64,000 bases of DNA. Source: Bryobacteraceae bacterium. GTDB taxonomy: Bacteria > Acidobacteriota > Terriglobia > Bryobacterales > Bryobacteraceae. A program made the position numbers and the translations under genes. The DNA lies in contig BPGD01000001.1 in NCBI GenBank assembly GCA_026002855.1, positions 1,825,972 through 1,889,971 of the forward strand, read 5' to 3'. Numbering within the stretch: the first letter of the stretch is position 1; each line of letters opens with the position of its first letter. A model generated the notes under the pieces. That model was not told the DNA's origin. It saw only the letters and a program-made list of their open reading frames with translations, and did no database searches. Below, in pieces: positions 1 to 64,000 of this stretch.

Positions 1-29
1 TGCTGGCCGCGCAGACCCGCTAGCCTGCC

Positions 30-893
30 TCAGCGGAAAAAGGTGCGCCATGCGGTCACCGTGAGGGCGTGCGTGACCATCGACGCCCGGATGCCTCTCC
101 CGGCCCGGTAAGCGAGCCCGTAGAAGACGCCCGCCGCGGCGGCGACGACGGCGAACCGCCAGTTGGGGAACTCGCGGAAGCCGAGGTGCGCCAGCCCGAA
201 CAGCGCCGAAGCCGGCCAGAGGCCGATGCGCGGCTGAAGCAGGCCGCGGAAGAAGAACTCCTCGCTCAGGGCGACCACCCAGAGAATGCCGAAAAAGACA
301 GCCGCGGCTCTGGCGGCCGTCCAGGCCCACGGCCCCTCCGGCAGCGCCGGCCGCGCGAAGCCGGTGACCCAGGCGAGCGCCAGCGCCACCGGGATCAACA
401 AAACAAAATAGAGAAATCCTGTTTTCCACTCGCGTGCCTGGGGCCAGAACCCGAAGTGGACTCCCTCCGGCTCCAGGTCCCGCAGCACGGTGATCACCGT
501 CGTGCGAACCCACATGAGCTGGCCGAGAAATTCCATCCGCAACTCTCCGGCGGGCGGATAGAACAGGCGGAACGTCTTCAGCAGGATGGGCGCCGCGGCC
601 AGCGCGGTCACCCAGATCCATCCGTGCCGCCGGCGCGACAGAGGCGGGCTGAGGCCGACAAATACGGCGGCCATGGCGCCCAGCCCCAGCACGCTCTTCA
701 GGCTGCTCACCGGAAGGGCAACATGATAGAGCGCGCAGGACAGCGGGGCCGCCACCACCAGCATGCGGCGCTGCCACCGCCGGCGCCAGCTCTCGCGCGC
801 CATCGATGCGTACATGGCGGCTTCCACGAGCACGGCAACCGCCACCCATGTGAGCAGCGCCGGATCGCCGCCGAGCCTGTCGAGCCACGGCAT
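30..893 (-). CDS. CPBP-family intramembrane protease (CAAX-like)
   Basis: A 287-residue polytopic membrane protein. The family signature is in the C-terminal third: EEFFFR at about residues 211-216, FGLAH at about 232-236, and a third motif with His at about 275. These correspond to the Glu-Glu, His and His metal/catalytic positions of CPBP (Abi/CAAX) proteases. Several hydrophobic segments lie between residues 10 and 205. The ATG at 893 is preceded by AAAGGAA on the minus strand. The gene is divergent from the isomerase-like gene that starts at 1000. The substrate cannot be told from sequence; family members process prenylated or secreted peptides or act in stress signalling. Confidence 0.85.
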   Translation of the reverse strand: MPWLDRLGGDPALLTWVAVAVLVEAAMYASMARESWRRRWQRRMLVVAAPLSCALYHVALPVSSLKSVLGLGAMAAVFVGLSPPLSRRRHGWIWVTALAAAPILLKTFRLFYPPAGELRMEFLGQLMWVRTTVITVLRDLEPEGVHFGFWPQAREWKTGFLYFVLLIPVALALAWVTGFARPALPEGPWAWTAARAAAVFFGILWVVALSEEFFFRGLLQPRIGLWPASALFGLAHLGFREFPNWRFAVVAAAAGVFYGLAYRAGRGIRASMVTHALTVTAWRTFFR

Positions 894-999
894 TTCCTTT
901 CAGACTATCAGGCAGCCGCCCGACGCCGGGATCCTGCGGCCGCCGCGGCGAGGTGTAGAATCAGTGCAAGCCCGTAAGGGCCGGAAGGAACCACACGCC

Positions 1000-1890
1000 A
1001 TGAACCGCCGCGATTTTCTTGCCGGTACCGTTGCTGGCGCGGCTGCTGCGCAGACCGCCCAGGCTCGGCTCCCCATCCGCAAAGGCATTTACTGGAGCAT
1101 GCTCCCCTCGAAGCTCTCCGTGGAGGAACGCTTCGCGCTGGCCAAAGAGTGCGGCTTCCAGTCCATCGAGCTTCCCACGATGGACGAGCCTTCCCAGGTG
1201 GAAGAGGCGCTGGCCGCCAGCCGCAAGACCGGCGTGCCCATCCACTCGGTGATGAACCGCGACCACTGGAAGTTCCCGCTATCGAGCCCGGATCCGGCCG
1301 TGGTGGAAAAGTGCGTGCACGGCATCGAAACCAGCATCCGGAACGCGAAGGCATGGGGCGCGGAGACGGTGCTGCTGGTGCCCGCCGTCGTGAATCCGGA
1401 GACCAGTTACCGCGAAGCCTGGGACCGCTCGACGGCGCAGATCCGCAAGCTGCTGCCAATGGCGCGCGAGAACCGGGTGATCATCGGCATTGAAGAAGTC
1501 TGGAACAAGTTCCTGCTCAGCCCGCTCGAAATGGCGCAGTATGTGGACCAGTTCCAGAGCCCCTGGGTGCGCGCCTACTGCGACGTTGGCAACATGGTGC
1601 TTTACGGATATCCGCAGGACTGGATCCGGACGCTCGGCAAACGTATCGTCAAGGTGCACCTGAAAGACTTCGCCTGGAGGACCTACACGATTCCCGGCGA
1701 CCCGCCGCAGCGAAAGCGCGTGCCCGAGTTCGTGGATCTGCGGGAAGGCGAGATCGACTGGAAGGCCGTCTACAGGGCGCTCCACGAAGTCGGCTACCGG
1801 GGAGACGCCACGGTGGAGCTGCGAGGCGGCGACGCCGAGTATCTGAAAGACGTAAGCCGCCGCGTGGATCTGATTCTGGAAGGCGCCTGA
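1000..1890 (+). CDS. Tat-exported sugar phosphate isomerase/epimerase-like (xylose isomerase-like TIM barrel) protein
   Basis: A 296-residue protein beginning MNRRDFLAG followed by an Ala-rich hydrophobic stretch, a twin-arginine signal peptide of about 22 residues. The mature part has features of the AP-endonuclease-2/xylose-isomerase-like TIM barrel: a KGIYWSML start, a GIEEVW strand, YCDVGNMV and KIVKVHLKDF segments, and a terminal ATVELRGGD region carrying the acidic and His metal-binding positions usual in the fold. The reading frame is open about 79 codons further upstream, but the ATG at 1000 has GGAAGGA about 11 bases before it and gives an intact Tat signal. Acidobacteria carry many such exported paralogues, and the substrate is unknown. 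SppA follows 43 bases downstream and may share the transcript. Confidence 0.82.
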   Translation: MNRRDFLAGTVAGAAAAQTAQARLPIRKGIYWSMLPSKLSVEERFALAKECGFQSIELPTMDEPSQVEEALAASRKTGVPIHSVMNRDHWKFPLSSPDPAVVEKCVHGIETSIRNAKAWGAETVLLVPAVVNPETSYREAWDRSTAQIRKLLPMARENRVIIGIEEVWNKFLLSPLEMAQYVDQFQSPWVRAYCDVGNMVLYGYPQDWIRTLGKRIVKVHLKDFAWRTYTIPGDPPQRKRVPEFVDLREGEIDWKAVYRALHEVGYRGDATVELRGGDAEYLKDVSRRVDLILEGA

Positions 1891-1933
1891 GGCAGCGCGC
1901 GCCGGCGCACGGGCGCGGGGGAGAGCCGAAATC

Positions 1934-3676
1934 ATGAAGAAATTCCTGCTGGGAGTGCTGGCCGGATTCCTTATCGCCGGCGTGACCGCGGTGGTGCTCG
2001 TGTTTGCCACGCTGAAGTTCGCCCGGCGCACGCCCGCGCCGCCGGAGACGGCGTGGTTGACGCTGAAGCTGGGAGGCGAGCTGCCCGAGCTCCAGCCGCC
2101 GATGCTGCCGCTGCCGGCGCTGGAGTCCCGCGCCCCGCTGACCATGGGCGAGGTGTGGAGTGCGTTGCGGCGCGCGGCGCGCGAGCCGCGCGTCAAGGGC
2201 GTGTTGATCAAGCCGTCCGGCCTGGCGGTCGGCTGGGCCAAGCTGGAAGAGATCCGCACTGGCCTGGAGCTGGTCCGCAAGGCGGGCAAGCCGGTGCATG
2301 CGTGGCTGGCTGGCGCGGGCACGCGCGAATATTACCTGGCCTCGGCCGCCGACCGCATCAGCATGTCGCCGGAAGATGTGCTGGACCTGCGCGGGCTGCG
2401 CGTGGAGGCCACGTACCTGAAGGGCACGCTGGACAAGCTGGGCATTCAGGTGGAGGTCGAACACGCCGGCAAGTACAAGGACGCGGGCGACATGTTCACC
2501 CGCACGTCGATGAGCCCGGAGACGCGCGAGGCGCTCGATGCGCTTCTTGACGACACCTACGAGCGGCTCTGCCAGGCGGTCGCCGCCTCGCGCAAGACCA
2601 CGCCGGAGAAGGTGCGCGAATGGATCGACAACGGTCCCTACATCGCTCCAAAGGCCGTGCAGGCGGGGCTTGTGGATGAGCTCGCTTATGAGCGCGACGC
2701 CGACCGGAAATTCGAAGACAGCGCCGGGGGCAGGGACAAGGAGAAGCCGAAATCGCTCGCCGTGCGCGACTATCTGCGGATCCAGCCGGAGACCCGGGGC
2801 CGCAAGGTGCGGCAGGTGGCGCTGCTGGTGGCGCAGGGCAGCATCCTGCGCAGCGCCCCCGCTGACCTGTTCAGCGAAGATCAGGTGATCACGCCGAAAG
2901 GCATCGAACAGCAGGTGAAGCTGATCGAGAACGACCCGGCGATCCGCGGCGTCATCGTCCGGATTGACAGCCCGGGCGGCGATGCCGTGGCCAGCGATGA
3001 AATCCTCGAACAACTGAAGCGGCTGTCGAAGAAGAAGCCGCTTGTGGTTTCCATGTCCGACGTTGCCGCCTCCGGCGGCTACTACATGGCGATGACGGGC
3101 GATCCCATTGTCGCCTATCCCGGCACGATCACCGGATCGATCGGCGTCATCTACGGCAAGGTGAATCTCCGCGGGCTCTATGCCAAGCTCGGCATGAACC
3201 GCGAGATCCTCAAGCGCGGCCGCTTCGCCGACCTCGACAGCACGTTCCAGCCGCTGACGCCCGAGGGCCGCGCGCGGCTGCGCGAGACGATCGACTTCAT
3301 CTACGAGGGTTTCCTCCAGCGCGTGGCCGAAGGCCGGCGGAAAACGAAGGAGGAGATCGAGCCGGTGGCTCAGGGGCGCGTGTGGTCCGGCAAGCGGGCC
3401 CGCGAGCACGGGCTGGTGGACCGGACCGGCGGGCTCGACGAGGCGGTGGCCCTGATCCGCCAGAAGGCGGGCATTCCGGACAATGAGATGGTCCGGTTGT
3501 CCGTCTATCCGGCCCCGAAGACTTGGTTCGACGTCTGGTTCCGTTCCGCGCCGGCGGAAAATGCGGGCATGGACGGCGAGGCGGCACTGCTGCGGCGCGC
3601 GCTGCCCGCGGGGCTGGCGCCCTGGCTCGAAGGCGGGTTCCTGCGGGTGCTGCCGTTCGAGGTGCGAATCTACTGA
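1934..3676 (+). CDS. sppA: Signal peptide peptidase SppA, 67-kDa type
   Basis: A 580-residue membrane-anchored serine protease that degrades cleaved signal peptides. A single N-terminal transmembrane helix spans about residues 5-27. Two tandem peptidase-S49 halves follow, as in the E. coli-type enzyme (the short form has one). The general-base lysine is in EHAGKYKDAGD (K about 180) in the first half, and the nucleophile is in DVAASGGYY (S about 380) in the second, matching the split Ser-Lys dyad of long SppA. GRVWSGKRARE and HGLVDRTGG near residues 480-500 are also conserved. The gene ends 10 bases from the convergent typA stop. Confidence 0.93.
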   Translation: MKKFLLGVLAGFLIAGVTAVVLVFATLKFARRTPAPPETAWLTLKLGGELPELQPPMLPLPALESRAPLTMGEVWSALRRAAREPRVKGVLIKPSGLAVGWAKLEEIRTGLELVRKAGKPVHAWLAGAGTREYYLASAADRISMSPEDVLDLRGLRVEATYLKGTLDKLGIQVEVEHAGKYKDAGDMFTRTSMSPETREALDALLDDTYERLCQAVAASRKTTPEKVREWIDNGPYIAPKAVQAGLVDELAYERDADRKFEDSAGGRDKEKPKSLAVRDYLRIQPETRGRKVRQVALLVAQGSILRSAPADLFSEDQVITPKGIEQQVKLIENDPAIRGVIVRIDSPGGDAVASDEILEQLKRLSKKKPLVVSMSDVAASGGYYMAMTGDPIVAYPGTITGSIGVIYGKVNLRGLYAKLGMNREILKRGRFADLDSTFQPLTPEGRARLRETIDFIYEGFLQRVAEGRRKTKEEIEPVAQGRVWSGKRAREHGLVDRTGGLDEAVALIRQKAGIPDNEMVRLSVYPAPKTWFDVWFRSAPAENAGMDGEAALLRRALPAGLAPWLEGGFLRVLPFEVRIY

Positions 3677-3686
3677 CTGGAAGAGG

Positions 3687-5486
<1,800 letters not shown>

Positions 5487-5559
5487 CGGGAAAAAAGGTG
5501 CGGGAACTTCCATTGTCGCACGCCGGGGCCGCTCGGGCGGCCTGCTAGACTGAAATTGC

Positions 5560-6870
5560 ATGCCGCAGACCCCGGGTCTGCCCACGGTGGTCATCGTCGG
5601 CCGCCCGAACGTGGGCAAATCCACCCTCTTCAACGCGATCATCGGCCAGCGGAAAGCGATCACCGGCGACGAGCCGGGCATCACGCGCGACCGCATTGCC
5701 GGGGAAGCCGTCCACCGCGGGTGCCGCTTCCGCGTGATCGACACCGGCGGCATTATCCCGGACGACGACGCGCTCATCCCCAGCGAAATTCTGCGGCAGG
5801 CGCGCGTGGCCCTGGACGAAGCGGCGCACATCATATTTCTCATCGACGGGCGGACGGAGATCACCGCCGCCGACCGCGACCTGGCGCAGATGCTGCGGCG
5901 GCTGAACAAACCGGTGACGCTCGCCGTCAACAAGATCGACGCGCCGGTGCGCGAATCGCTCACCGCGGACTTTTACTCGCTGGGCTTCGAGCGCGTGGTG
6001 CCGGTGTCGGCCGAGCACCGCCTTGGCATCGACGAGCTGCTGGACATCGTCACCGAAGGATTCCCGGAGACGGAGGAGGAAGAGGAAGAACCGTCCGGCG
6101 AGCGGCCGCGCGCCATCCGCGTGGCCATCATCGGGCGGCCCAACGTCGGCAAATCCACGCTGCTGAACGCGCTGCTGGGTCAGGAGCGGGCCATCGTCTC
6201 GCCCATCGCCGGTACCACGCGCGACTCCGTGGACGAGCGCATGGTGATCGACGGCCGCGAGTATGTCTTCGTGGATACCGCCGGCATCCGCCGCAAAGGC
6301 AAAACGAAGCTGATGGCGGAGAAGCTCAGCGTGGTGATGGCGCGCCGCCACATCCGCATGGCGCACATCGCACTGCTCGTGCTCGATGCCAGCGAGGGCC
6401 CGGTCGGCGGGGATGCCACCATCGGCGGCTACGCGCACGAAGAGGGGCGCGCGCTCATCCTCGTGGTCAACAAGTGGGATCTGCTCAACGACCGGCAGCG
6501 CAGGGAATACGAGGCCGCCATCCGCGCTCAGTTCCGCTTCCTCGAATACGCTCCCATCGTCTTCCTTTCGGCGAAGGAAAAGCGCGGGCTCAAGGGTCTG
6601 CTTCGCCAGATCGACCGGTGCTGGGAATCGTTCAATCAGCGCGTGCCCACCGGCGAGCTGAACCGGCTCGCCACGACGTTCCAGCTCGAGCACGGCCGAA
6701 GGATTTACTACATGACGCAGCCTTCGGTGCGGCCGCCGACGTTCGTGCTCTTCATGGACAGCGGCGAGCCGCTGCACTTTTCCACCGAACGGCACATCAT
6801 CAACCGGCTGCGGGAGCGGTTCGGCTTTGAGGGCACGCCGATCGTGCTGAAGGTGAAGGCGCGGCATTGA
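5560..6870 (+). CDS. der: Ribosome biogenesis GTPase Der (EngA)
   Basis: A 436-residue double GTPase for 50S subunit assembly. The first G domain has [24 protein letters not shown] and NKID. The second, beginning near residue 185 after an acidic linker (EEEEEE), has [29 protein letters not shown] and NKWD. A C-terminal KH-like domain follows. Length and architecture are those of the family. The ATG at 5560 lies close to the divergent typA start, so the two promoters share about 73 bases. Confidence 0.95.
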
Positions 6871-6880
6871 CGCGCACGAA

Positions 6881-7468
6881 TCAGCGCGGCACAATCCATT
6901 CGATGCGCTCGACGTGCAGGGCGCGGATCCGCCTCGCAAGCGCCGGGTAGCGCAGCAGCGCGGCCGCCGTCTCCACCTGCTGGCGGCCGTCGCGTCCGAT
7001 GTCCATGGCGTAGCGGTCGCTGCGCTCGCGGTAACAGTAACCGGCGTATTGCGGCGCGCCCAGCCCGCCCATCAGCAGGTCCCAGAAGCTCGAGCGCCGG
7101 AACAGGCGCCGCGCGGCGCCGACGCTGCGGTCAATCTCAATCCGGCCTGCGGGGCCACTGAGGACGACGCGCGCGCAGCGGCGAAAATCGCAGGGCCGCA
7201 GCGGCTCCGGTTGCGGAAGCGCGCGCAGCGCCTCCTCCACTTCCTCCAGCGTGCAGAAGATCCGCTCCCAGCGGAACCGCGAGCCGCCGCTGACAAGTGA
7301 TCCGTGCTCGAGCAGCCGCCGCACGCGTCCCGCTTCGGCGCCAACGGCGGAGGCCGCCAGTTCGAGCAGCTCGACGAGACCCATTTCGCTGGAAACGACC
7401 GGCGTAAAATCGATCGCGCCCGCGGCTTCGCTCGAGATCTTCACCCGGATCCGTTCCGGCAGCGCCAT
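6881..7468 (-). CDS. Conserved hypothetical protein (195 aa)
   Basis: No family recognised. A soluble, basic protein without signal peptide or membrane segment, beginning MALPERIRVKISSEAAG. It contains a Leu/Ala-rich helical part around residues 28-50 and an Arg-rich, aromatic C-terminal half (RRSSFWDLLMGGL, YAGYCYRERSDRYAMDIGRDG). The ATG at 7468 was chosen because GGGAGGAGAG precedes it on the minus strand; the frame extends upstream without a better site. The stop is 10 bases from the der stop (convergent), and the start is 30 bases from the divergent gene at 7499. A DNA- or RNA-related role is possible from the charge but is not supported by any motif. Confidence 0.7.
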   Translation of the reverse strand: MALPERIRVKISSEAAGAIDFTPVVSSEMGLVELLELAASAVGAEAGRVRRLLEHGSLVSGGSRFRWERIFCTLEEVEEALRALPQPEPLRPCDFRRCARVVLSGPAGRIEIDRSVGAARRLFRRSSFWDLLMGGLGAPQYAGYCYRERSDRYAMDIGRDGRQQVETAAALLRYPALARRIRALHVERIEWIVPR

Positions 7469-7498
7469 GGCTCTCCTCCCATCGTACAATCGCAGGCA

Positions 7499-7783
7499 GT
7501 GACTCCCCTGGAAAAAGTCCGCGCCGAACTGGCCCGCTACGAGCATTTGCTGCTCGAATTCGACGCTGAGCAAGACTCGCACGGCGGCGTCGTGCTCGTC
7601 ATCCGCCTCCGCCGCCCGGTCGAAGGGGCTCACGTCTACCGCGCCCCGCTGCACCCGCGCGACATCGGCCATGCGCAGTTTCCCTGGATGTTCCAGAAGA
7701 TCCTCTACGACTGCATGCACGACTATCTGTGCGAGCTGTTCGTCCACAATCCCCAGGAACTCTCCCCGGGAGACGCGCAATGA
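7499..7783 (+). CDS. Small conserved hypothetical protein (94 aa)
   Basis: A 94-residue protein starting with GTG at 7499 (MTPLEKVRAELARYEHLLLEFDAEQD). The sequence is coherent and amphipathic and shows no known domain; a central HPRDIGHAQFPWMFQK segment and a Cys-containing YDCMHDYLCELF helix stand out. The stop codon overlaps the start of the following methyltransferase gene (ATGA at 7780-7783), so the two are translationally coupled and probably act together. No function is assigned. Confidence 0.72.
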   Translation: MTPLEKVRAELARYEHLLLEFDAEQDSHGGVVLVIRLRRPVEGAHVYRAPLHPRDIGHAQFPWMFQKILYDCMHDYLCELFVHNPQELSPGDAQ

Positions 7784-8775
7784 GCGCGAAGCAGACTCCG
7801 CTGGCTGAGAAGCTGGCCGCACGCATCCGCCGCGAAGGCCCCATCCTGTTCAGCGAATTCATGGAGGCGGCGCTCTACGACCCGGAGTACGGCTATTACA
7901 GCGCGGCGCGGCGCGCCCGGCGCGAGCCCACGGGCATCGCCGGCGACTACTACACCGCCACGCAGCTCCAGCCGGTCTTCGGCCGGCTGATGCGGGCCGA
8001 GGCGGCGGAGATCCTCGAGCGGCTTGCGCTGCCGGAAGGATGCACGCTGGCCGACTGGGGCGCAGGCCGGGCGCTCATGGCGGAGGCCTTCGCCGGGTTT
8101 CGTTACATCGCGGTGGAAGCGCACACGCCGCTTCCGGCGTCGTTTGAGGGAATCGTCTTCGCCAACGAACTGTTCGATGCGCTGCCGGTGGATGTGGTGC
8201 GCGGCGGCAGGGGCGGCATGCGTCTGCAACGCGTGGCGTGGAAGGACGGGCGCTTCACATGGATCAGCGCCGAAGAGCCGGAAGACAGATGGAAGGAGTA
8301 TGCCGGGCGGCTGGCGCGCGCATTCGCCGAACTGGACGAGTGGGAGCTGGAACTGCCAGTGCGCATGGAAGGCGTGCTGGACGGGATCGGGGCCTCGCTG
8401 GCGCGCGGCGCCATGCTCGTCATTGACTACGGCTATACCGAGCGTGAAATCGTCCGCTTTCCGCGCGGCACGCTGATGAGCTATCGCCGCCATGCCGCTC
8501 TGGAAGACGTGCTGGCCGAACCGGGCGCACGCGACATCACCGCGCATGTGCCATTTACCCATCTGGCTGCATGCGCGGCGGCGCAGGGGTGGAAGGCCGC
8601 GCCGCTGGAAAATCTCGCCTCGCTGCTGCTGCGCGCGGGCGAGCGCGATCACTTTGCGTCAGCGCTTGCGGCGGAAGGAGAAGAAGAAGCGCAGCGGCTG
8701 CGGCTTCAGCTCAAGACGCTGCTGTTTGGCATGGGGGAGACGTTCCGCTGCCTGCGGCTGGAGAAGGCGGGCTAA
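7780..8775 (+). CDS. SAM-dependent methyltransferase, MidA/NDUFAF7 (COG1565) family
   Basis: A 331-residue protein. The N-terminal GPILFSEFMEAALYDPEYGYYS is the hallmark of this family, which includes the NDUFAF7/MidA arginine methyltransferases of complex I assembly. A YYTATQLQPVFGRL segment, a SAM-binding ADWGAGRALM (about residues 90-100, in place of the usual EhGaGxGxL) and IVFANELFDALPVDVV (about 124-140) follow. The start overlaps the upstream 94-residue gene by four bases. The motif-I acidic residue appears as ADWG, a small deviation from the usual E-x-G-x-G. The in vivo substrate is unknown. Confidence 0.85.
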   Translation: MSAKQTPLAEKLAARIRREGPILFSEFMEAALYDPEYGYYSAARRARREPTGIAGDYYTATQLQPVFGRLMRAEAAEILERLALPEGCTLADWGAGRALMAEAFAGFRYIAVEAHTPLPASFEGIVFANELFDALPVDVVRGGRGGMRLQRVAWKDGRFTWISAEEPEDRWKEYAGRLARAFAELDEWELELPVRMEGVLDGIGASLARGAMLVIDYGYTEREIVRFPRGTLMSYRRHAALEDVLAEPGARDITAHVPFTHLAACAAAQGWKAAPLENLASLLLRAGERDHFASALAAEGEEEAQRLRLQLKTLLFGMGETFRCLRLEKAG

Positions 8776-8783
8776 AAACGTTA

Positions 8784-8805
8784 CGGCCCCGGTTGCCCGG
8801 GGCCG
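8784..8805 (-). terminator. GC-rich hairpin, probable terminator of the lysine-rich microprotein gene
   Basis: CGGCCCC (8784-8790) pairs with GGGGCCG (8799-8805), extended by GG/CC, with a TTGC loop. Read on the minus strand it is followed within five bases by TTTTT (8774-8778), so it fits an intrinsic terminator for the gene ending at 8855. A second perfect stem, GCGCTCCC/GGGAGCGC (8827-8846), lies between the stop codon and this hairpin. Confidence 0.6.
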
Positions 8806-8854
8806 CGGTTCCAATCCTCGCTGGCAGCGCTCCCTCGGGGGAGCGCCGCGGGGG

Positions 8855-8935
8855 TTACTTCTTCTTCTTCGTTGCGGCCTTCTTGGCGGCTTTCTTCGTC
8901 GCCTTCTTGGCAGCCTTCTTGGTCGCGTTCTTCAT
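8855..8935 (-). CDS. Lysine/alanine-rich microprotein (26 aa), histone-H1-tail-like
   Basis: A 27-codon gene, ATG at 8935 to TAA at 8855. The product has 13 lysines among 26 residues, arranged as repeated KKAA/KKAT units (MKNATKKAAKK at the start, KKKK at the end). GGAG sits nine bases upstream of the ATG, a near-consensus sigma-70 promoter lies about 50 bases further up (8994-9023), and hairpins follow the stop, so it is a complete transcription unit. The composition matches the C-terminal tails of histone H1-like and other nucleoid-associated proteins. A nucleic-acid-binding role is inference. Confidence 0.72.
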   Translation of the reverse strand: MKNATKKAAKKATKKAAKKAATKKKK

Positions 8936-8993
8936 CGATCTGTTCTCCGTGACATCAGAATTTGCGGTCGCATCGCGACAGCATTGTGATCTT

Positions 8994-9023
8994 TTTATAA
9001 ACTCGGTCTCTGAGTGTTGTCAA
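8994..9023 (-). promoter_or_regulatory. Near-consensus sigma-70 promoter for the lysine-rich microprotein
   Basis: On the minus strand, TTGACA (9018-9023) is separated by 17-18 bases from TTATAA/TATAAA (8994-9000). The -35 is perfect and the -10 differs by one base. The predicted start is near 8987, giving a 5' leader of about 50 bases before the ATG at 8935. Confidence 0.75.
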
Positions 9024-9089
9024 GAAAAAAATGCATTTGGAAGCCGCGGCGCCGCTGTTTTGCCGGGGCGGAAGAGCGTTAAAACAGAG

Positions 9090-9779
9090 ATGAGGCGTTT
9101 TGTTTTGACGATGCGCGCCCGCCGATGCGCAAACTGGCGCTTCGCGGCGGCCGCAGCGCTGCTGTTTGCGGCGCTGGCGGCATGCGGCGGAAAGAAGCGC
9201 GCGCCGCGCGCGCCCGCCGCTCCGCTGCCCGGATGGACGGAGACGGGTCTGGCGAGCTGGTACGGGCATCCCTATCACGGCCGCCCGTCGTCCAGCGGCG
9301 AGATCTACGACATGGATCAGCTCACCGCCGCGCACCGCACGTTGCCGTTCGGTTCCATCGTCGAGGTAAAGAATCTCGACAACGGACGCACGGTGACGGT
9401 GCGCATCAATGACCGCGGCCCGTTCGCCGAAGGGCGCATCATTGACCTGTCGCGCGCGGCAGCCCGTCAGATCGGCCTCATCGGTCCGGGCACCGCGCTG
9501 GTGCGCATCCAGCTTCTGGGTTATGCGGACCCGGAGGCCGCCCGCGCGCCGGCGCTGTATACGATTCAGGCGGGCGCCTTCGCCGACCGGCGCAACGCGG
9601 AGCGGTTCCAGCAGAAGCTGCGCCGGCAGTATGAACCCGTGGACATCGTGGCGTCGGTGTCTTCGCCGGTGGTTCACCGCGTCTACGTCGGACGCTTCGG
9701 CGACCTGCGGGAGGCGGAGGCGGCCGCGGCGCGCCTGCGGCGCGAAGTCCAAGATGTGTTCGTTGTGCGGATCCGCTGA
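9090..9779 (+). CDS. rlpA: RlpA-like septal lytic transglycosylase lipoprotein (DPBB + SPOR)
   Basis: A 229-residue protein. A hydrophobic signal ends in LAALAACGG, a lipobox-like site with Cys near residue 31. A double-psi beta-barrel follows (GLASWYGHPYHGRPSSSGEIYD, about residues 52-75; ITVRINDRGPFAEGRIIDLS-type segment, about 107-128) carrying the conserved Asp of RlpA (NDRGPF). A C-terminal SPOR domain (YTIQAGAFADRRNAERFQQKL onward, about 155-229) binds denuded glycan at the septum. ATG 9090 was chosen; ATG 9111 in the same frame is an alternative. It stands alone between the microprotein and the sigma-54 activator. Confidence 0.9.
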   Translation: MRRFVLTMRARRCANWRFAAAAALLFAALAACGGKKRAPRAPAAPLPGWTETGLASWYGHPYHGRPSSSGEIYDMDQLTAAHRTLPFGSIVEVKNLDNGRTVTVRINDRGPFAEGRIIDLSRAAARQIGLIGPGTALVRIQLLGYADPEAARAPALYTIQAGAFADRRNAERFQQKLRRQYEPVDIVASVSSPVVHRVYVGRFGDLREAEAAAARLRREVQDVFVVRIR

Positions 9780-9879
9780 GAAAAAAGGAACCCGCCGCCC
9801 CGGGCCGGCATACAATGAACTTTGACGCGGATTTTTACAGAGAAATTCCTCTCCGCGGCCACTACATATCAGAGGAGCC

Positions 9880-10932
9880 ATGTCCCAGCCTCTGGTTGAC
9901 GGCCGCGAGGACCGCTACTGGATGATCGCCGAAGGCAAGGCCCGCAATTACGAACTGGTTGGCCAGTCGGCGCGCCTGCGCAACGTGTTGCGGCTGGCCT
10001 CCCGGCTTGGCCGCGGCAACTGGCCCGTGCTCCTGCTCGGCGAAACCGGCACGGGCAAGGAGCTGGTGGCGCGCACCATCCACCGCAGCGGCCCCGGCGG
10101 GCCGTTCGTCACCATCGACTGCTCCTCGATGGTCGGCCCGCTGATGGAAAGCGAGCTGTTCGGCCACGTCAAGGGCGCCTTCACGGGAGCGCATTCGAAC
10201 AAGATCGGCCTGATCGAACAGGCCAACGGGGGCACGGCCTTCTTCGATGAGATCGGCGAGCTGCCGCTGGACCTCCAGGCGAAACTGCTTCGCGTCCTTC
10301 AGGAGAAGGAATTCCGCCCCGTGGGCTCGCTCCAGGTGCGCAAGTCGAGCTTCCGCATCATCGCCGCCACCAACCGGGACCTGGCCCGCGAAGTGGAAAA
10401 GGGACGCTTCCGCCAGGACCTGTATTACCGCCTCAACGTGGTCACGCTGCGGCTGAGCCCGCTGCGGGAGCGCAAGGAAGATCTGCCGGCGCTGATCCGG
10501 CACTTCCTCGAGATGTATGGCAACGGGCACACGCTCAGCGGGGAGCTGCTTGAGCTGATGATGGCCTATGACTGGCCGGGCAACGTGCGCGAGCTGGAAA
10601 ACTGCATCCAGCACATGGTGGCCATCAACAGCGGCCCGGTGATCCACCTCCAGGACGCTCCCTCGCAGTTGCTGCACTTCCATGAACAGCGCCGCCGCGG
10701 CGCCGGCAATGCGATGCAGGCCGCGGCCGCGGCCGTCCCGCCAGGCGCCGGCCCGGAGGAAGCGGGCGACTCCTTTGTCACACCCGTGCTGCCGCTGGCC
10801 GAAATGGAGCGCCGCGCCATCATCAACGCGCTGCGCTACACCAAAGGCGACCGCGTGATGGCGGCGCACCTGCTCGGCATCGGGCGGACGACGCTCTACC
10901 GCAAGCTCAAGGAATACGGGATCCGCGATTGA
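9880..10932 (+). CDS. Sigma-54-dependent transcriptional activator without receiver domain (NtrC/PspF type)
   Basis: A 350-residue AAA+ activator of RpoN-dependent promoters. Walker A GETGTGKE is at about residues 54-61, the sigma-54-contacting GAFTGA loop at 99-104, Walker B GGTAFFDE at about 117-124, sensor I ATNRDL and the R-finger region RQDLYYRLNVV near 185. A C-terminal Fis-type helix-turn-helix (RVMAAHLLGIGRTTLYRKLKEYG) lies at about 325-347. Only about 30 residues precede the AAA domain, so there is no receiver, GAF or PAS domain. AGAGGAG lies just before the ATG. The stop overlaps the TTG start of the glycosyltransferase gene. RpoN is also encoded in this window (48085-49665). Confidence 0.92.
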   Translation: MSQPLVDGREDRYWMIAEGKARNYELVGQSARLRNVLRLASRLGRGNWPVLLLGETGTGKELVARTIHRSGPGGPFVTIDCSSMVGPLMESELFGHVKGAFTGAHSNKIGLIEQANGGTAFFDEIGELPLDLQAKLLRVLQEKEFRPVGSLQVRKSSFRIIAATNRDLAREVEKGRFRQDLYYRLNVVTLRLSPLRERKEDLPALIRHFLEMYGNGHTLSGELLELMMAYDWPGNVRELENCIQHMVAINSGPVIHLQDAPSQLLHFHEQRRRGAGNAMQAAAAAVPPGAGPEEAGDSFVTPVLPLAEMERRAIINALRYTKGDRVMAAHLLGIGRTTLYRKLKEYGIRD

Positions 10933-11969
10933 CGATCGCCCTCGATGCCACTTACAGCGAAGGCAGCTCGCTTTCGGGTATCGGCGTCTACTGCCGCGAG
11001 CTCCTCATCGGGCTGGCGCGCCGGCATCCGGAGGCGCGCTTCGAATGGCACTACCGGCCGCACCGCTTCCTGCGCGCACCCTGGAGGCCGCGGCCGGCCA
11101 ACGTCGGCCTCCGCCTGCTGCTCGAATCGGTCCGCCTGAGCCGCGCACGTCTGTTCCACGGGCTCAACCAGCGGCTGCCCGCGGCGCGCTATCCGCAGCG
11201 CGTGGCCACCTTCCACGATCTCTTCGTCTTTACTGCTGATTACTCGACGCCCGAATTCCGCGAGCGATTCCAGGCGCTGGCGCGCCAGGCCGCCGAGCGC
11301 GCCGACCTGATCCTTTGCGTGAGCCGCTTCACCGCAGGTCAGGTGGAAGACCTGCTGGGAGTTCCTGCCTCGCGAATTCGCGTCGTGCCGCACGGCGTGC
11401 ACATGCCCGCCGTCCTGCCCCCAGTGCAGCGCGAGCCGCTTGTGTTGCATGTCGGCGCCATCCAGACGCGGAAAAACCTGGTGCGGCTGGTGAGCGCGTT
11501 CGAAAGGGTGGCGCCGCCGCCGTGGCGGCTGGTGCTGGCCGGCGGCCGGGGTTACGGCGCCCGGGAAGTGCTCGACCGGATCCGGTCGAGCCCCGCGGCG
11601 GCACGGATCGAAGTCACGGGCTGGCTTCCTGATGAGGAGATCGAGCGGCTCTACTGGCGCGCCAGCATTCTTGCCTTCCCATCGCTCGATGAGGGCTTCG
11701 GCATTCCCGCGCTCGAAGCGATGGCGCACGGCGTGCCGGTGCTGAGCTCGCTCCGCGCGGCGCTGCCGGAGGTGTGTGGCGATGCCGCCGTGCTGGTGGA
11801 CCCGCTCCGCGAAGATGAGATTGCCGAGGCGCTGGCGGTGATGATTCAGGATGAGAGCCTGCGCGGGAAGCTGGCGGTGGCAGGAAGGGCGCGGGCGGCA
11901 GAGTTTCCGTGGAGCCGCACCGTGGAAGAGACCTGGAGCGCGTATCGGGAGCTGGGCGCGGTGGCGTGA
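10929..11969 (+). CDS. Glycosyltransferase family 4 (GT-B fold)
   Basis: A 346-residue cytoplasmic glycosyltransferase. The N-terminal half begins TIALDATYSEGSSLSGIGVYCRELL (acceptor-side Rossmann domain). The C-terminal donor domain has VLHVGAIQTRKNLVRL (about residues 172-187), VTGWLPDEEIERLYWRA, and the GT4 signature DEGFGIPALEAMAHGVPVLSS (about 251-271) with the E-x7-E nucleotide-sugar binding pair. The start is TTG at 10929, overlapping the upstream stop by four bases (TTGA), so translation is coupled to the sigma-54 activator. An envelope or exopolysaccharide product is likely but not identifiable. Confidence 0.88.
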   Translation: MTIALDATYSEGSSLSGIGVYCRELLIGLARRHPEARFEWHYRPHRFLRAPWRPRPANVGLRLLLESVRLSRARLFHGLNQRLPAARYPQRVATFHDLFVFTADYSTPEFRERFQALARQAAERADLILCVSRFTAGQVEDLLGVPASRIRVVPHGVHMPAVLPPVQREPLVLHVGAIQTRKNLVRLVSAFERVAPPPWRLVLAGGRGYGAREVLDRIRSSPAAARIEVTGWLPDEEIERLYWRASILAFPSLDEGFGIPALEAMAHGVPVLSSLRAALPEVCGDAAVLVDPLREDEIAEALAVMIQDESLRGKLAVAGRARAAEFPWSRTVEETWSAYRELGAVA

Positions 11970-12001
11970 AACGGGTGCGCAGCCGCCTGGATGCGCAACG
12001 A

Positions 12002-12346
12002 TCAGTCTTCGTCGTCGATCGCGATTTTCAGCGCCCGGAGGAATTTCTGGTCCTGCGCCGTCCAGCGGATCTTGGCCGGCCGGCGCTGGCGGGAACGCTT
12101 CCGGTTCTCCTCCAGCTCCTCTTCGAAGTCCGTTTCCAGCCGGGTTTCGACGACGGTCTCCGTATCCTGCGGCTCGCCCGACTCATCGCGCTTGTTGAAG
12201 CCGATGGTCGCCTCGAGGACCAGGAACACGTCGTAGCCCGCCCGCTTGATTTCCCCGATGGCTTCAGCAATGCGGTCGGAGTCCGAAAGCGACTCGTTGA
12301 TCGCGTTGCCGAGTTCCTGCATCAATTCTTTGAGTCGGTCGTCCAA
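12002..12346 (-). CDS. Conserved hypothetical acidic/charged protein (114 aa)
   Basis: A 114-residue soluble protein starting with TTG at 12346 (MDDRLKELMQELGNAINESL). Residues 1-35 are amphipathic helix, followed by YDVFLVLEATIGFNKR, then a very charged stretch (ETDFEEELEENRKRSRQRRP) and a C-terminal WTAQDQKFLRALKIAIDDED. No known domain. An AGG about nine bases before the TTG is the only ribosome-binding hint. It is divergent from the small membrane protein at 12505. Confidence 0.68.
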   Translation of the reverse strand: MDDRLKELMQELGNAINESLSDSDRIAEAIGEIKRAGYDVFLVLEATIGFNKRDESGEPQDTETVVETRLETDFEEELEENRKRSRQRRPAKIRWTAQDQKFLRALKIAIDDED

Positions 12347-12395
12347 GGTGAACCTGGATCCTTTCCCTCTTTCAGGATATCACCGCCTGGCGGCT

Positions 12396-12414
12396 GACAC
12401 CGCCGGGCGGTGTC
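12396..12414. promoter_or_regulatory. Perfect 8-bp palindrome in a divergent intergenic region
   Basis: GACACCGC (12396-12403) and GCGGTGTC (12407-12414) form a perfect inverted repeat around a 3-base centre, between the divergent starts at 12346 and 12505. It could be an operator or an RNA hairpin. A partly overlapping GGCGG/CCGCC arrangement lies just upstream. Confidence 0.35.
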
Positions 12415-12504
12415 TCACTCTCTGCTTTTCGTATCGGCAGGCTCGCCGGTCTTGCTGACTTTTGTGGCACGGCCTGGCCGGTCTGCTAGCATGTCGGACA
12501 GATC

Positions 12505-12777
12505 ATGAAGGCGTTGTTCAGCCTTGCGAAAAAGTTCCTGGCGGCGGTGCTGCCGGGAGTCATCCGCCCGCTGCACGCGCTGTGGAACGAAGTGCTCGGC
12601 TTTCTGTTCCTGGCGCTGGCGGTGGTAATGGTACGGCCGGTCTGGCGGGGATGGAAGGAAATCGGCCAGGGGCCGGAACATTTTCTCCGATTCCTGCTCA
12701 GCGCCTTCATGCTGGCGGTGCTGCTCGGTTTTGCCGTGCACGCCTTCTGGAAGGCGCGCCGCATCCAGCGCGGCTAG
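12505..12777 (+). CDS. Small hypothetical membrane protein (90 aa)
   Basis: A 90-residue protein with two predicted membrane helices (about residues 28-45, EVLGFLFLALAVVMV, and about 60-80, FLLSAFMLAVLLGFAVHAF). It has a basic N-terminus (MKALFSLAKKFL) and a basic C-terminal tail (WKARRIQRG). No family recognised. It lies convergent to the TPR gene. Confidence 0.65.
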   Translation: MKALFSLAKKFLAAVLPGVIRPLHALWNEVLGFLFLALAVVMVRPVWRGWKEIGQGPEHFLRFLLSAFMLAVLLGFAVHAFWKARRIQRG

Positions 12778-12805
12778 CCACGCGGCGAGGTCCGCCTGCG
12801 CGCGG

Positions 12806-14080
12806 CTACTCTTGCGGTTCAGGGGTCCGCTGCGCCGACGGCTTGGCGGCGACGAGACGCTCGAGTTCGCCGATCTGCTTCTTCACCGTTTCCGCGTCCG
12901 GCGCGTTCGGGGCAAAGCTGAGGTAGCCCTTCATGTGGTCCAGCGCGCCCGCGTAGTCGCCCTTGTCGGCGAGGATGTAGCCCATCAGGCTCAGCAGCCG
13001 CGGGTTCTTGTGGTCGGGATCGAGCCGCAGGGCTTCGCGCGCGCTCTTTTCAGCCACGTCGCGGCGGCCGAGGTTGTAGTTGGCGGCGCTGTGCACGAAC
13101 CAGACCTGCGGATAGCCGACGGGATTGAGCCTGAGCACCGTCTCGCTGCGGGCGGCGATCTGCTCCCAGTCGCGCGAATCGATGGCGAGTTGCAGCAGGC
13201 TTAGATGCGGGCCGATGAACTTGGGATCGGCCTCAATCGATTTCTCATAGGCGGCGCGGGCCTCTTCCTTCTTTTTCTGCGCGACCAGCGCGTTGCCGAG
13301 CTCGAACCAGGCGGCGGCGAACTTCGGATAAACCTCGACGGCCTTGCGCAGATGAACCTCCGCCTCGGCAGCCTTCTGCTTCTTCTTGAGCGAGAGTGCC
13401 TTCTCGTATGCCTTTTTCGCTTCCTTGGGAGCGTTGGCGGTGGTGAGGCTGAAGGTGAAGCCTTCGACGTTGGCCATCCGGCGCAGCACGATGACGCCAA
13501 TCTCCGGGTTGTCCAGCACGCGGCGGCCGGCAAGCTGAACGACGTCGCTGCGGAAGCCGGGCAGCTCGGCGCGGAACTCACATCCCACCAGGTCGCGCTC
13601 GGAAATGCCGCGCGTCGGGCTGGGATTCAGGATGTTGCGCATGTCGGTGCTGTCCATGCTCGCGTCGGCAAACACCTGCTGGTTCTGTCCCAGCGCGATG
13701 CTGAAACGGCCCTTGGAGTCCGTGTAGCCCTGCGGCCGCGGGCGGCCGTTGCAGACGAGCATCAGCACCACGGGTTCGGGCGGCGCCGTGCCATCTTCCA
13801 TCATCACGCGCCCGGAGAGATAGATCGGGCGCTGGAAGTCCTGGAAGGTAGGCTGTTGCTGCTGCCCCGGCAAGGGAAGCGTCGGCGTAGTCGGCTTCGT
13901 CGGCGACGGTGTCGGGGTGGGAGTCGGGGTGGGCGTGGGGGTCGGCGTTGGCGCCGGAGCGGCGCCGCCACCGCCCGTGCCGCCGGTCCCTCCGCCCTGC
14001 TGCTGCCCGGCCGCCCAGATGCCGGGCCAAACGGCGAGCGCTGCCGCCAGCGCCGCCCGGGAAACGATGCCAGCCTTCAT
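12806..14080 (-). CDS. Exported TPR protein with Pro-Thr repeat linker and carboxypeptidase-like module
   Basis: A 424-residue protein. The signal peptide MKAGIVSRAALAAALAVWPGIWAAG is followed by a Gly-rich segment and a run of alternating Pro-Thr (about residues 41-58), a low-complexity linker. A beta-rich CarboxypepD_reg-like domain (YLSGRVMMEDGTAPPEPVVLML...YTDSKGRFSIAL, about 86-133) follows. The C-terminal half has at least four TPR repeats (EVHLRKAVEVYPKFAAAWFELGNAL, EARAAYEKSIEADPKFIGPHLSL, and others, about 225-395). Likely periplasmic or surface scaffold; partners unknown. Confidence 0.8.
   Translation of the reverse strand: MKAGIVSRAALAAALAVWPGIWAAGQQQGGGTGGTGGGGAAPAPTPTPTPTPTPTPTPSPTKPTTPTLPLPGQQQQPTFQDFQRPIYLSGRVMMEDGTAPPEPVVLMLVCNGRPRPQGYTDSKGRFSIALGQNQQVFADASMDSTDMRNILNPSPTRGISERDLVGCEFRAELPGFRSDVVQLAGRRVLDNPEIGVIVLRRMANVEGFTFSLTTANAPKEAKKAYEKALSLKKKQKAAEAEVHLRKAVEVYPKFAAAWFELGNALVAQKKKEEARAAYEKSIEADPKFIGPHLSLLQLAIDSRDWEQIAARSETVLRLNPVGYPQVWFVHSAANYNLGRRDVAEKSAREALRLDPDHKNPRLLSLMGYILADKGDYAGALDHMKGYLSFAPNAPDAETVKKQIGELERLVAAKPSAQRTPEPQE
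13885..13955. repeat. Hexamer-like tandem repeat encoding the Pro-Thr linker; G-rich on the + strand
   Basis: The stretch is made of imperfect repeats of a GTCGGGGTGG-like unit on the + strand (template for the minus-strand gene) encoding Thr-Pro dipeptides. It holds more than four G runs of three to five bases within about 50 bases, so it could vary in copy number or fold as a G-quadruplex. Confidence 0.6.
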
Positions 14081-14236
14081 GGGAAACCTGCCTTTCTGCG
14101 GGAACGGTCCTGACCGCTGTTGCCCGTATTATGGCACAGGACGTCCGCGGGAGCATCCCTGAAAAGCGGCGGCCCTGCGGCGGACGATTGCGCCGGAGCA
14201 AAACTCCAATATGATTGAGGAAGGCATAGACCCGTT

Positions 14237-14866
14237 ATGAAACGCATCCGAATCTCTTGTTTCCTCCCATCGCTGCTCCTGCTGCTGGCCGGCTGCTCCC
14301 AGGCGCCGCCGCCGAAGAAAGAGCCGCCCAAGCCGCCCGAGCCGGTCACGGGCCAATCGGCCATCTTCCAGACCTACCAGGTGGCCCGGACGTGGGCTGG
14401 CGATGCGAAGCTCCTCAGGCTGGAAAGCGGCAACATCCCGGAGGCGCCTTCAGGCGCTGGCAAGTACGGCTTCTGGCGGGCGACCTACGTGAGCGAGTCC
14501 AAACGGCAACGCCGCGAGTTCACCTGGGCGGCGGCCGACAGCGAGGGGGGCATCATCAAGGGCGTGCGGCCCGGCATGGAGTCGGGTTATTTCCCCAACC
14601 CGCGCCAGTTCGCCATAGCCATCCAGGACGTCAAGATCGACACGCCGCAGGCGCTGGAGGCGGCCATGGCGGAAGTCAACAAGGACGCCGCCATGAAGAA
14701 GGTCCTGGCCGACAACAGGGACCTGCCCATCCACTTCCTGCTGGAATGGAACGCGCCGGACGTCAAGCCTGCCTGGCGGGTGATCTTCGGGCCGTCGATA
14801 TCCCAGAGCAAATTTTCCGTCTTTATCGACGCCTACACCGGGAAGTTCGTGAAGAAACTCCGCTGA
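14237..14866 (+). CDS. Lipoprotein of unknown function, PepSY-like C-terminus
   Basis: A 209-residue protein with a lipoprotein signal (LLLLLAGCSQ, lipobox Cys about residue 19), a Pro/Lys-rich linker (APPPKKEPPKPPEP), then a mixed alpha/beta domain. The C-terminal segment PAWRVIFGPSISQSKFSVFIDAYTGKFVKK resembles the end of PepSY-type domains, where a strand pair ends in a D-x-x-T-G turn; this is a weak similarity judged by eye. It is convergent with hspR, nine bases apart. Confidence 0.7.
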   Translation: MKRIRISCFLPSLLLLLAGCSQAPPPKKEPPKPPEPVTGQSAIFQTYQVARTWAGDAKLLRLESGNIPEAPSGAGKYGFWRATYVSESKRQRREFTWAAADSEGGIIKGVRPGMESGYFPNPRQFAIAIQDVKIDTPQALEAAMAEVNKDAAMKKVLADNRDLPIHFLLEWNAPDVKPAWRVIFGPSISQSKFSVFIDAYTGKFVKKLR

Positions 14867-14875
14867 GCGGACAGC

Positions 14876-15310
<435 letters not shown>

Positions 15311-15316
15311 GGCGGA

Positions 15317-16450
15317 TTACACCTTCGTCCACAAGTCTTTCCGCGGATCAGCCGTATCAACGGTGGAGAGCTGCCGCAGCAGTTCACGGACGCGCTCGTC
15401 GCGCACGTCCGGCGTCTGCACCTCGATCTCGACAATCTGGTCGCCGCGGGTGTTCCTGCGCGAATTGAACACGCCTTTCTCCCGCAGCCGGAACTTCTGC
15501 CCGTTCTGCGTGCCCTGGGGGATCTTCAGCAGAGCGCGGCCGTCCACCGTGGGCACCTCGATGCGGGCGCCCAGGCCGGCCTCCCAGACGGTGACCGGAA
15601 CCTTAATGTAGATATCATCGCCCTCGCGGCGGAACAGCGGGTGGTCCTCCACGCGAACCGTGATGTACAGGTCGCCCGGTAGCGCTCCCATCGTGCCGGC
15701 ATTGCCCTTGCCGGCAACCCGCAGACGGGAGCCGGTGGAGGCGCCCGGCGGGATCCGGACATCGACCGTTTCATTGACGGGCACGCGGCCGTCGCCGCCG
15801 CAGGCCGGGCACGGCCGGGCCGCGCGGCCCGTGCCGCCGCAACGCGGGCAGGTGAGCGAGAACCGCATCGCGCCCACCATCTGCGTGACGTTGCCGGTGC
15901 CGTTGCACTGAGTGCACACGGTCGCCGCTCCGCCGGACTCGCCCGTTCCACGGCAGGCCTGGCAGGTGTCGAGCCGTGAAATGTTCAGCCGCACCTGCGT
16001 TCCCTTGATCGCCTGCCAGAAGTCGATGTTCAGCGAATATTCGAGGTCCGTGCCCTTTTCCGGCGCGCGCCGCCTTGCCTCACGCCGGCTGCCAAAGAAC
16101 TGGCTGAACAGATCGCTGAAGCTGGAGCCGAAGCCGCCCTGGCTGCCGAAGGATTCGAAATCGAAGCCGCCAAAGCCGAAGCCCTGCGGCCCCGCGCCCG
16201 GCTGGCCGGCGCCCGGGAAACCGGACTCTGAATAGAAGCCATAGGTGTCGTACATCTGGCGCTTCTTGGGATCGGACAGGACATCATAGGCCTCCTGCAC
16301 GATCTTGAAGCGCTCCTCGGCGGCCTTGTCGCCCGGGTTCAGGTCCGGGTGATACTTGCGCGCCAGGCGGCGGTAGGCCTTGCGGATCTCATCCGCGGAG
16401 GCGTCCCGCTTCACGCCCAGGATTTCGTAATAGTCCTTGCTTGTCGTCAT
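15317..16450 (-). CDS. dnaJ: Chaperone protein DnaJ
   Basis: A 377-residue type-I Hsp40. The J domain has HPD in [16 protein letters not shown] (about residues 1-70). A Gly/Phe-rich region follows ([18 protein letters not shown]). Four zinc-finger repeats ([32 protein letters not shown], about residues 158-225) and the C-terminal substrate-binding domain complete the protein. It delivers clients to DnaK and stimulates its ATPase. It sits between dnaK and hspR; no grpE is present in this operon. Confidence 0.95.
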
Positions 16451-16464
16451 GCGCCGGCCCGCCC

Positions 16465-16492
16465 CGCCCCGGGGCTGTCCGGCCCCGGGGCG
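16465..16492 (-). terminator. Perfect 11-bp hairpin between dnaK and dnaJ (attenuator/processing site)
   Basis: CGCCCCGGGGC (16465-16475) pairs exactly with GCCCCGGGGCG (16482-16492) around a 6-base loop. It lies in the 57-base gap downstream of the dnaK stop with no T run, so it more likely stabilises or processes the dnaK message, or causes partial termination, than ends the operon. Confidence 0.55.
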
Positions 16493-16507
16493 CCTCTGAG
16501 GTTGTGG

Positions 16508-18421
<1,914 letters not shown>

Positions 18422-18489
18422 GACTGTTCCCTTTGTCTCGTTGGAGATTTCTCTAGCTGGCGCCTGGCTGTCCCCGTGCGCCTGTTTGT

Positions 18490-18518
18490 ATTATCAAACT
18501 TTAGTGTATCGTTGTCAA
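18490..18518 (-). promoter_or_regulatory. Sigma-70 promoter of dnaK
   Basis: On the minus strand TTGACA (18513-18518) is followed by exactly 17 bases and GATAAT (18490-18495). The -35 is perfect and the -10 differs at one position. The predicted start is near 18483, giving a leader of about 60 bases. Confidence 0.8.
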
Positions 18519-18519
18519 G
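18499..18519. promoter_or_regulatory. HAIR operator (HspR-associated inverted repeat) on the dnaK promoter
   Basis: On the minus strand CTTGACA-N7-ACTAAAG matches the HAIR consensus CTTGAGT-N7-ACTCAAG at 11 of 14 arm positions. It overlaps the -35 hexamer, where a bound repressor would block polymerase. The presence of hspR in the same operon supports the call. Confidence 0.75.
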
Positions 18520-18591
18520 TTCTCCAGCCAAAAATTCTCCCACCCTCCCCTTGTACTTAACTCCCTTCTGTGACATCAATAGCTTACACGC

Positions 18592-19413
18592 ATGGATTGG
18601 AAGACCCTGCTGCTGATCCCCATCCTGTGGGCGCTGCTCGCCTGGGTGGCCCACCGTTCCGTCTTCTTTCCCATGAAATACCCTGCGGGGGACTGGGCGG
18701 CGGCAGCCGCCCTGGGCGTAGAGGAGATCTGGCTGAAGAGCGGCACCGTGCGGATTCACGCGTGGTGGAAACCGGTCCCGGAAGCCCGGGCGGCGGTCCT
18801 GTTCCTGCACGGCAACGCAGGGAACGTCACCCATCGGGGGCGTCATATCCTGGCCTGGCAACGGGCTGGCGCTGCCGTGCTGGTTCCGGACTGGCGCGGG
18901 TATGGCAAGAGCGAGGGAAGTCCGACTGAGTCAGGAATTTACGAAGACGCCCTGGCGGGCTATGAGTTTTTGCGCAGCCGCGGGTTCCCGCCCGAACGGA
19001 TCCTCGTCCACGGCGAATCGCTCGGTACGGTGGCTGCGGCGGACGTGGCCGCCCGCCGCCCGGTGGCGGGTCTGCTTCTGGAGGCTCCGTTCCCTTCCGC
19101 CCGTGCGGTGGCGCAGACCGTCCTGCCACTTCTGGGGCCCGCGCTCATCTGGGGCTATGACCTGAAGAGCCGCATCCGCCGGGTTCGCGTGCCGGTGCTG
19201 GTGATTCACGGCGACCGGGACGAAGTGATCCCCTACCGTTTGGGCCGGGCCGTCTTCGAGGCCGCCCCCGAGCCCAAAGAGTTCTGGACGGTGCCCGGCG
19301 CCGGCCACAATGACATCCCGGAAACCGCGGGCCCTGCATATCCAGCCCGCCTGCATCAGTTTCTCACGAGATCGTGCGCTGCGAATCCGGCCCCACGGGC
19401 CACTACGGATTAA
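18592..19413 (+). CDS. Alpha/beta hydrolase (BEM46/ABHD13-like serine hydrolase)
   Basis: A 273-residue protein with an N-terminal membrane anchor (LLLIPILWALLAWVAH, about residues 4-20). The hydrolase core has the oxyanion segment LFLHGNAGN (about 66-74), the nucleophile elbow VHGESLGTVAA (Ser about 143), VIHGDRDEVIPY (Asp about 208) and GAGHND (His about 237), giving a complete triad. This arrangement matches the BEM46-like family. It is divergent from dnaK, so the promoters share 170 bases. Substrate unknown. Confidence 0.88.
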   Translation: MDWKTLLLIPILWALLAWVAHRSVFFPMKYPAGDWAAAAALGVEEIWLKSGTVRIHAWWKPVPEARAAVLFLHGNAGNVTHRGRHILAWQRAGAAVLVPDWRGYGKSEGSPTESGIYEDALAGYEFLRSRGFPPERILVHGESLGTVAAADVAARRPVAGLLLEAPFPSARAVAQTVLPLLGPALIWGYDLKSRIRRVRVPVLVIHGDRDEVIPYRLGRAVFEAAPEPKEFWTVPGAGHNDIPETAGPAYPARLHQFLTRSCAANPAPRATTD

Positions 19414-19448
19414 CGCGCCGCGCAGACCGAGCGCGCCTTTTTGGCGCT

Positions 19449-19934
19449 TCAGTTCTCCGGCTTGCGGAAGATCGCGATCGCCTCGATCTCCACGAGCAGC
19501 TCCGGGCGGCAGAGAATGGCCTGGATGCCGGTGGAAGCCGGCAGCGGATCGAGGCCCTGCTCCTGATAGAAGCGCGTCCGCTCCTCGTTAAACGCCTCGT
19601 AGTCGCGCTCGATGTCGCGCAGGTAGCAGGTGGTGCGGACGACGTCCTTCCAGGTGGCGCCTTCGCTCGCCAGCAGTCCGGTGATGTTGTGGAAGGTGCG
19701 CCGCACCTGGGCGCGAAAGTCGCCGATGTGCACGGACCGGCCGTGTTCGTCAATGGAGGCCGTGCCGCTGATCAACAGCACGACGATGTTGCCAAACTCC
19801 AGCCGGATGCCGCGCGAGAACGAGCTGGGCTTCGCATAGCAGTAGGCCTCATTGAGGACCTGCGGGTTGGAAATGGCTTTCTTCTCAATGGAGACAGCCT
19901 TCGCGGCCTCGGCCAGAGCTTCTTCGAGCCTCAT
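19449..19934 (-). CDS. RidA (YjgF/YER057c/UK114) family protein, divergent
   Basis: A 161-residue member of the Rid superfamily, longer than the usual 125-130. Recognisable parts are VVLLISGTASIDEHG, DFRAQVRRTFHNITGLLASEGATWKDVVRTTCYLRDIE and VEIEAIAIFRKPE. Where archetypal RidA has the catalytic Arg in a P-A-R-S sequence, this protein reads PASTGIQA, so the enamine/imine deaminase activity is doubtful. ATG 19934 has AGGAGG ten bases before it and overlaps the upstream stop (ATGA). It is the last gene of the seven-gene cluster. Confidence 0.85.
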   Translation of the reverse strand: MRLEEALAEAAKAVSIEKKAISNPQVLNEAYCYAKPSSFSRGIRLEFGNIVVLLISGTASIDEHGRSVHIGDFRAQVRRTFHNITGLLASEGATWKDVVRTTCYLRDIERDYEAFNEERTRFYQEQGLDPLPASTGIQAILCRPELLVEIEAIAIFRKPEN

Positions 19935-20944
19935 GATGGAGAAACCTCCTGCAAAAGGACGGATGAAATGGGACGCCTGCCGTTGGGAGCGAAGCGGCTG
20001 GCGAGCCGTTCCCGCACGGCGGGCCGGTTCGGCCCGGCTGCCTGTATGCACTCTAGCAACAGGGCCGTGGATTCATAGGCGAGCTGGAAAAACACATCGC
20101 CTGGACACTGAAAGCGGGCTTCCGCCTGGCGGAGCAGCCCTATATCAGGCACAGCCAGGGCCGGCGCCAACACCGGCCGGCGCAGCCTGCCGCGGCAGGC
20201 GCGCGACCAAGCGGACGGCCCGCAATAAACTTCAGCCGACTCGGGGATCAGGGACACGACGTCGCATAGCGTCGCTGGTGGCGCCAGCACTACGACCGGC
20301 GAGTGCGACGGCTCGGGCGGGCGGTTGGGCGGCTGGAAGTCATGCCGCTCCGCCGGCTGGGCCATCCGGCTGAGGACGCGCGCCAGCTGGCGCGAGCCGT
20401 GATCGGTGGCTGCCAGCAGCGTGTACGGCCGGCGTCTGAGCCCCTCCGCGAGGGCCCGCGCCAGCAACGAGTCCCCTGGCGCCCAGGAGAAAATCCACGG
20501 GACGAAGGCGGCGTTGGCCGTTTCGTCCGTAGAGACCGGGTCGACGATGGGGAACAGCATCTTGGCGGCCACCTGTTCGGCGAGGTGCGTGGTGGCGCTG
20601 TCGATGCCGCCCACCAGCGCCACAATGCGGTCCTCCAGGGCAAGCCGGGCCACCGCCGATGCGCCGGCCCGCCAGGGATCGTCCGACCATCGGCAAAACA
20701 GCCGGTAGGGCTTGTCTCCCTTGCCGAGCCGTGCATTGGCGTGTTCTACGGCCAGAGCCACGCCCATATACACGGTTCCGCCCGCAGCATGGCCCGGGTC
20801 GTCCGGACCAAACAGACCCACCGGGAGGTAGGGCAGGTCTTCGGCCCCTTTCGGCGGCAACGGTGCCGGCTCGGCAGGCACGCCGCGCCGGTCGAGATAG
20901 GGCACGGCCGCCTGCACCGCCAGGAAATGCCGCCGCGTGATCAT
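19931..20944 (-). CDS. Orphan ABC-type ligand-binding protein, second of two (type I periplasmic-binding fold)
   Basis: A 337-residue protein. It begins MITRRHFLAVQAAVPYLDRRG, a twin-arginine-like signal. The body fits the leucine/amide-binding-protein fold: LPVGLFGPDD, TVYMGVALAVEHANARLGKGDKPYRL, IVALVGGIDSATTHLAEQVAAKMLFPIVDPVSTDETAN (about residues 103-140) and PDIGLLRQAEARFQCPGDVFFQLAYESTALLLECI. No permease or ATPase is nearby. It is shorter and more divergent than its neighbour. One base separates it from the upstream binding-protein gene, and its stop overlaps ridA. Confidence 0.8.
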   Translation of the reverse strand: MITRRHFLAVQAAVPYLDRRGVPAEPAPLPPKGAEDLPYLPVGLFGPDDPGHAAGGTVYMGVALAVEHANARLGKGDKPYRLFCRWSDDPWRAGASAVARLALEDRIVALVGGIDSATTHLAEQVAAKMLFPIVDPVSTDETANAAFVPWIFSWAPGDSLLARALAEGLRRRPYTLLAATDHGSRQLARVLSRMAQPAERHDFQPPNRPPEPSHSPVVVLAPPATLCDVVSLIPESAEVYCGPSAWSRACRGRLRRPVLAPALAVPDIGLLRQAEARFQCPGDVFFQLAYESTALLLECIQAAGPNRPAVRERLASRFAPNGRRPISSVLLQEVSPS

Positions 20945-20945
20945 T

Positions 20946-22421
20946 TCACCTGGTCTCCGCCGGGTTCATCAGGCCGCGGGCGGTGCGCTCGCGCGGCGGG
21001 ATGTAGCCGCGGGGAATCTGCAAATCCTCGCGGGAGTAATAGCGCCAGCGGCCGCCTTCAAACTTTGCCAGGTAGACTTCGCCGGCGTCGTCGAGAACGG
21101 CCGAGAATGGAATGTCGCCGGTCACGCCGGGCCAGGGCTTCACGCGTGTGGCAAGAATGTCGCGGATCCGCGCGCGGTTCAGCCCCGCCACCTGGATGGC
21201 CCAGATCAGCATGTTCATGCCGTCATAGGCGTGAGCGGCGTAGGTGTCGGGCTCGTCATTGAAGCGCTTGCGGAATCTCTCGCGAAACTCGGCCAGGCGC
21301 GGGTTGTTGGAGTCGGGATTCCAGGGGTAGCCGGCGATCACGCCATCCGCATACGGGCCGGCCAGTTTCAGGAACTCTTTCGAAACGGCGCGGTCCGAGG
21401 TCAGGAAGGGCTGCGTCATGCCGCGCTCGCGGAGCTGCCGCAAAATGATGGCCGCCTCGCGGGCGTCGCCCCAGTGGACGATGACATCGGGCCTGACCTC
21501 GGCGATGCGGTCGATCTGAAGGGAATAGTCGTCTTTGCCGAGCTGGTAGGCCATCTCGATCACCACCGGGCGGCCCAGCCGGCGGGCCGAGTCCTTGATC
21601 TCGCGCACGCCGAAGCGCCCGTAACGGTTCGATGAGCGGATGATGGCGATCCTCTTGTAGTCCATCTTGCGGATCATGTAGTCGACCATCAGATAGCCCA
21701 TCTGGCGGTCATCGCCGATGCAGCGCATCGTCCACGGAATGTTGGTCTCAATGTAGGTGGGGTCGGTGTCGCCGGTATTCATGACGACGACTTCCGCCTT
21801 GAGGGCGACGCGGATGGCGATGTGCGAATTGGCCGAGTCGATCGTTCCAAGGATCGCCCAGACGTGGTCTTTGTAGGCGAAGTTGACGATCTCGTTGCCG
21901 CTCGAACCCCACAGGCCGTTGTCATTGGTCACTACGAGCTCGAACGGGATTTTCCGTCGCAGGTAGCCGCCCCGGGCGTTGGCCTCTTCGATGGCGAGCC
22001 GCGCCCCCTGGAGCATCTTGATGCCCATCGACTCCTCATGGCTCGCGCCTCCGGTGGCGACACTGACGGTGCTCATGATCGGCCCGATAAAGCCGATCTT
22101 GACCGTCCTGACGTCTTCCGGTTCCGGGATGGCGCGCCCGGGGCCCCAGTACTGCATCTGTTCGAGGAAGTGTTCTTTGTAGGGCTTGATCTTGCCGTAG
22201 GGCTCATAGTCGACGGGCGTCTTCGCGTAAGCCGTGTCGCGCCTGAGCTGTAGGTCCGGGACCTCGTACGGCCCAACCGCCAGGATCCGCTTGAGAACCT
22301 CCAGCGTATGCTCGTCCACTTCGACGCCCGGCGGCACCAGCGGTTCATTGGCCGGCGCCTTTTTCGGCGTGTCGGCGGCGAACATCACGGAAATGGCAAG
22401 CAGAGGAAGCAGCCGCTTCAT
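20946..22421 (-). CDS. ABC-type ligand-binding protein (branched-chain amino acid/amide-binding type), first of two
   Basis: A 491-residue exported protein: signal MKRLLPLLAISVMFAADTP, an extra N-terminal region of about 85 residues (VPPGVEVDEHTLEVLKRILAVG), then a Peripla_BP_6-type domain (VKIGFIGPIMSTVSVATGGAS, MLQGARLAIEEANARGGYLRRKIPFELVVTNDNG, VWAILGTIDSANSHIAIRVALKAEVVVMNTGDTDPT, RIAIIRSSNRYGRFG, DVIVHWGDAREAAIILRQLRERG). The frame is open upstream, but ATG 22421 forms an ATGA overlap with the preceding gene. There are no transporter membrane genes, so a sensing or carrier role is as likely as uptake. Confidence 0.88.
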   Translation of the reverse strand: MKRLLPLLAISVMFAADTPKKAPANEPLVPPGVEVDEHTLEVLKRILAVGPYEVPDLQLRRDTAYAKTPVDYEPYGKIKPYKEHFLEQMQYWGPGRAIPEPEDVRTVKIGFIGPIMSTVSVATGGASHEESMGIKMLQGARLAIEEANARGGYLRRKIPFELVVTNDNGLWGSSGNEIVNFAYKDHVWAILGTIDSANSHIAIRVALKAEVVVMNTGDTDPTYIETNIPWTMRCIGDDRQMGYLMVDYMIRKMDYKRIAIIRSSNRYGRFGVREIKDSARRLGRPVVIEMAYQLGKDDYSLQIDRIAEVRPDVIVHWGDAREAAIILRQLRERGMTQPFLTSDRAVSKEFLKLAGPYADGVIAGYPWNPDSNNPRLAEFRERFRKRFNDEPDTYAAHAYDGMNMLIWAIQVAGLNRARIRDILATRVKPWPGVTGDIPFSAVLDDAGEVYLAKFEGGRWRYYSREDLQIPRGYIPPRERTARGLMNPAETR

Positions 22422-23572
22422 TTCACGTCCCTCCTGGTGGCGGCCAGCATCCGGGGCCGCTCGCGCAGCCCGGAATAATAGCCTTCGCCGATGCCCCACG
22501 CCAGGCCCTTGGCGGTGCCGACGAAGACGTCCCTGTCGTCGACGTCCACCGCGATGATGAAGTTGTGGGGCAGGTTGAGGCCCATTTCGACGGTTTCGAG
22601 CACCGTCTTGTCCCGCATCACCACCGCCTTGCCGGAGTCCGACTTCGGATCCCGCGTGTAGGCCACCCACGTATTGGTCTCGGCGTCCATGATCGCGCCC
22701 AGGCCTTTGTCGGAGGCAAACCAGGCCTCGCGCCCGCTGCGCGCGCGCAGGTTGTTGTTGAAGTCCGAGGGCAGGCCGGAGTCCATGTTGTAATACCCGC
22801 GCCAGTTGCGGCCGTCATAGCGGCAGGCGCCAAAATACGAGGACACCCACAGCACGCCGTCCACGTAGTTGGCCCCGGTGGTGATGACGTGAATGATGCC
22901 ATCGTCGCGGTAGAGGTCGATCTCCATTTCGCCGTCGGGGTCGAGGTAGTCCTTCCAGCGGTTCTCCTTGACGTCGTACTCGAGAACCCCGGAGCCCCAC
23001 ACGGCCAGATGGACCTTGCCGTCGCGGTAATGCACGCCGTAGTTCCAGATCTCTTCCATCGGCGCGTTCTTCTCGGTGAAAATCGTCCACTCGCCGGTGA
23101 CGGTGTTGTAGCGCGACGCGCCCGCCGTCGTCGCCGCCCATACGTTGTCGTTCTCCACAGCGACTCCGTAGACCACGTCGTTCACCAGGCCGGAATTGAG
23201 CTGATGCCAGTGGTCGAAGCGGCCGCCGCTCAGCCGCGCCAGCCCGCCGCCGAACAGCGCCAGCCAGACGTCGCCCGTTTTCGGGTCAACGTCGATGCCA
23301 GTGACCGCGCGCCAGGGCAGGCCGTCCTTTTCGGTCCAGACCTTCACCACTTTGGCGGTTTTCTTGTCGATCAGCGCCAGTCCGTTCTCGGTGCCCACCC
23401 AGATCCGGTCCCCGTCGCTTTTCACGGCGAAGATGTGATCGTCCGGCAGGCCGTCCTTGACGGTGAACTGTTTCCACTTCGTGTAGACATACGGCAGCTT
23501 CTCAGCGCCCGGCTCGGCGGCCAGGGCGGAACCCAGGGTGATGAACAGCAGGCATGCGGCAAAGGGTTTCAT
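22418..23572 (-). CDS. Two-component-regulator-type beta-propeller protein, no kinase
   Basis: A 384-residue exported protein (MKPFAACLLFITLGSALAAEP signal). It has repeated Reg_prop units: TVKDGLPDDHIFAVKSDGDRIWVGTENGLALID, WTEKDGLPWRAVTGIDVDPKTGDVWLALFGGGLARL, NDVVYGVAVENDNVWAATTAGASRYN and DSGLPSDFNNNLRARSGREAWFASDKGLGAI. These propellers normally form the sensory part of hybrid histidine kinases; here no membrane helix or kinase follows, so it is a free periplasmic propeller. Both ends overlap neighbours by four bases (ATGA). Confidence 0.87.
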   Translation of the reverse strand: MKPFAACLLFITLGSALAAEPGAEKLPYVYTKWKQFTVKDGLPDDHIFAVKSDGDRIWVGTENGLALIDKKTAKVVKVWTEKDGLPWRAVTGIDVDPKTGDVWLALFGGGLARLSGGRFDHWHQLNSGLVNDVVYGVAVENDNVWAATTAGASRYNTVTGEWTIFTEKNAPMEEIWNYGVHYRDGKVHLAVWGSGVLEYDVKENRWKDYLDPDGEMEIDLYRDDGIIHVITTGANYVDGVLWVSSYFGACRYDGRNWRGYYNMDSGLPSDFNNNLRARSGREAWFASDKGLGAIMDAETNTWVAYTRDPKSDSGKAVVMRDKTVLETVEMGLNLPHNFIIAVDVDDRDVFVGTAKGLAWGIGEGYYSGLRERPRMLAATRRDVK

Positions 23573-26370
23573 AGCGTCTTCAGGAACTCGATCAGGTCGT
23601 TCAGTTGATCCTTGGTCATGTCGTTGGTCACCCCGTGTTTGTCGTACGGGTTGTAGACCGTCCAGATCTCCTCAAGAGTCTTCGCCATGCCGTTGTGCAG
23701 GTATGGCGCCGAGTCGTAAATGTTGTTCAGGTGCGGCACGTCGAACAGGCCGGTACGGTCGAGCGCCTGCCGCGTGCCGACGTCGAACCTGCGGCGCGAC
23801 GTGTAGTAGGGCGGCGGATGACAGAACACGCAGCGGCCCTCGGGCGGGATGAGCCGCCCGTCGTTGGTGTGCGTCCGCTCAAACAGTTCCTTGCCGCGCC
23901 GCTGTGCCGGCGTATAGCGCGTGCCCGGCGTGTGATAGCGGTTGGGCGGGCGGCGGATGGTCGTGATGTAGTAGTCCACCGCCGAGAGTTCTTCGGGAGT
24001 GAACGGCAGGTTGCGCGTGAAGAAGACCGACAGGCGCGCTCCACATTGCCGTTTCAGCGATGGATTCGTGCCCTCCCATTTGAACGGCGCCGTGTCGCCG
24101 ATGCCGCGCAGGGTGCGGTTGTCCACCGGCGAGACGCCGATGCCATCGGCTTCAATGTCATAGGTGATCCCGTCCACGTGCCCGTCAGGGTGGCAGGAGT
24201 GGCAGGAAAACTGATTCCGGAATGTGATCCGCGCATTGTGAAAGAGCCTCTCGCCCCAGCGCCGTTTGGTGATCTCGCGCGGCCCGTTCAGCGAGATCTT
24301 TCCCGCCGGCTCGAGCCGCACAAGGTCGATCACCGTGATCGAGTCGTCCAGGCAGTTGGCCACGTAGGCGCGGCGGCCGTCGGCGGAGATGGCGATCCCG
24401 CGTGGGCTGTCCGCGGTGGGGATCCTCTTCACCAGGAACTCGGAGGCCTTGCCGAGATGGTTCGGGAAGATGCGCCGGCGTTCTTCTTCCGTCGCGTTCT
24501 CCAGCAGCCGCGTGAGCCGGTGGAGATCCAGCACCGCCACCTGGTTCGTTCCCGAGCTGGTGACCAGCGCGTAACGGCCGTCCGGTGTGATCCTGACGTC
24601 CGTGGCGTCGGCGAAGCCCTGGCCCGGCAGATCCAGCAGGAGCTGATCGGCGCGGCCGTCCGGCCAGATGACAGCGATTCCGTTGGTGATGGTCCAGCCC
24701 TGCAACAGGCGCGTCATCGGCACCAGATGTTTGGTGCGGTTCATGGTGGCGAGGGCGAAGCGGCCGTCGCGCCGCCAGTCGATGCCCATCATCAGGTTTG
24801 TGCCCTCGATGGTCCAGCGATCGCGGACGCGCGCGGTGGCGGCGTCGATCACGGTGAGCTCGCTGGCCAGCGGCATGCGGAACCCGGTGAGGTTTGAATA
24901 CATGTTGGTGACCAGCACCGTCGTCCCGTCCGGCGAAGGCGCCAGGTCCCACGGGCCGCGGCCCGCGGCGAGCTTCTTTACAAAGGCGAGTGTGCGCGCG
25001 TCGAAGACGTGGATGTCTTCCGACGATGTGTTCAGCACCAGGACATGCCGGTCTCCCGGAGTGACCAGCACGCCGTGGGGCTCGTCGCCGGTGCGCAGCG
25101 TGTCCTCCACCCGGCGCGCGGTGGCATCAATTACGGAGAGTGAATCGTCCTCGCGGTTGGTGACGAAGGCGCGCCGCCCGTCGCTCGTGAAGGCAACGCC
25201 GGTGGGCGCCGAGCCGACCGGGATTTCGGCCGCGACCCGGCCGGAGCGCGTATCGACGATCGAGACCGCGTTGCCCTCTTCGAGCGTCACCCACAGTTCG
25301 CTGGTACCGGGCCGGAAGGCCAGCCGCAACGGGTTCTTGTAGACCGGCTCGGCGGCGCGTTGCGGCAGCCGGGTCGGATGCGCAATCTGCTTCCACGCTT
25401 CGGCGGCATTGAATGCCTTGCCGTGGGCGGGGTTGTGGCAGCGCATGCAGTCGGCCAGCGAGGCCGCGCGGAGGCCCGCCGCGCGGGCGGCCTGCGGGTC
25501 GCGCATGATGGCATCGGTCGCGTACTTGCGGCCCGCACCGTGGCAGGCCTCGCATCCTACGCCCTCATCCACGCGTCCGCCCGCGGAATGGCATCGCAGG
25601 CAGGCGTCGCTCTGCTGAGGGTCGCCGTCGACCTTCATTTCGCGGGCCAGCTCCAGGGCGCGCGGCGTGGCCAGCACCGCCCAGGCGCGGGCGTGCGGGC
25701 TGCGCCGCCAGACGTCGTATTGGTGGCCGTGGTCCGGCCCGTTGTGGCAGGCGCCGCAGGCCGCCGCCCCAATGACCTCCGGCGCGTTCGCCTCGCGCAG
25801 GGCGGCAATCTTCGACGGCTTCGGCAGCGGGTGCGCAATCCGCTTCCAGGCCTCCTCAATGTCCACGGTGGGATTCCTGAGCACGGCCACGTGCGAGCCC
25901 TTCTCCATGTGGCAGACCATGCAATCGTCCTTGGTGGGCATCTTCAGGCCCGCCATCATCGCCGCCTTGCGGTCGCGCATGATCGCCTCAGTGGAGTACT
26001 CGCTGCCGGGCCCGTGGCAGGCTTCGCATTGCAGGCCATCCTCGCGGTGGAAGGTCTCCGCGTCAATCTCGCGCTCGTCGGCCTTGTACGCGGTGGAGTG
26101 GCAGCCGAGGCAGGTCTGCGCCTTCCAGGGCTCCTCCCGCAGGCCGCTGATGCGCGCGATCTCCCAAGCCTCAGGCCGGGACAGGGCCGTATAAGCCTGC
26201 GCGTGCTTCGACAGCAGCCACTTGCTGTACTGGTGTCCCATGCCGGGGCCGTTGTGGCAGGAGGCGCACACACGCGAGCCCACATAAACGGGCTTGGCCG
26301 GCGCCCCGCGTGAAACGAATACAAGCGGCGCCAGCGCGGCTGCCGACAGAATCCATGCGACCCTTCTCAC
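23569..26370 (-). CDS. Ten-CxxCH cytochrome fused to a YVTN beta-propeller and a cytochrome-c-peroxidase-like domain
   Basis: A 933-residue exported protein starting with GTG at 26370 (GGAGGAAGG just upstream; GTGA overlap with the previous gene). Residues 1-25 are a signal peptide. Two cytochrome-c554-like tetraheme modules follow, with CxxCH at about 35, 87, 115, 150 and 205, 257, 273, 308; each set is CxSCH/CGACH, CLxCH, CEACH, CMxCH. A YVTN-type propeller (AVSIVDTRSGRVAAEIPVGSAPTGVAFTSDGRRAFVTN and repeats) covers about 330-690. The C-terminal part has CHSCHPDGH (723-727) and CVFCHPP (847-851), in a MauG/cytochrome-c-peroxidase-like arrangement. The architecture suggests periplasmic electron transfer to or from an oxidised substrate. 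Confidence 0.9.
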   Translation of the reverse strand: MRRVAWILSAAALAPLVFVSRGAPAKPVYVGSRVCASCHNGPGMGHQYSKWLLSKHAQAYTALSRPEAWEIARISGLREEPWKAQTCLGCHSTAYKADEREIDAETFHREDGLQCEACHGPGSEYSTEAIMRDRKAAMMAGLKMPTKDDCMVCHMEKGSHVAVLRNPTVDIEEAWKRIAHPLPKPSKIAALREANAPEVIGAAACGACHNGPDHGHQYDVWRRSPHARAWAVLATPRALELAREMKVDGDPQQSDACLRCHSAGGRVDEGVGCEACHGAGRKYATDAIMRDPQAARAAGLRAASLADCMRCHNPAHGKAFNAAEAWKQIAHPTRLPQRAAEPVYKNPLRLAFRPGTSELWVTLEEGNAVSIVDTRSGRVAAEIPVGSAPTGVAFTSDGRRAFVTNREDDSLSVIDATARRVEDTLRTGDEPHGVLVTPGDRHVLVLNTSSEDIHVFDARTLAFVKKLAAGRGPWDLAPSPDGTTVLVTNMYSNLTGFRMPLASELTVIDAATARVRDRWTIEGTNLMMGIDWRRDGRFALATMNRTKHLVPMTRLLQGWTITNGIAVIWPDGRADQLLLDLPGQGFADATDVRITPDGRYALVTSSGTNQVAVLDLHRLTRLLENATEEERRRIFPNHLGKASEFLVKRIPTADSPRGIAISADGRRAYVANCLDDSITVIDLVRLEPAGKISLNGPREITKRRWGERLFHNARITFRNQFSCHSCHPDGHVDGITYDIEADGIGVSPVDNRTLRGIGDTAPFKWEGTNPSLKRQCGARLSVFFTRNLPFTPEELSAVDYYITTIRRPPNRYHTPGTRYTPAQRRGKELFERTHTNDGRLIPPEGRCVFCHPPPYYTSRRRFDVGTRQALDRTGLFDVPHLNNIYDSAPYLHNGMAKTLEEIWTVYNPYDKHGVTNDMTKDQLNDLIEFLKTL

Positions 26371-28019
26371 TGCGCCTTCCTCCGCGCTTCCGCCTTGTGG
26401 CGGAGTGTCAACACCTGATTGGCCCGCACGCCGGAAAACTTCTCCACGACGCCGTCCGGCCAGCGGATCTCCAGGTCGCACACCGTCGCCCCGCCGAGCC
26501 CGAAATGGAGGCGCGGATCGCCCTGGCTGAGATAACCGCGGACCGGATTGATGTCTTCGATCATCCGCAGCCCGTTTGCCGTCACCGTCACCCGCGCGCC
26601 GATCGCCGTGCGCGAGCCGGAGGGGAAATCCAGCCGTGCGTCCACCATCAGCCACGGACGCGCATTGCCGCCTTCGTTTCGCAGCAGCACCGGCGCGTCG
26701 TTGAGGTTCACCACCAGCAGGTCGATGTCGCCGTCGTTGTCGATATCGGCCCACGCCGCGGCCCGGCCGACGCGCTTTGTCGCGAAGTACGGCCCCGCTT
26801 CGCGCGAAACATCTTCAAAGGTGCCATCGCGCCGGTTCCGGCACAGCGTGTCCTCCTGCACGAACTCATGGTGCGCGTGGCCGTGCACGGTGAACAGATC
26901 GAGCCAGCCGTCGTGGTCCCAGTCGAACATCACCGAGCCCCAGCCCGCGTACTGGCCGAGCATCGGCGCCAGTCCGGCGGCGTCATTCAGGTTCTCGTAA
27001 AAGCCCTTCTTCGGATTGAAAACGAACAGCGAGACGTAGTTCAGGTTGGGTACGAACAGGTCCAGCCAGCCATCGCGATTGACGTCGCCATAGAACGGGC
27101 CCATCGACGCCACGCCCTGACCATGCTCGCTGAAGGCGAGTTCGTATTCGAGGCCGCTTTCGGCGAACGTGCCGCCGCCCCTGTTGATAAAAAAGTAGTT
27201 CTCCATCGCGTCGTTGGAGGTGAACACGTCCATGCGGCCGTCGTTGTTGAAGTCCGCCGCGGTGACGCTCATCGCGCGTCCGCCCGGCTTCCACATGCCG
27301 GCTTCTTTGGTCACATCGGTGAAGGTGCCGTCGCCGTTGTTGCGGTAGAGGATGCTTGGCAGGCCCTGGTAACTGAGCGGGCCGGGATAGCCCTGCGCCG
27401 GGTAAAAGTCGCGGAACTTGCCATCGTCATAAAGCAGGTAGTTGGCGACGTAGACGTCCAGCCAGCCGTCGTTGTTGTAGTCGAACCAGACGGCGTGCAG
27501 CGACCAGCGCGAATCGTCGAGGCCGGATTGTTTCGAGACATCGGTGAACGTGCCGTTGCCGTTGTTGTGGTAAAGAATGTTCGGCCCGTAGTTGAGCACG
27601 TAGAGGTCGACGTGCCCGTCGTTGTCATAGTCGGCGGCCGAGCAGCCCGAGCCGTAAATGCCGCCGGCCACGCCCGCCTTCGCCGTCACGTCCTCGAAAC
27701 GCCCGTTGCCGAGGTTGTGGTAGAGCCGGTTGGAAAGCTTGCCGCGCAGGTCGCGGCCGTCGTTGTCGCTGACGCCCTTCGTCCAGACGCCGGTCACGAA
27801 GTAGATGTCCATCAACCCGTCGTTGTCGTAATCGAAGAAACAGGCCCCGGAGCCGGTGCCTTCGACGATGTTGTCGAGCTTGTGGTCGCCGATGCTGTGG
27901 CGGAACGTGATGCCCGCCTCGGCGGTGATGTCGGCAAACACCGGGTCCCGCGAAGGCGCCGAGGCGGCGCCGGCCGCAATTACGGCCGCCACTGCGGCCA
28001 TCGCCAACCCGACTCTCAT
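26367..28019 (-). CDS. CRTAC1-family protein (FG-GAP/VCBS propeller + ASPIC/UnbV)
   Basis: A 550-residue exported protein (MRVGLAMAAVAAVIAAGAASA signal). It begins FADITAEAGITFRHSIGDHK. At least seven FG-GAP/VCBS repeats follow, with calcium-binding DxDxDG loops (FFDYDNDGLMDIYF, AADYDNDGHVDLYVLNYG, WFDYNNDGWLDVYVANY, AADFNNDGRMDVF, MFDWDHDGWLDLF, WADIDNDGDIDLLVVN). The protein ends in an ASPIC/UnbV domain (TAIGARVTVTANG...RLHFGLGGATVCDLEIRWPDG). Overlaps both neighbours by four bases. Such proteins are abundant in Acidobacteria and Planctomycetes; the function is unknown and may be adhesive or enzymatic. Confidence 0.9.
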   Translation of the reverse strand: MRVGLAMAAVAAVIAAGAASAPSRDPVFADITAEAGITFRHSIGDHKLDNIVEGTGSGACFFDYDNDGLMDIYFVTGVWTKGVSDNDGRDLRGKLSNRLYHNLGNGRFEDVTAKAGVAGGIYGSGCSAADYDNDGHVDLYVLNYGPNILYHNNGNGTFTDVSKQSGLDDSRWSLHAVWFDYNNDGWLDVYVANYLLYDDGKFRDFYPAQGYPGPLSYQGLPSILYRNNGDGTFTDVTKEAGMWKPGGRAMSVTAADFNNDGRMDVFTSNDAMENYFFINRGGGTFAESGLEYELAFSEHGQGVASMGPFYGDVNRDGWLDLFVPNLNYVSLFVFNPKKGFYENLNDAAGLAPMLGQYAGWGSVMFDWDHDGWLDLFTVHGHAHHEFVQEDTLCRNRRDGTFEDVSREAGPYFATKRVGRAAAWADIDNDGDIDLLVVNLNDAPVLLRNEGGNARPWLMVDARLDFPSGSRTAIGARVTVTANGLRMIEDINPVRGYLSQGDPRLHFGLGGATVCDLEIRWPDGVVEKFSGVRANQVLTLRHKAEARRKAQ

Positions 28020-29350
28020 TGCGAACCTCCGTTGGAGATCACCACCGGCGCGCGCAGCTTCACCGGCCTGCGGACAATCGCCTTCGCCTCGCGGTTTTCC
28101 GGCGTCAGCTCCGGATCTTCGTGGCAGCCGATGCAGCCGCGGTTCTCCTTCGGCCGCGTGTACATCCAGGCCGAAGAGCGCACCACGCGGCCCGCCCCGT
28201 CCACGAGCTCCAGTTTCAGCGGCGTGTTGGGCGGCACTTCCAGATGGAAGCTGCCGTCGTCCTCGATCCGCAGGTCGCCGATCTTCTGCGGGTTGTCGGC
28301 GGGCGTCGTATAGACGCGCAACCGCCACGGCTGCCCCGGACGGATTGTCTGGGGCTGATCCGTGGTGAAAACGCTGAGGCAATAGAGCCGGCTCCAGCCG
28401 GCGTCCTCGATCACGACCGAGCCGCGCCCCGCCGGCTCCGGCCGCGCAAGCACCGGCCGCGCCTGCCGCGCGTCGGCCCCGGCCTTTACATAAACAGGAA
28501 CTTTTGTTTTCGTGCCCGGATGGAACCGGTAGATGCCCGCAGGGGTCTTCGCGTCCGGCTGCCAGCTCACGAGCAGGCGGCCGCCGGGCAGCCCGGCGGG
28601 TGTCGAAAAGATGCCGTCGGCCGGCCGAGTCAGCTCCTGGCGCGTGTGGAGCGGCCGCGCAAGATTCACGGCAGCCAGCACGCCGCCACCATCCACGAAG
28701 ACGAGCCGGCCGTCCAGGGTGACCGCAGGCTCGCGGAGCTGCTCGCCGGACAGGTAGAGTGAATAGTCCGTGCCGTCCAGGTTCACCGCCATCAGTTGAG
28801 ACCGCGCGCCCTGGCGGGACGCGAAGACCATCATCCCGTCCGGCAGCATCGTCGCGTCGGACTCCTGCCAGGGGGTGAACGTAATGCGCTGCCGGAGGGT
28901 GCCGTCGAACTTCACCGTGTACAGGGCGCCGCCACAGAAGAACGCCGCCTGCGGCCACGGGTCGGGGATGTCGAGGCTGAAGATCTGCGACTGATAGGCG
29001 GGCCGGCGGCAGTCGCAGGCCATCTTTGTGAGCTGCTTCACCGCGCCGGTTGAGAGAGTCATCTCATAAATCTGCCAGGCGTCGGCGGCCGTCTTCTTTC
29101 CGGCGAAGAGGATGCGCTTCGCGTCCCAGCTCACATCCGGATCGGCGGCGGCATGGAAGCCCCGGCTGAGCACGCGGGCCGTGCCGCCGGGCTCAAGCAG
29201 CACGAGGCGCGGTTGCCCGCCCGCGGGCGTCTCCGTGAACACGATCGGGTAGCGGCCCGCCGCCTGCGGCGCCTGCGCTCCGGCTGCGGGAAGAGCCAGG
29301 GCGCCCGTGAAGAGAATACCAGACCAGAAAATCCTCTTTAAGACCCGCAC
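28016..29350 (-). CDS. Single-heme TolB/PD40-type propeller protein (HzsA-like architecture)
   Basis: A 444-residue exported protein. GTG at 29350 gives a clean signal (RVLKRIFWSGILFTGALALPAAGA); a TTG at 29386 is in frame but would precede the signal by 12 residues. Repeated WD40-like/TolB-type strands (PDVSWDAKRILFAGKK, DAWQIYEMTLSTGAVKQLT, DATMLPDGMMVFASRQG) form a propeller. A C-terminal beta domain carries one heme site, GCIGCHEDPELTPENR (C406-H410). This combination resembles the propeller part of hydrazine-synthase alpha-like proteins, which are common outside anammox bacteria, and does not imply hydrazine synthesis. It is the first gene of the coupled cluster. Confidence 0.82.
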   Translation of the reverse strand: MRVLKRIFWSGILFTGALALPAAGAQAPQAAGRYPIVFTETPAGGQPRLVLLEPGGTARVLSRGFHAAADPDVSWDAKRILFAGKKTAADAWQIYEMTLSTGAVKQLTKMACDCRRPAYQSQIFSLDIPDPWPQAAFFCGGALYTVKFDGTLRQRITFTPWQESDATMLPDGMMVFASRQGARSQLMAVNLDGTDYSLYLSGEQLREPAVTLDGRLVFVDGGGVLAAVNLARPLHTRQELTRPADGIFSTPAGLPGGRLLVSWQPDAKTPAGIYRFHPGTKTKVPVYVKAGADARQARPVLARPEPAGRGSVVIEDAGWSRLYCLSVFTTDQPQTIRPGQPWRLRVYTTPADNPQKIGDLRIEDDGSFHLEVPPNTPLKLELVDGAGRVVRSSAWMYTRPKENRGCIGCHEDPELTPENREAKAIVRRPVKLRAPVVISNGGSQ

Positions 29351-29436
29351 TGAAGTCAGTCTAAGGCAAGCCCCTGGCAGTGCCAATTGGCCCGGGATAT
29401 TACTTGGATCGTATTAGAAAAAACTGCGCAGTCGCC

Positions 29437-30420
29437 TCAGTACGCGCCGCATTCCATCAGGCAGCGGATCTCCTGCGGATCCTGCGTCTTGCCAAGGATC
29501 AGCATCAGCCGGATGCGTGCCTTGGCGGCGTTGAGCGTTCCGGCGAAGAGCACGCCCCGCTGCCGCAGGTCATGGCCGCTGCCTTCATAGCCGTAGATAT
29601 CCAGCACCCGCCCGTGGGCGCAGCGGGTGGCGATGACCACCGGGATGCCCGCGTCGATGGCGCGCTGGATGGCGGGCACCGCCTGCGGCGTTACGTTGCC
29701 GCGTCCGGTTCCTTCGACGACGATGCCGCGGGCGCCGCTCTCGCGGGCGAAGTCCATGAAGCGGCCGTCTGCGCCGGCGCACATCGTCACCAGGTCGACG
29801 CGCGGCTCCAGCCGCGGCGCGTCGATTACGACGCGATCCACCAGCCGTCGGCCGAAGATCACGCGGTCGACGTCGACCAGGCCCAGCGGGCCGAAAACCG
29901 GACTCTGGAACGTCTCCAGTTGCTGGGTGTCCGTCTTGGTGGCTTCGCTTGCCGGATGGATCATCTGGTTGAGCACCACGAAAACGCCCTGCCCTCGCGC
30001 CTGCGGACTCAGCACGGTCCGAATGGCGGCTGAAAGATTGGCCGGCCCGTCAAAACCCGGCTCGCTCACCGTGCGCATCGCCCCGACCACGGCCACCGGT
30101 TTTTCAGAAGTGTGCCGCAGGTCGAGCAGATAGGCCGTTTCCTCGAGCGTGTCCGTGCCGTGGGTCACCACAGCGCCTACGATCTCCTCGCGTTGAAGCT
30201 CGCGGCGCAGGATCTCGCTCACCTCCCACATCCGCTCCAGGGTCATGTGCGGGCCCGGGTAGCGGCCGTATTCCAGGACCTCCAGTTCGGCGAGCCGCAG
30301 GAGGGCAGGGTCGTGCTCCAGCAACTCCCGGGCGCCCAGCGCGGGAACGGCGGCTCCGACGACCGGGTCGTAGCGCATCCCGATGGTCCCGCCGGTGAAG
30401 AGAACAAGGACGCGCGGCAT
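29437..30420 (-). CDS. L-asparaginase (type I/II asparaginase fold)
   Basis: A 327-residue enzyme hydrolysing asparagine to aspartate and ammonia. It shows the first threonine nucleophile in VLFTGGTIGM (about residues 7-16), the second in VVTHGTDTLEETAYLL (about 85-100), and conserved VGAMR and GLVVEGTGRGNV-type (GIVVEGTGRGNV) segments. No signal peptide, so it is probably cytoplasmic. It lies 86 bases upstream of the cytochrome cluster on the same strand and could feed into that transcript, although the gap suggests an independent unit. Confidence 0.9.
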   Translation of the reverse strand: MPRVLVLFTGGTIGMRYDPVVGAAVPALGARELLEHDPALLRLAELEVLEYGRYPGPHMTLERMWEVSEILRRELQREEIVGAVVTHGTDTLEETAYLLDLRHTSEKPVAVVGAMRTVSEPGFDGPANLSAAIRTVLSPQARGQGVFVVLNQMIHPASEATKTDTQQLETFQSPVFGPLGLVDVDRVIFGRRLVDRVVIDAPRLEPRVDLVTMCAGADGRFMDFARESGARGIVVEGTGRGNVTPQAVPAIQRAIDAGIPVVIATRCAHGRVLDIYGYEGSGHDLRQRGVLFAGTLNAAKARIRLMLILGKTQDPQEIRCLMECGAY

Positions 30421-30495
30421 GGCACTCTTGATTGTCGCGCCTTCTCAACGAGGGAGTGTGAGAGCGGCCCCAAATGGCGGCCACCAATTCCACAG

Positions 30496-30774
30496 GTGAC
30501 CTGTCCGCAAACAGTCCCACTGATACGCCCCTCGGCATTCGCACGGCTGGTCCGCGCCGCCTGCCCGCGGTGTGGATGCTTCGACGCCCTGCGCTCGCGG
30601 CGGCGGACGGGGTTGGACCATTTCCTGGGTCTTTTGGGCCTGCGCCCGTTCCGCTGCCAGGGTTGCCATCACCGCTTCCATGCGTGGCCTTCGCTGAGAC
30701 TGCTGCCCAGCGTGCCCGCCGCCGGGCGGTCGGTGCTTCCCGGGTCGAGCCACCGGAAGCAGCGCGCTTGCTGA
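30496..30774 (+). CDS. Small zinc-ribbon protein
   Basis: A frame encoding CPRCGCFDALRSRRRTGLDHFLGLLGLRPFRCQGCHHRFH, a zinc ribbon of the C-x2-C ... C-x2-C kind with a hydrophobic centre (LDHFLGLLGLRPF). Many Acidobacteria encode such small ribbons. The start is uncertain: GTG at 30496 has no good ribosome-binding site, and earlier codons in the frame overlap the asparaginase gene on the other strand. With GTG 30496 the product is 92 residues, ending in a basic tail. Confidence 0.5.
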   Translation: MTCPQTVPLIRPSAFARLVRAACPRCGCFDALRSRRRTGLDHFLGLLGLRPFRCQGCHHRFHAWPSLRLLPSVPAAGRSVLPGSSHRKQRAC

Positions 30775-30803
30775 GGGAGCTGAGCGCATCTCCGTGATTG
30801 AGA

Positions 30804-30818
30804 CGATAAAAATTATCG
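30804..30818. promoter_or_regulatory. Palindromic operator candidate upstream of the porin gene
   Basis: CGATAA-AAA-TTATCG is a perfect 6-bp inverted repeat in an AT-rich island, just upstream of the likely -35 of the porin promoter. Its position and symmetry suit a dimeric regulator. Confidence 0.45.
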
Positions 30819-30819
30819 A

Positions 30820-30848
30820 TTTGTGCTTTTTCCTTCGCTGGCGCATAC
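30820..30848 (+). promoter_or_regulatory. Probable sigma-70 promoter of the porin gene
   Basis: TTGTGC (30820-30825), 17 bases, then CATACT (about 30843-30848). Each hexamer keeps the most conserved positions. It would give a leader of about 140 bases before the ATG at 30998. Confidence 0.5.
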
Positions 30849-30877
30849 TGATCTCCGGGTCCGGAAAACTCCCCGCC

Positions 30878-30912
30878 TGAGCGGGACTGGGTAGTTCCGT
30901 CGCATCGTCCCG
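30878..30912 (+). ncRNA. Stem-loop in the porin 5' leader
   Basis: AGCGGGAC (30878-30885) pairs perfectly with GTCCCGCT (30905-30912) across a 19-base loop, inside a leader of about 140 bases. It may be a control element (attenuation or ligand- or protein-binding). I could not match it to a known riboswitch. Confidence 0.4.
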
Positions 30913-30997
30913 CTACGACCGGATTCCAGCGCCTTCCGGTGAGCAGCGTTGCCCGCCACGGCGCGTCATTTCCCGCAAATGTCCGGAGGAAAAGACG

Positions 30998-32128
30998 ATG
31001 CGCCCAACGTGTGTCCTGTTGCCTTGGATCGCTGTCTGCGCCCTGGCGCAGACGAACGACACAAGCAGTCAACCGGCTGCCGCGCCCGATGCCTTCCGCT
31101 GGAAGCGGCTGAATTTCAGCGGCTACCTGGATGCCTTCTATGACCTGAACTACAATCACCCGGCATCGGGATCCTCGCAATTGCAGGCCTTCAACCTGAC
31201 GGCGGACAAATGGAGCCTGGGCAACGCCACCGCAGTGATGGCCCTGGATCCAGCGCCATTCGGATTTCGTGTGGATGCGGGCGCCGGCCGCACCTACGAT
31301 GCCTTCTGGCTGAGCGAGCCCTCCCATACAAACTGGACCCGCCACTTCCTGAACGCGTATGTGTCTCTGAAGCCTGCTTCCTGGAAGGGTGTGCAGTTCG
31401 ATTTCGGGAAGTTTGTCACCAGTGCCGGCGCGGAGGTCACCGAGAGCCACCTGAACTGGAACTACTCGCGCAGCCTGCTGTTTGCCTTTGGTCCGTATTA
31501 CCATACCGGGCTGCGCGCCTCCGTGCCTCTCAACCCGAAGTGGACTTTGGGCGGGGCCCTGATCACCGGCTGGAACACCATCCGGGACAACAATTCCGGT
31601 AAGAGCTTTGGCGTCACCGCCGCGGGCAACCTCGGCAAGGTGCAGCTCGCCAACACCTACTACGCCGGACCCGAACGAACCGGTACGAATGAAGGCTGGC
31701 GGCACTTCTACGACGCCGTTGTCACTCTCACGCCGGCACGCCGCGTCACGATGTATGCAAACTTCGATGTCGGCACGCAGCGCAGCCCCGCGGCGCCGGC
31801 CGCCACCTTCTGGGGCGTGGCCTGGGCGGCGCGAATCCAGCTCACACCCAACTTTGCGATCTCGCCGCGACTGGAGCACTACAGCGACCGGAACGGATTC
31901 TGGACCGGTTCGCCAAACTGGTTCCGGGAGTACACGCTCACGGCCGAGTCACGGTTGAACGATTGCCTGATCTCGCGCCTCGAAATCCGCAAGGACTGGT
32001 CTCGAGAGCCTTTCTTCCAAATGGGCCCCGGAGGCGACCTACGCCGGCACCAAATGATGCTGGTGGCCGGGTTGATGGTGGTGGTCAAGCCGGGCCTTTT
32101 CGCCCTCGCGGGCCGAAACGGCAAGTAG
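30998..32128 (+). CDS. Outer-membrane beta-barrel porin, OmpL-like (BBP2 family)
   Basis: A 376-residue exported protein (short signal ending CALAQT). After a short linker it reads FSGYLDAFYDLNYNHP, then alternating strands with aromatic girdles (VQFDFGKFVTSAGAEV, HTGLRASVPLNPKWTLGGALITGWNTI, WRHFYDAVVTLTPARRVTMYANFDVG, NWFREYTLTAESRLNDCLISRLEIRKDWS), as in the OmpL-like porin-2 family. GGAGG lies nine bases before the ATG. The leader is long and structured. The transported solute is unknown. The protein ends ...LFALAGRNGK, not in the common terminal aromatic residue. Confidence 0.85.
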   Translation: MRPTCVLLPWIAVCALAQTNDTSSQPAAAPDAFRWKRLNFSGYLDAFYDLNYNHPASGSSQLQAFNLTADKWSLGNATAVMALDPAPFGFRVDAGAGRTYDAFWLSEPSHTNWTRHFLNAYVSLKPASWKGVQFDFGKFVTSAGAEVTESHLNWNYSRSLLFAFGPYYHTGLRASVPLNPKWTLGGALITGWNTIRDNNSGKSFGVTAAGNLGKVQLANTYYAGPERTGTNEGWRHFYDAVVTLTPARRVTMYANFDVGTQRSPAAPAATFWGVAWAARIQLTPNFAISPRLEHYSDRNGFWTGSPNWFREYTLTAESRLNDCLISRLEIRKDWSREPFFQMGPGGDLRRHQMMLVAGLMVVVKPGLFALAGRNGK

Positions 32129-32483
32129 CGCAACCGGACCACGGGCGGTCGCCTCGCCGGCCGTGTTCAACCTGGTTCCACCGATGCAACAGCGCCGTGA
32201 TGGCTCCCTCGACTGCCACCAGCGACCACGGTTTTGCCAGGCTGTGCGGCCACCGCGGACTCCGGCCGCTACCCCCACGGTTCTTCGTTTGCACGAGGAA
32301 TGCGCGGCCGCGACACACCGCGATCCCCGCCTGCATCCAGGAACGGCTCTCACAAAGTTGTGGCGCTCCACCGATGCAGAACGGTCAGAATCTTCCCGGG
32401 CTTGCTGGCGCTGTAGCGTCTACGAGAGTCAGGCCGTATTCAACGGCACAACCCCTGCGGCTGTCCTGCACGGTCAGGAGGAT
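32129..32483. other. Gene-free stretch between convergent porin and thiD genes
   Basis: No frame here looks like a real protein in either direction. A 12-base direct repeat (TCCACCGATGCA) occurs at 32177-32188 and 32367-32378, 190 bases apart. The stretch may hold decayed sequence, but nothing is recognisable. Confidence 0.5.
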
Positions 32484-33266
32484 TCATTCAACGGCAGCGT
32501 GGTGGTTCACCGGGCCGGAACCGCCGCCCAGCCCGGGATTTGTCCGGATCGCCTCAGAGATGAAACGTTTGGCTCGGGCTACTGCCTCGGGCAACTCGAG
32601 GCCGAGGGCCAGACAGGCCGTGATGGCCGCCGAGTAGGTGCAGCCTGTCCCATGCGTGTGCTGCGTCCCGTATCTCGGCGATCGATAGTGCCGGATCTCG
32701 CCCCGGTGAAACAGCACGTCCACCGCCTCTCCCTCCAGATGGCCGCCCTTCACGAGCACCGACGCGCCCGTTCGGTCAAAAATCCGCCGCGCGGCCTCTT
32801 CCATCTGGCGCATGCCCGTGATTTCGCAGCCGGCCAGGGCCGAGGCTTCATGCAGGTTCGGCGTAATCAGCGCCGCGTGCGGCAGCAGCCGGCTGACGAG
32901 CACCGGCCGCGCGCCGGCGGCGATGAGCGGCGCGCCGTGTTTGGAAATCATCACCGGGTCGACGATCAGCGGGGCGCGCAGCCGCGCGGCCACCTCCGCC
33001 ACGGCCTCAATGATGGCGGCGTTGCCCAACGCGCCGGTCTTGGCCGCCTGCGGCGGAATGTCATCGATCACCGACTCCACCTGCGCCTGCACCAGCCGCG
33101 GTTCCAGACAAAACACCTCGAAAACGTTTCGGGTGTTCTGCACCGTCACCAGTGTCACGGCGGCTTCCCCGTAAACGCCAAACTGATGGAATGTCTTCAG
33201 GTCGGCCTGGATGCCGGCCCCGCCGCTCGGATCGGACCCCGCGATGGTCAGCGCGACAGGCTTCAC
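32484..33266 (-). CDS. thiD: Hydroxymethylpyrimidine/phosphomethylpyrimidine kinase ThiD
   Basis: A 260-residue ribokinase-fold enzyme phosphorylating HMP and HMP-P in thiamine synthesis. Signatures: ALTIAGSDPSGGAGIQADLKTF (about residues 5-26), VTVQNT, IVDPVMISKHG (about 110-120), TPNLHEASALAG, SVLVKGGH and THGTGCTYSAAI with the catalytic Cys/Asp-region anion hole (about 210-221). Start taken as GTG at 33266, where homology begins; GAGGGA lies directly upstream. It is the only thiamine gene seen here, and the neighbour upstream is unrelated. Confidence 0.93.
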   Translation of the reverse strand: MKPVALTIAGSDPSGGAGIQADLKTFHQFGVYGEAAVTLVTVQNTRNVFEVFCLEPRLVQAQVESVIDDIPPQAAKTGALGNAAIIEAVAEVAARLRAPLIVDPVMISKHGAPLIAAGARPVLVSRLLPHAALITPNLHEASALAGCEITGMRQMEEAARRIFDRTGASVLVKGGHLEGEAVDVLFHRGEIRHYRSPRYGTQHTHGTGCTYSAAITACLALGLELPEAVARAKRFISEAIRTNPGLGGGSGPVNHHAAVE

Positions 33267-33276
33267 TCCCTCAGTG

Positions 33277-35043
33277 TCACTCAAACCGGAGCCGGCCTGT
33301 CGTCGTCCGGCCCGCGGAATTGGAAATCTCCACCTCCACCGAGTCAAGCTCCGTGTGCGTGCCAGACACCGGAAAATGCGCCCGCAACCGGAAGGCGCTG
33401 CCCGACACGGCCCTGTAATAGTCGGCGAACTGTTGGCCGACGTCGACTTCGATCCGGCCTGGCGCCGCTGTCTGTCCTGACCTCAGATAAAACGTGAAGG
33501 CCAGCTTCGACGCCGACCGCACCGTGTCGTACCCGGTCAGGATGATCTCCGCGTTGGCGCTGGCAACGCTGGCCTTCACGCTTTGCAGGACCACCGCGGC
33601 CGGTGCAATCCGAAAACTCGCCTGGGCCGACCTGCTACCGACCGTGACCCGAAGCTGGACGAGCCCCGCCGTCGTGCCCGTCTGGACAAGCAGCTCTCCC
33701 GTCGCTGTCGACCCCTCGCTGATTGTCAGGGGGACCGTCCGCACAGAGCTCGGCAACAGCATCACCGCCGTATCATCCGGCAACCCGGCATCCGGCACGA
33801 AAGAAACACTCACGGCCGCAGTGAGATTCGTCCGCGCTGCCTCGGACAGTTTCACGCGGAACCGCACCTGCCGCGCCGGCCCAGGCTCGTCCAGCAATTC
33901 AATTGAGGGCGTCGGCGTCGGAAAATCCGTGACAGTGACCTCAACCGGAAAAGTGCGCGCCCCCTCCTGCACGCTGCCTCTGGCGACGCCTGCCTTGTCG
34001 GATGAAAACCGAATTGTGTAGTAACCGGTGTCCACCCCAAGCTCCAGAGAGAAACCTTCGCCGGACACGGACAGAGCAACAGCAGGTGTGACCCGCACCC
34101 GCCGGGCGAGAACGGAACGGCGCTCCACCGACCCCAGCGAGGTCGCCTCCCCTGCTTTCATCATCTGCCAGCCGGAGGCTGTCTCCACCTCCAGCACAGG
34201 CAGGCCCTCGCTGGAACCCATCAGAGTCACCTTTAAGTCATTGATGTACAAAGTTCGCTGATATTGTCCCGGCGCCTCGGGCGTAAACCGGACCCAGAAG
34301 TCAGCGAAGTCGCCCGGAGCAATGGTTCGGGGTGGAAAGAACTGGTCGAATGTCTTGAAAGGGCCGGGATCAATGGAAAGGCGAGTAATAACTACCGCTA
34401 TAGTTCCAGTATTTCTCACCCGGAATCGGGCCACGGAAGAGTCGCCCGGGGCTGCCGGTGGCATGGTGAAGGAGCTCCCCACCGGTTTCTCCACACCTGC
34501 CTCCACCAGGAAAAGCTGGAACACCGGAGTGTCGGCCAGGGGAACTGCCCACGGGACTCCCTCCGAGTCCCTAACAAGAATGCTGTCCCCAGACCTCTCA
34601 AGAACATAGCCCGCTCCAATCACTTCGGGCCAGTCCGGTTCGTTGGCCGACTCTTCTGACTCCAGGAACCTGAATTGCCGTCCTGACAGGTCGAACTCAA
34701 ATACCTCATTTGTCGCAGGAAAGAAAAAGCGAACAATCCCCTGTTCGCGTTCAAACCGCGCCGCCGCCGATCCTTCCGGGACGGCGAACTCCAGCCACTC
34801 GCCAGAGCGGGGCATACGAATCCAGAGCCGATCCGCCGTCTTCCACCAGAGCAACTGCCCATCGTAGCCCGCACTGAGAACTCCCTCTGGGACGACCACC
34901 GGGGACTCCCAATGGCCAGGCCAGCCGACAAGCGCCCGCAGTGCGCCTTTTCCGTCCCAAAAGTAACCGGCCACCGGCCGCTCCTGAGCGTTCATGCTGC
35001 CAACGGCCAGCAATCCTAAGACAAAGAAAGCTCGAGAACTCAT
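33277..35043 (-). CDS. Exported beta-rich hypothetical protein with Ig-like modules (588 aa)
   Basis: Signal MSSRAFFVLGLLAVGSMNAQ, then about 170 residues of propeller-like strands (YFWDGKGALRALVGWPGHWESPVVV, RLWIRMPRSGEWLEFAV). A choice-of-anchor/ASPM-Hydin-like module (VARFRVRNTGTIAVVITRLSIDPGPFKTF...PRTIAPGDFADFWVRFTPEAPGQYQRTLYI, about residues 230-300) and further beta-sandwich repeats follow to the end. No enzyme motif. It is coupled to the upstream Ig-like gene through an ATGA overlap, and ten bases separate its stop from the thiD start. Probably a surface or periplasmic structural protein. Confidence 0.78.
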   Translation of the reverse strand: MSSRAFFVLGLLAVGSMNAQERPVAGYFWDGKGALRALVGWPGHWESPVVVPEGVLSAGYDGQLLWWKTADRLWIRMPRSGEWLEFAVPEGSAAARFEREQGIVRFFFPATNEVFEFDLSGRQFRFLESEESANEPDWPEVIGAGYVLERSGDSILVRDSEGVPWAVPLADTPVFQLFLVEAGVEKPVGSSFTMPPAAPGDSSVARFRVRNTGTIAVVITRLSIDPGPFKTFDQFFPPRTIAPGDFADFWVRFTPEAPGQYQRTLYINDLKVTLMGSSEGLPVLEVETASGWQMMKAGEATSLGSVERRSVLARRVRVTPAVALSVSGEGFSLELGVDTGYYTIRFSSDKAGVARGSVQEGARTFPVEVTVTDFPTPTPSIELLDEPGPARQVRFRVKLSEAARTNLTAAVSVSFVPDAGLPDDTAVMLLPSSVRTVPLTISEGSTATGELLVQTGTTAGLVQLRVTVGSRSAQASFRIAPAAVVLQSVKASVASANAEIILTGYDTVRSASKLAFTFYLRSGQTAAPGRIEVDVGQQFADYYRAVSGSAFRLRAHFPVSGTHTELDSVEVEISNSAGRTTTGRLRFE

Positions 35044-35660
35044 GGTTTTCCTACGGTAATTGTAGGAGCGCCGATGGAGGGCGGGACGATCACCGCTGCC
35101 GGGGGTGCATACGAAACCGGCTGACCGCCTCCCTTGCCCGCCATGGCCGCCCCGGCAGCGGCTCCCGCACCGATCAAGGCCACCACCAGCCACTTCTTCC
35201 CCGACGAAGGCGCTTTAAAAGCCGGGTTCGTACGATCCTCCCGGCTGACCGTGGCGTGCGAGGAGATCTCAACCGGAATCCGTGCGCGGCCCTGCCGCCC
35301 CGCCTGGGTGACCACCACTTCGATCTCCAACCGCCCGGAGATTCCTCCCCACTGAATGCCGTACACGGTGGCCTGACCTCGTGCATCGGTCACTGTGCTC
35401 TCCGTGCGCAGACCGCTGGCAAAACTGCCGGTGGCACCTTCGGCCGGGAGGCGGAAATGCACGGTGGCGCCCTGAACAGGCTTGCCCGTGTCGTCAGAAA
35501 CTACGACTGTAAATCTGCGAGAAGAAAACGTCTGCCTGGGAACCACCGCCCCAGCGCCCTCGCGTACTTCCACGCGGAGAGAGTCCTGCCCCCAGGTCAG
35601 AACAGGGATCAAGAGCCAGACGGCCCACCGCAGACACGGAACTCCCGGCGTCGCACGCAT
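35040..35660 (-). CDS. Exported Ig-like (Big_1-type) protein with glycine-rich membrane segment
   Basis: A 206-residue protein. Signal CLRWAVWLLIPVLTWGQ is followed by one bacterial-Ig/invasin-type domain (RFTVVVSDDTGKPVQGATVHFRLPAEGATGSF...TVTDARGQATVYGIQWGG, about residues 45-110), a linker, then KKWLVVALIGAGAAAGAAMAGKGGG (about 153-178), a Gly/Ala transmembrane-like segment, and a Pro-rich tail. Start ATG 35660 has AAGAAGG immediately upstream. Acidobacteria encode many such two-part proteins; the role is unknown. Confidence 0.78.
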   Translation of the reverse strand: MRATPGVPCLRWAVWLLIPVLTWGQDSLRVEVREGAGAVVPRQTFSSRRFTVVVSDDTGKPVQGATVHFRLPAEGATGSFASGLRTESTVTDARGQATVYGIQWGGISGRLEIEVVVTQAGRQGRARIPVEISSHATVSREDRTNPAFKAPSSGKKWLVVALIGAGAAAGAAMAGKGGGQPVSYAPPAAVIVPPSIGAPTITVGKP

Positions 35661-35694
35661 CCTTCTTGACCTGCCTTTCCGGCGGGCCAAGGAC

Positions 35695-36402
35695 TCAGTG
35701 CTGGACCAGGACGACGGTGATGTTGTCCGGGCCGCCGGCCTTGCGCGCCGCCTCAATAAGTAAGTGGGCGCGCTCCTCCAAAGATATCGGGCGAAGTAGA
35801 ATCTCCCGAATTTCTTCTTCGCTGACCACCCCGTGCAGGCCGTCGGTCGAAAGAAGGATCAGGCTGCCTGGAAGCAGCTCCACGGGAAAGACCTGAACGC
35901 GCAGCTCCGGGCTCACTCCCAGCGCCATGGTGAGAACATGCCGCATGGGATGCGTCCGCAGATTTTCCTCGCTAATGCCCAGCGGCCGCCCCACTTCGTT
36001 CACCCAGGACATGTCCTGCGTGAGCTGTTCGAGCGACTCGCCCTGCAATATCCACGCGCGGCTGTCTCCGACGTTCGCTACAACGCACTCATTGCCGGTT
36101 TCCAGCAGGCAGACCAGCGTTGTGCCCATGCCCCGGAGCCGCGGGTCGGCATTGGCCGCGTCCAGAATCCGCTGGTTGGCGTGCTCAATGGCCCGGACCA
36201 GGGTCTCCGCATCGCGGATGGAGGTGGATTTCAGAAACGAGTGGACGCTCTGCACCGCCATCTGCGAGGCCACTTCACCGGCTTCGGCGCCGCCCATGCC
36301 GTCGGCAACGATATACAGCCCGAGGCCTGGATCGACCAGGAAGGAATCCTCGTTATTCGTTCTGACGCAACCGACGTCGCTGAGCCCGAAAGATGAGAGC
36401 AC
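35695..36402 (-). CDS. PP2C-family serine/threonine protein phosphatase (Stp/PrpC type)
   Basis: A 235-residue metal-dependent phosphatase. It has all family motifs: VRTNNEDSF, VADGMGGAEAGEVAS (metal-binding Asp-Gly), GMGTTLVCLL, VANVGDSRAW, LSTDGLHGVV and GGPDNITVVLV. The start is uncertain: GTG 36402 follows AGGGA, while the TTG four codons upstream (36414) overlaps a perfect TATAAT (36414-36419), which looks like the promoter -10. No Ser/Thr kinase partner is within this window. Intracellular. Confidence 0.92.
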   Translation of the reverse strand: MLSSFGLSDVGCVRTNNEDSFLVDPGLGLYIVADGMGGAEAGEVASQMAVQSVHSFLKSTSIRDAETLVRAIEHANQRILDAANADPRLRGMGTTLVCLLETGNECVVANVGDSRAWILQGESLEQLTQDMSWVNEVGRPLGISEENLRTHPMRHVLTMALGVSPELRVQVFPVELLPGSLILLSTDGLHGVVSEEEIREILLRPISLEERAHLLIEAARKAGGPDNITVVLVQH

Positions 36403-36413
36403 GGTTCCCTGCA

Positions 36414-36419
36414 ATTATA
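36414..36419 (-). promoter_or_regulatory. TATAAT -10 box before the PP2C gene
   Basis: A perfect -10 hexamer on the minus strand. No good -35 is 16-18 bases upstream (ATGCGC at best). If used, the message would begin close to the GTG at 36402, giving a very short leader. Confidence 0.4.
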
Positions 36420-36519
36420 GACGCAAATTCACGCGGGCGCATCGTGCGAATACCATGCTGCGGCACGCCTCACTCTGAATTACGGAACCGGAGCGCATTT
36501 CCTTTTTTCGTCCGCGTGC

Positions 36520-36550
36520 AAAAAGCCCCCGGCGGTGCTGCGCCGGGGGC
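36520..36550 (-). terminator. Rho-independent terminator of the BON-domain gene
   Basis: On the minus strand GCCCCCGGCG (36541-36550) pairs with CGCCGGGGGC (36525-36534) around CAGCAC, followed by TTTTT (36520-36524). It lies just after the stop at 36573. Confidence 0.88.
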
Positions 36551-36572
36551 GTGCCGCCAGCCCCGGGCCGGC

Positions 36573-37136
36573 TCAGGATTTCCGCTTCGCCGTCCGATGC
36601 GGCGCAACCGTAATCTCGTTGTCCACCCCGAAGACTCCCGGAATCTCTCCGGCCAGTATCCCCGCCACGTTGCGTTCCGCCTCCGAATCGACCGTGCCGT
36701 ACAGCGTAATGTTGCCGTTGTCCACGATGATCTGGATTGCCGGCAGCGCGCCCATGGCGTACCGCGACAGCATCGGATTGGAGAACAGCCGGCGATAAGC
36801 GGCAATCCGGATCCGATCATCGTACGGCGACAGGGGCAGCACCCGGATCTGATTGTCCACCCGCTCCACGCCTTCGATCCTCTTCACCAGATTCTCCGCC
36901 TCGGATTTCAGCTCAGGCCGGTGGACCGCGCCCGTCAATTTCACCGTGCGCCCGTCGGTCTGGAATTCAATATGGTCGAAGACACTGAGCCAGGGCATCA
37001 TCACCAGCTCGTGCCGAACCTTCTCCGCCATTTTCCTCGCCAGCAGCGCGGAAGTCTCGTTTTCCGGATCCACCGCGAACGCCCGGGCCGCCGTCAACCC
37101 GAGCCCAAGAGCCAGAACCATCCAGAAGCGTCTCAT
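36573..37136 (-). CDS. Exported protein with two BON domains
   Basis: A 187-residue periplasmic protein: signal MRRFWMVLALGLGLTAARAFA, then two BON modules (VFDHIEFQTDGRTVKLTGAVHRPELKSEAENLVKRIEGVERVDNQIRVLP, about residues 50-100; AIQIIVDNGNITLYGTVDSEAERNVAGILAGEIPGVFGVDNEITVAP, about 132-178). BON domains bind membrane lipids or phospholipid, as in OsmY. ATG 37136 has AAAGGAGG seven bases upstream, the best ribosome-binding site in this part. Followed by a strong terminator. Likely an osmotic or envelope stress protein. Confidence 0.88.
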   Translation of the reverse strand: MRRFWMVLALGLGLTAARAFAVDPENETSALLARKMAEKVRHELVMMPWLSVFDHIEFQTDGRTVKLTGAVHRPELKSEAENLVKRIEGVERVDNQIRVLPLSPYDDRIRIAAYRRLFSNPMLSRYAMGALPAIQIIVDNGNITLYGTVDSEAERNVAGILAGEIPGVFGVDNEITVAPHRTAKRKS

Positions 37137-37461
37137 CTCGTGCCTCCTTTCCGCTTCGCCCCGAACCGGCGCACGGCCCATGCCATTTCGGCCCGCCTTT
37201 TGTTTTCAGTCATCCAGGTGGAAGTCCTCGCGCAGGGTCCATGCAAAACTGCCGCGCTGCGCGCAATCCTTGCGCGGACGGGCCCGGATCCGCCGATAGC
37301 CGCCGTCGCCCACCCGAAGCGGCGGGGCGCCCGCTCAGCCGACAGCACGCTTGTGGTCGCACAAAGCCACAATCGACGCTTCTTTCCGCCTGATGTAGCG
37401 GGCCGCGGCCAGGCGCAGTCCACGCGCCGGCGCAGCAGGACGCAGGGCGGCTGCCCGCCTG
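37137..37461. other. Gene-free stretch between the BON gene and a TonB receptor gene
   Basis: About 325 bases with no convincing coding frame. Short GC-rich inverted repeats occur near 37446-37459 just after the TonB receptor stop (GGCGG/CCGCC), without a T run. The rest should hold the BON promoter, but I see no clear hexamers. Confidence 0.5.
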
Positions 37462-40400
37462 CTAGAAGTTGATCCGCAACGCAAGCTGGATGACGCGCCA
37501 GCTCTCCCCGTTCTGGTTCGTCGTCGCGGAGCTCGCCGTGGACAGGGTCACACAGCAGGTCTGGCCGAACACGGTGGACGTGATCGCGGGCGAACCCACG
37601 CTCGCATCGCGTGGATTCCTGAAATTCGGATGGTTCAACGCGTTGAAGAACTCGCCGCGCAGCGTCACCCGGATGCGCTCGGTGGCAGCCACCGTCTTCG
37701 CAATGGAAGCGTCCAGGTTGTGGAAGCTCGGCCCCTGGAAGATGTTGCGTCCCAGTCCCAGCTCGCCCGGCTCGGGGAAGGTGAAGGCGCTCGCGTCCGG
37801 AAACAGCACCGGGCCGATGACGCCGGGCTTGTCCTGAAGCTTTGCCTTGGGCAATGCCACTCCTTCTTTCAGCGCCGCACGGGACTGCGCGGAAGCATTG
37901 TGCGTCAGCGCGCCCGAGCGCACCGTGAATGGCTCGCCGGACTGGTACGTGTACAGCCCGGAGATGCTCCATCCGCCCACCAGCCCGTTCAGCAGCCCGC
38001 CGGCGTTGCCCAGCCACGTCTTGCCGCGCCCGAACGGCAGCTCGTAGACGCCCGCGATGTTCAGCACATGGCGCTGGTCGTAGTCCGAGCGCGCCCGCTC
38101 GTTGCGGTAATTGCGGGCATCCGCCGGCGTGCGCGAGGCGGTCGTGGTCAGGCCCCCGCCCACAGAGGCATGCACGGGGTCCAGGGACAGGTTGTCGATC
38201 GACTTGCCCAGCGTGTAGGAGGCGTTCAGCAGCAGGCCGGCGCGGTCGAAGCGGCGCCGCGCGGCGAACTGCGCCGCATGATAGATGGAGTCGCCGCCAT
38301 TGTCGATATACATGATCTGCGCAAACTGCTGGTTCATGCGCAGCCGCGCGTTCAGCGTGCTCTGCTCGATCCGATTGCCAAAGCTGCCGGCAGCGTTCTG
38401 CGCCAGCTCGCTCTGCGTCTGCGAGCTATTGGCGAATGAGGCGGTGATCAGCCCCTGCTGGATGATCGGAACCTCCTTCGCGCCGGGACAGGGCGCTCCG
38501 CTCGCCAGCGTCCCGCTGGGACGGCAACCTCCGCCGAGCCGCAGGTTGTGACGCATGGCAAGGAACGACGGCAGGATCGGAGCGATGTTGATCTGATTGG
38601 CGTCCCAGGCGCGGTAGAGCCGCGTTCCCCGGCGTCCCACATAGGCGCCGCTGACAACGATGCCCCCGGGCAGCTCCTGCTGAATGTCAAAGTTCCACAT
38701 GTGGACCGTCGGCATCTGGAGGTTCTGGTCGAACACGCGCACTGGCGGTGCGTTCGAAGACACCTGCGCCGGCGGGGAGAGGAAACTGGAGGGTTTCACC
38801 GTCGGCGGAGGCAGCTCGCGCGGGAAGCCATCGGCCAGGCGCACATTTGGCACCGGAGTGCATCCAGGCGTGGTTACCAGCGCGCCGCCGCTGCCGGAAA
38901 ACTGCGAGCTGCAACGGAACGTCTGGCCCGGCACGGACGTCGCCACGGAAGTGACCACAAAGGACCCAATCGGATCGAAGGCCATGCTGTAGCCGGTGCG
39001 GAACACGGTGCCGCGCAGCTTCGACGGGGCCCAGGCGAAGCTGACCCGCGGCGCCACTGCGCCCAGGTTCTTGTTCTGATACCAGCGCTTGGCCGGGACG
39101 AACGTCACCGGGCCGTCGCGGCCGTCGATCATGCGGTCCGGCACGTAGACGCGGCCGCCGGCCTCGGTGGGCGGCAGGTTCACTTCCCATCGCACTCCGT
39201 AATTCATCGTCAGGTTCGGCCGCAGCTTCCACTCGTCCTGTGCGTAGAAGTTGTACTGCTTCAGCCGTTGCCCCTGCGCCCACAGCGTCACGCTCTTCTC
39301 GCCCGTCTGGAAGGGCAGGAAGACGTCGCTTTTCAGATCGCCGAGAAAGACCTGCGTCAGGCCGGCCGGAATGCCGAGCAGGTCGTTGATCATTCCCTGA
39401 AGCCGATTCAGATCGGCGGCGGCGATGCCAGGCCGCGTCGAGGACGCTACCGCCGGCAGCGTGAATCCGGCCGGCGGCCGCGTCGTGCGCGAAAGCGAAA
39501 TCGCCGGCACCAGCGACGTGCCGCCCACGTCGCCCCGCTGGTCGTTGTGCCGGTACAGGCGGATGTTGGCGCCGAAACGGTAAATGTGGCGTCCGGTGAT
39601 GAAGCTGAGGTTTTCAACAATCTGCGGCGTCGTCACCGCGCGGAAGGTCCTCGGGTTCGACGTATAGTGGACGTCCGAATTGTTGAAGGTGAACCGCGGC
39701 TGGTTCGGGAAGTCCGGGTTCGCCTCGCCCTGCGTGAAAAGGAACTCAAACCGCGCCAGTCCAAGCGTCAGCTCATTCACGACGCGCGGCGACAGCACGC
39801 TGCGCAGGCCAATGGCCGCGTTCTTGGCCGGACGGAAAACTTCGCCCCGGGGCGGAAAGCCGGGCAACACCGTCGGACGGCCATTCAGCGGGTCGCCGCC
39901 CAGCGTCTGCTGGTCCGCGCCCAGATAGCGCGCAAACAGCGAATGCTTCGAGGAAAGCTGGTGGTCGACGCGAACCATGTAATGCGGGCCGCGGATGCGG
40001 AACGGCGAGTTCCACACGTAGATGCCTGTGTTCAACCCGTCGCCGGCCGTGTAGGAGTTCGGCGCCGGGTAGCGGCCGAGCACGGACTTCACCAGCGCAT
40101 CCATGCCACGGCCGAGCGGGTCGGCGGCAAAAATGTTGAACGAGGCAACGCAGTTCGTGTCTCCCGCACCCTGGCAGTCGCGCACGCCTTCCCGGTATCG
40201 CCCGGTGGCCGGATCCACCAGCAGCGGCGTGTTCTGCGTGATCCGCTGGCCGTTGATGACCAGCGGATTGGCCGGATCCGCCACCCAGTAACGGAAGACC
40301 CCGTTCAGCGCCGCCGGCGTGTACAGGTCCACGGATTGGCCGAACGCTTTGTCAATCGGGTCGGCGAAGTTCACCTTCTGGCCCTGCCAACTGGCGAAAA

Positions 40401-41268
40401 AGAACGTGCGGTTCTTCTTCACCGGGCCGCCCACTTCAAAGCCGTACTGGTTGAGCTGAATCACCGGCTTGGCCTGGCCCTGCGCCTTGGCAAAGAACTC
40501 GTGCGCATTGAGCGCCGTGTTGCGGAAGTAATGGAACAGCGTGCCGTGGAACTCGTTGGTGCCGCTGCGCGTCGCGATGGAGATGTTCGCGCCGGAGTTG
40601 CGGCCCTCTTCCGCCGTCGGATTCAGCGTGGTCACCTTGAACTCCTGCACGTTGTCCGGATTCAGGCGGAAGATGTTGTTCGTGGGGTTCGAATAGGAGC
40701 TCTCGTTGGCCTCGATGCCGTCGATGGTGACGTTGTTGGCGGTGGGGCGAGCGCCGTTCACCGTGACGGTGTTGCCCGCGCGCTGCGTGACGCCGCGCTC
40801 GTACATGAGCAGCGTCAGGGGATTGCGCCCGTTGAGCGGCAGGTTGACGATGGCGCGCTGCTCGATCACGTTGCCGAGCGTGGCGCTCGACGTCTGCAGC
40901 ATCTCCGCGCTGGCGCTGACGACCACGCTTTCGGTCGGCGCGCCCACTTCCAGCGTCACGTCCACCGTCAGCGGCGTGTTCACCTGAAGCACGACGCCTG
41001 GCCGCACCGCCGTGCGGAAGCCAGGCGCTTCGACGCGCAGCGTGTACGTGCCCACCGGCACGGACGGGAACGAATACAGCCCGGCCTCGGTTGTCTCCTG
41101 CCGTTCACTGACGCCGGTGGCATCGTTGGTCAGGATCACCGTGGCGCGCGGCACGACCGCGCCGCTGGCATCCAGCACGGTCCCTGATATGCGCGACGTC
41201 GAAGTTTGCGCCAGCGCTGGCCACGCGCAGAAAACGGCTGCCATCACGGAATAGAGAAGGCGTTTCAT
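37462..41268 (-). CDS. TonB-dependent receptor, Oar-like, with carboxypeptidase-regulatory N-domain
   Basis: A 1268-residue outer-membrane transporter. Signal MKRLLYSVMAAVFCAWPALAQ is followed by a CarboxypepD_reg domain (RISGTVLDASGAVVPRATVILTNDATG...AGLYSFPSVPVGTYTLRVEAPGF, about residues 26-90). A plug follows (QRAIVNLPLNGRNPLTLLMYERG, about 140-165; VTVNGARPTANNVTIDGIEANES), then a long beta-barrel ending in ...VIQLALRINF with the terminal Phe recognised by the Bam machinery. Typical of the acidobacterial Oar-like group that imports large oligosaccharides or peptides. The ATG at 41268 gives a clean signal; one ten codons upstream is also in frame. Confidence 0.93.
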   Translation of the reverse strand: MKRLLYSVMAAVFCAWPALAQTSTSRISGTVLDASGAVVPRATVILTNDATGVSERQETTEAGLYSFPSVPVGTYTLRVEAPGFRTAVRPGVVLQVNTPLTVDVTLEVGAPTESVVVSASAEMLQTSSATLGNVIEQRAIVNLPLNGRNPLTLLMYERGVTQRAGNTVTVNGARPTANNVTIDGIEANESSYSNPTNNIFRLNPDNVQEFKVTTLNPTAEEGRNSGANISIATRSGTNEFHGTLFHYFRNTALNAHEFFAKAQGQAKPVIQLNQYGFEVGGPVKKNRTFFFASWQGQKVNFADPIDKAFGQSVDLYTPAALNGVFRYWVADPANPLVINGQRITQNTPLLVDPATGRYREGVRDCQGAGDTNCVASFNIFAADPLGRGMDALVKSVLGRYPAPNSYTAGDGLNTGIYVWNSPFRIRGPHYMVRVDHQLSSKHSLFARYLGADQQTLGGDPLNGRPTVLPGFPPRGEVFRPAKNAAIGLRSVLSPRVVNELTLGLARFEFLFTQGEANPDFPNQPRFTFNNSDVHYTSNPRTFRAVTTPQIVENLSFITGRHIYRFGANIRLYRHNDQRGDVGGTSLVPAISLSRTTRPPAGFTLPAVASSTRPGIAAADLNRLQGMINDLLGIPAGLTQVFLGDLKSDVFLPFQTGEKSVTLWAQGQRLKQYNFYAQDEWKLRPNLTMNYGVRWEVNLPPTEAGGRVYVPDRMIDGRDGPVTFVPAKRWYQNKNLGAVAPRVSFAWAPSKLRGTVFRTGYSMAFDPIGSFVVTSVATSVPGQTFRCSSQFSGSGGALVTTPGCTPVPNVRLADGFPRELPPPTVKPSSFLSPPAQVSSNAPPVRVFDQNLQMPTVHMWNFDIQQELPGGIVVSGAYVGRRGTRLYRAWDANQINIAPILPSFLAMRHNLRLGGGCRPSGTLASGAPCPGAKEVPIIQQGLITASFANSSQTQSELAQNAAGSFGNRIEQSTLNARLRMNQQFAQIMYIDNGGDSIYHAAQFAARRRFDRAGLLLNASYTLGKSIDNLSLDPVHASVGGGLTTTASRTPADARNYRNERARSDYDQRHVLNIAGVYELPFGRGKTWLGNAGGLLNGLVGGWSISGLYTYQSGEPFTVRSGALTHNASAQSRAALKEGVALPKAKLQDKPGVIGPVLFPDASAFTFPEPGELGLGRNIFQGPSFHNLDASIAKTVAATERIRVTLRGEFFNALNHPNFRNPRDASVGSPAITSTVFGQTCCVTLSTASSATTNQNGESWRVIQLALRINF

Positions 41269-41344
41269 GAGCGGCACCCCAGACAATGAAATCCCCACGT
41301 CTCGGCGAGTATGAGAAGTTTCTTATCACGCGACGGCGTGCAAA

Positions 41345-42124
41345 TCAAGAGCCCGCCGGTTTGCGCCGCTCCACAAGCTCACGCAGCCGCAGCGCGTTGC
41401 GCACCGCGCAGCCCTGGGCGTCGTTGTTGAAGTACGCGTAGACGTCGCGGCCCTCGCCAAGCCAGGCGCGGATCCGGCCCGCCCACTCCTCCAGTTGCTC
41501 CTCGCTGTAGGACGAGGCAAACAGCGCCCCGGGTCCGTGAAAGCGGAGATAGACAAACGCGCCCTGCGGCTTGAGCGGCGCGCGCGGATAGCGCGAGGAG
41601 TCCGCCACCGCCAGGGCGGCCTGGTGCCGCCTCAGGATCTGGCCCGCCTCGCCCTCAAACCAGGACGCATGCCGGAACTCGAAGGCCAGCCGCAACGCAC
41701 GCCGCTGCGCCTCGGCGGCGTGCATCTCCAGGAACTCTTCGAGCAGCGCCGGCTGCGCACGCAGCGAGGGCGGAAACTGCAACAGCACCGGACCCAGCTT
41801 TTCGCCCAGCACCAGCGCGCTCGCGATGAACTCCGCCCAGCGCGCCGCGCACCCGTGAAGACGCATCTCGTGGGTGATAGAGCGGTGCGCCTTCACCGCG
41901 AACACAAACCCGTCTGGCGTCTGGGCCGCCTGTTTGCGGAACGTCTCCGGCCGCGGCATGTGATAAAAGCTCGAATTCAACTCCACCGTGCCGAAGGTGT
42001 TCGCGTAGATCCCCAGCCAGTCGGCCGGCCGCGCCTCTTCCGGATACAACACGCCCCTCCAGTGCGGGTAGGACCACCCGGAGGTTCCCACCCGGAACGC
42101 CCCCTGTTTGCGCCGCCTCGCCAT
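41345..42124 (-). CDS. DUF72 domain protein (YecE-like)
   Basis: A 259-residue TIM-barrel-like protein. Conserved parts: RVGTSGWSYPHWRGVLYPE (about residues 11-29), YANTFGTVELNSSFYHMPRPETFRKQAAQTPDGFVFAVKAHRSITHEMRL (about 40-89), LGPVLLQFPPSLR, ALRLAFEFRHASWF, AYLRFHG-type (FVYLRFHGPG) and VYAYFNNDAQGCAVRNALRLRELV. DUF72 members are widespread with no firmly known reaction. It lies 76 bases upstream of the TonB receptor gene and is divergent from the membrane protein at 42204. Confidence 0.93.
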   Translation of the reverse strand: MARRRKQGAFRVGTSGWSYPHWRGVLYPEEARPADWLGIYANTFGTVELNSSFYHMPRPETFRKQAAQTPDGFVFAVKAHRSITHEMRLHGCAARWAEFIASALVLGEKLGPVLLQFPPSLRAQPALLEEFLEMHAAEAQRRALRLAFEFRHASWFEGEAGQILRRHQAALAVADSSRYPRAPLKPQGAFVYLRFHGPGALFASSYSEEQLEEWAGRIRAWLGEGRDVYAYFNNDAQGCAVRNALRLRELVERRKPAGS

Positions 42125-42203
42125 CGGTCGCCGTCCGATGAATCTAGCGGTTTTTGCGTCCCGCCGCCACAGGGGCTACAATGCGCCTGAGAGGACGCTC
42201 CCC

Positions 42204-42641
42204 ATGCCCTGGCGGCGTTCCCGCCTGCACCAGAGCTGGCTTGTGCTTACACTGGCGCTCACGCTCCACGTGGCCGAAGGGGCGGTGCGGGACTATCTGT
42301 CCTTTTACAACCCGCTGGCCATGTCGCTCCGGGACATGATGCTGTGGACCTGGATGCCCACCTTCACGTTTGCTGCGTGGCTGGGCGGGTGGATCGCCAT
42401 CCTCGCCGTGCTGTACGGCATGGCCTGGTTTGCCGCCTATCCGGCCCGGTGGATGGTGTGGGCCGCCATCGCTTATGCCGAGCTGATGTTTCTCTACGCC
42501 GCCGCGAAGCTGGGCTTCGCCATTTATCTGGAAAAGGCGATTCCCGGCGTCTATACGGCTCCGCTGCTGGTGGCGGCCTCTGGCTGGCTCACCCTGGAGG
42601 CGATCCACGCCCTGCGCTCCCCGCGCCGGCCCGCAGCGTGA
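42204..42641 (+). CDS. Hypothetical membrane protein (145 aa)
   Basis: A 145-residue protein with four likely membrane helices (HQSWLVLTLALTLHVAEGAV; FTFAAWLGGWIAILAVLYGMAWF; YPARWMVWAAIAYAELMFLYAAAKLGFA; TAPLLVAASGWLTLEAIHAL). No family recognised. ATG 42204 has GAGGAC eight bases upstream. The last 53 bases overlap, on the opposite strand, the end of the Smr-domain gene. Confidence 0.7.
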   Translation: MPWRRSRLHQSWLVLTLALTLHVAEGAVRDYLSFYNPLAMSLRDMMLWTWMPTFTFAAWLGGWIAILAVLYGMAWFAAYPARWMVWAAIAYAELMFLYAAAKLGFAIYLEKAIPGVYTAPLLVAASGWLTLEAIHALRSPRRPAA

Positions 42642-42921
42642 CCACCGTTGCGCCCCACCCCCCGGCTTCGGCCGGCGCGTCGGCAAACGATTCCACAAAC
42701 GGGCATCGCGCCAGCACCCGGCGCACCATCTCGCGCTGCACGCCGATGCCGCGCCCGTGAATGACCCGCACGTGACGCCACCCGCGCGCATGCGCTTCTT
42801 CAAGCCACGCTCCCAATGCCGCCTTCGCATCGCGCGGCGCAAAGGCGTGCAGGTCGAGCACGTCGCTGATCTCCAGCGGAACCGGCTCGTCGAAAGGCGT
42901 TCCGTCAGCGGGTGAACTCAT
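42589..42921 (-). CDS. Smr-domain protein
   Basis: A 110-residue protein that is essentially one Smr domain: VLDLHAFAPRDAKAALGAWLEEAHARGWRHVRVIHGRG (LDLHG-like and IHGRG/HGKG motifs, about residues 21-60), followed by GVQREMVRRVLARCPFVESFADAPAEAGGWGATVV. Smr domains are endonucleases acting on DNA or stalled mRNA. ATG 42921 overlaps the end of the GT39 gene by 17 bases. In LDLHAFAP, Ala replaces the Gly that normally follows His. The 3' end overlaps the convergent membrane protein gene by 53 bases. Confidence 0.85.
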   Translation of the reverse strand: MSSPADGTPFDEPVPLEISDVLDLHAFAPRDAKAALGAWLEEAHARGWRHVRVIHGRGIGVQREMVRRVLARCPFVESFADAPAEAGGWGATVVTLRAGAGSAGRGSPPG

Positions 42922-44524
42922 GGATCTCGAACATCGCCATGCCGTGGCGGTCGGCGATGAGCGCCACCGACGTGCGCCGGTAGCCGCGCGCCTCGGCAAA
43001 TGCGATCAGCTTCCGCCGCGTGTCGGGGAACACGTCCAGCCCATCGCGCCAGGTGATGAAGAGCTGCTTCGGATCCGCCAGCGCTTCCTCCAGCCGCCGG
43101 GCCGCCAGCGGATCCTCGCCCGCGCGCAGGACGAGCCCATCGGCGTCGCCGATGACCGGAATGCGGTTCTTCCCGTAAAAAATGATCTCGTGCAGGATGC
43201 CCCAGTCGGCCGCGAAAGCCGCGCGGCCCGGCTGCGCCTCCAGGAACTGCACGAGCGTGCGGGAGGCGTCCGTCCACACCTGTGCCGGTCCGCATGCGAT
43301 CATCTGCGCAAGATATGTGTTCAGCACGGCGGCATTCGAAGCGGCGCAGAGCGCGAACGCGGCCAGCGCCAGCACGCGCGCCCGCTCGCCGGCGCTCTCC
43401 ATCAGCCCCGCCGCGGCCAGCGCCGCCTGAAGGTGAAGCAGCGGCCAGAGGAGAATCGCGTGATGCACGCTGCCGCCGGCCTCGCGCGTCCAGGCCATCT
43501 GCGCCCAGGCGATCGCCGCCGCCACCGCGATGAGCAGCGCCACCCGCCGCCGCGGGCTGCGCCAGTTCAGCAACGGCGCGGCCGGAAGTGCGAACACGAG
43601 TAGCAGCGCCTGCCAGCTCGCGCGCGGCCGGCCCAGCCGCTCGGCCAGCCGCATCGGCATCTTTTCCCACTCCAGCAGGTCGGCCGGCGGGCCTTCAGGC
43701 GACTCGCGCACCAGGTATCCGAACAGCCCGCTGCCGTCCAGCGTCCGGTCGAGCACGAGCACCTTTCCCAGCAGGGCCCGCAGCTCGTCCCGCTGCGCCG
43801 TGCCCCGAAACGTGCGGAACCCGGTGGTCAGGTTGTAGTGCAGGAACGGCGCCGCGCCGAGCACAAAACCCGCCACGGCGGCAGCCGCCAGCCGGCGGTC
43901 GCGCGCGATCTGCCAGGCTTCGCGGCGGAACAGCAGGAGCACGCCCACGGCGAACCCGCCAAGAGTCCACACAAACAGGGCCTTGTCCCACAGCCCGAGT
44001 CCGGCGAAGAAAGCGCCAGCCGACAGCCACCGCGCCTGCCGCCCCTCGCTAAAGCGGACCAGCGCATACAGCGCGGCCACCAGGCAGAGATGCTGCAACA
44101 CCACCGGCCCCCAATCGAAAACGGAGGTCAGCAGATAACAGGCGTCCGTGGCCAGCAGCGCCGTCGCCGCAAGCGCCGCCGCACTGCCGGCCAGTCGGCG
44201 CGCCATCAGAAAAAACAGCCACACGGACAGGGCTCCAAGCAGCAGTGCGGGCAGGCGAAGGGACCAGTCATTCAGGCCCCAGACGTGGAAGATCGGGACG
44301 TAGACGAGCGCCTTCAGCGTGCCCAGGTAGGACATGAGCATCGTCGGCACGCGTCCCGCCCAGGGCAGGCGGATCCAGCCTTCGGCGACCTCCGGCCGCA
44401 GCACGCCGTTCAGAAATAGCAGCTCATCGTATTGCGCTCCCGGATACGGCAGGAACGCGAGGCCCGCCGCCACGAAGAGCCCGCACAGAACAAGCGCCGC
44501 GGCAGCGGGCAGGCGCTTTCGCAA
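42905..44524 (-). CDS. Membrane glycosyltransferase, family 39 (ArnT/PMT-like)
   Basis: A 539-residue polytopic protein with about ten transmembrane helices. The first loop carries YPGAQYDELLFLNGVLRPEV, with the Asp-Glu pair expected of GT-C lipid-phosphate-sugar transferases (about residues 31-38). The C-terminal soluble part (VWTDASRTLVQFLEAQPGRAAFAADWGILHEIIFYGKNRIPVIGD...) is periplasmic. TTG at 44524 is used because GGAGG lies about nine bases upstream, inside the last moaA codons. It probably transfers a sugar from a polyprenyl carrier to a lipid or protein. Confidence 0.8.
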   Translation of the reverse strand: MRKRLPAAAALVLCGLFVAAGLAFLPYPGAQYDELLFLNGVLRPEVAEGWIRLPWAGRVPTMLMSYLGTLKALVYVPIFHVWGLNDWSLRLPALLLGALSVWLFFLMARRLAGSAAALAATALLATDACYLLTSVFDWGPVVLQHLCLVAALYALVRFSEGRQARWLSAGAFFAGLGLWDKALFVWTLGGFAVGVLLLFRREAWQIARDRRLAAAAVAGFVLGAAPFLHYNLTTGFRTFRGTAQRDELRALLGKVLVLDRTLDGSGLFGYLVRESPEGPPADLLEWEKMPMRLAERLGRPRASWQALLLVFALPAAPLLNWRSPRRRVALLIAVAAAIAWAQMAWTREAGGSVHHAILLWPLLHLQAALAAAGLMESAGERARVLALAAFALCAASNAAVLNTYLAQMIACGPAQVWTDASRTLVQFLEAQPGRAAFAADWGILHEIIFYGKNRIPVIGDADGLVLRAGEDPLAARRLEEALADPKQLFITWRDGLDVFPDTRRKLIAFAEARGYRRTSVALIADRHGMAMFEIHEFTR

Positions 44525-44529
44525 CGGCT

Positions 44530-45534
44530 TTAACCTCCAATCGCGTACATCGGCCGCGGCGGCGGCACGAAGCCGGCCTGCTGAATCTCATGGCCGAGCC
44601 ACTTGGCCGACACCGTGCGCCGAATGGTCTCGCGAATTGCGTCGTCGCTGGCGCCGCCGCGCAGCAGCCGCTTGACGTCGGTCTCTTCCAGCGCGAAGAG
44701 GCAGTAACGGAGATGGCCGTCCGCCGTCAGGCGGATGCGATTGCAGTTCAGGCAGAACGGACGGCTGACGCTGGCGATGAAGCCCACCGTGCCGCGCCCG
44801 TCCGGGAAGCGATACTCCAGGGCCGGCGCGCGCGGGTCGGGGTCGGGCACGGGCTCCAGCGGCCCGAACTCGGCCGCGAGAATCCGCAGCATCTCCTCCA
44901 TCAGCAGCACGCGCGACCGGTCCCACAGCCCCTGCGCATCCAGCGGCATGAACTCGATGTAGCGCACCTGGCAGCCGTGTTCACGGCCAAAATGCGCCAG
45001 CGGAACGATGTCCGGCTCGGTGAGGCCTTTCACCGCCACCGCGTTGATCTTGATGGAGGCAAAGCCCAGCCGCCGCGCCGTTTCCAGTCCTTCCAGCACG
45101 CGGCCCAGCTCGTCGCGGCGCGTGATCTGGCGGAATCGCTCCCGGTCCAGCGTGTCCAGGTGAACGTTCAGCCGGCGCAGCCCGGCCCGGTAAAGGCGCC
45201 CGGCCTGCTCGGCCAGCAGCACCCCATTGGTAGTCAGCGCAATGTCCTGGATGCCCTCGATCCCCGCCAGCCGCCGCACCAGCTCCTCCAGGCCGCGCCG
45301 CACCAGCGGCTCGCCGCCGGTGATCCGCACCTTGCGGACGCCAAGCGTGGCGGCGATGCGGACAAACCGCTCGATCTCCTCGAACGTCAGGATCTCGGCC
45401 CGCGGAACGAACTCCACGTCCCGCTCCGGCATGCAGTAGAAGCAGCGGATGTTGCAGCGGTCGGTGACGCTGACGCGCAGATTGTCATGCACACGCCCGT
45501 AGCCGTCGGTCAGGGGCTCTGGCTGGATCTGCAT
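44530..45534 (-). CDS. moaA: GTP 3',8-cyclase MoaA
   Basis: A 334-residue radical-SAM enzyme for the first step of molybdenum cofactor synthesis. N-terminal [4Fe-4S] site VTDRCNIRCFYCMPE (Cys at about 27, 31, 34), radical SAM core (RITGGEPLVRRGLEELV), and C-terminal cluster CLNCNRIRLTADGHLRYCLF (three Cys). It ends in the functionally important Gly-Gly. The cofactor it makes is used by the molybdopterin oxidoreductase at 54509-56749. Confidence 0.96.
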   Translation of the reverse strand: MQIQPEPLTDGYGRVHDNLRVSVTDRCNIRCFYCMPERDVEFVPRAEILTFEEIERFVRIAATLGVRKVRITGGEPLVRRGLEELVRRLAGIEGIQDIALTTNGVLLAEQAGRLYRAGLRRLNVHLDTLDRERFRQITRRDELGRVLEGLETARRLGFASIKINAVAVKGLTEPDIVPLAHFGREHGCQVRYIEFMPLDAQGLWDRSRVLLMEEMLRILAAEFGPLEPVPDPDPRAPALEYRFPDGRGTVGFIASVSRPFCLNCNRIRLTADGHLRYCLFALEETDVKRLLRGGASDDAIRETIRRTVSAKWLGHEIQQAGFVPPPRPMYAIGG

Positions 45535-45565
45535 GGCAGCGGCGCGCGGGAGCGCAAATCAAAGT

Positions 45566-46495
45566 TTACCGCAGCGCCAGCATTCGTTCGAGCGGCAGCC
45601 GCGCCCGTTCGATCAGCTCCGGGCTCAGCTCCACCCGCGGTTCCAGCTTCCGCAGCGCGTCGCGCAGCTTCTCCAGCGTGTTGCGCTTCATGTACGGGCA
45701 CTCGCTGCAATTGCACTGCTCGTTGGGGACGAAGTAGTAGCGCTTGTCCGGCGCGCGCCGCTTCAGCGTGTGCTCGACGCCGCTCTCGGTCATGATGATG
45801 AACTCGCGGCCCGGATGCGCCACGATCCAGTCGATGATCGCCGACGTCGAGCCGATGAAATCCGCCTGCCGCAGCACCTCGGGCGGACACTCCGGATGCG
45901 CCGCCACCAGCGCGGCCGGATGCTCCATTTTCGCCGCCGCCAGCCGGCGCCCGGCGAACGTGGCATGGACGATGCATGTCCCCTGCCACAGCGTGATGTT
46001 CGCGCGCCCGGTCTGCTGTTGCACGTACCGGCCCAGGTTGACGTCCGGCACAAACAGGATGGGCCGCTCCGGCGGAATCGACTCGACCACCTTCACCGCA
46101 TTGCGCGACGTGCAGATGATGTCGCTTTCCGCCTTCACCTCGGCCGACGTGTTGATGTAGCTGACCACGGCATGGTCCGGGTGCTTCCGCTTCCAGGCGC
46201 GCAACTGGTCCGCCGTGCAGGACTCCACCAGGCTGCACCCCGCTTCGGCATCCGGTACCACCACGGTCTTCCGCGGGTTCAGGATCTTCGCCGTTTCCGC
46301 CATGAACCAGACGCCGCAAAAAGCGATCACATCGCCGTCGAAGCTCTGGGCGCGCCGGGCCAGTTCCAGGCTGTCGCCGATGGCGTCGGCCAGCTCCTGG
46401 ATCTCCGGCTCCTGATAGTGGTGCGCCAGCAGAATCGCGTTGCGCTCCCGCTTCAGGTCCAGAATCTCGTCGACAACTGTCTGCAAAAGAGGCAT
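45566..46495 (-). CDS. nadA: Quinolinate synthase NadA
   Basis: A 309-residue [4Fe-4S] enzyme condensing iminoaspartate with dihydroxyacetone phosphate in NAD synthesis. Signatures: ILLAHHYQEPEIQELADAIGDSLELAR, VIAFCGVWFMAETAKILNP, PDAEAGCSL, VSYINTSAEVKAESDIICTSRNAV, WQGTCIVH, ESGVEHTLKRRAPDKRYYFVP and CNCSECPYMKRNTLEKL. The three cluster cysteines are present. The usual GVHFMAE reads GVWFMAE here. ATG 46495 starts the conserved region. Confidence 0.95.
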   Translation of the reverse strand: MPLLQTVVDEILDLKRERNAILLAHHYQEPEIQELADAIGDSLELARRAQSFDGDVIAFCGVWFMAETAKILNPRKTVVVPDAEAGCSLVESCTADQLRAWKRKHPDHAVVSYINTSAEVKAESDIICTSRNAVKVVESIPPERPILFVPDVNLGRYVQQQTGRANITLWQGTCIVHATFAGRRLAAAKMEHPAALVAAHPECPPEVLRQADFIGSTSAIIDWIVAHPGREFIIMTESGVEHTLKRRAPDKRYYFVPNEQCNCSECPYMKRNTLEKLRDALRKLEPRVELSPELIERARLPLERMLALR

Positions 46496-46545
46496 TTCCC
46501 GCAACCGCCCCTCACCCCATTGTAACAGCGGGGTGAAAGGCGCCC

Positions 46546-47415
46546 CTACTCCTTTTCGATGTCGCGATGGGTCAGCCGGACCCAATAGCCGGCCTTTTTC
46601 AGCCGCCGCTGCACCTCGCCGGCGATCATCACCGAGCGGTGCCGCCCGCCGGTGCAGCCGAAGGCGATGGTGAGGTAGCTCTTGCCCTCGGCCACGTAAT
46701 GAGGAATCAGGTACAGCAACAACGAGGTGATGCGTTCCAGGAACTCGCCCGTCTGCGGGAAGCTCTTCACATAACGGGCCACCGCCTGATGCCGGCCGGT
46801 GAGGCGCTTGAGCTCCGGAATGTAGTTCGGATTCGGCAGGAATCGGACGTCAAACACGAGGTCGCTTTCCGGCGGCAGCCCGTGCTTGAATCCGAAACTC
46901 ATCACGTAGATCTGAAGCCCGGATTCGTCCTCGGCGCAGAAGGTCTCCGCCACCTTGCGCCGCAGCTCATGAACGTTCAGCTCGCTTGTGTTGATGACGT
47001 AATCAGCCAGCTCGCGGATGCCCGCCAGTTGCTGCCGCTCCAGCCGCACGCTTCGCAGCAGACTGCGCGCGCCGCCCAGCGGATGAGGCCGCCGTGTTTC
47101 GCTGTAGCGGCGGACCAGCGCCTCTTCGTCGGCTTCCAGAAACACCAGCCGTGTTCGCAGCTTCTTGCGGACGCCCGCGATGATCTCCGGCAGCCGGTGC
47201 AGATGCTCCCGCTCGCGGATGTCCACCACCAGGGCCGCGCGCCGGATGTTGGGCGAGTCCCGGGTCAGTTCGGCGAACTTCGGAATCAGGTCGACCGGCA
47301 GGTTGTCGACCGCATAATAGCCGTGGTCCTCGAGCGCCTTCAGGACGGTTCCCTTGCCCGATCCGCTCAGGCCGGTGATGATCACCAGCTCGGGCGCAGG
47401 GAACCGTCGCGCCAT
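46546..47415 (-). CDS. rapZ: RNase adapter/nucleotide-binding protein RapZ (YvcJ)
   Basis: A 289-residue P-loop protein. Walker A ITGLSGSGKGTVLKALED (about residues 13-30), then DNLPVDLIPKF, VVDIRERE, VFLEADEEALVRRYSETRRPHPL, and the C-terminal SFGFKHGLPPESDLVFDVRFLPNPNYIPELKRLTG and AFGCTGGRHRSV. In enterobacteria it delivers GlmZ/GlmY to RNase E; elsewhere it binds UDP-GlcNAc and nucleotides. Two bases after hpf, in the classic rpoN-hpf-rapZ order. Confidence 0.95.
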   Translation of the reverse strand: MARRFPAPELVIITGLSGSGKGTVLKALEDHGYYAVDNLPVDLIPKFAELTRDSPNIRRAALVVDIREREHLHRLPEIIAGVRKKLRTRLVFLEADEEALVRRYSETRRPHPLGGARSLLRSVRLERQQLAGIRELADYVINTSELNVHELRRKVAETFCAEDESGLQIYVMSFGFKHGLPPESDLVFDVRFLPNPNYIPELKRLTGRHQAVARYVKSFPQTGEFLERITSLLLYLIPHYVAEGKSYLTIAFGCTGGRHRSVMIAGEVQRRLKKAGYWVRLTHRDIEKE

Positions 47416-47417
47416 GG

Positions 47418-48029
47418 TCAGGCTTCCACCAGGTCCACCGCGCCGTCGCTGCGCCGGATCAGGATCTGGAGCCGGTCCGTGTCCGCGTCGCGGTAGACCA
47501 GGTAATCCCGGCCGTCCTCCATCGCCAGCATCGCTTCTTCCAGCGTCATCGGCTTGCCATTGGTGCGCGCCGACGCCCGGACCACGCGCGCCGGCCGCAG
47601 CTCCTCGGCCTCCGGCTCAACCGGCGCCGCCGCCTTCTTTGCTTTCTTCGCCCTGCGCCCGGCGGCAGGTTCTTCAGCCGCTTCCACGGTTTCGGCCGCC
47701 GCCAGCGCCTCTTCCTTGCGCGGCGACTTCGAGCGCTTCAGCTCGCGCTTCTTCTCGAGCAGCCTCAGCGCCTGCTTTTCCACCTTCTCCACCGCGTCCA
47801 TGATGGCGGTGAACTGGTCCGGCGCGGAGCTCTTGCCGAACAGCGTGTGGTCGTAAAAGTTTACCCGCACTTCGGCATGGCGGAGGTGCCGTTCTTCGGT
47901 CAGAATGACCTGAGCGCCTTTTTCGCCCCGCCGCTCGAGCAGCTTCGAGAGGCGGGCAAACGCCATCGCGAGCTTGCGCTCCTGCGAGGGAGTCAGCTTG
48001 TCCTGTTTTCCGGTGAATGTGATCTTCAT
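47418..48029 (-). CDS. hpf: Ribosome hibernation-promoting factor HPF, long form
   Basis: A 203-residue protein. Residues 1-95 form the S30AE domain (MKITFTGKQDKLTPSQERKLAMAFARLSKLL...VRVNFYDHTLFGKSSAPDQFTAIMDAVEKVEKQ). A charged, Ala/Lys-rich linker (about 98-150) connects it to the C-terminal dimerisation domain (KPMTLEEAMLAMEDGRDYLVYRDADTDRLQILIRRSDGAVDLVEA), which links two 70S ribosomes into inactive 100S particles. This long form is usual outside gamma-proteobacteria. Sits 55 bases after rpoN. Confidence 0.94.
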   Translation of the reverse strand: MKITFTGKQDKLTPSQERKLAMAFARLSKLLERRGEKGAQVILTEERHLRHAEVRVNFYDHTLFGKSSAPDQFTAIMDAVEKVEKQALRLLEKKRELKRSKSPRKEEALAAAETVEAAEEPAAGRRAKKAKKAAAPVEPEAEELRPARVVRASARTNGKPMTLEEAMLAMEDGRDYLVYRDADTDRLQILIRRSDGAVDLVEA

Positions 48030-48084
48030 GGGCGTTGCCTTTCCATTCCCGGCGCCAGACGCGTCCGCGCGAGGGGCCTGCGCA

Positions 48085-49665
48085 TCAGTCCTTCACGCGG
48101 CGGTGGTGCGTCGAGGGAATCTTCATGTCCTCCCGGTACTTGGCCACGGTGCGCCGTGTCACCTGGATCCCCTGCCCTTGCAGCGCTTCGGCGATCTGTT
48201 CGTCGGTGAGGGGCCGGCGCGGATCCTCCTCCTCGATCATCTTCTTCACCATCCGCTTCAGCGTCAGCAGCGGGATCGATCCCCCCGACGGGCCCTGTAC
48301 CGCTTCGGAGAAGAAAAACCGCAGCTCGAAGACGCCCTGCGGCGTGTGCGCGTACTTGTTGGCCACCGCCCGGCTCACCGTCGAGGGGTGCACCCCGATC
48401 TCCTCGGCCACCTCTTTGATCATCATCGGCCGCAGCGCGTCGATGCCGTTTTCCAGGAACTCCCGTTGGCGCCGCACGATCGCTTCGCACACCTTGAGGA
48501 TCGTCTGCCGCCGCTGTTCGATGTTGCGAATCAGTTGCAGCGCAGACTGGTAGCGCTCCTTGACGTAATTCCGCGTCGCCCGGTCGGCCGCCTGCCCCGG
48601 TTCCAGCAGCCGGCGGTAGCTGCCATTGATCCGCAGCGGGGGCAGGTCCTCGTCGGCGATCTGGATGACGTACTCGTCCCCGTTCTTGAATATGTAGACG
48701 TCCGGCTCCACCTGCCGCGCCCCGGGCCCCGAGTACTTCAGCCCCGGTTTGGGATCCAGATGCCGGATCACGTCGAGCGCGATCTCGATGTGTTCCTGCG
48801 GCCGGCCCAGCAGCCGCGCCAGTTCCTTCACGCTGCGCGACTCGACCAGCTTCAGGTGGTCCCGCACGATCTGCCACGCCACCCCGTCGCGCGCCCCGCG
48901 GTTTTCCAGTTGCAGCAGCAGGCACTCCTGCAACGAACGCGCTCCCACGCCAGCCGGATCCAGCCGCTGCACCGCCTTCAGCGCTTCCTCGAGCGCCGCC
49001 TGCGACAGCCCTTCCGAGGCGGCAATCTCTTCCAGCGGCACCGAAAGGTAACCGGTCTCGTCCAGGTTGCCGATGATCGCGTCGGCCGCCGCGCGGACTT
49101 CATCGTCCAGCACCACCAGCGCCAACTGCTGCCGCAGGTGCTCGCTGAGCGTCACCGGCGCGGAAAGGAACAGCTCGAAGGAGGGCTTTTCCGGATCCTC
49201 GGTGCCCGGCGCGCGGAAGCCCGGATCCATCCATTCTTCGAAATAATCGCCGAAATCGACCTGCTCAAAAGGATCGGCGGCTTTCTCGGCCTCGGCCGCT
49301 GCTCCCTCTTCGAGCGGGGCTGATTCTGTCTCGGCCTCGCCCACGGCGGCGCCTTCCCCGGTGCGAGTCAGCTCGCCGGCTTCCTCGGCCGCTTCTTCCA
49401 CCGCGGCCCGGGTCACCGCCAGGACTTCCGTGTCCGAAGGGTTCGGATCGCGCTCGGCTTCCAGCAGCGCCTGAACCTCTTCAGGCGTCAGCTCCTCGCC
49501 GTCCTCGTTGACCTCCAGAACCGGATTCTCGGCGATCTCCTGGACGATTTTTTCCCGGAGCTCCAGCTTGTTCAACTGGAGCACCGTGACCATCTGCACG
49601 AGCCCGGGCGTCAGGATCTGCTGCTGCTTGACTCCCAGTTGCAGTCGCTGCGAGATCAGGCTCAT
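48085..49665 (-). CDS. rpoN: RNA polymerase sigma-54 factor RpoN
   Basis: A 526-residue alternative sigma factor. Region I is Gln/Leu-rich ([39 protein letters not shown]), region II is acidic (about residues 60-150), then the core-binding and HTH regions ([35 protein letters not shown]). The C-terminal RpoN box [15 protein letters not shown]-type ([22 protein letters not shown]) recognises -24/-12 promoters. It needs an AAA+ activator such as the one at 9880. First gene of rpoN-hpf-rapZ-nadA-moaA. Confidence 0.96.
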
Positions 49666-49837
49666 CTGCCCCCATCATACCCCACGCCGCCCGGAATCCG
49701 GCCCGGAATTCGCCTCGGTCTGCGCCGGCCGGATCCCTGCCTTGCGCCTGCGGCTTTTGTCCCGGGCCTGACATCGGATGCGCCGCCCGAAAGCCGCGAG
49801 TAGGGAATCGACACCGCGGAAAGACCCGCCCGCCCGG

Positions 49838-51514
<1,677 letters not shown>

Positions 51515-51589
51515 GGTGACCTCTTTTCGACTACGACCCCTTGTTCGGCGTCTTCCTATCCTACACCACGGCACGGATCCGCATCGCGT

Positions 51590-53329
51590 TCACGCGCGGC
51601 CGATCCGGCCCAGTTCTTCCAGCAACCGCATGGCCGTTTCCGCATCGCCGGCGCGCTCGGCGTCCTGAATCCTGCGGCGCAGCTCGCCGCGCCGCGCTTC
51701 CCTTTCCGCCGCCGCCAGCTTGCGCACACAGGAGACGGCGAGTTCGGTCGTATATTTTTCTTCCAGCGTGTCGTCGGCCAGCGTCAGCCAGGCCAGCCGC
51801 TCGCGGTCCGCATCGGCGAGCCGCGCCTCCACGGCCTGATACGTGACCGGCTCGCCGGCTTCCACCATCCGCCGGATCGTTTCAAAAATCCCATGGGAGG
51901 CCGAACGCCCGAGCACGCTCAGCTCTCCCAACACCGGCGCAATCTCGGCCCGCGCCTCGGCGTCGTGCAGCAGCGCGTGCAGCAGCAGCACCTCGTTCGG
52001 ATCCGGCACCGGCTGCTCCTTCTTCGGCGCCGCCCGGCGCCGCTCGGCCGCCGCCTTACGGAATTCATCGAGCACGATGTCCGGCTCCATGCGGAGATAT
52101 TCGGCCACGTCGTTGGCCACGGCCAGCCGGTCCAGCCGGTCCGGCATCCGCTGGATGGCCGGCAGCAGGAACTGGAACGCCGCCACGCGGCCCTCCGGCT
52201 TGCGCAGGTCAAAGCGCGCGCGCGCGCGGTCCGCCAGCCAGTGAAAATAACTGCGCGCCGACGCGAGCGCCCGCCGGTAGGCGTCGGCACCGTGGGCGCG
52301 GATGTATTCGTCCGGATCCATGCCGCCGCCAGGCTCCAGCACCTGCACGCGCACGCCTTCCTCAAGCAGCACCGGAATGTACTTCTCCGTCGCCGCCGCC
52401 CCGGCGCGGTCGGCGTCGAAATTCAGCACCACTTCCGGCGCATGGCGCCGCAGGCTGCGCACCTGAAGAGGCGTCAGCGACGTGCCGCACACGGCCACCA
52501 CATGGCGCACGCCCGCGCTCCAGACGCCGATCGCGTCCATGTAGCCTTCCACGAGCACCGCGCGTCCTTCCTCCTCGATCGCCTTCCTCGCCCGGTTCAG
52601 GTTGTACAGGATCTGTCCCTTCCTGTATATCGGCGTCTCCGGGCTGTTCATGTACTTCGGCTCCTCGCCTTCGGCCAGGGCGCGCCCGCCGAAGCCCACC
52701 AGCTTGCCGGATTCCGAGTGGATGGGAAACATCAGCCGCCCTCGGAAACGGTCATAAAAGCCCGTCCCGTCGTTGCGGCGCAGCACCAGCCCGCTCTCTT
52801 CCATCAGCTCATGCGAAAAGCCGGCGCGCTCGAAGGCGCGCACCAGCATCTGGCCGCTGCGGTCGCTCAGCCCCAGCCCGAACTCCTGCGCCGCGGACCG
52901 GCTCACGCCGCGCCGCTCCAGATAGTCCCGCGCCTCGCGCCCCGCGGCCGAATCGAGCAGTTCCCCAAACAGCCGTGCCGCCAGCTCGTGCATTTCATAC
53001 AGCGCCGCCCGCCGGCGCGTCTCCTCGTCGCCGTGGCCAGCCTGCTTCGGCAGCGGAATCCCGTTGCGTTCAGCCAGCAGCTTCACCGCTTCCCAGAAGG
53101 TGAGCCGCTCGATCTCCATGACGAACTTGATCACGTCCCCGCCCGCGCCGCAACCGAAGCACTTGTAAAACTGGTGCGTCGAATGCACGCTGAACGACGG
53201 CGTCTTCTCCGGATGAAAGGGGCACAGCCCGGTGTAGCGCGGCCCCGCGCCGGCCCGCTTCAGCCGCACATATTCGCCCACCACACGGACAATATCGACC
53301 GAGGATTTCAGTTGCTCGATGAAGTCCAT
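51590..53329 (-). CDS. dnaG: DNA primase DnaG
   Basis: A 579-residue primase. The CHC2 zinc finger is at C36-x2-H39 and C57-x2-C60 (LCPFHPEKTPSFSVHSTHQFYKCFGCGAGGDVIKF). The catalytic core and Toprim domain follow (AVLVEGYMDAIGVWSAGV, LNFDADRAGAAATEKYI, PDEYIRAHGADAYRRAL), then the C-terminal helicase-binding domain with low similarity. ATG 53329 begins the conserved MDFIEQLKSSVDIVRVVGEYVRLKR. It is followed by rpoD in the same direction. Confidence 0.96.
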   Translation of the reverse strand: MDFIEQLKSSVDIVRVVGEYVRLKRAGAGPRYTGLCPFHPEKTPSFSVHSTHQFYKCFGCGAGGDVIKFVMEIERLTFWEAVKLLAERNGIPLPKQAGHGDEETRRRAALYEMHELAARLFGELLDSAAGREARDYLERRGVSRSAAQEFGLGLSDRSGQMLVRAFERAGFSHELMEESGLVLRRNDGTGFYDRFRGRLMFPIHSESGKLVGFGGRALAEGEEPKYMNSPETPIYRKGQILYNLNRARKAIEEEGRAVLVEGYMDAIGVWSAGVRHVVAVCGTSLTPLQVRSLRRHAPEVVLNFDADRAGAAATEKYIPVLLEEGVRVQVLEPGGGMDPDEYIRAHGADAYRRALASARSYFHWLADRARARFDLRKPEGRVAAFQFLLPAIQRMPDRLDRLAVANDVAEYLRMEPDIVLDEFRKAAAERRRAAPKKEQPVPDPNEVLLLHALLHDAEARAEIAPVLGELSVLGRSASHGIFETIRRMVEAGEPVTYQAVEARLADADRERLAWLTLADDTLEEKYTTELAVSCVRKLAAAEREARRGELRRRIQDAERAGDAETAMRLLEELGRIGRA

Positions 53330-53391
53330 GGCCGCCCTTGTCCCCGTCGCTCTCCCATTATCCCGCCGCGCCACGCCCCGGAGCGTTGCCT

Positions 53392-54039
53392 TCAGCGCTC
53401 CGCACCATAGACGGCCACCAGCGCCTTCGACAGGCCCAGCACGCGCTCATGCAGGATTCGCGCCCCGGGAAACAGCGCCTGCATCGCGCCTTCATCCAGC
53501 AGGCGCACCTCCTCGACGCAATGCCGCAGGAAATACTCCTTGCGGTCCGCCGGCAGGCGCGAAACAAGCGCCCACAGCGAGGCGCGCGGCACGATTACGC
53601 GCTGCCAGCGGTGCGGCAGCCAGTGCACCAGCGGCGTGTACAGGTGCGGCTCGACGGGAAAACGCGCGTCCGGCGTCTCGATGAAATACCGCTTTCCCGT
53701 CCGCCGCACCTCGCCCGCAAAGCGTTCCATCGCCTCCTGCGAGCCGAGATGCTCGATCACCGAATTGCTGAAGACGAGATCGAAGCAGCGGTCCGGGAAC
53801 GGCAGCGCCGTGCCATCTCCGCAGACGACATCGACGCCCGGCGGCGGCTTCTCCACCGCCCGCGGCGTGTTCAGCAACACCAGCCGCGGCCGCACCGGAC
53901 ACAGCTCCCAGATGGCCGGCGTGCCGCCCACGTCCAGCACCAGCCAGTCCGGCCGGATGTCGAACAATCCGGCCAGCATCAGCATCCGCTTCCGCCGGAA
54001 GTGCCGGCCCACGCGTTCGAGCGCGCGCAGCGCGTCCAT
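53392..54039 (-). CDS. SAM-dependent methyltransferase (class I)
   Basis: A 215-residue enzyme with the class-I fold: LVLDVGGTPAIWELCP (motif I, about residues 33-48), VVCGDGTALPFPDRCFDLVFSNSVIEHLGSQEAMERFAGEVRR (motifs II-III, about 75-117), YFIETPDARFPVEPHLYTPLVHWLPHRWQR. This resembles Methyltransf_11 enzymes for small molecules or glycan biosynthesis. No partner genes identify the substrate. Confidence 0.85.
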   Translation of the reverse strand: MDALRALERVGRHFRRKRMLMLAGLFDIRPDWLVLDVGGTPAIWELCPVRPRLVLLNTPRAVEKPPPGVDVVCGDGTALPFPDRCFDLVFSNSVIEHLGSQEAMERFAGEVRRTGKRYFIETPDARFPVEPHLYTPLVHWLPHRWQRVIVPRASLWALVSRLPADRKEYFLRHCVEEVRLLDEGAMQALFPGARILHERVLGLSKALVAVYGAER

Positions 54040-54065
54040 GTCCCGTAGTGTAAGGGGGCCGGGGC

Positions 54066-54512
54066 TCAGAGATTTTCGTCCAGCCGCTCGGCCAGCTCGC
54101 GGAAGTAGGGATGCCGCGCTTCGCTCTTCAGTTTCGCTACGAACTGCTCGGCCCAGCGCAGGTGCTCGTTTTCGAACTTCTCGAGCACGTCGGCCGGCTC
54201 GCCATCGGCCAGCAGCTTGGCATAAAACAGCAGCAGCAGCCCCAGATGGTCCGCCGGCTCGTTCTTCGCCGCCGGCTCAAACCCGTAGCGGCGGTACCAG
54301 GCCAGCGCCCGGTGGTGCGAGTCGCCAAAGAGTTGCGGCGGCTTGCCTTCCTCCTGCTCGTAAACCGACTGCCACAACGGACACGGCGATCCCTGCGGAT
54401 TGAAAAAGAGCCGGTAGTATTCGATGGCCGCCTCCTGCTCTTCGGGCGGCTTCAGCAGCCCCTGGCCCAGTTCGGCGTACAACTGGGCCAGGCGCTCGCG
54501 CATTTCGCTCAT
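54066..54512 (-). CDS. TorD-family redox-enzyme chaperone
   Basis: A 148-residue all-helical protein. It shows the family signature NEPADHLGLLLLFYAKLL (E-P-x-D-H-x-x-x-x-L) near residue 84, plus YYRLFFNPQGSPCPLWQSVYEQEEGK and the C-terminal EHLRWAEQFVAKLKSEARHPYFRELAERL. Such chaperones bind the Tat signal of molybdoenzymes and help insert the cofactor. The start overlaps the molybdoenzyme stop by four bases (ATGA), so it is the dedicated chaperone for that enzyme. Confidence 0.92.
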   Translation of the reverse strand: MSEMRERLAQLYAELGQGLLKPPEEQEAAIEYYRLFFNPQGSPCPLWQSVYEQEEGKPPQLFGDSHHRALAWYRRYGFEPAAKNEPADHLGLLLLFYAKLLADGEPADVLEKFENEHLRWAEQFVAKLKSEARHPYFRELAERLDENL

Positions 54513-56749
54513 AAGGGTTCAATACTACAGACGGCATCCATGATGCAGGAGGAGCCGCCGTAGTTGCCCGCCGCCACGAAATCGTCGATGGAGGCATCGG
54601 GGATCAGGTCGCCGTCCCGCGCGCCGACGCCGCCGGCCAGGCTCAGCGCCCGGGAGACGTGGCCGAAGCCATGCGCCACCATCACCACGTCGGGCGGCAC
54701 CGTCTCGCTCAGGTGCGCCGGCAGCTCGATCTGGCCGGCACGCGACCGCACCAGAACCTTTTGCCCTTCGGCGATCCCGTGCTTTTTCGCCAGCGCCGGG
54801 TTGATGATGGCCGCGTTGGTCGGGAACATCTCGTGCAGGATCGAGTTGTTCTCGGTCGTGTTGCGGCGGTGAACCGCCGGAATGAAGGTCATGTAGTAAT
54901 AGGGATAGTGCTCGTTGGGCTGGTCCCGCTTCGGAATCCACTTCGGCAGCGGATCGGCGCCCTTGGCCACAAACTGCGGCACGTAAATCTGGCACTTGCC
55001 GTCAGCGCCCGCCACGCTGACAAAGGTCGTCCGCGGGACAAAAGGCTGCGGCTTTTCGACCAGTCCCTTGGCGGCGAAGTCGGCGAAGTTTTCGCCCAGC
55101 CCGGCGCGCCTCACTTTCTCGTCGAGCAGCGTCGAAGGGTTGATCCAGCTCCCGTCCGGCGTCTTGAAGTAGTCCGGGCAGAGCCGCTTGCCGAGCTCGA
55201 TGGCCACATACGCGATCGACTTGGCTTCGAAGATCGGGGCGGAGACGGCCTTCCGCGCCACCGTCTGCGGATACTTGGCGATGTAGTCCCGCGCCACCGC
55301 GTCGTTGCCTTCCAGGTACATCGCCGAAGGCAGAACGATGTCGGCCAGCGTCACCGTGTCGGTGGGCAGGAAGTCCATCACCACGGTGAAATCCACCGTC
55401 TTCAGCGCCTCCACCATCTTCAGCGGGCTGGGGAAGCCCAGGATGGTGTACGCGTTCCAGAAGGAGAATTTGATCATGCCGGGATACTTGTTCAGCATCC
55501 CGTCGGCCAGCGTGGAGAAGATGCCGGCATCGACCTCATTCACCAGCGGCAGCTTGTCGCGCCCGTCCACGCGCCGGCCCTTCTTCGGCGGGTACGCCGG
55601 CGGAGGATAGATGGCGTCGACTCCCGGAATGCTGTGCATCCGCGGGAAGTAGCGGCCGCCCGGACGGTCAATCGTTCCGGCGAGGATGTTCAGGATCGAG
55701 ATCGCATGCACCAGTTGCGTGCTGTTCATGTAATTGGCGCACAGGCTCTTCTTGTGCGCCGGGGCGATCGCCGGCCCGTTCGAGGCAAACTCGCGCGCAA
55801 TGCGGCGGATGACGTCCGCCTTCACCCCGCTGATCTGCTCGGCCCATTCCGGCGTGTACTGGGCAAAATGCGTGCGGATTTCCGTCTCGTACTTGCCGAA
55901 ATTCGTGTAATTGTCGACAAATTCCCTGTTGTACAGGTTCTCGCTCAGGATCACCTGGATCATCGCCAGCGCCACCGCCAGATCCGTGCCCGGCTTGATG
56001 GTGATCCACTCATTGGCGAACCGGCTGGTGGCCGTGTAGTTGGGCGAAAAATGCACGACCTTGGCGCCGTTTTCCCGGGCCTTGACAATGCCGGTGGCGT
56101 AGGCGAGTTTCGCCTTCGCCAGGATGTCCCAGCCGAACAGGAGAATGTACTTCGAGTTCTCGAAATCATTGCACCAGGTTTTTGCGCCCGTCGTGTACTT
56201 CTGGATGATCATGTCCGTCTGGAAGCACTCGTCCCGGTGGTCGACCCGGTTCACCACGCCCATTGCGTTCATGAAGCGCGCCCAGAGGTCCGGCGACGGC
56301 AGCGTCACAAAAAGCAGCGCTTCCGTGCCGTAGGTGTCAATGGTCTGCTTCATGCGGAAAGCGATCTCGTCGAGCGCCTCCTGCCACGAAATGCGCACCC
56401 AGCCGGGATCTTCATGGAGCCCCTTGCGGGGATTGGTGCGCTTCATCGGGTATTTCAGCCGGTCGGGGTCGTAAAGCTGCATCGCTCCCGCCGCGCCCTT
56501 GCCGCAGAGATGCCCGCCGCCGGAAACGTCCCCGGGCAGCCCCTCCAGGAAGCGCAACTTCCCGTCCTGCACCCACGCCTGGATGCCGCAGGCCGGCGAG
56601 CAGATGCCGCAGGCGGTCACGATCCGCGTCATCCCCGCAGGCGCGCCCGATGCGCGCTGGAAATAGTCCTCAAACGCGCCCAGCGCCGCCGGCGCCCCAG
56701 CCAGCCCTGCGCCCGTCGTCTTCAACCAGTCTCTTCTCGTCAGTGCCAT
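54509..56749 (-). CDS. Molybdopterin oxidoreductase, DMSO-reductase superfamily catalytic subunit (PsrA/PhsA-like)
   Basis: A 746-residue periplasmic enzyme. Tat signal TRRDWLKTTGAGLAGAPAALGA (Arg-Arg at 5-6). [4Fe-4S] ligands C47, C50, C54 and C82 (CGICSPACGIQ ... GGHLCGKG). The Mo region includes HRDECFQTD, with C175 in the position of the Cys ligand of PsrA-like enzymes. The C-terminal molybdopterin-dinucleotide-binding domain (FPTNAAIINPALAKKHGIAEGQKVLVRSRAGQIELPAHLSETVPPDVVMVAHGFGH) ends the protein. ATG 56749 has AGGAGG five bases upstream. The substrate (polysulfide, thiosulfate, tetrathionate, arsenic or other) is not settled by sequence. No membrane anchor gene is adjacent. Confidence 0.92.
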   Translation of the reverse strand: MALTRRDWLKTTGAGLAGAPAALGAFEDYFQRASGAPAGMTRIVTACGICSPACGIQAWVQDGKLRFLEGLPGDVSGGGHLCGKGAAGAMQLYDPDRLKYPMKRTNPRKGLHEDPGWVRISWQEALDEIAFRMKQTIDTYGTEALLFVTLPSPDLWARFMNAMGVVNRVDHRDECFQTDMIIQKYTTGAKTWCNDFENSKYILLFGWDILAKAKLAYATGIVKARENGAKVVHFSPNYTATSRFANEWITIKPGTDLAVALAMIQVILSENLYNREFVDNYTNFGKYETEIRTHFAQYTPEWAEQISGVKADVIRRIAREFASNGPAIAPAHKKSLCANYMNSTQLVHAISILNILAGTIDRPGGRYFPRMHSIPGVDAIYPPPAYPPKKGRRVDGRDKLPLVNEVDAGIFSTLADGMLNKYPGMIKFSFWNAYTILGFPSPLKMVEALKTVDFTVVMDFLPTDTVTLADIVLPSAMYLEGNDAVARDYIAKYPQTVARKAVSAPIFEAKSIAYVAIELGKRLCPDYFKTPDGSWINPSTLLDEKVRRAGLGENFADFAAKGLVEKPQPFVPRTTFVSVAGADGKCQIYVPQFVAKGADPLPKWIPKRDQPNEHYPYYYMTFIPAVHRRNTTENNSILHEMFPTNAAIINPALAKKHGIAEGQKVLVRSRAGQIELPAHLSETVPPDVVMVAHGFGHVSRALSLAGGVGARDGDLIPDASIDDFVAAGNYGGSSCIMDAVCSIEPL

Positions 56750-56763
56750 GGCTGCCTCCTCTT

Positions 56764-57318
56764 TCACCCTTTCACCGGAAACGGATCCTTCACGAAGCGG
56801 ATCTTCGGCCGCGTCTGCCGCGGCGGCGCGAAGTTCTCCGTCGTCTCCGAACCCTTGCCGCGGATCTCATCCCAGGGGCCGTATTTCAGCGCCCCGGTCG
56901 GGCACAGGGTCACACAGGCCGGATCCAGCCCCTGCTCCAGCCGGTCAAAGCACATCGTGCACTTGTCCATCTTCCGCGTCCGCAGATTGAACTGCGGCGC
57001 CCCGTAAGGACAGAACATGGCGCACTGCTGGCAGCCCACGCACTTGTCCTGGTCAATCAGCACCACGCCGTCTTCCTCGCGCCGCCAGATCGCCTTCACC
57101 GGGCAGACCTTCATGCACCATGCGTTCTCGCAGTGGTTGCACGCCCCGGTCAGCGACTGCTGCCGCACCTGGGGGAATACCCCCATCGTGTACACCCTCA
57201 CCTGCCGGCGCCGCACCCCGACGCCGGTCTCCACCTGGTTCCACATCTTGCAGGCCGATTCACACGCCCTGCATTCGATGCATAGCTTTTCATCGATCAG
57301 CCAGCCGTATGCTTGCAT
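56764..57318 (-). CDS. Four-cluster [4Fe-4S] ferredoxin subunit (DmsB/PsrB-like)
   Basis: A 184-residue electron-transfer subunit with four Cys clusters: CIECRACESACKMWN (residues about 13-27), CNHCENAWCMKVCPVKAI, CVGCQQCAMFCPYGAP and CTMCFDRLEQGLDPACVTLCPTGAL. It has no signal peptide, as usual for subunits carried across by the Tat-tagged partner. Start ATG 57318 (MQAYGWLIDEK) with GGGAG upstream. The stop is 15 bases before the molybdoenzyme start. Its control region (57400-57505) is rich in repeats. Confidence 0.94.
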   Translation of the reverse strand: MQAYGWLIDEKLCIECRACESACKMWNQVETGVGVRRRQVRVYTMGVFPQVRQQSLTGACNHCENAWCMKVCPVKAIWRREEDGVVLIDQDKCVGCQQCAMFCPYGAPQFNLRTRKMDKCTMCFDRLEQGLDPACVTLCPTGALKYGPWDEIRGKGSETTENFAPPRQTRPKIRFVKDPFPVKG

Positions 57319-57439
57319 AGAATGACTCCCGTCAGAGCAGTCTGAGCCGCTTCCGCCCAAGCAATTGCCGGCCCATTCAAGAGTATCAGGTCTTTTATCT
57401 CGGACTTGTGGACAACTTCAACACACGACGCAGGGCCAA

Positions 57440-57502
57440 GGGGATTTCGCGCAAAAATTGCACGATTGCTTCGCGCAAAATCCCCCATATGCAAAGTTTG
57501 CA
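57440..57502. promoter_or_regulatory. Nested repeats upstream of the molybdoenzyme operon
   Basis: Two copies of TTCGCGCAAAA (57446-57456, 57470-57480) lie 24 bases apart in direct orientation. They are enclosed by a perfect inverted repeat GGGGATTT/AAATCCCC (57440-57447, 57478-57485). A second palindrome, TGCAAA-G-TTTGCA, occupies 57490-57502. The layout suits a multi-site operator or a decayed repeat element. Confidence 0.5.
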
Positions 57503-57522
57503 CTGCGTGCTGCTTCGCACTC

Positions 57523-58326
57523 TCAGATCGTCATCGCCAGAAAGCCCCCATCCACCCGGAGCAGCGCCCCCGTCACAAAGCTCGACGCCTTCTCCGAGGC
57601 CAGAAACAGCACCGCCCCCACCAGCTCGTGCGGCTCGCCGAACCGCCCCATTGGCGTGTGCCGCATGATGGCGGCCACCCGCTCCTCGGTCAGCAGCCTG
57701 CGGTTCTGCTCGGCCGGGAAGAACCCCGGAATGATCGCGTTCACCCGCACGCCCTTCTGCGCCCACTCCCGCGCCAGGAACTGGGTGATCTGGTTGACCC
57801 CCGCCTTGGCAATCGAGTAGGTGAACACCTTCGACAGCGGCGGCCCCGAAGACGCCGAGCTGATGTTGATGATCGACCCGCCCCGGCCCGGCTGCGTCAT
57901 CCACGCCCCGAAGACCTGGCAGGCCAGAAACACGCTCTTCAGGTCCACGTCGAGGATCCGCTGCCACTCCTCCTCGCTGATCTCGAAAAATGGCGTCCCG
58001 CTGTTGATCCCGGCCGCATTGATCAGGATGTCCACCCGGCCAAGCGTCTCCAGGATCCGGGCGAGCGCCGCCTCCAGCTCCGCCTTCTTCGAGGCGTCCA
58101 CGCGTAGGGCCAGCCCGCGGCGGCCCAGCGCCGCCACTTCGGCTGCCTTCTTTTCCGCCGCCGCTTCGTTGAAGTCCAGCACCGCCACGTCCGCCCCGGC
58201 GCGCGCCAGCCCCAGCGACATCTCGCCGGCCAGCACGCCTCCGCCGCCGATCACCGCCGCCACCTTCCCGGTGAGATCAAACAGATCCTGCACGGCCGCT
58301 GCCTCCCTTCGCTCCAATTCAGACAT
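57523..58326 (-). CDS. Short-chain dehydrogenase/reductase (SDR; D-mannonate-oxidoreductase-like)
   Basis: A 267-residue NAD(P)-dependent oxidoreductase. Begins LFDLTGKVAAVIGGGGVLAGEMSLGLARAGADVAVLDF; the Gly-rich site GGGGVLAG (about residues 27-34) departs from the usual TGxxxGxG. NAAGINSG (about 107) and the catalytic YSIAK (Tyr about 169, Lys about 173) with Ser in INISSASSG are present, and the end is VTGALLRVDGGFLAMTI. The N-terminal VQDLFDLTGK pattern recalls D-mannonate/fructuronate-type SDRs. Substrate not certain. Confidence 0.9.
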   Translation of the reverse strand: MSELERREAAAVQDLFDLTGKVAAVIGGGGVLAGEMSLGLARAGADVAVLDFNEAAAEKKAAEVAALGRRGLALRVDASKKAELEAALARILETLGRVDILINAAGINSGTPFFEISEEEWQRILDVDLKSVFLACQVFGAWMTQPGRGGSIINISSASSGPPLSKVFTYSIAKAGVNQITQFLAREWAQKGVRVNAIIPGFFPAEQNRRLLTEERVAAIMRHTPMGRFGEPHELVGAVLFLASEKASSFVTGALLRVDGGFLAMTI

Positions 58327-58417
58327 CGTAATCCCTTATATCATCGCAGCCCGCGCCCTGGTGCGGCCAGGACCTTCAACACAAAAATGAAACGCAGGTT
58401 TCTTTTTTGTTTCCGTA

Positions 58418-58447
58418 TTGACCTCGTGTGCAAATCGTGATTAGATA
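58418..58447 (+). promoter_or_regulatory. Candidate promoter of the interrupted TonB receptor gene
   Basis: TTGACC (58418-58423), 18 bases, TAGATA (58442-58447), within an AT-rich stretch about 55 bases before the ATG. The -35 is good and the -10 is weak. Confidence 0.4.
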
Positions 58448-58500
58448 ATCTGGCACGCTGCGGCGCCTGTGGCCGCAGCTCCAGGGAGGTCTTTTACAGC

Positions 58501-61500
58501 ATGCTGAAACGCTTCGTAATGGGGTTCAGCCTCGCCCTGCTGTTCCCCGCACTGCTTGCCGCCCAGGAATCCCGCGGCGCCATCACCGGCCGGGTCACGG
58601 ACCCGCAAGGGGCCGTCGTCCCCAACGCCCAGGTCGCCGTGACCAATACACAGACGAACGAAACCCGCCGCACGGTGACCAATGAAACCGGCTACTACGA
58701 GGTCAACTTCCTCGAGCCGTCCACGTACACGATCACCGTCGAAGCGCCCGGCTTCAAGCGGCTGGTCCGCTCCGGCATCACCGTCAACGTCAGCGCCCGC
58801 CTCGAGATCAACCTGTCGCTCGAAATCGGCGCGGTGGCCGAAACCGTCCAGGTGACCGCCGAGGCGCCGCTGCTCGAGACGACCACCGCCAGCGGCGGCC
58901 GCGTCCTCGACCAGCAGCAGCTCATCAACCTGCCCTTCTCCGACCTGAACCCGTTCGCGCTTTCCGCCCTCGCCCCGGGCATGCAGTGGACCGGCCAGCC
59001 TGAATACCGCCGCCCCTTCGATAACGCCGGCACGTCCTCGTTCAACACGATGGGCGGCGTCGGCCAGAACGAGTACACGATCGATGGCATGACCGTGGTC
59101 GGCTCCGGCCGCCGTGTCGGCTTCGTTCCGCCGGCCGACTCGATCACCGAGTTCAAACTGGAAACGGCCAACTTCGACGCCAGCCAGGGCTTCACCTCGG
59201 GCGCCGCCATCAACGTCAGCTCCCGCTCCGGCACCAATACGCTCCACGGTTCGGTCTTTAACCAGCACTGGCAGCAGCGCTGGAACGCCACGCCCTTCTT
59301 CCAGCGCGAATCGTATGATGCCAAGGTCCGCGCCGGTCTCATCGACCCCAACACCACGAAAAAGCAGGCGCCGGGCCGCTCGAATAACTATGGCCTTTCC
59401 GCTTCCGGCCCCGTCTGGCTGCCAAAGATCATCAATGGCAGGGACAAACTCTTCTGGTCCTTCACCTGGAACGGCATCCGCCAGTCGAAGGCCGAGACCA
59501 CCAGCTCCACCGACGTCACCGTGCCGACCATGGACATGCGCCAGGGCGACTTTTCCTACTTCCTCACCGTCCCCAATGGCGCCCGCCTGTACACGATCTA
59601 CGACCCCCGCTCGGCCCGCCTCGAAGGCTCCACCGTCGTCCGCACGCCGTTCCCTGGCAACAAGGGCGTTCCCGTACTCAATCCCACCTACAACTACTAC
59701 GTGAAACTCTTCCCCACTCCGAACAATGTTCCTGGCAAGGTGACCCCGGAGATGTTCTACAACTACTACGCCTTCGCCATGCCGAAGGACGAGAAATTCA
59801 ACTCCGTCGTCAACCGCTATGACTGGGTGATCAGCCAGGACATGCGCTTCAACTTCCGCTGGCAGTGGAACGACCGCCTCGCCGATGAGTACGACTGGAC
59901 GTATGAGACCCAGCGCGGTCTGCACTCCAACGGCCTCACCCGCATCAACCGCGGCGGCAACGTCGGCTATCTCTGGACGATCAACGCCAACAACATCCTC
60001 GACACGAGCTTCGGCATCTCCCGCTGGGAGGAAGGCAGCCGCAACACCACCCGCACGAAGATCAAGGCCGCCGACGTCGGCCTGCCCGCCTACATCGACC
60101 AGCGCGCCGGCCAGTACACGCAACTGCCGCGGCTCGACTTCAACAACATCACCGATGTCGGCTCCGGCTATCCCGTCGTTGGCACGCTGCTCACCACCGG
60201 CGAGCTCCGCGCCTCGATGACCACCATCCGCGGCAGCCACACCTTCCGCTACGGCTGGCAGGAACGCCGCCACTATTTCGGTTCGGTGGGGCCCGGCTCA
60301 AGCACCGGCATCTTCACCTTCCGCAACAACTGGACCCGCGCCTCGAACGTGGACAACCAGGCCTCCAACCACGTCCACGACTGGGCCGCCTTCATGATGG
60401 GCCTGCCCACCGGAGCGTCCATCGATTACAACGACATGTTCTACTTCACCACGCCGCGGCGCGCCTTCTATTTCCAGGACGACTGGCGGGTGACCACAAA
60501 GCTGCGCCTCTCGCTCGGCCTGCGCTATGAGCGCGAAGGCGGCAGCGACGAAAAGTACGACCGCGCCATCGCCTGAACGCTGCTCGACCAGAAGAGCCCC
60601 ATCACCGACTTGGTCGAGGCTGCCTACGCGGCCAGCCCCATCTCCGAAGTGCCCGCCGGCCAGTTCCGCGCCAGCGGCATCAGCGTCTACCTGGGCGAGC
60701 AGGGCTTCAAGACCGCCAACAAGGGCACGCACACCTTCCTGCCCAAGTTTGGCGCCGTTTACGCGATCAATAACAGGAATGTGATCCGCGGCGGCTGGGG
60801 CATGTACCAGGACACGCTCAACGTGTCCAATGACCGGCCCGCCGTCAACGGCTTCTCCCAGACCACCTCGACGCCGATCAGCAATGACGCCGGCCTCACC
60901 TTCTGCTGCGGCATCAGCGAGGCGGCCGGCATCGCCCAGGGCCGTACCGTGATGAACGATCCCTTCCCGGTGCGCCCCGCCGCCGGCAACACCCGCTTCG
61001 ACGACCCCTTCGGCCGCGCCCTCGATGGCATCGCCCTGTACAACGGCACCATCACCGCCGGCCCCTGGAACTTCAGGCCCGCTCTCCAGCATCGCTGGCG
61101 CGTCAGCTATCAGCGCGAGCTGATGAACAACCTGATGGTGGATGTCTCCTACAACGGCGCTTACTCTTACATCCCGGTGACCCGCCGCGTCAACGCCTTG
61201 CCTCAGCAGTATTGGTCCACCGGGATGAAGCGGAACCAGACCAATGACAACTACCTCAACGGCAACGTCACCAACCCCTTCTACATCGGCAACCTGGCCG
61301 CCCTTCAGCAGACCAGTCCGACCCTATACCGTTTCATGAGCGGTCAGGGCCTTTACACCTCCAAGGTCATTGCCCGGCACAGGCTGCTCCGGCCCTACCC
61401 GCAGTTCTCCACGGTGAACCGCTTTGGGGACGCCAGCGGCGAGGACGTCCGCAACGGCTACGTCAAATACCATGACCTCCAGCTCGTCGTCGAGCGCCGC

Positions 61501-62211
61501 ATGGCCCGCGGCCTCCAGGCCAGCTTCATGTACACCTGGGCCTCCAGCTACGTCTCCGACTACTACCTGAACGAGTTCGACGCCAGCCCGAGCGAGCGCA
61601 TCAACAACAACGTGATGCCCCACCGCGTGGTGCTCACCGCCATCTGGCAAACTCCATTCGGCAAGGGGCGCACGTACCTGAAACAGGGCCCGCTCGCCTA
61701 CGTCGTCGGCAACTGGAACCTCTCCGGCGTCTGGCAGGTGCAGAGCGGCCCGGCCACAAACTGGGGCAACCGCTTCTTCTACGGCAATATCGACAAGAAC
61801 ACCCTCGAGCGGCTGTTCCGGCACGACGAGGTGCGCAGCAAGGATTACCTTCAGTGGTTCGACGGCTCCATCGCCTGGCGCGGCAGCACCGATCCGCCGG
61901 CCGACTTCGTCGGCTTCGATGGACGCACCGCCAACCAGCCCGGCTCCTATCACGTCCGCATGTTCCCGGTGCGGCTCGACGCCATCCGCGCCGATGGCAT
62001 CAAGAATCTGGACCTGAAGATCGAGCGCATCTTCCCCATCAGACAGGAGCGCGGCATCCAGACCCGGTTCTCGGTGGACCTGCTCAACGCCATCAACCAT
62101 ACGAACTTCTCCGGACCCAACACGGACCCGACCAGCGCCAACTTCGGCCGCGTCACTTCGCAGCGCGGCCTGTCGCGCGTCATCCAGTTCAATCTCCGCG
62201 TAGACTTTTGA
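58501..62211 (+). pseudogene. TonB-dependent receptor, Oar-like, interrupted by one in-frame TGA
   Basis: A 1236-codon gene of the same family as the receptor at 37462-41268. Signal MLKRFVMGFSLALLFPALLAAQ, CarboxypepD_reg domain (AITGRVTDPQGAVVPNAQVAVTNTQTNETRR...GYYEVNFLEPSTYTITVEAPGFKRL), plug (LINLPFSDLNPFALSALAPGMQ), then a barrel. A single TGA at 60574-60576 (codon 692) splits it in a variable loop (DEKYDRAIA-stop-TLLDQKSP). The frame continues without shift to ...VIQFNLRVDF, so the C-terminus is intact. A G-to-A change in a TGG Trp codon explains it. It is either a young pseudogene or a sequencing/assembly error; translation of an untruncated barrel would need readthrough. Confidence 0.88.
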
Positions 62212-62234
62212 CCTGAGCCCTCCTTTCACCTCCA

Positions 62235-62270
62235 GGCCCGGCCCGCCCAAAGGGCGCGGCCGGGCCGCTT
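62235..62270 (+). terminator. Terminator after the TonB receptor gene
   Basis: GGCCCGG (62235-62241) pairs with CCGGGCC (62260-62266), with an inner GCCC/GGGC stem, followed by CGCTTTGTT. It lies 24 bases after the stop codon. The T run is short, so termination may be partial. Confidence 0.65.
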
Positions 62271-62345
62271 TGTTACAGGCCGCGGGCCCGGCCCCGAAAG
62301 CGTCACGGCACACCGGCAGCGGCGAATGCCAGTCTCCGGCCCTCG

Positions 62346-63098
62346 TCAGGCGGGCAGCTGGAAGTTGTCGCCCAGATAGACGCGCCGCACGTCGGGATCC
62401 ATTGCCAGCGCCAGCGGCGTCCCGGCGCGGAAGATGCGGCCCTGGTTGATGATGTAGGCCCGGTCGGTGACGGCAAGCGTCTCACGCACGTTGTGGTCGG
62501 TGATCAGGATGCCGATGCCGCGGCTGCGGAGGTCGGCGATGATCTTTTGCAGTTCCAGCACCTGAATCGGGTCGATGCCGGAAAACGGCTCGTCCAGCAG
62601 CAGGAACTGCGGCTCAATGACGAGCGCGCGCGCAATCTCCACGCGCCGCCGCTCGCCGCCCGACAGCGCATAGCCGCGGTTCTTCCGCACCGGCTCAAGC
62701 CCCATCTGCTCGATGAGCTCCTCCAGCCGCCGGCGCCTCTCCTCGGGCCGGATCGGCAGCGTCTCCAGAATCGCCATCAGATTGTCTTCCACGCTCAGCC
62801 GGCGGAACACCGAAGGCTCCTGCGGCAGGTAGCTGATGCCGGCCCGCGCCCGCTCGTACATCGCCAGGTCGGTGATCTCGCGGTCGTCGAGAAAGATGTG
62901 GCCCGAGTCGGGCGACACCATGCCGACAATCATGTAAAACGTCGTCGTCTTGCCGGCCCCGTTGGGCCCGAGCAGCCCCACCACCTCGCCGGTGGAGACG
63001 CTGACGCTGACGTTGTCCACGACGCGGCGCTTGCGGTAAGTCTTGCTGACTTCCTCCGTGCGCAGGATGCGCCGGCCGTTGCCCGGAATCGCGCTCAC
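62346..63098 (-). CDS. lptB: LPS export ABC transporter ATP-binding protein LptB
   Basis: A 250-residue ATPase. Walker [19 protein letters not shown] (about residues 41-58), Q-loop [15 protein letters not shown], signature [16 protein letters not shown] (about 145-160), Walker [15 protein letters not shown]-loop [10 protein letters not shown]. This matches LptB closely, with the typical YVLIQHGRI-like end ([35 protein letters not shown]). GTG start at 63098, with GGGAG ten bases upstream. It is just after an LptA/LptC-like gene. Confidence 0.95.
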
Positions 63099-63146
63099 CG
63101 TCTCCCATTATGCGGCCCGCCGGGTCCTGCGCGCGTCTGACGGAGG

Positions 63147-64000
63147 TTACTCGCTGCCCTTCTGCTTCACCCGGCTCACCGCCGGCCCCGCCCCTTCGTT
63201 GTCGACGATCATCCGGTCCTGCCGGCCGAACCAGGTGATCACCGCACCGCGCGTGATGCCTCGCTGCTCATCCTCCACGCTCGGATTTCCGCCGCTCAGC
63301 ACCATCCGCTCCTCGGCCAGGAAATACTCGGCGTGCTCGCCGCGGCCCGTGCGGCGCCGGCCGCGCGCAAACTCGCGGATCACCACCGAACCCTCGGCCT
63401 CCAGCCGGTCCAGCCGCGTCTCCGACCTGCCCGCCTGCGCCTGTTCGGAAAAGAACGCCCGCAACTGCGCCGACTCCACCGTCATGCCCGGCCGCTCCAG
63501 CCGCACGCCGCCGGAAAACAGCGCCTGCTTTTTCTGACCTTCGTAGACGAGCGCGCCCGCGTGCACCACGCTCATCCGGCCCGCGGCCGCGCCCTGCGCC
63601 CCCCCGCGCTCGTCGGGAATCTCGGCCACCACCGCGCCTTCCGCCTCCAGCCGCTGCTCCTTCCGGTCGATCCGCACCTTCTGTCCGCGCAGGCGCATCT
63701 CCCCCTGCCACAGCACCGCGTCGCCTTCAAACAAAACCCGGCGGTTCTGTTCCGTCACCGTCATCCGCTGCGCGGTGGCCCGCAGCGGCTCCGAGGCGCG
63801 CACCAGCCCTCCCCCGCCCTCCTCGTGCGGGCGCATCACCGCGCTCACGCCGCCCTCGGCCAGGGTGACGTCCTGCCGCCGGTCGATGCGGATCTGCGGC
63901 GCCGACGTCAACCCGGCATCGTCCTGGATGCGCGCCCCGCCGCGCAGCTCGATCCGGTCCGTGCGCGCCTCCAGCCGCGCCTCTTCGGCCGTCGCACGCC
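63147..64000 (-). CDS. LptA/LptC-like LPS transport protein (partial, 5' end outside window)
   Basis: The stop is at 63147, and the frame stays open to the right edge, so the start lies beyond it; 284 codons are visible. Repeated beta-jellyroll strands of OstA/LptA type are seen: RMTVTEQNRRVLFEGDAVLWQGEMRLRGQKVRIDRKEQRLEAEGAVVAEI, ALVYEGQKKQALFSGGVRLERPGMTVESAQLRAFF, HAEYFLAEERMVLSGGNPSVEDEQRGITRGAVITWFGRQDRMIVDN. The distance to lptB is 48 bases and the strand is the same. The visible length exceeds E. coli LptA, so it may be a fused LptC-LptA or a longer OstA-type protein. Confidence 0.85.
   Translation of the reverse strand, partial: RATAEEARLEARTDRIELRGGARIQDDAGLTSAPQIRIDRRQDVTLAEGGVSAVMRPHEEGGGGLVRASEPLRATAQRMTVTEQNRRVLFEGDAVLWQGEMRLRGQKVRIDRKEQRLEAEGAVVAEIPDERGGAQGAAAGRMSVVHAGALVYEGQKKQALFSGGVRLERPGMTVESAQLRAFFSEQAQAGRSETRLDRLEAEGSVVIREFARGRRRTGRGEHAEYFLAEERMVLSGGNPSVEDEQRGITRGAVITWFGRQDRMIVDNEGAGPAVSRVKQKGSE

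Follow-up and report, generated by a model that had tools for sequence, protein, structure and literature searches.

A recurrent Acidobacteriota gene cluster encoding proteins related to hydrazine synthase and a single-domain Rid protein

Organisation of the gene array

The window, i.e. the whole 64,000-nucleotide stretch of Bryobacteraceae DNA that was analysed, carries on its minus strand an array of seven genes flanked by an L-asparaginase gene:

29437..30420, minus strand: flanking L-asparaginase (Pfam Asparaginase, 2.2e-52)
28016..29350, minus strand: gene 1, hydrazine synthase (HZS) alpha-like protein, 444 aa, with a PD40/TolB-type propeller and an HZS_alpha middle domain
26367..28019, minus strand: gene 2, CRTAC1-type protein with FG-GAP repeats and UnbV/ASPIC (Pfam)
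23569..26370, minus strand: gene 3, HZS beta-gamma-like fusion, 933 aa (NCBIfam, profile against 5c2v chains)
22418..23572, minus strand: gene 4, free regulator-type propeller (Pfam Reg_prop, 9.3e-6)
20946..22421, minus strand: gene 5, type I substrate-binding protein BP1 (Peripla_BP_6, 9.3e-44)
19931..20944, minus strand: gene 6, divergent type I substrate-binding protein BP2 (Peripla_BP_6, 2.8e-11)
19449..19934, minus strand: gene 7, single-domain Rid protein, 161 aa (PF01042, 6.7e-19)

Re-reading of the window sequence confirmed the seven minus-strand genes described in the earlier note, together with their four-base start/stop overlaps (28016-28019; 26367-26370; 23569-23572; 22418-22421; 19931-19934) and the one-base gap between 20946 and 20944 that forms the sixth junction. 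The longest frame of gene 1 begins at a TTG (29386), and its most likely start is the GTG at 29350, giving 444 aa. The heme motifs claimed in that note also hold, with 1, 0, 10, 0, 0, 0 and 0 CxxCH motifs in genes 1 to 7, respectively. Export signals had been attributed to at least six of the seven products; judged by eye, six N-termini indeed look export-like, including a twin-arginine-like TRRHFL signal in gene 6, and gene 7 has none. The asparaginase gene, also on the minus strand, precedes gene 1 by 86 bases, and its product is without an export signal. Gene 2 matches FG-GAP_3 (2.1e-59) and UnbV_ASPIC (1.7e-22), and its family numbers ten full-length copies in the genome, gene 2 included.

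Genes 1 and 3 and their relationship to hydrazine synthase

Gene 1 scores 76.4 bits against the NCBIfam HZS alpha model (cut-off 800) and has the alpha fold of HZS, namely a propeller and the middle domain of heme alpha-I; it contains one CxxCH motif, the protein ends soon after it, and the C-terminal domain of heme alpha-II is absent. In the structural model of this protein, residues 410-418, just past the heme motif, have a pLDDT below 50. In alignment A2 (the window protein and 29 of 43 alpha-like proteins, L142 and L188 being among those omitted), a two-residue gap stands at Ser590/Tyr591, of which Tyr591 is the proximal residue of heme alpha-I, in 30 of 30 rows. A cysteine is aligned with the zinc ligand alpha-Cys303 in 25 of these 30 proteins, and an equivalent is missing in the window protein and in four other type A rows of A2. 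PMC12758564 reports that Cys303 is also lacking in some anammox bacteria.

The gene 3 product comprises eight c554-type hemes (residues ~30-320), a YVTN propeller (~344-690) and a CCP/MauG-like di-heme end (~700-933). It matches the beta-gamma model NF052342 (E 9.4e-59, 199.2 bits, cut-off 1250), and its profile matches 5c2v_B (1.6e-66) and 5c2v_C (1.8e-35). It had been described as a decaheme cytochrome/propeller fusion, which is right as to the ten CxxCH motifs, its identity being that of a beta-gamma subunit that terminates in a di-heme part of CCP/MauG type. The AF2 model of the beta-gamma protein has a pLDDT of 62.6, the propeller alone being confident. In alignment A3 (the window protein and one protein from each of 28 of 51 loci), the two gamma heme motifs and the third covalent cysteine (gamma-Cys165) are kept in all 29 sequences, and gamma-His144 is replaced, again in 29 of 29, by a tryptophan, as in CCP/MauG. 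Complete beta-gamma proteins of other types have 6, 3 or mostly 2 CxxCH motifs.

Profile matches and, for gene 1, the predicted fold make it near certain that genes 1 and 3 encode a protein pair of the HZS family, the chemistry of which we infer below. The cluster resembles the HZS of Kuenenia stuttgartiensis (5c2v) in its alpha fold, in the kinship of all three subunits, in the gamma heme motifs and in the third cysteine, and differs from it in that beta and gamma are fused and carry extra hemes. However, the locus very probably does not encode a hydrazine synthase, since Tyr591, gamma-His144 and the alpha-II heme are all missing and the sole PF13447 match in the genome is gene 3; with this one Pfam model, no HAO/HDH-type partner was found in the genome beyond gene 3 itself. 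Hydrazine synthesis and anammox were rejected on these grounds.

The eight extra c554-type hemes of the window type and the CCP/MauG-like tryptophan in 29 of 29 sequences would also suit an electron conduit linking the periplasm to an acceptor outside the cell, or a CCP/MauG-like peroxidase, either of them without a dedicated organic substrate. This role is unlikely, as the extra hemes are dispensable in other types of the cluster, while alpha and the binding proteins stay.

Conservation of the neighbourhood and associated genes

The locus comparison found this set of neighbours again in further Acidobacteriota genera, families and classes. Conservation across this phylum was the check that the earlier note had called for, and the recurrence of the array in many families is more than chance. 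According to their record titles, the loci derive from peat, bog, palsa, groundwater and reactor metagenomes. With regard to gene order, the neighbours are kept, but tight overlaps are confined to the genus and some relatives; in the other loci, the order differs or the spacing widens to tens or hundreds of bases. The claim that the products are made in fixed proportion was thus an over-reading: coupling is not conserved, the Rid gene shifts position, and in one Paludibaculum locus the asparaginase gene adjoins the Rid gene and the six exported genes are absent at that place. The proposal of one functional unit fares better and is probably correct, the genes being conserved as neighbours.

A profile search of genome contigs with the Rid alignment gave at least 501 confirmed relatives, the best 80 of which, all titled as Acidobacteriota, were used as bait loci; 28 of these best 80 lack beta-gamma as well as BP1, indicating that the Rid subfamily is not cluster-specific. 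PF18582 was found at 59 places outside the window genome; half of the 40 neighbourhoods examined (L087-L106) contain the cluster, or as much of it as is visible, and it is absent from the other 20 (L107-L126), among which L110, L124 and L125 have weak alpha-like matches only. Finally, 20 places were chosen from BP1 matches, of which 17 have cluster genes and three (L054-L056) have none. A homologue of the free propeller (gene 4) is encoded in 72 of 78 non-redundant loci; no Rid was found in 10 of the 35 clusters retrieved without Rid as bait, some of which are contig ends.

The asparaginase gene is kept upstream of gene 1 in the genus, and an amidase is encoded near 17 of the 78 non-redundant loci. 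Either enzyme could be the ammonia source of an N-oxide/ammonia enzyme acting on NO or hydroxylamine and an amine, a chemistry with which the kinship to HZS, the retention of gamma-Cys165 and the cysteine at the alpha-Cys303 column in 25 of 30 proteins would agree. It is nevertheless quite improbable in view of the Ser590/Tyr591 gap (30/30), the replacement of His144 by tryptophan (29/29), the lack of a Cys303 equivalent in the window and the restriction of PF13447 to gene 3. Furthermore, the asparaginase carries no export signal and stays beside the Rid gene where the six genes are absent.

Gene 7, previously termed a divergent RidA, has the PF01042 Rid fold but is not a canonical RidA. Indeed, in alignment A1 (the window protein and 18 other Rids, leaving out copies from the same genus, L045 as a near copy, and L093 and L102 as double-domain proteins), Ser134 is found in 19 of 19 sequences where 1j7h has an arginine, the catalytic residue of canonical RidA (Arg105 in E. 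coli). Gene 7 groups with chorismatases in a tree that carries long-branch warnings, and in which Rids from cluster and non-cluster loci intermix. It shares with the chorismatases FkbO (4bps) and 5ag3 (named a putative pteridine-dependent dioxygenase, and presumably Hyg5) the Rid fold and FSR/FAR, SGTAS-like and CRxxLLVEIE-like motifs. Moreover, C142 and E149, seven apart as in Hyg5-type chorismatases, are invariant in 19 of 19 Rids, a spacing also supported by the L093-5ag3 alignment; PMC7170507 describes Glu334 of Hyg5 as essential and gives the Cys318/Glu325 spacing of Nat-hyg5. The essential glutamate occurs in canonical Rids too and does not discriminate chorismatases, which are two-lobed proteins of ~340 aa, whereas gene 7 encodes one domain of 161 aa. 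The match to the chorismatase model TIGR04444 (5.9e-8, 32.3 bits, cut-off 325) is outscored by RutC and generic Rid models, all NCBIfam scores being below cut-off, and ordinary solved Rids match the Rid profile better (best 6.5e-15) than FkbO does (8.2e-9). A role of gene 7 as an imine deaminase is disfavoured by the loss of the catalytic arginine and by the position in the tree.

In the BP1 alignment (the window protein and 76 of 88 BP1-type frames, complete and at least 39% identical), H200 and R204 are present in 77 of 77 sequences and R344 in 76. In amino-acid binders, an acid contacts the ammonium group of the ligand; BP1 has Asp at this site in 21 of 77 sequences and Arg at the one that follows in 76 of 77; an amino-acid ligand is therefore disfavoured, weakly, by this alignment. 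The nearest solved relatives of BP1 are named amino-acid binding proteins, which, with the Rid fold of gene 7, would fit an extracellular oxidation of amino acids or amines in which RidA clears the imines. The absence of the RidA arginine in 19 of 19 Rids and the poorly conserved ammonium-site acid of BP1 make this very unlikely, and the linkage to DAHP synthase would be unexpected.

DAHP synthase, the entry enzyme to chorismate, is encoded near or inside the cluster, in several positions, in 36 of the 78 non-redundant loci versus none of 28 control loci. Neither the window cluster nor any of the 15 loci examined from its family (f1) has a linked copy, and the 23 commonest neighbour families include no other gene recognised as belonging to an aromatic pathway. 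Of 11 genomes, G332 has a linked DAHP synthase, and its number of PF00793 genes does not exceed that of the genomes lacking one; two of the four other DAHP synthase copies viewed in context have no Rid nearby. Tentatively, this linkage may point to a small partner molecule derived from chorismate, at any rate in the relatives with the linked gene.

A locus for PQQ-type alcohol catabolism from which the dehydrogenase has been lost, suggested by the combination of binding protein, propeller and cytochrome and by the match of the gene 3 propeller to TIGR03866 (111.1 bits), was rejected as scarcely credible on family scores, this match lying under the 287.3-bit cut-off and under the HZS match, and no quinoprotein dehydrogenase being found, as the earlier note had observed, among the eight proteins scanned (Pfam, NCBIfam).

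Proposed role and comparison with published clusters

The reading that we favour, with modest confidence, is that these genes specify a multiheme oxidoreductase working outside the cytoplasm, which belongs to the HZS family, makes no hydrazine and, in many relatives, has a chorismate-derived partner molecule. The gene products would form one complex, in which the eight extra hemes would either supply the gamma di-heme with electrons or draw them from it. The active gamma heme, with its third thioether cysteine and tryptophan in place of gamma-His144, would perform one half reaction and the alpha heme the second, the two being separated by a conserved beta loop, and the binding proteins would hold a small anionic substrate near the complex. 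To judge from gene linkage, the cytoplasmic side of the system would in many relatives consist of DAHP synthase and the chorismatase-like Rid; the window organism, which has no linked DAHP synthase, would have to draw this precursor from its general shikimate metabolism.

A wider and more speculative proposal, which we consider rather doubtful as a whole, is that of a widespread Acidobacteriota class of exported HZS-family heme enzymes using a dedicated chorismate-derived molecule, either substrate or diffusible redox cofactor, made by the chorismatase-like Rid and a recruited DAHP synthase, the same cytoplasmic pair serving a second exported one-heme propeller protein (PD40/TPR). If this were true, the HZS of anammox bacteria would have branched off, as an enzyme using ammonia, from a family of heme enzymes linked to aromatic compounds. 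The linkage bears on the origin of the anammox enzyme, and the DAHP synthase and chorismatase-like genes offer a testable clue to the substrate class of HZS homologues.

HZS was long thought to be without homologues; PMC12758564 (Hagglund et al., December 2025) reports such homologues in clusters of clades I-III and gives no function for them. The earlier note knew of no described system of this composition; this is not supported, since that paper presents clusters of alpha, CRTAC1 and beta-gamma genes, one clade having two binding proteins. As far as its text was available, the window order of alpha, CRTAC1 and beta-gamma matches that of clades I and II, where alpha lies upstream of a fused beta-gamma with CRTAC1 between them. 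The eight extra heme motifs, described as two c554 domains, occur in clade I, which includes Paludibaculum fermentans and likewise has the Tyr591/Ser590 gap, tryptophan for gamma-His144 and a retained gamma-Cys165; the alpha-II heme is absent in clades II and III and in O. terrae, and two binding proteins lie downstream in clade III. A cysteine at the Cys303 column is present in 25 of 30 proteins here, type A with the window being without it, versus none reported in that paper. Among the matches listed, 'hydrazine synthase' and 'CRTAC1' occur together only in PMC12758564, and a literature search that covered neither bioRxiv nor most subscription journals listed no paper connecting HZS-like genes with RidA or DAHP synthase. 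Beyond the published clusters, described in a main text with 0 mentions of RidA, the array described here includes a free propeller and a Rid protein; the presence of the set in many Acidobacteriota families, the grouping of its Rid with chorismatases and the linkage to DAHP synthase are new.

Composition and spread of the cluster

Translation of the window reproduced exactly the seven minus-strand genes and six junctions described in the earlier note. They encode an alpha-like protein of the hydrazine synthase (HZS) family (gene 1, best start GTG at 29350), a CRTAC1 protein (gene 2), an HZS beta-gamma-like protein (gene 3), a Reg_prop propeller (gene 4), the binding proteins BP1 and BP2 (genes 5 and 6) and a Rid protein (gene 7). 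This single-contig genome of 4,437,915 bases encodes nothing close to a second copy of the beta-gamma part (next match 53 bits). Gene 2 has nine further full-length paralogues, which makes ten full-length CRTAC1-type genes in one 4.4 Mb genome.

The earlier note had proposed searching Acidobacteriota for the same neighbours, and these do recur. The start/stop overlaps are retained within the window's genus and by part of the remaining Bryobacterales, but not beyond. The beta-gamma genes of L038 and L127, from genome G003 (same genus as the window) and from an uncultured Bryobacteraceae MAG (CAKZUE010000031.1), are at least 97% identical.

BP1 homologues are encoded in 31 of 61 relatives, and 17 of the 20 places read carry cluster genes (three do not). 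PF18582 is present in 47 of 396 genomes of Acidobacteriota, with the cluster or its visible part in 20 of the 40 neighbourhoods fetched. A profile search of genome contigs with the Rid alignment returned at least 501 relatives; the best 80, all titled Acidobacteriota, are accompanied by beta-gamma (51/80), BP1 (50/80) and alpha (43/80) genes. The pooled loci with a beta-gamma gene (86; baits BP1 17, PF18582 18, Rid 51) were merged at 97% identity into 78 non-redundant loci, in which alpha (68), CRTAC1 (71), Reg_prop (72), BP1 (72) and Rid (68) genes were counted, these counts being bait-biased and lowered by contig ends. A Rid gene occurs in 25 of the 35 found without the Rid bait, with double-domain forms at L093 and L102. 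Rid is the most conserved protein across genera (62-76% where alpha is 29-40%). The window-type beta-gamma protein has 10 hemes, and other complete proteins have 6, 3 or 2; the extra hemes are therefore optional.

Kinship with hydrazine synthase

Residue numbering and roles follow the parts consulted of two HZS papers (PMC12758564; PMC12607021). Among the alpha-like proteins (window plus 29), CxxCH is conserved in 30/30 and the Ser590/Tyr591 position falls in a two-residue gap in 30/30; the alpha-II heme is absent from the window protein. The column of the zinc ligand Cys303 (alignment column 285, RCDHG-type motif) holds Cys in 25/30, the window and four other proteins of its cluster type having none. 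Each of the 29 beta-gamma-like proteins in the alignment keeps the two gamma CxxCH motifs and a third cysteine (Cys165), and each has Trp in place of His144. The segment corresponding to PKN..P......G of HzsB is among the best-conserved parts (K 28/29, N 27/29, P 29/29, G 29/29) and may be the loop said to reach the HZS tunnel. In the search of the window genome for HAO-type partners, PF13447 gave a single match, gene 3 itself. Because of the Ser590/Tyr591 gap, the His144 to Trp replacement and the missing alpha-II heme, together with the retained CxxCH motifs and Cys165, genes 1 and 3 encode an HZS-family protein pair that is not a hydrazine synthase.

Longer alpha-like proteins (776 and 785 aa, three CxxCH) were observed at L142:2214-6324 and L188:89-4233, each with a beta-gamma protein of 602-610 aa and divergent from a Rid gene; no binding protein was found at these two loci. 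PF18582 also matches frames of 762-1413 aa (565 in L110) at L107-L126, without a surrounding cluster; within the HZS alpha family these possibly form a separate branch.

The Rid protein and the linkage of DAHP synthase to the cluster

Compared with 1j7h, Ser134 replaces the catalytic arginine of canonical RidA in 19/19 aligned Rids. The chorismatase model TIGR04444 matches 19/19 (best 6.1e-13), with generic Rid and RutC models scoring higher, and the window protein lies under every family cut-off. The profile of these 19 proteins matches FkbO with an E-value of 8.2e-9, in an alignment including the N-terminal part (15-147), and ordinary Rids better (up to 6.5e-15). In a 48-row tree, which carries long-branch warnings, four Rids of the window genome and three solved Rids split from the subfamily plus chorismatase domains (99/96). 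At L093, a frame of 409 residues occupies the place of Rid; its closest solved relatives are FkbO and 5ag3 (FkbO residues 125-341), and its top family is chorismatase, below cut-off. The double form of L102 scores highest with generic Rid. The subfamily has an invariant C142 and E149, the glutamate being shared with canonical Rids; this spacing of seven is also that of the Cys and Glu described for Hyg5-type chorismatases in the part consulted of PMC7170507.

The same Rid subfamily adjoins PSCyt2/PSD1 (DUF1549/1553) genes at L134, L158, L162, L163, L183 and L184 (Pfam on L162 and L183, similarity elsewhere), with DUF1501 and PPC-domain genes at least at L162, and a 2OG-Fe(II) oxygenase at L156, L179, L194, L200 and L205 (Pfam on L156 and L200, similarity elsewhere).

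In a Paludibaculum MAG (L128), a porin, an asparaginase and Rid occur in window order, with only 80 bases from asparaginase stop to Rid start and none of genes 1-6 between them; the window genes beyond Rid (alpha/beta hydrolase, DnaK) were not found there. The six exported genes are therefore separable: a locus may lack them with asparaginase and Rid still adjacent.

The search for recurrent neighbours yielded DAHP synthase (two copies checked, both over cut-off) in 36 of the 78 loci, including 11 of the 35 found without the Rid bait, and in 0/28 control Rid loci lacking beta-gamma and BP1 (Fisher p 1e-6, relatedness ignored). An amidase lies near 17/78. DAHP synthase occupies several positions: upstream of alpha in f8 (labelled Acidobacteriaceae) and in loci resembling it, flanked by Rid and BP1 at L050, L052, L191 and L206, downstream of the binding proteins at L100 and L105, flanked by two of them at L102, and upstream of CRTAC1 at L091. 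Those of these loci that came from genome searches span seven family labels (f6, f7, f8, f32, f34, f40, f47). In the window's family, f1, a linked copy is present in 0/15 loci. PF00793, which also covers KDO8P synthase, counts 3-5 genes in 11 genomes with a linked copy (G332: 3) and 3 in each of four without, the window's among them. On a 60-copy tree, with one 53-residue fragment and several long branches, the in-cluster label requires five changes, at least three of them on strong branches.

Four further DAHP synthase copies were viewed in context. At L270:7650-11220, where HZS genes are missing, a Rid gene is succeeded by one for DAHP synthase and then by one for a PD40/TPR protein (one CANCH motif), the DAHP synthase GTG overlapping the Rid stop and the PD40/TPR ATG the DAHP synthase stop. 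At L271 a double Rid comes after DAHP synthase, and L268 and L269 show neither arrangement and no nearby Rid.

Proposed function and comparison with known systems

These parts are consistent with an exported complex that would act, through a di-heme of the CCP/MauG type together with another heme carried by the alpha-like subunit, on a small molecule presented by the binding proteins. In BP1, His200 and Arg204 (77/77 sequences) and Arg344 (76/77) are kept, and the acid with which amino-acid binders contact the ammonium group is variable, a weak indication that the ligand is an anion and not an amino acid. For many relatives, the linked DAHP synthase and the chorismatase-like Rid suggest that this molecule derives from chorismate; we are least sure of this step in the window organism itself, because no DAHP synthase is linked there.

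Among the matches listed in the open-licence literature, none links HZS-homologue clusters to Rid or DAHP synthase. Such clusters are in print, without a function in the part consulted (PMC12758564); the survey there states that no homologue keeps Cys303, contrary to the 25/30 alpha-like proteins with Cys in that column here. A wider family with alternative substrates has been suggested (PMC10732223, consulted in part).
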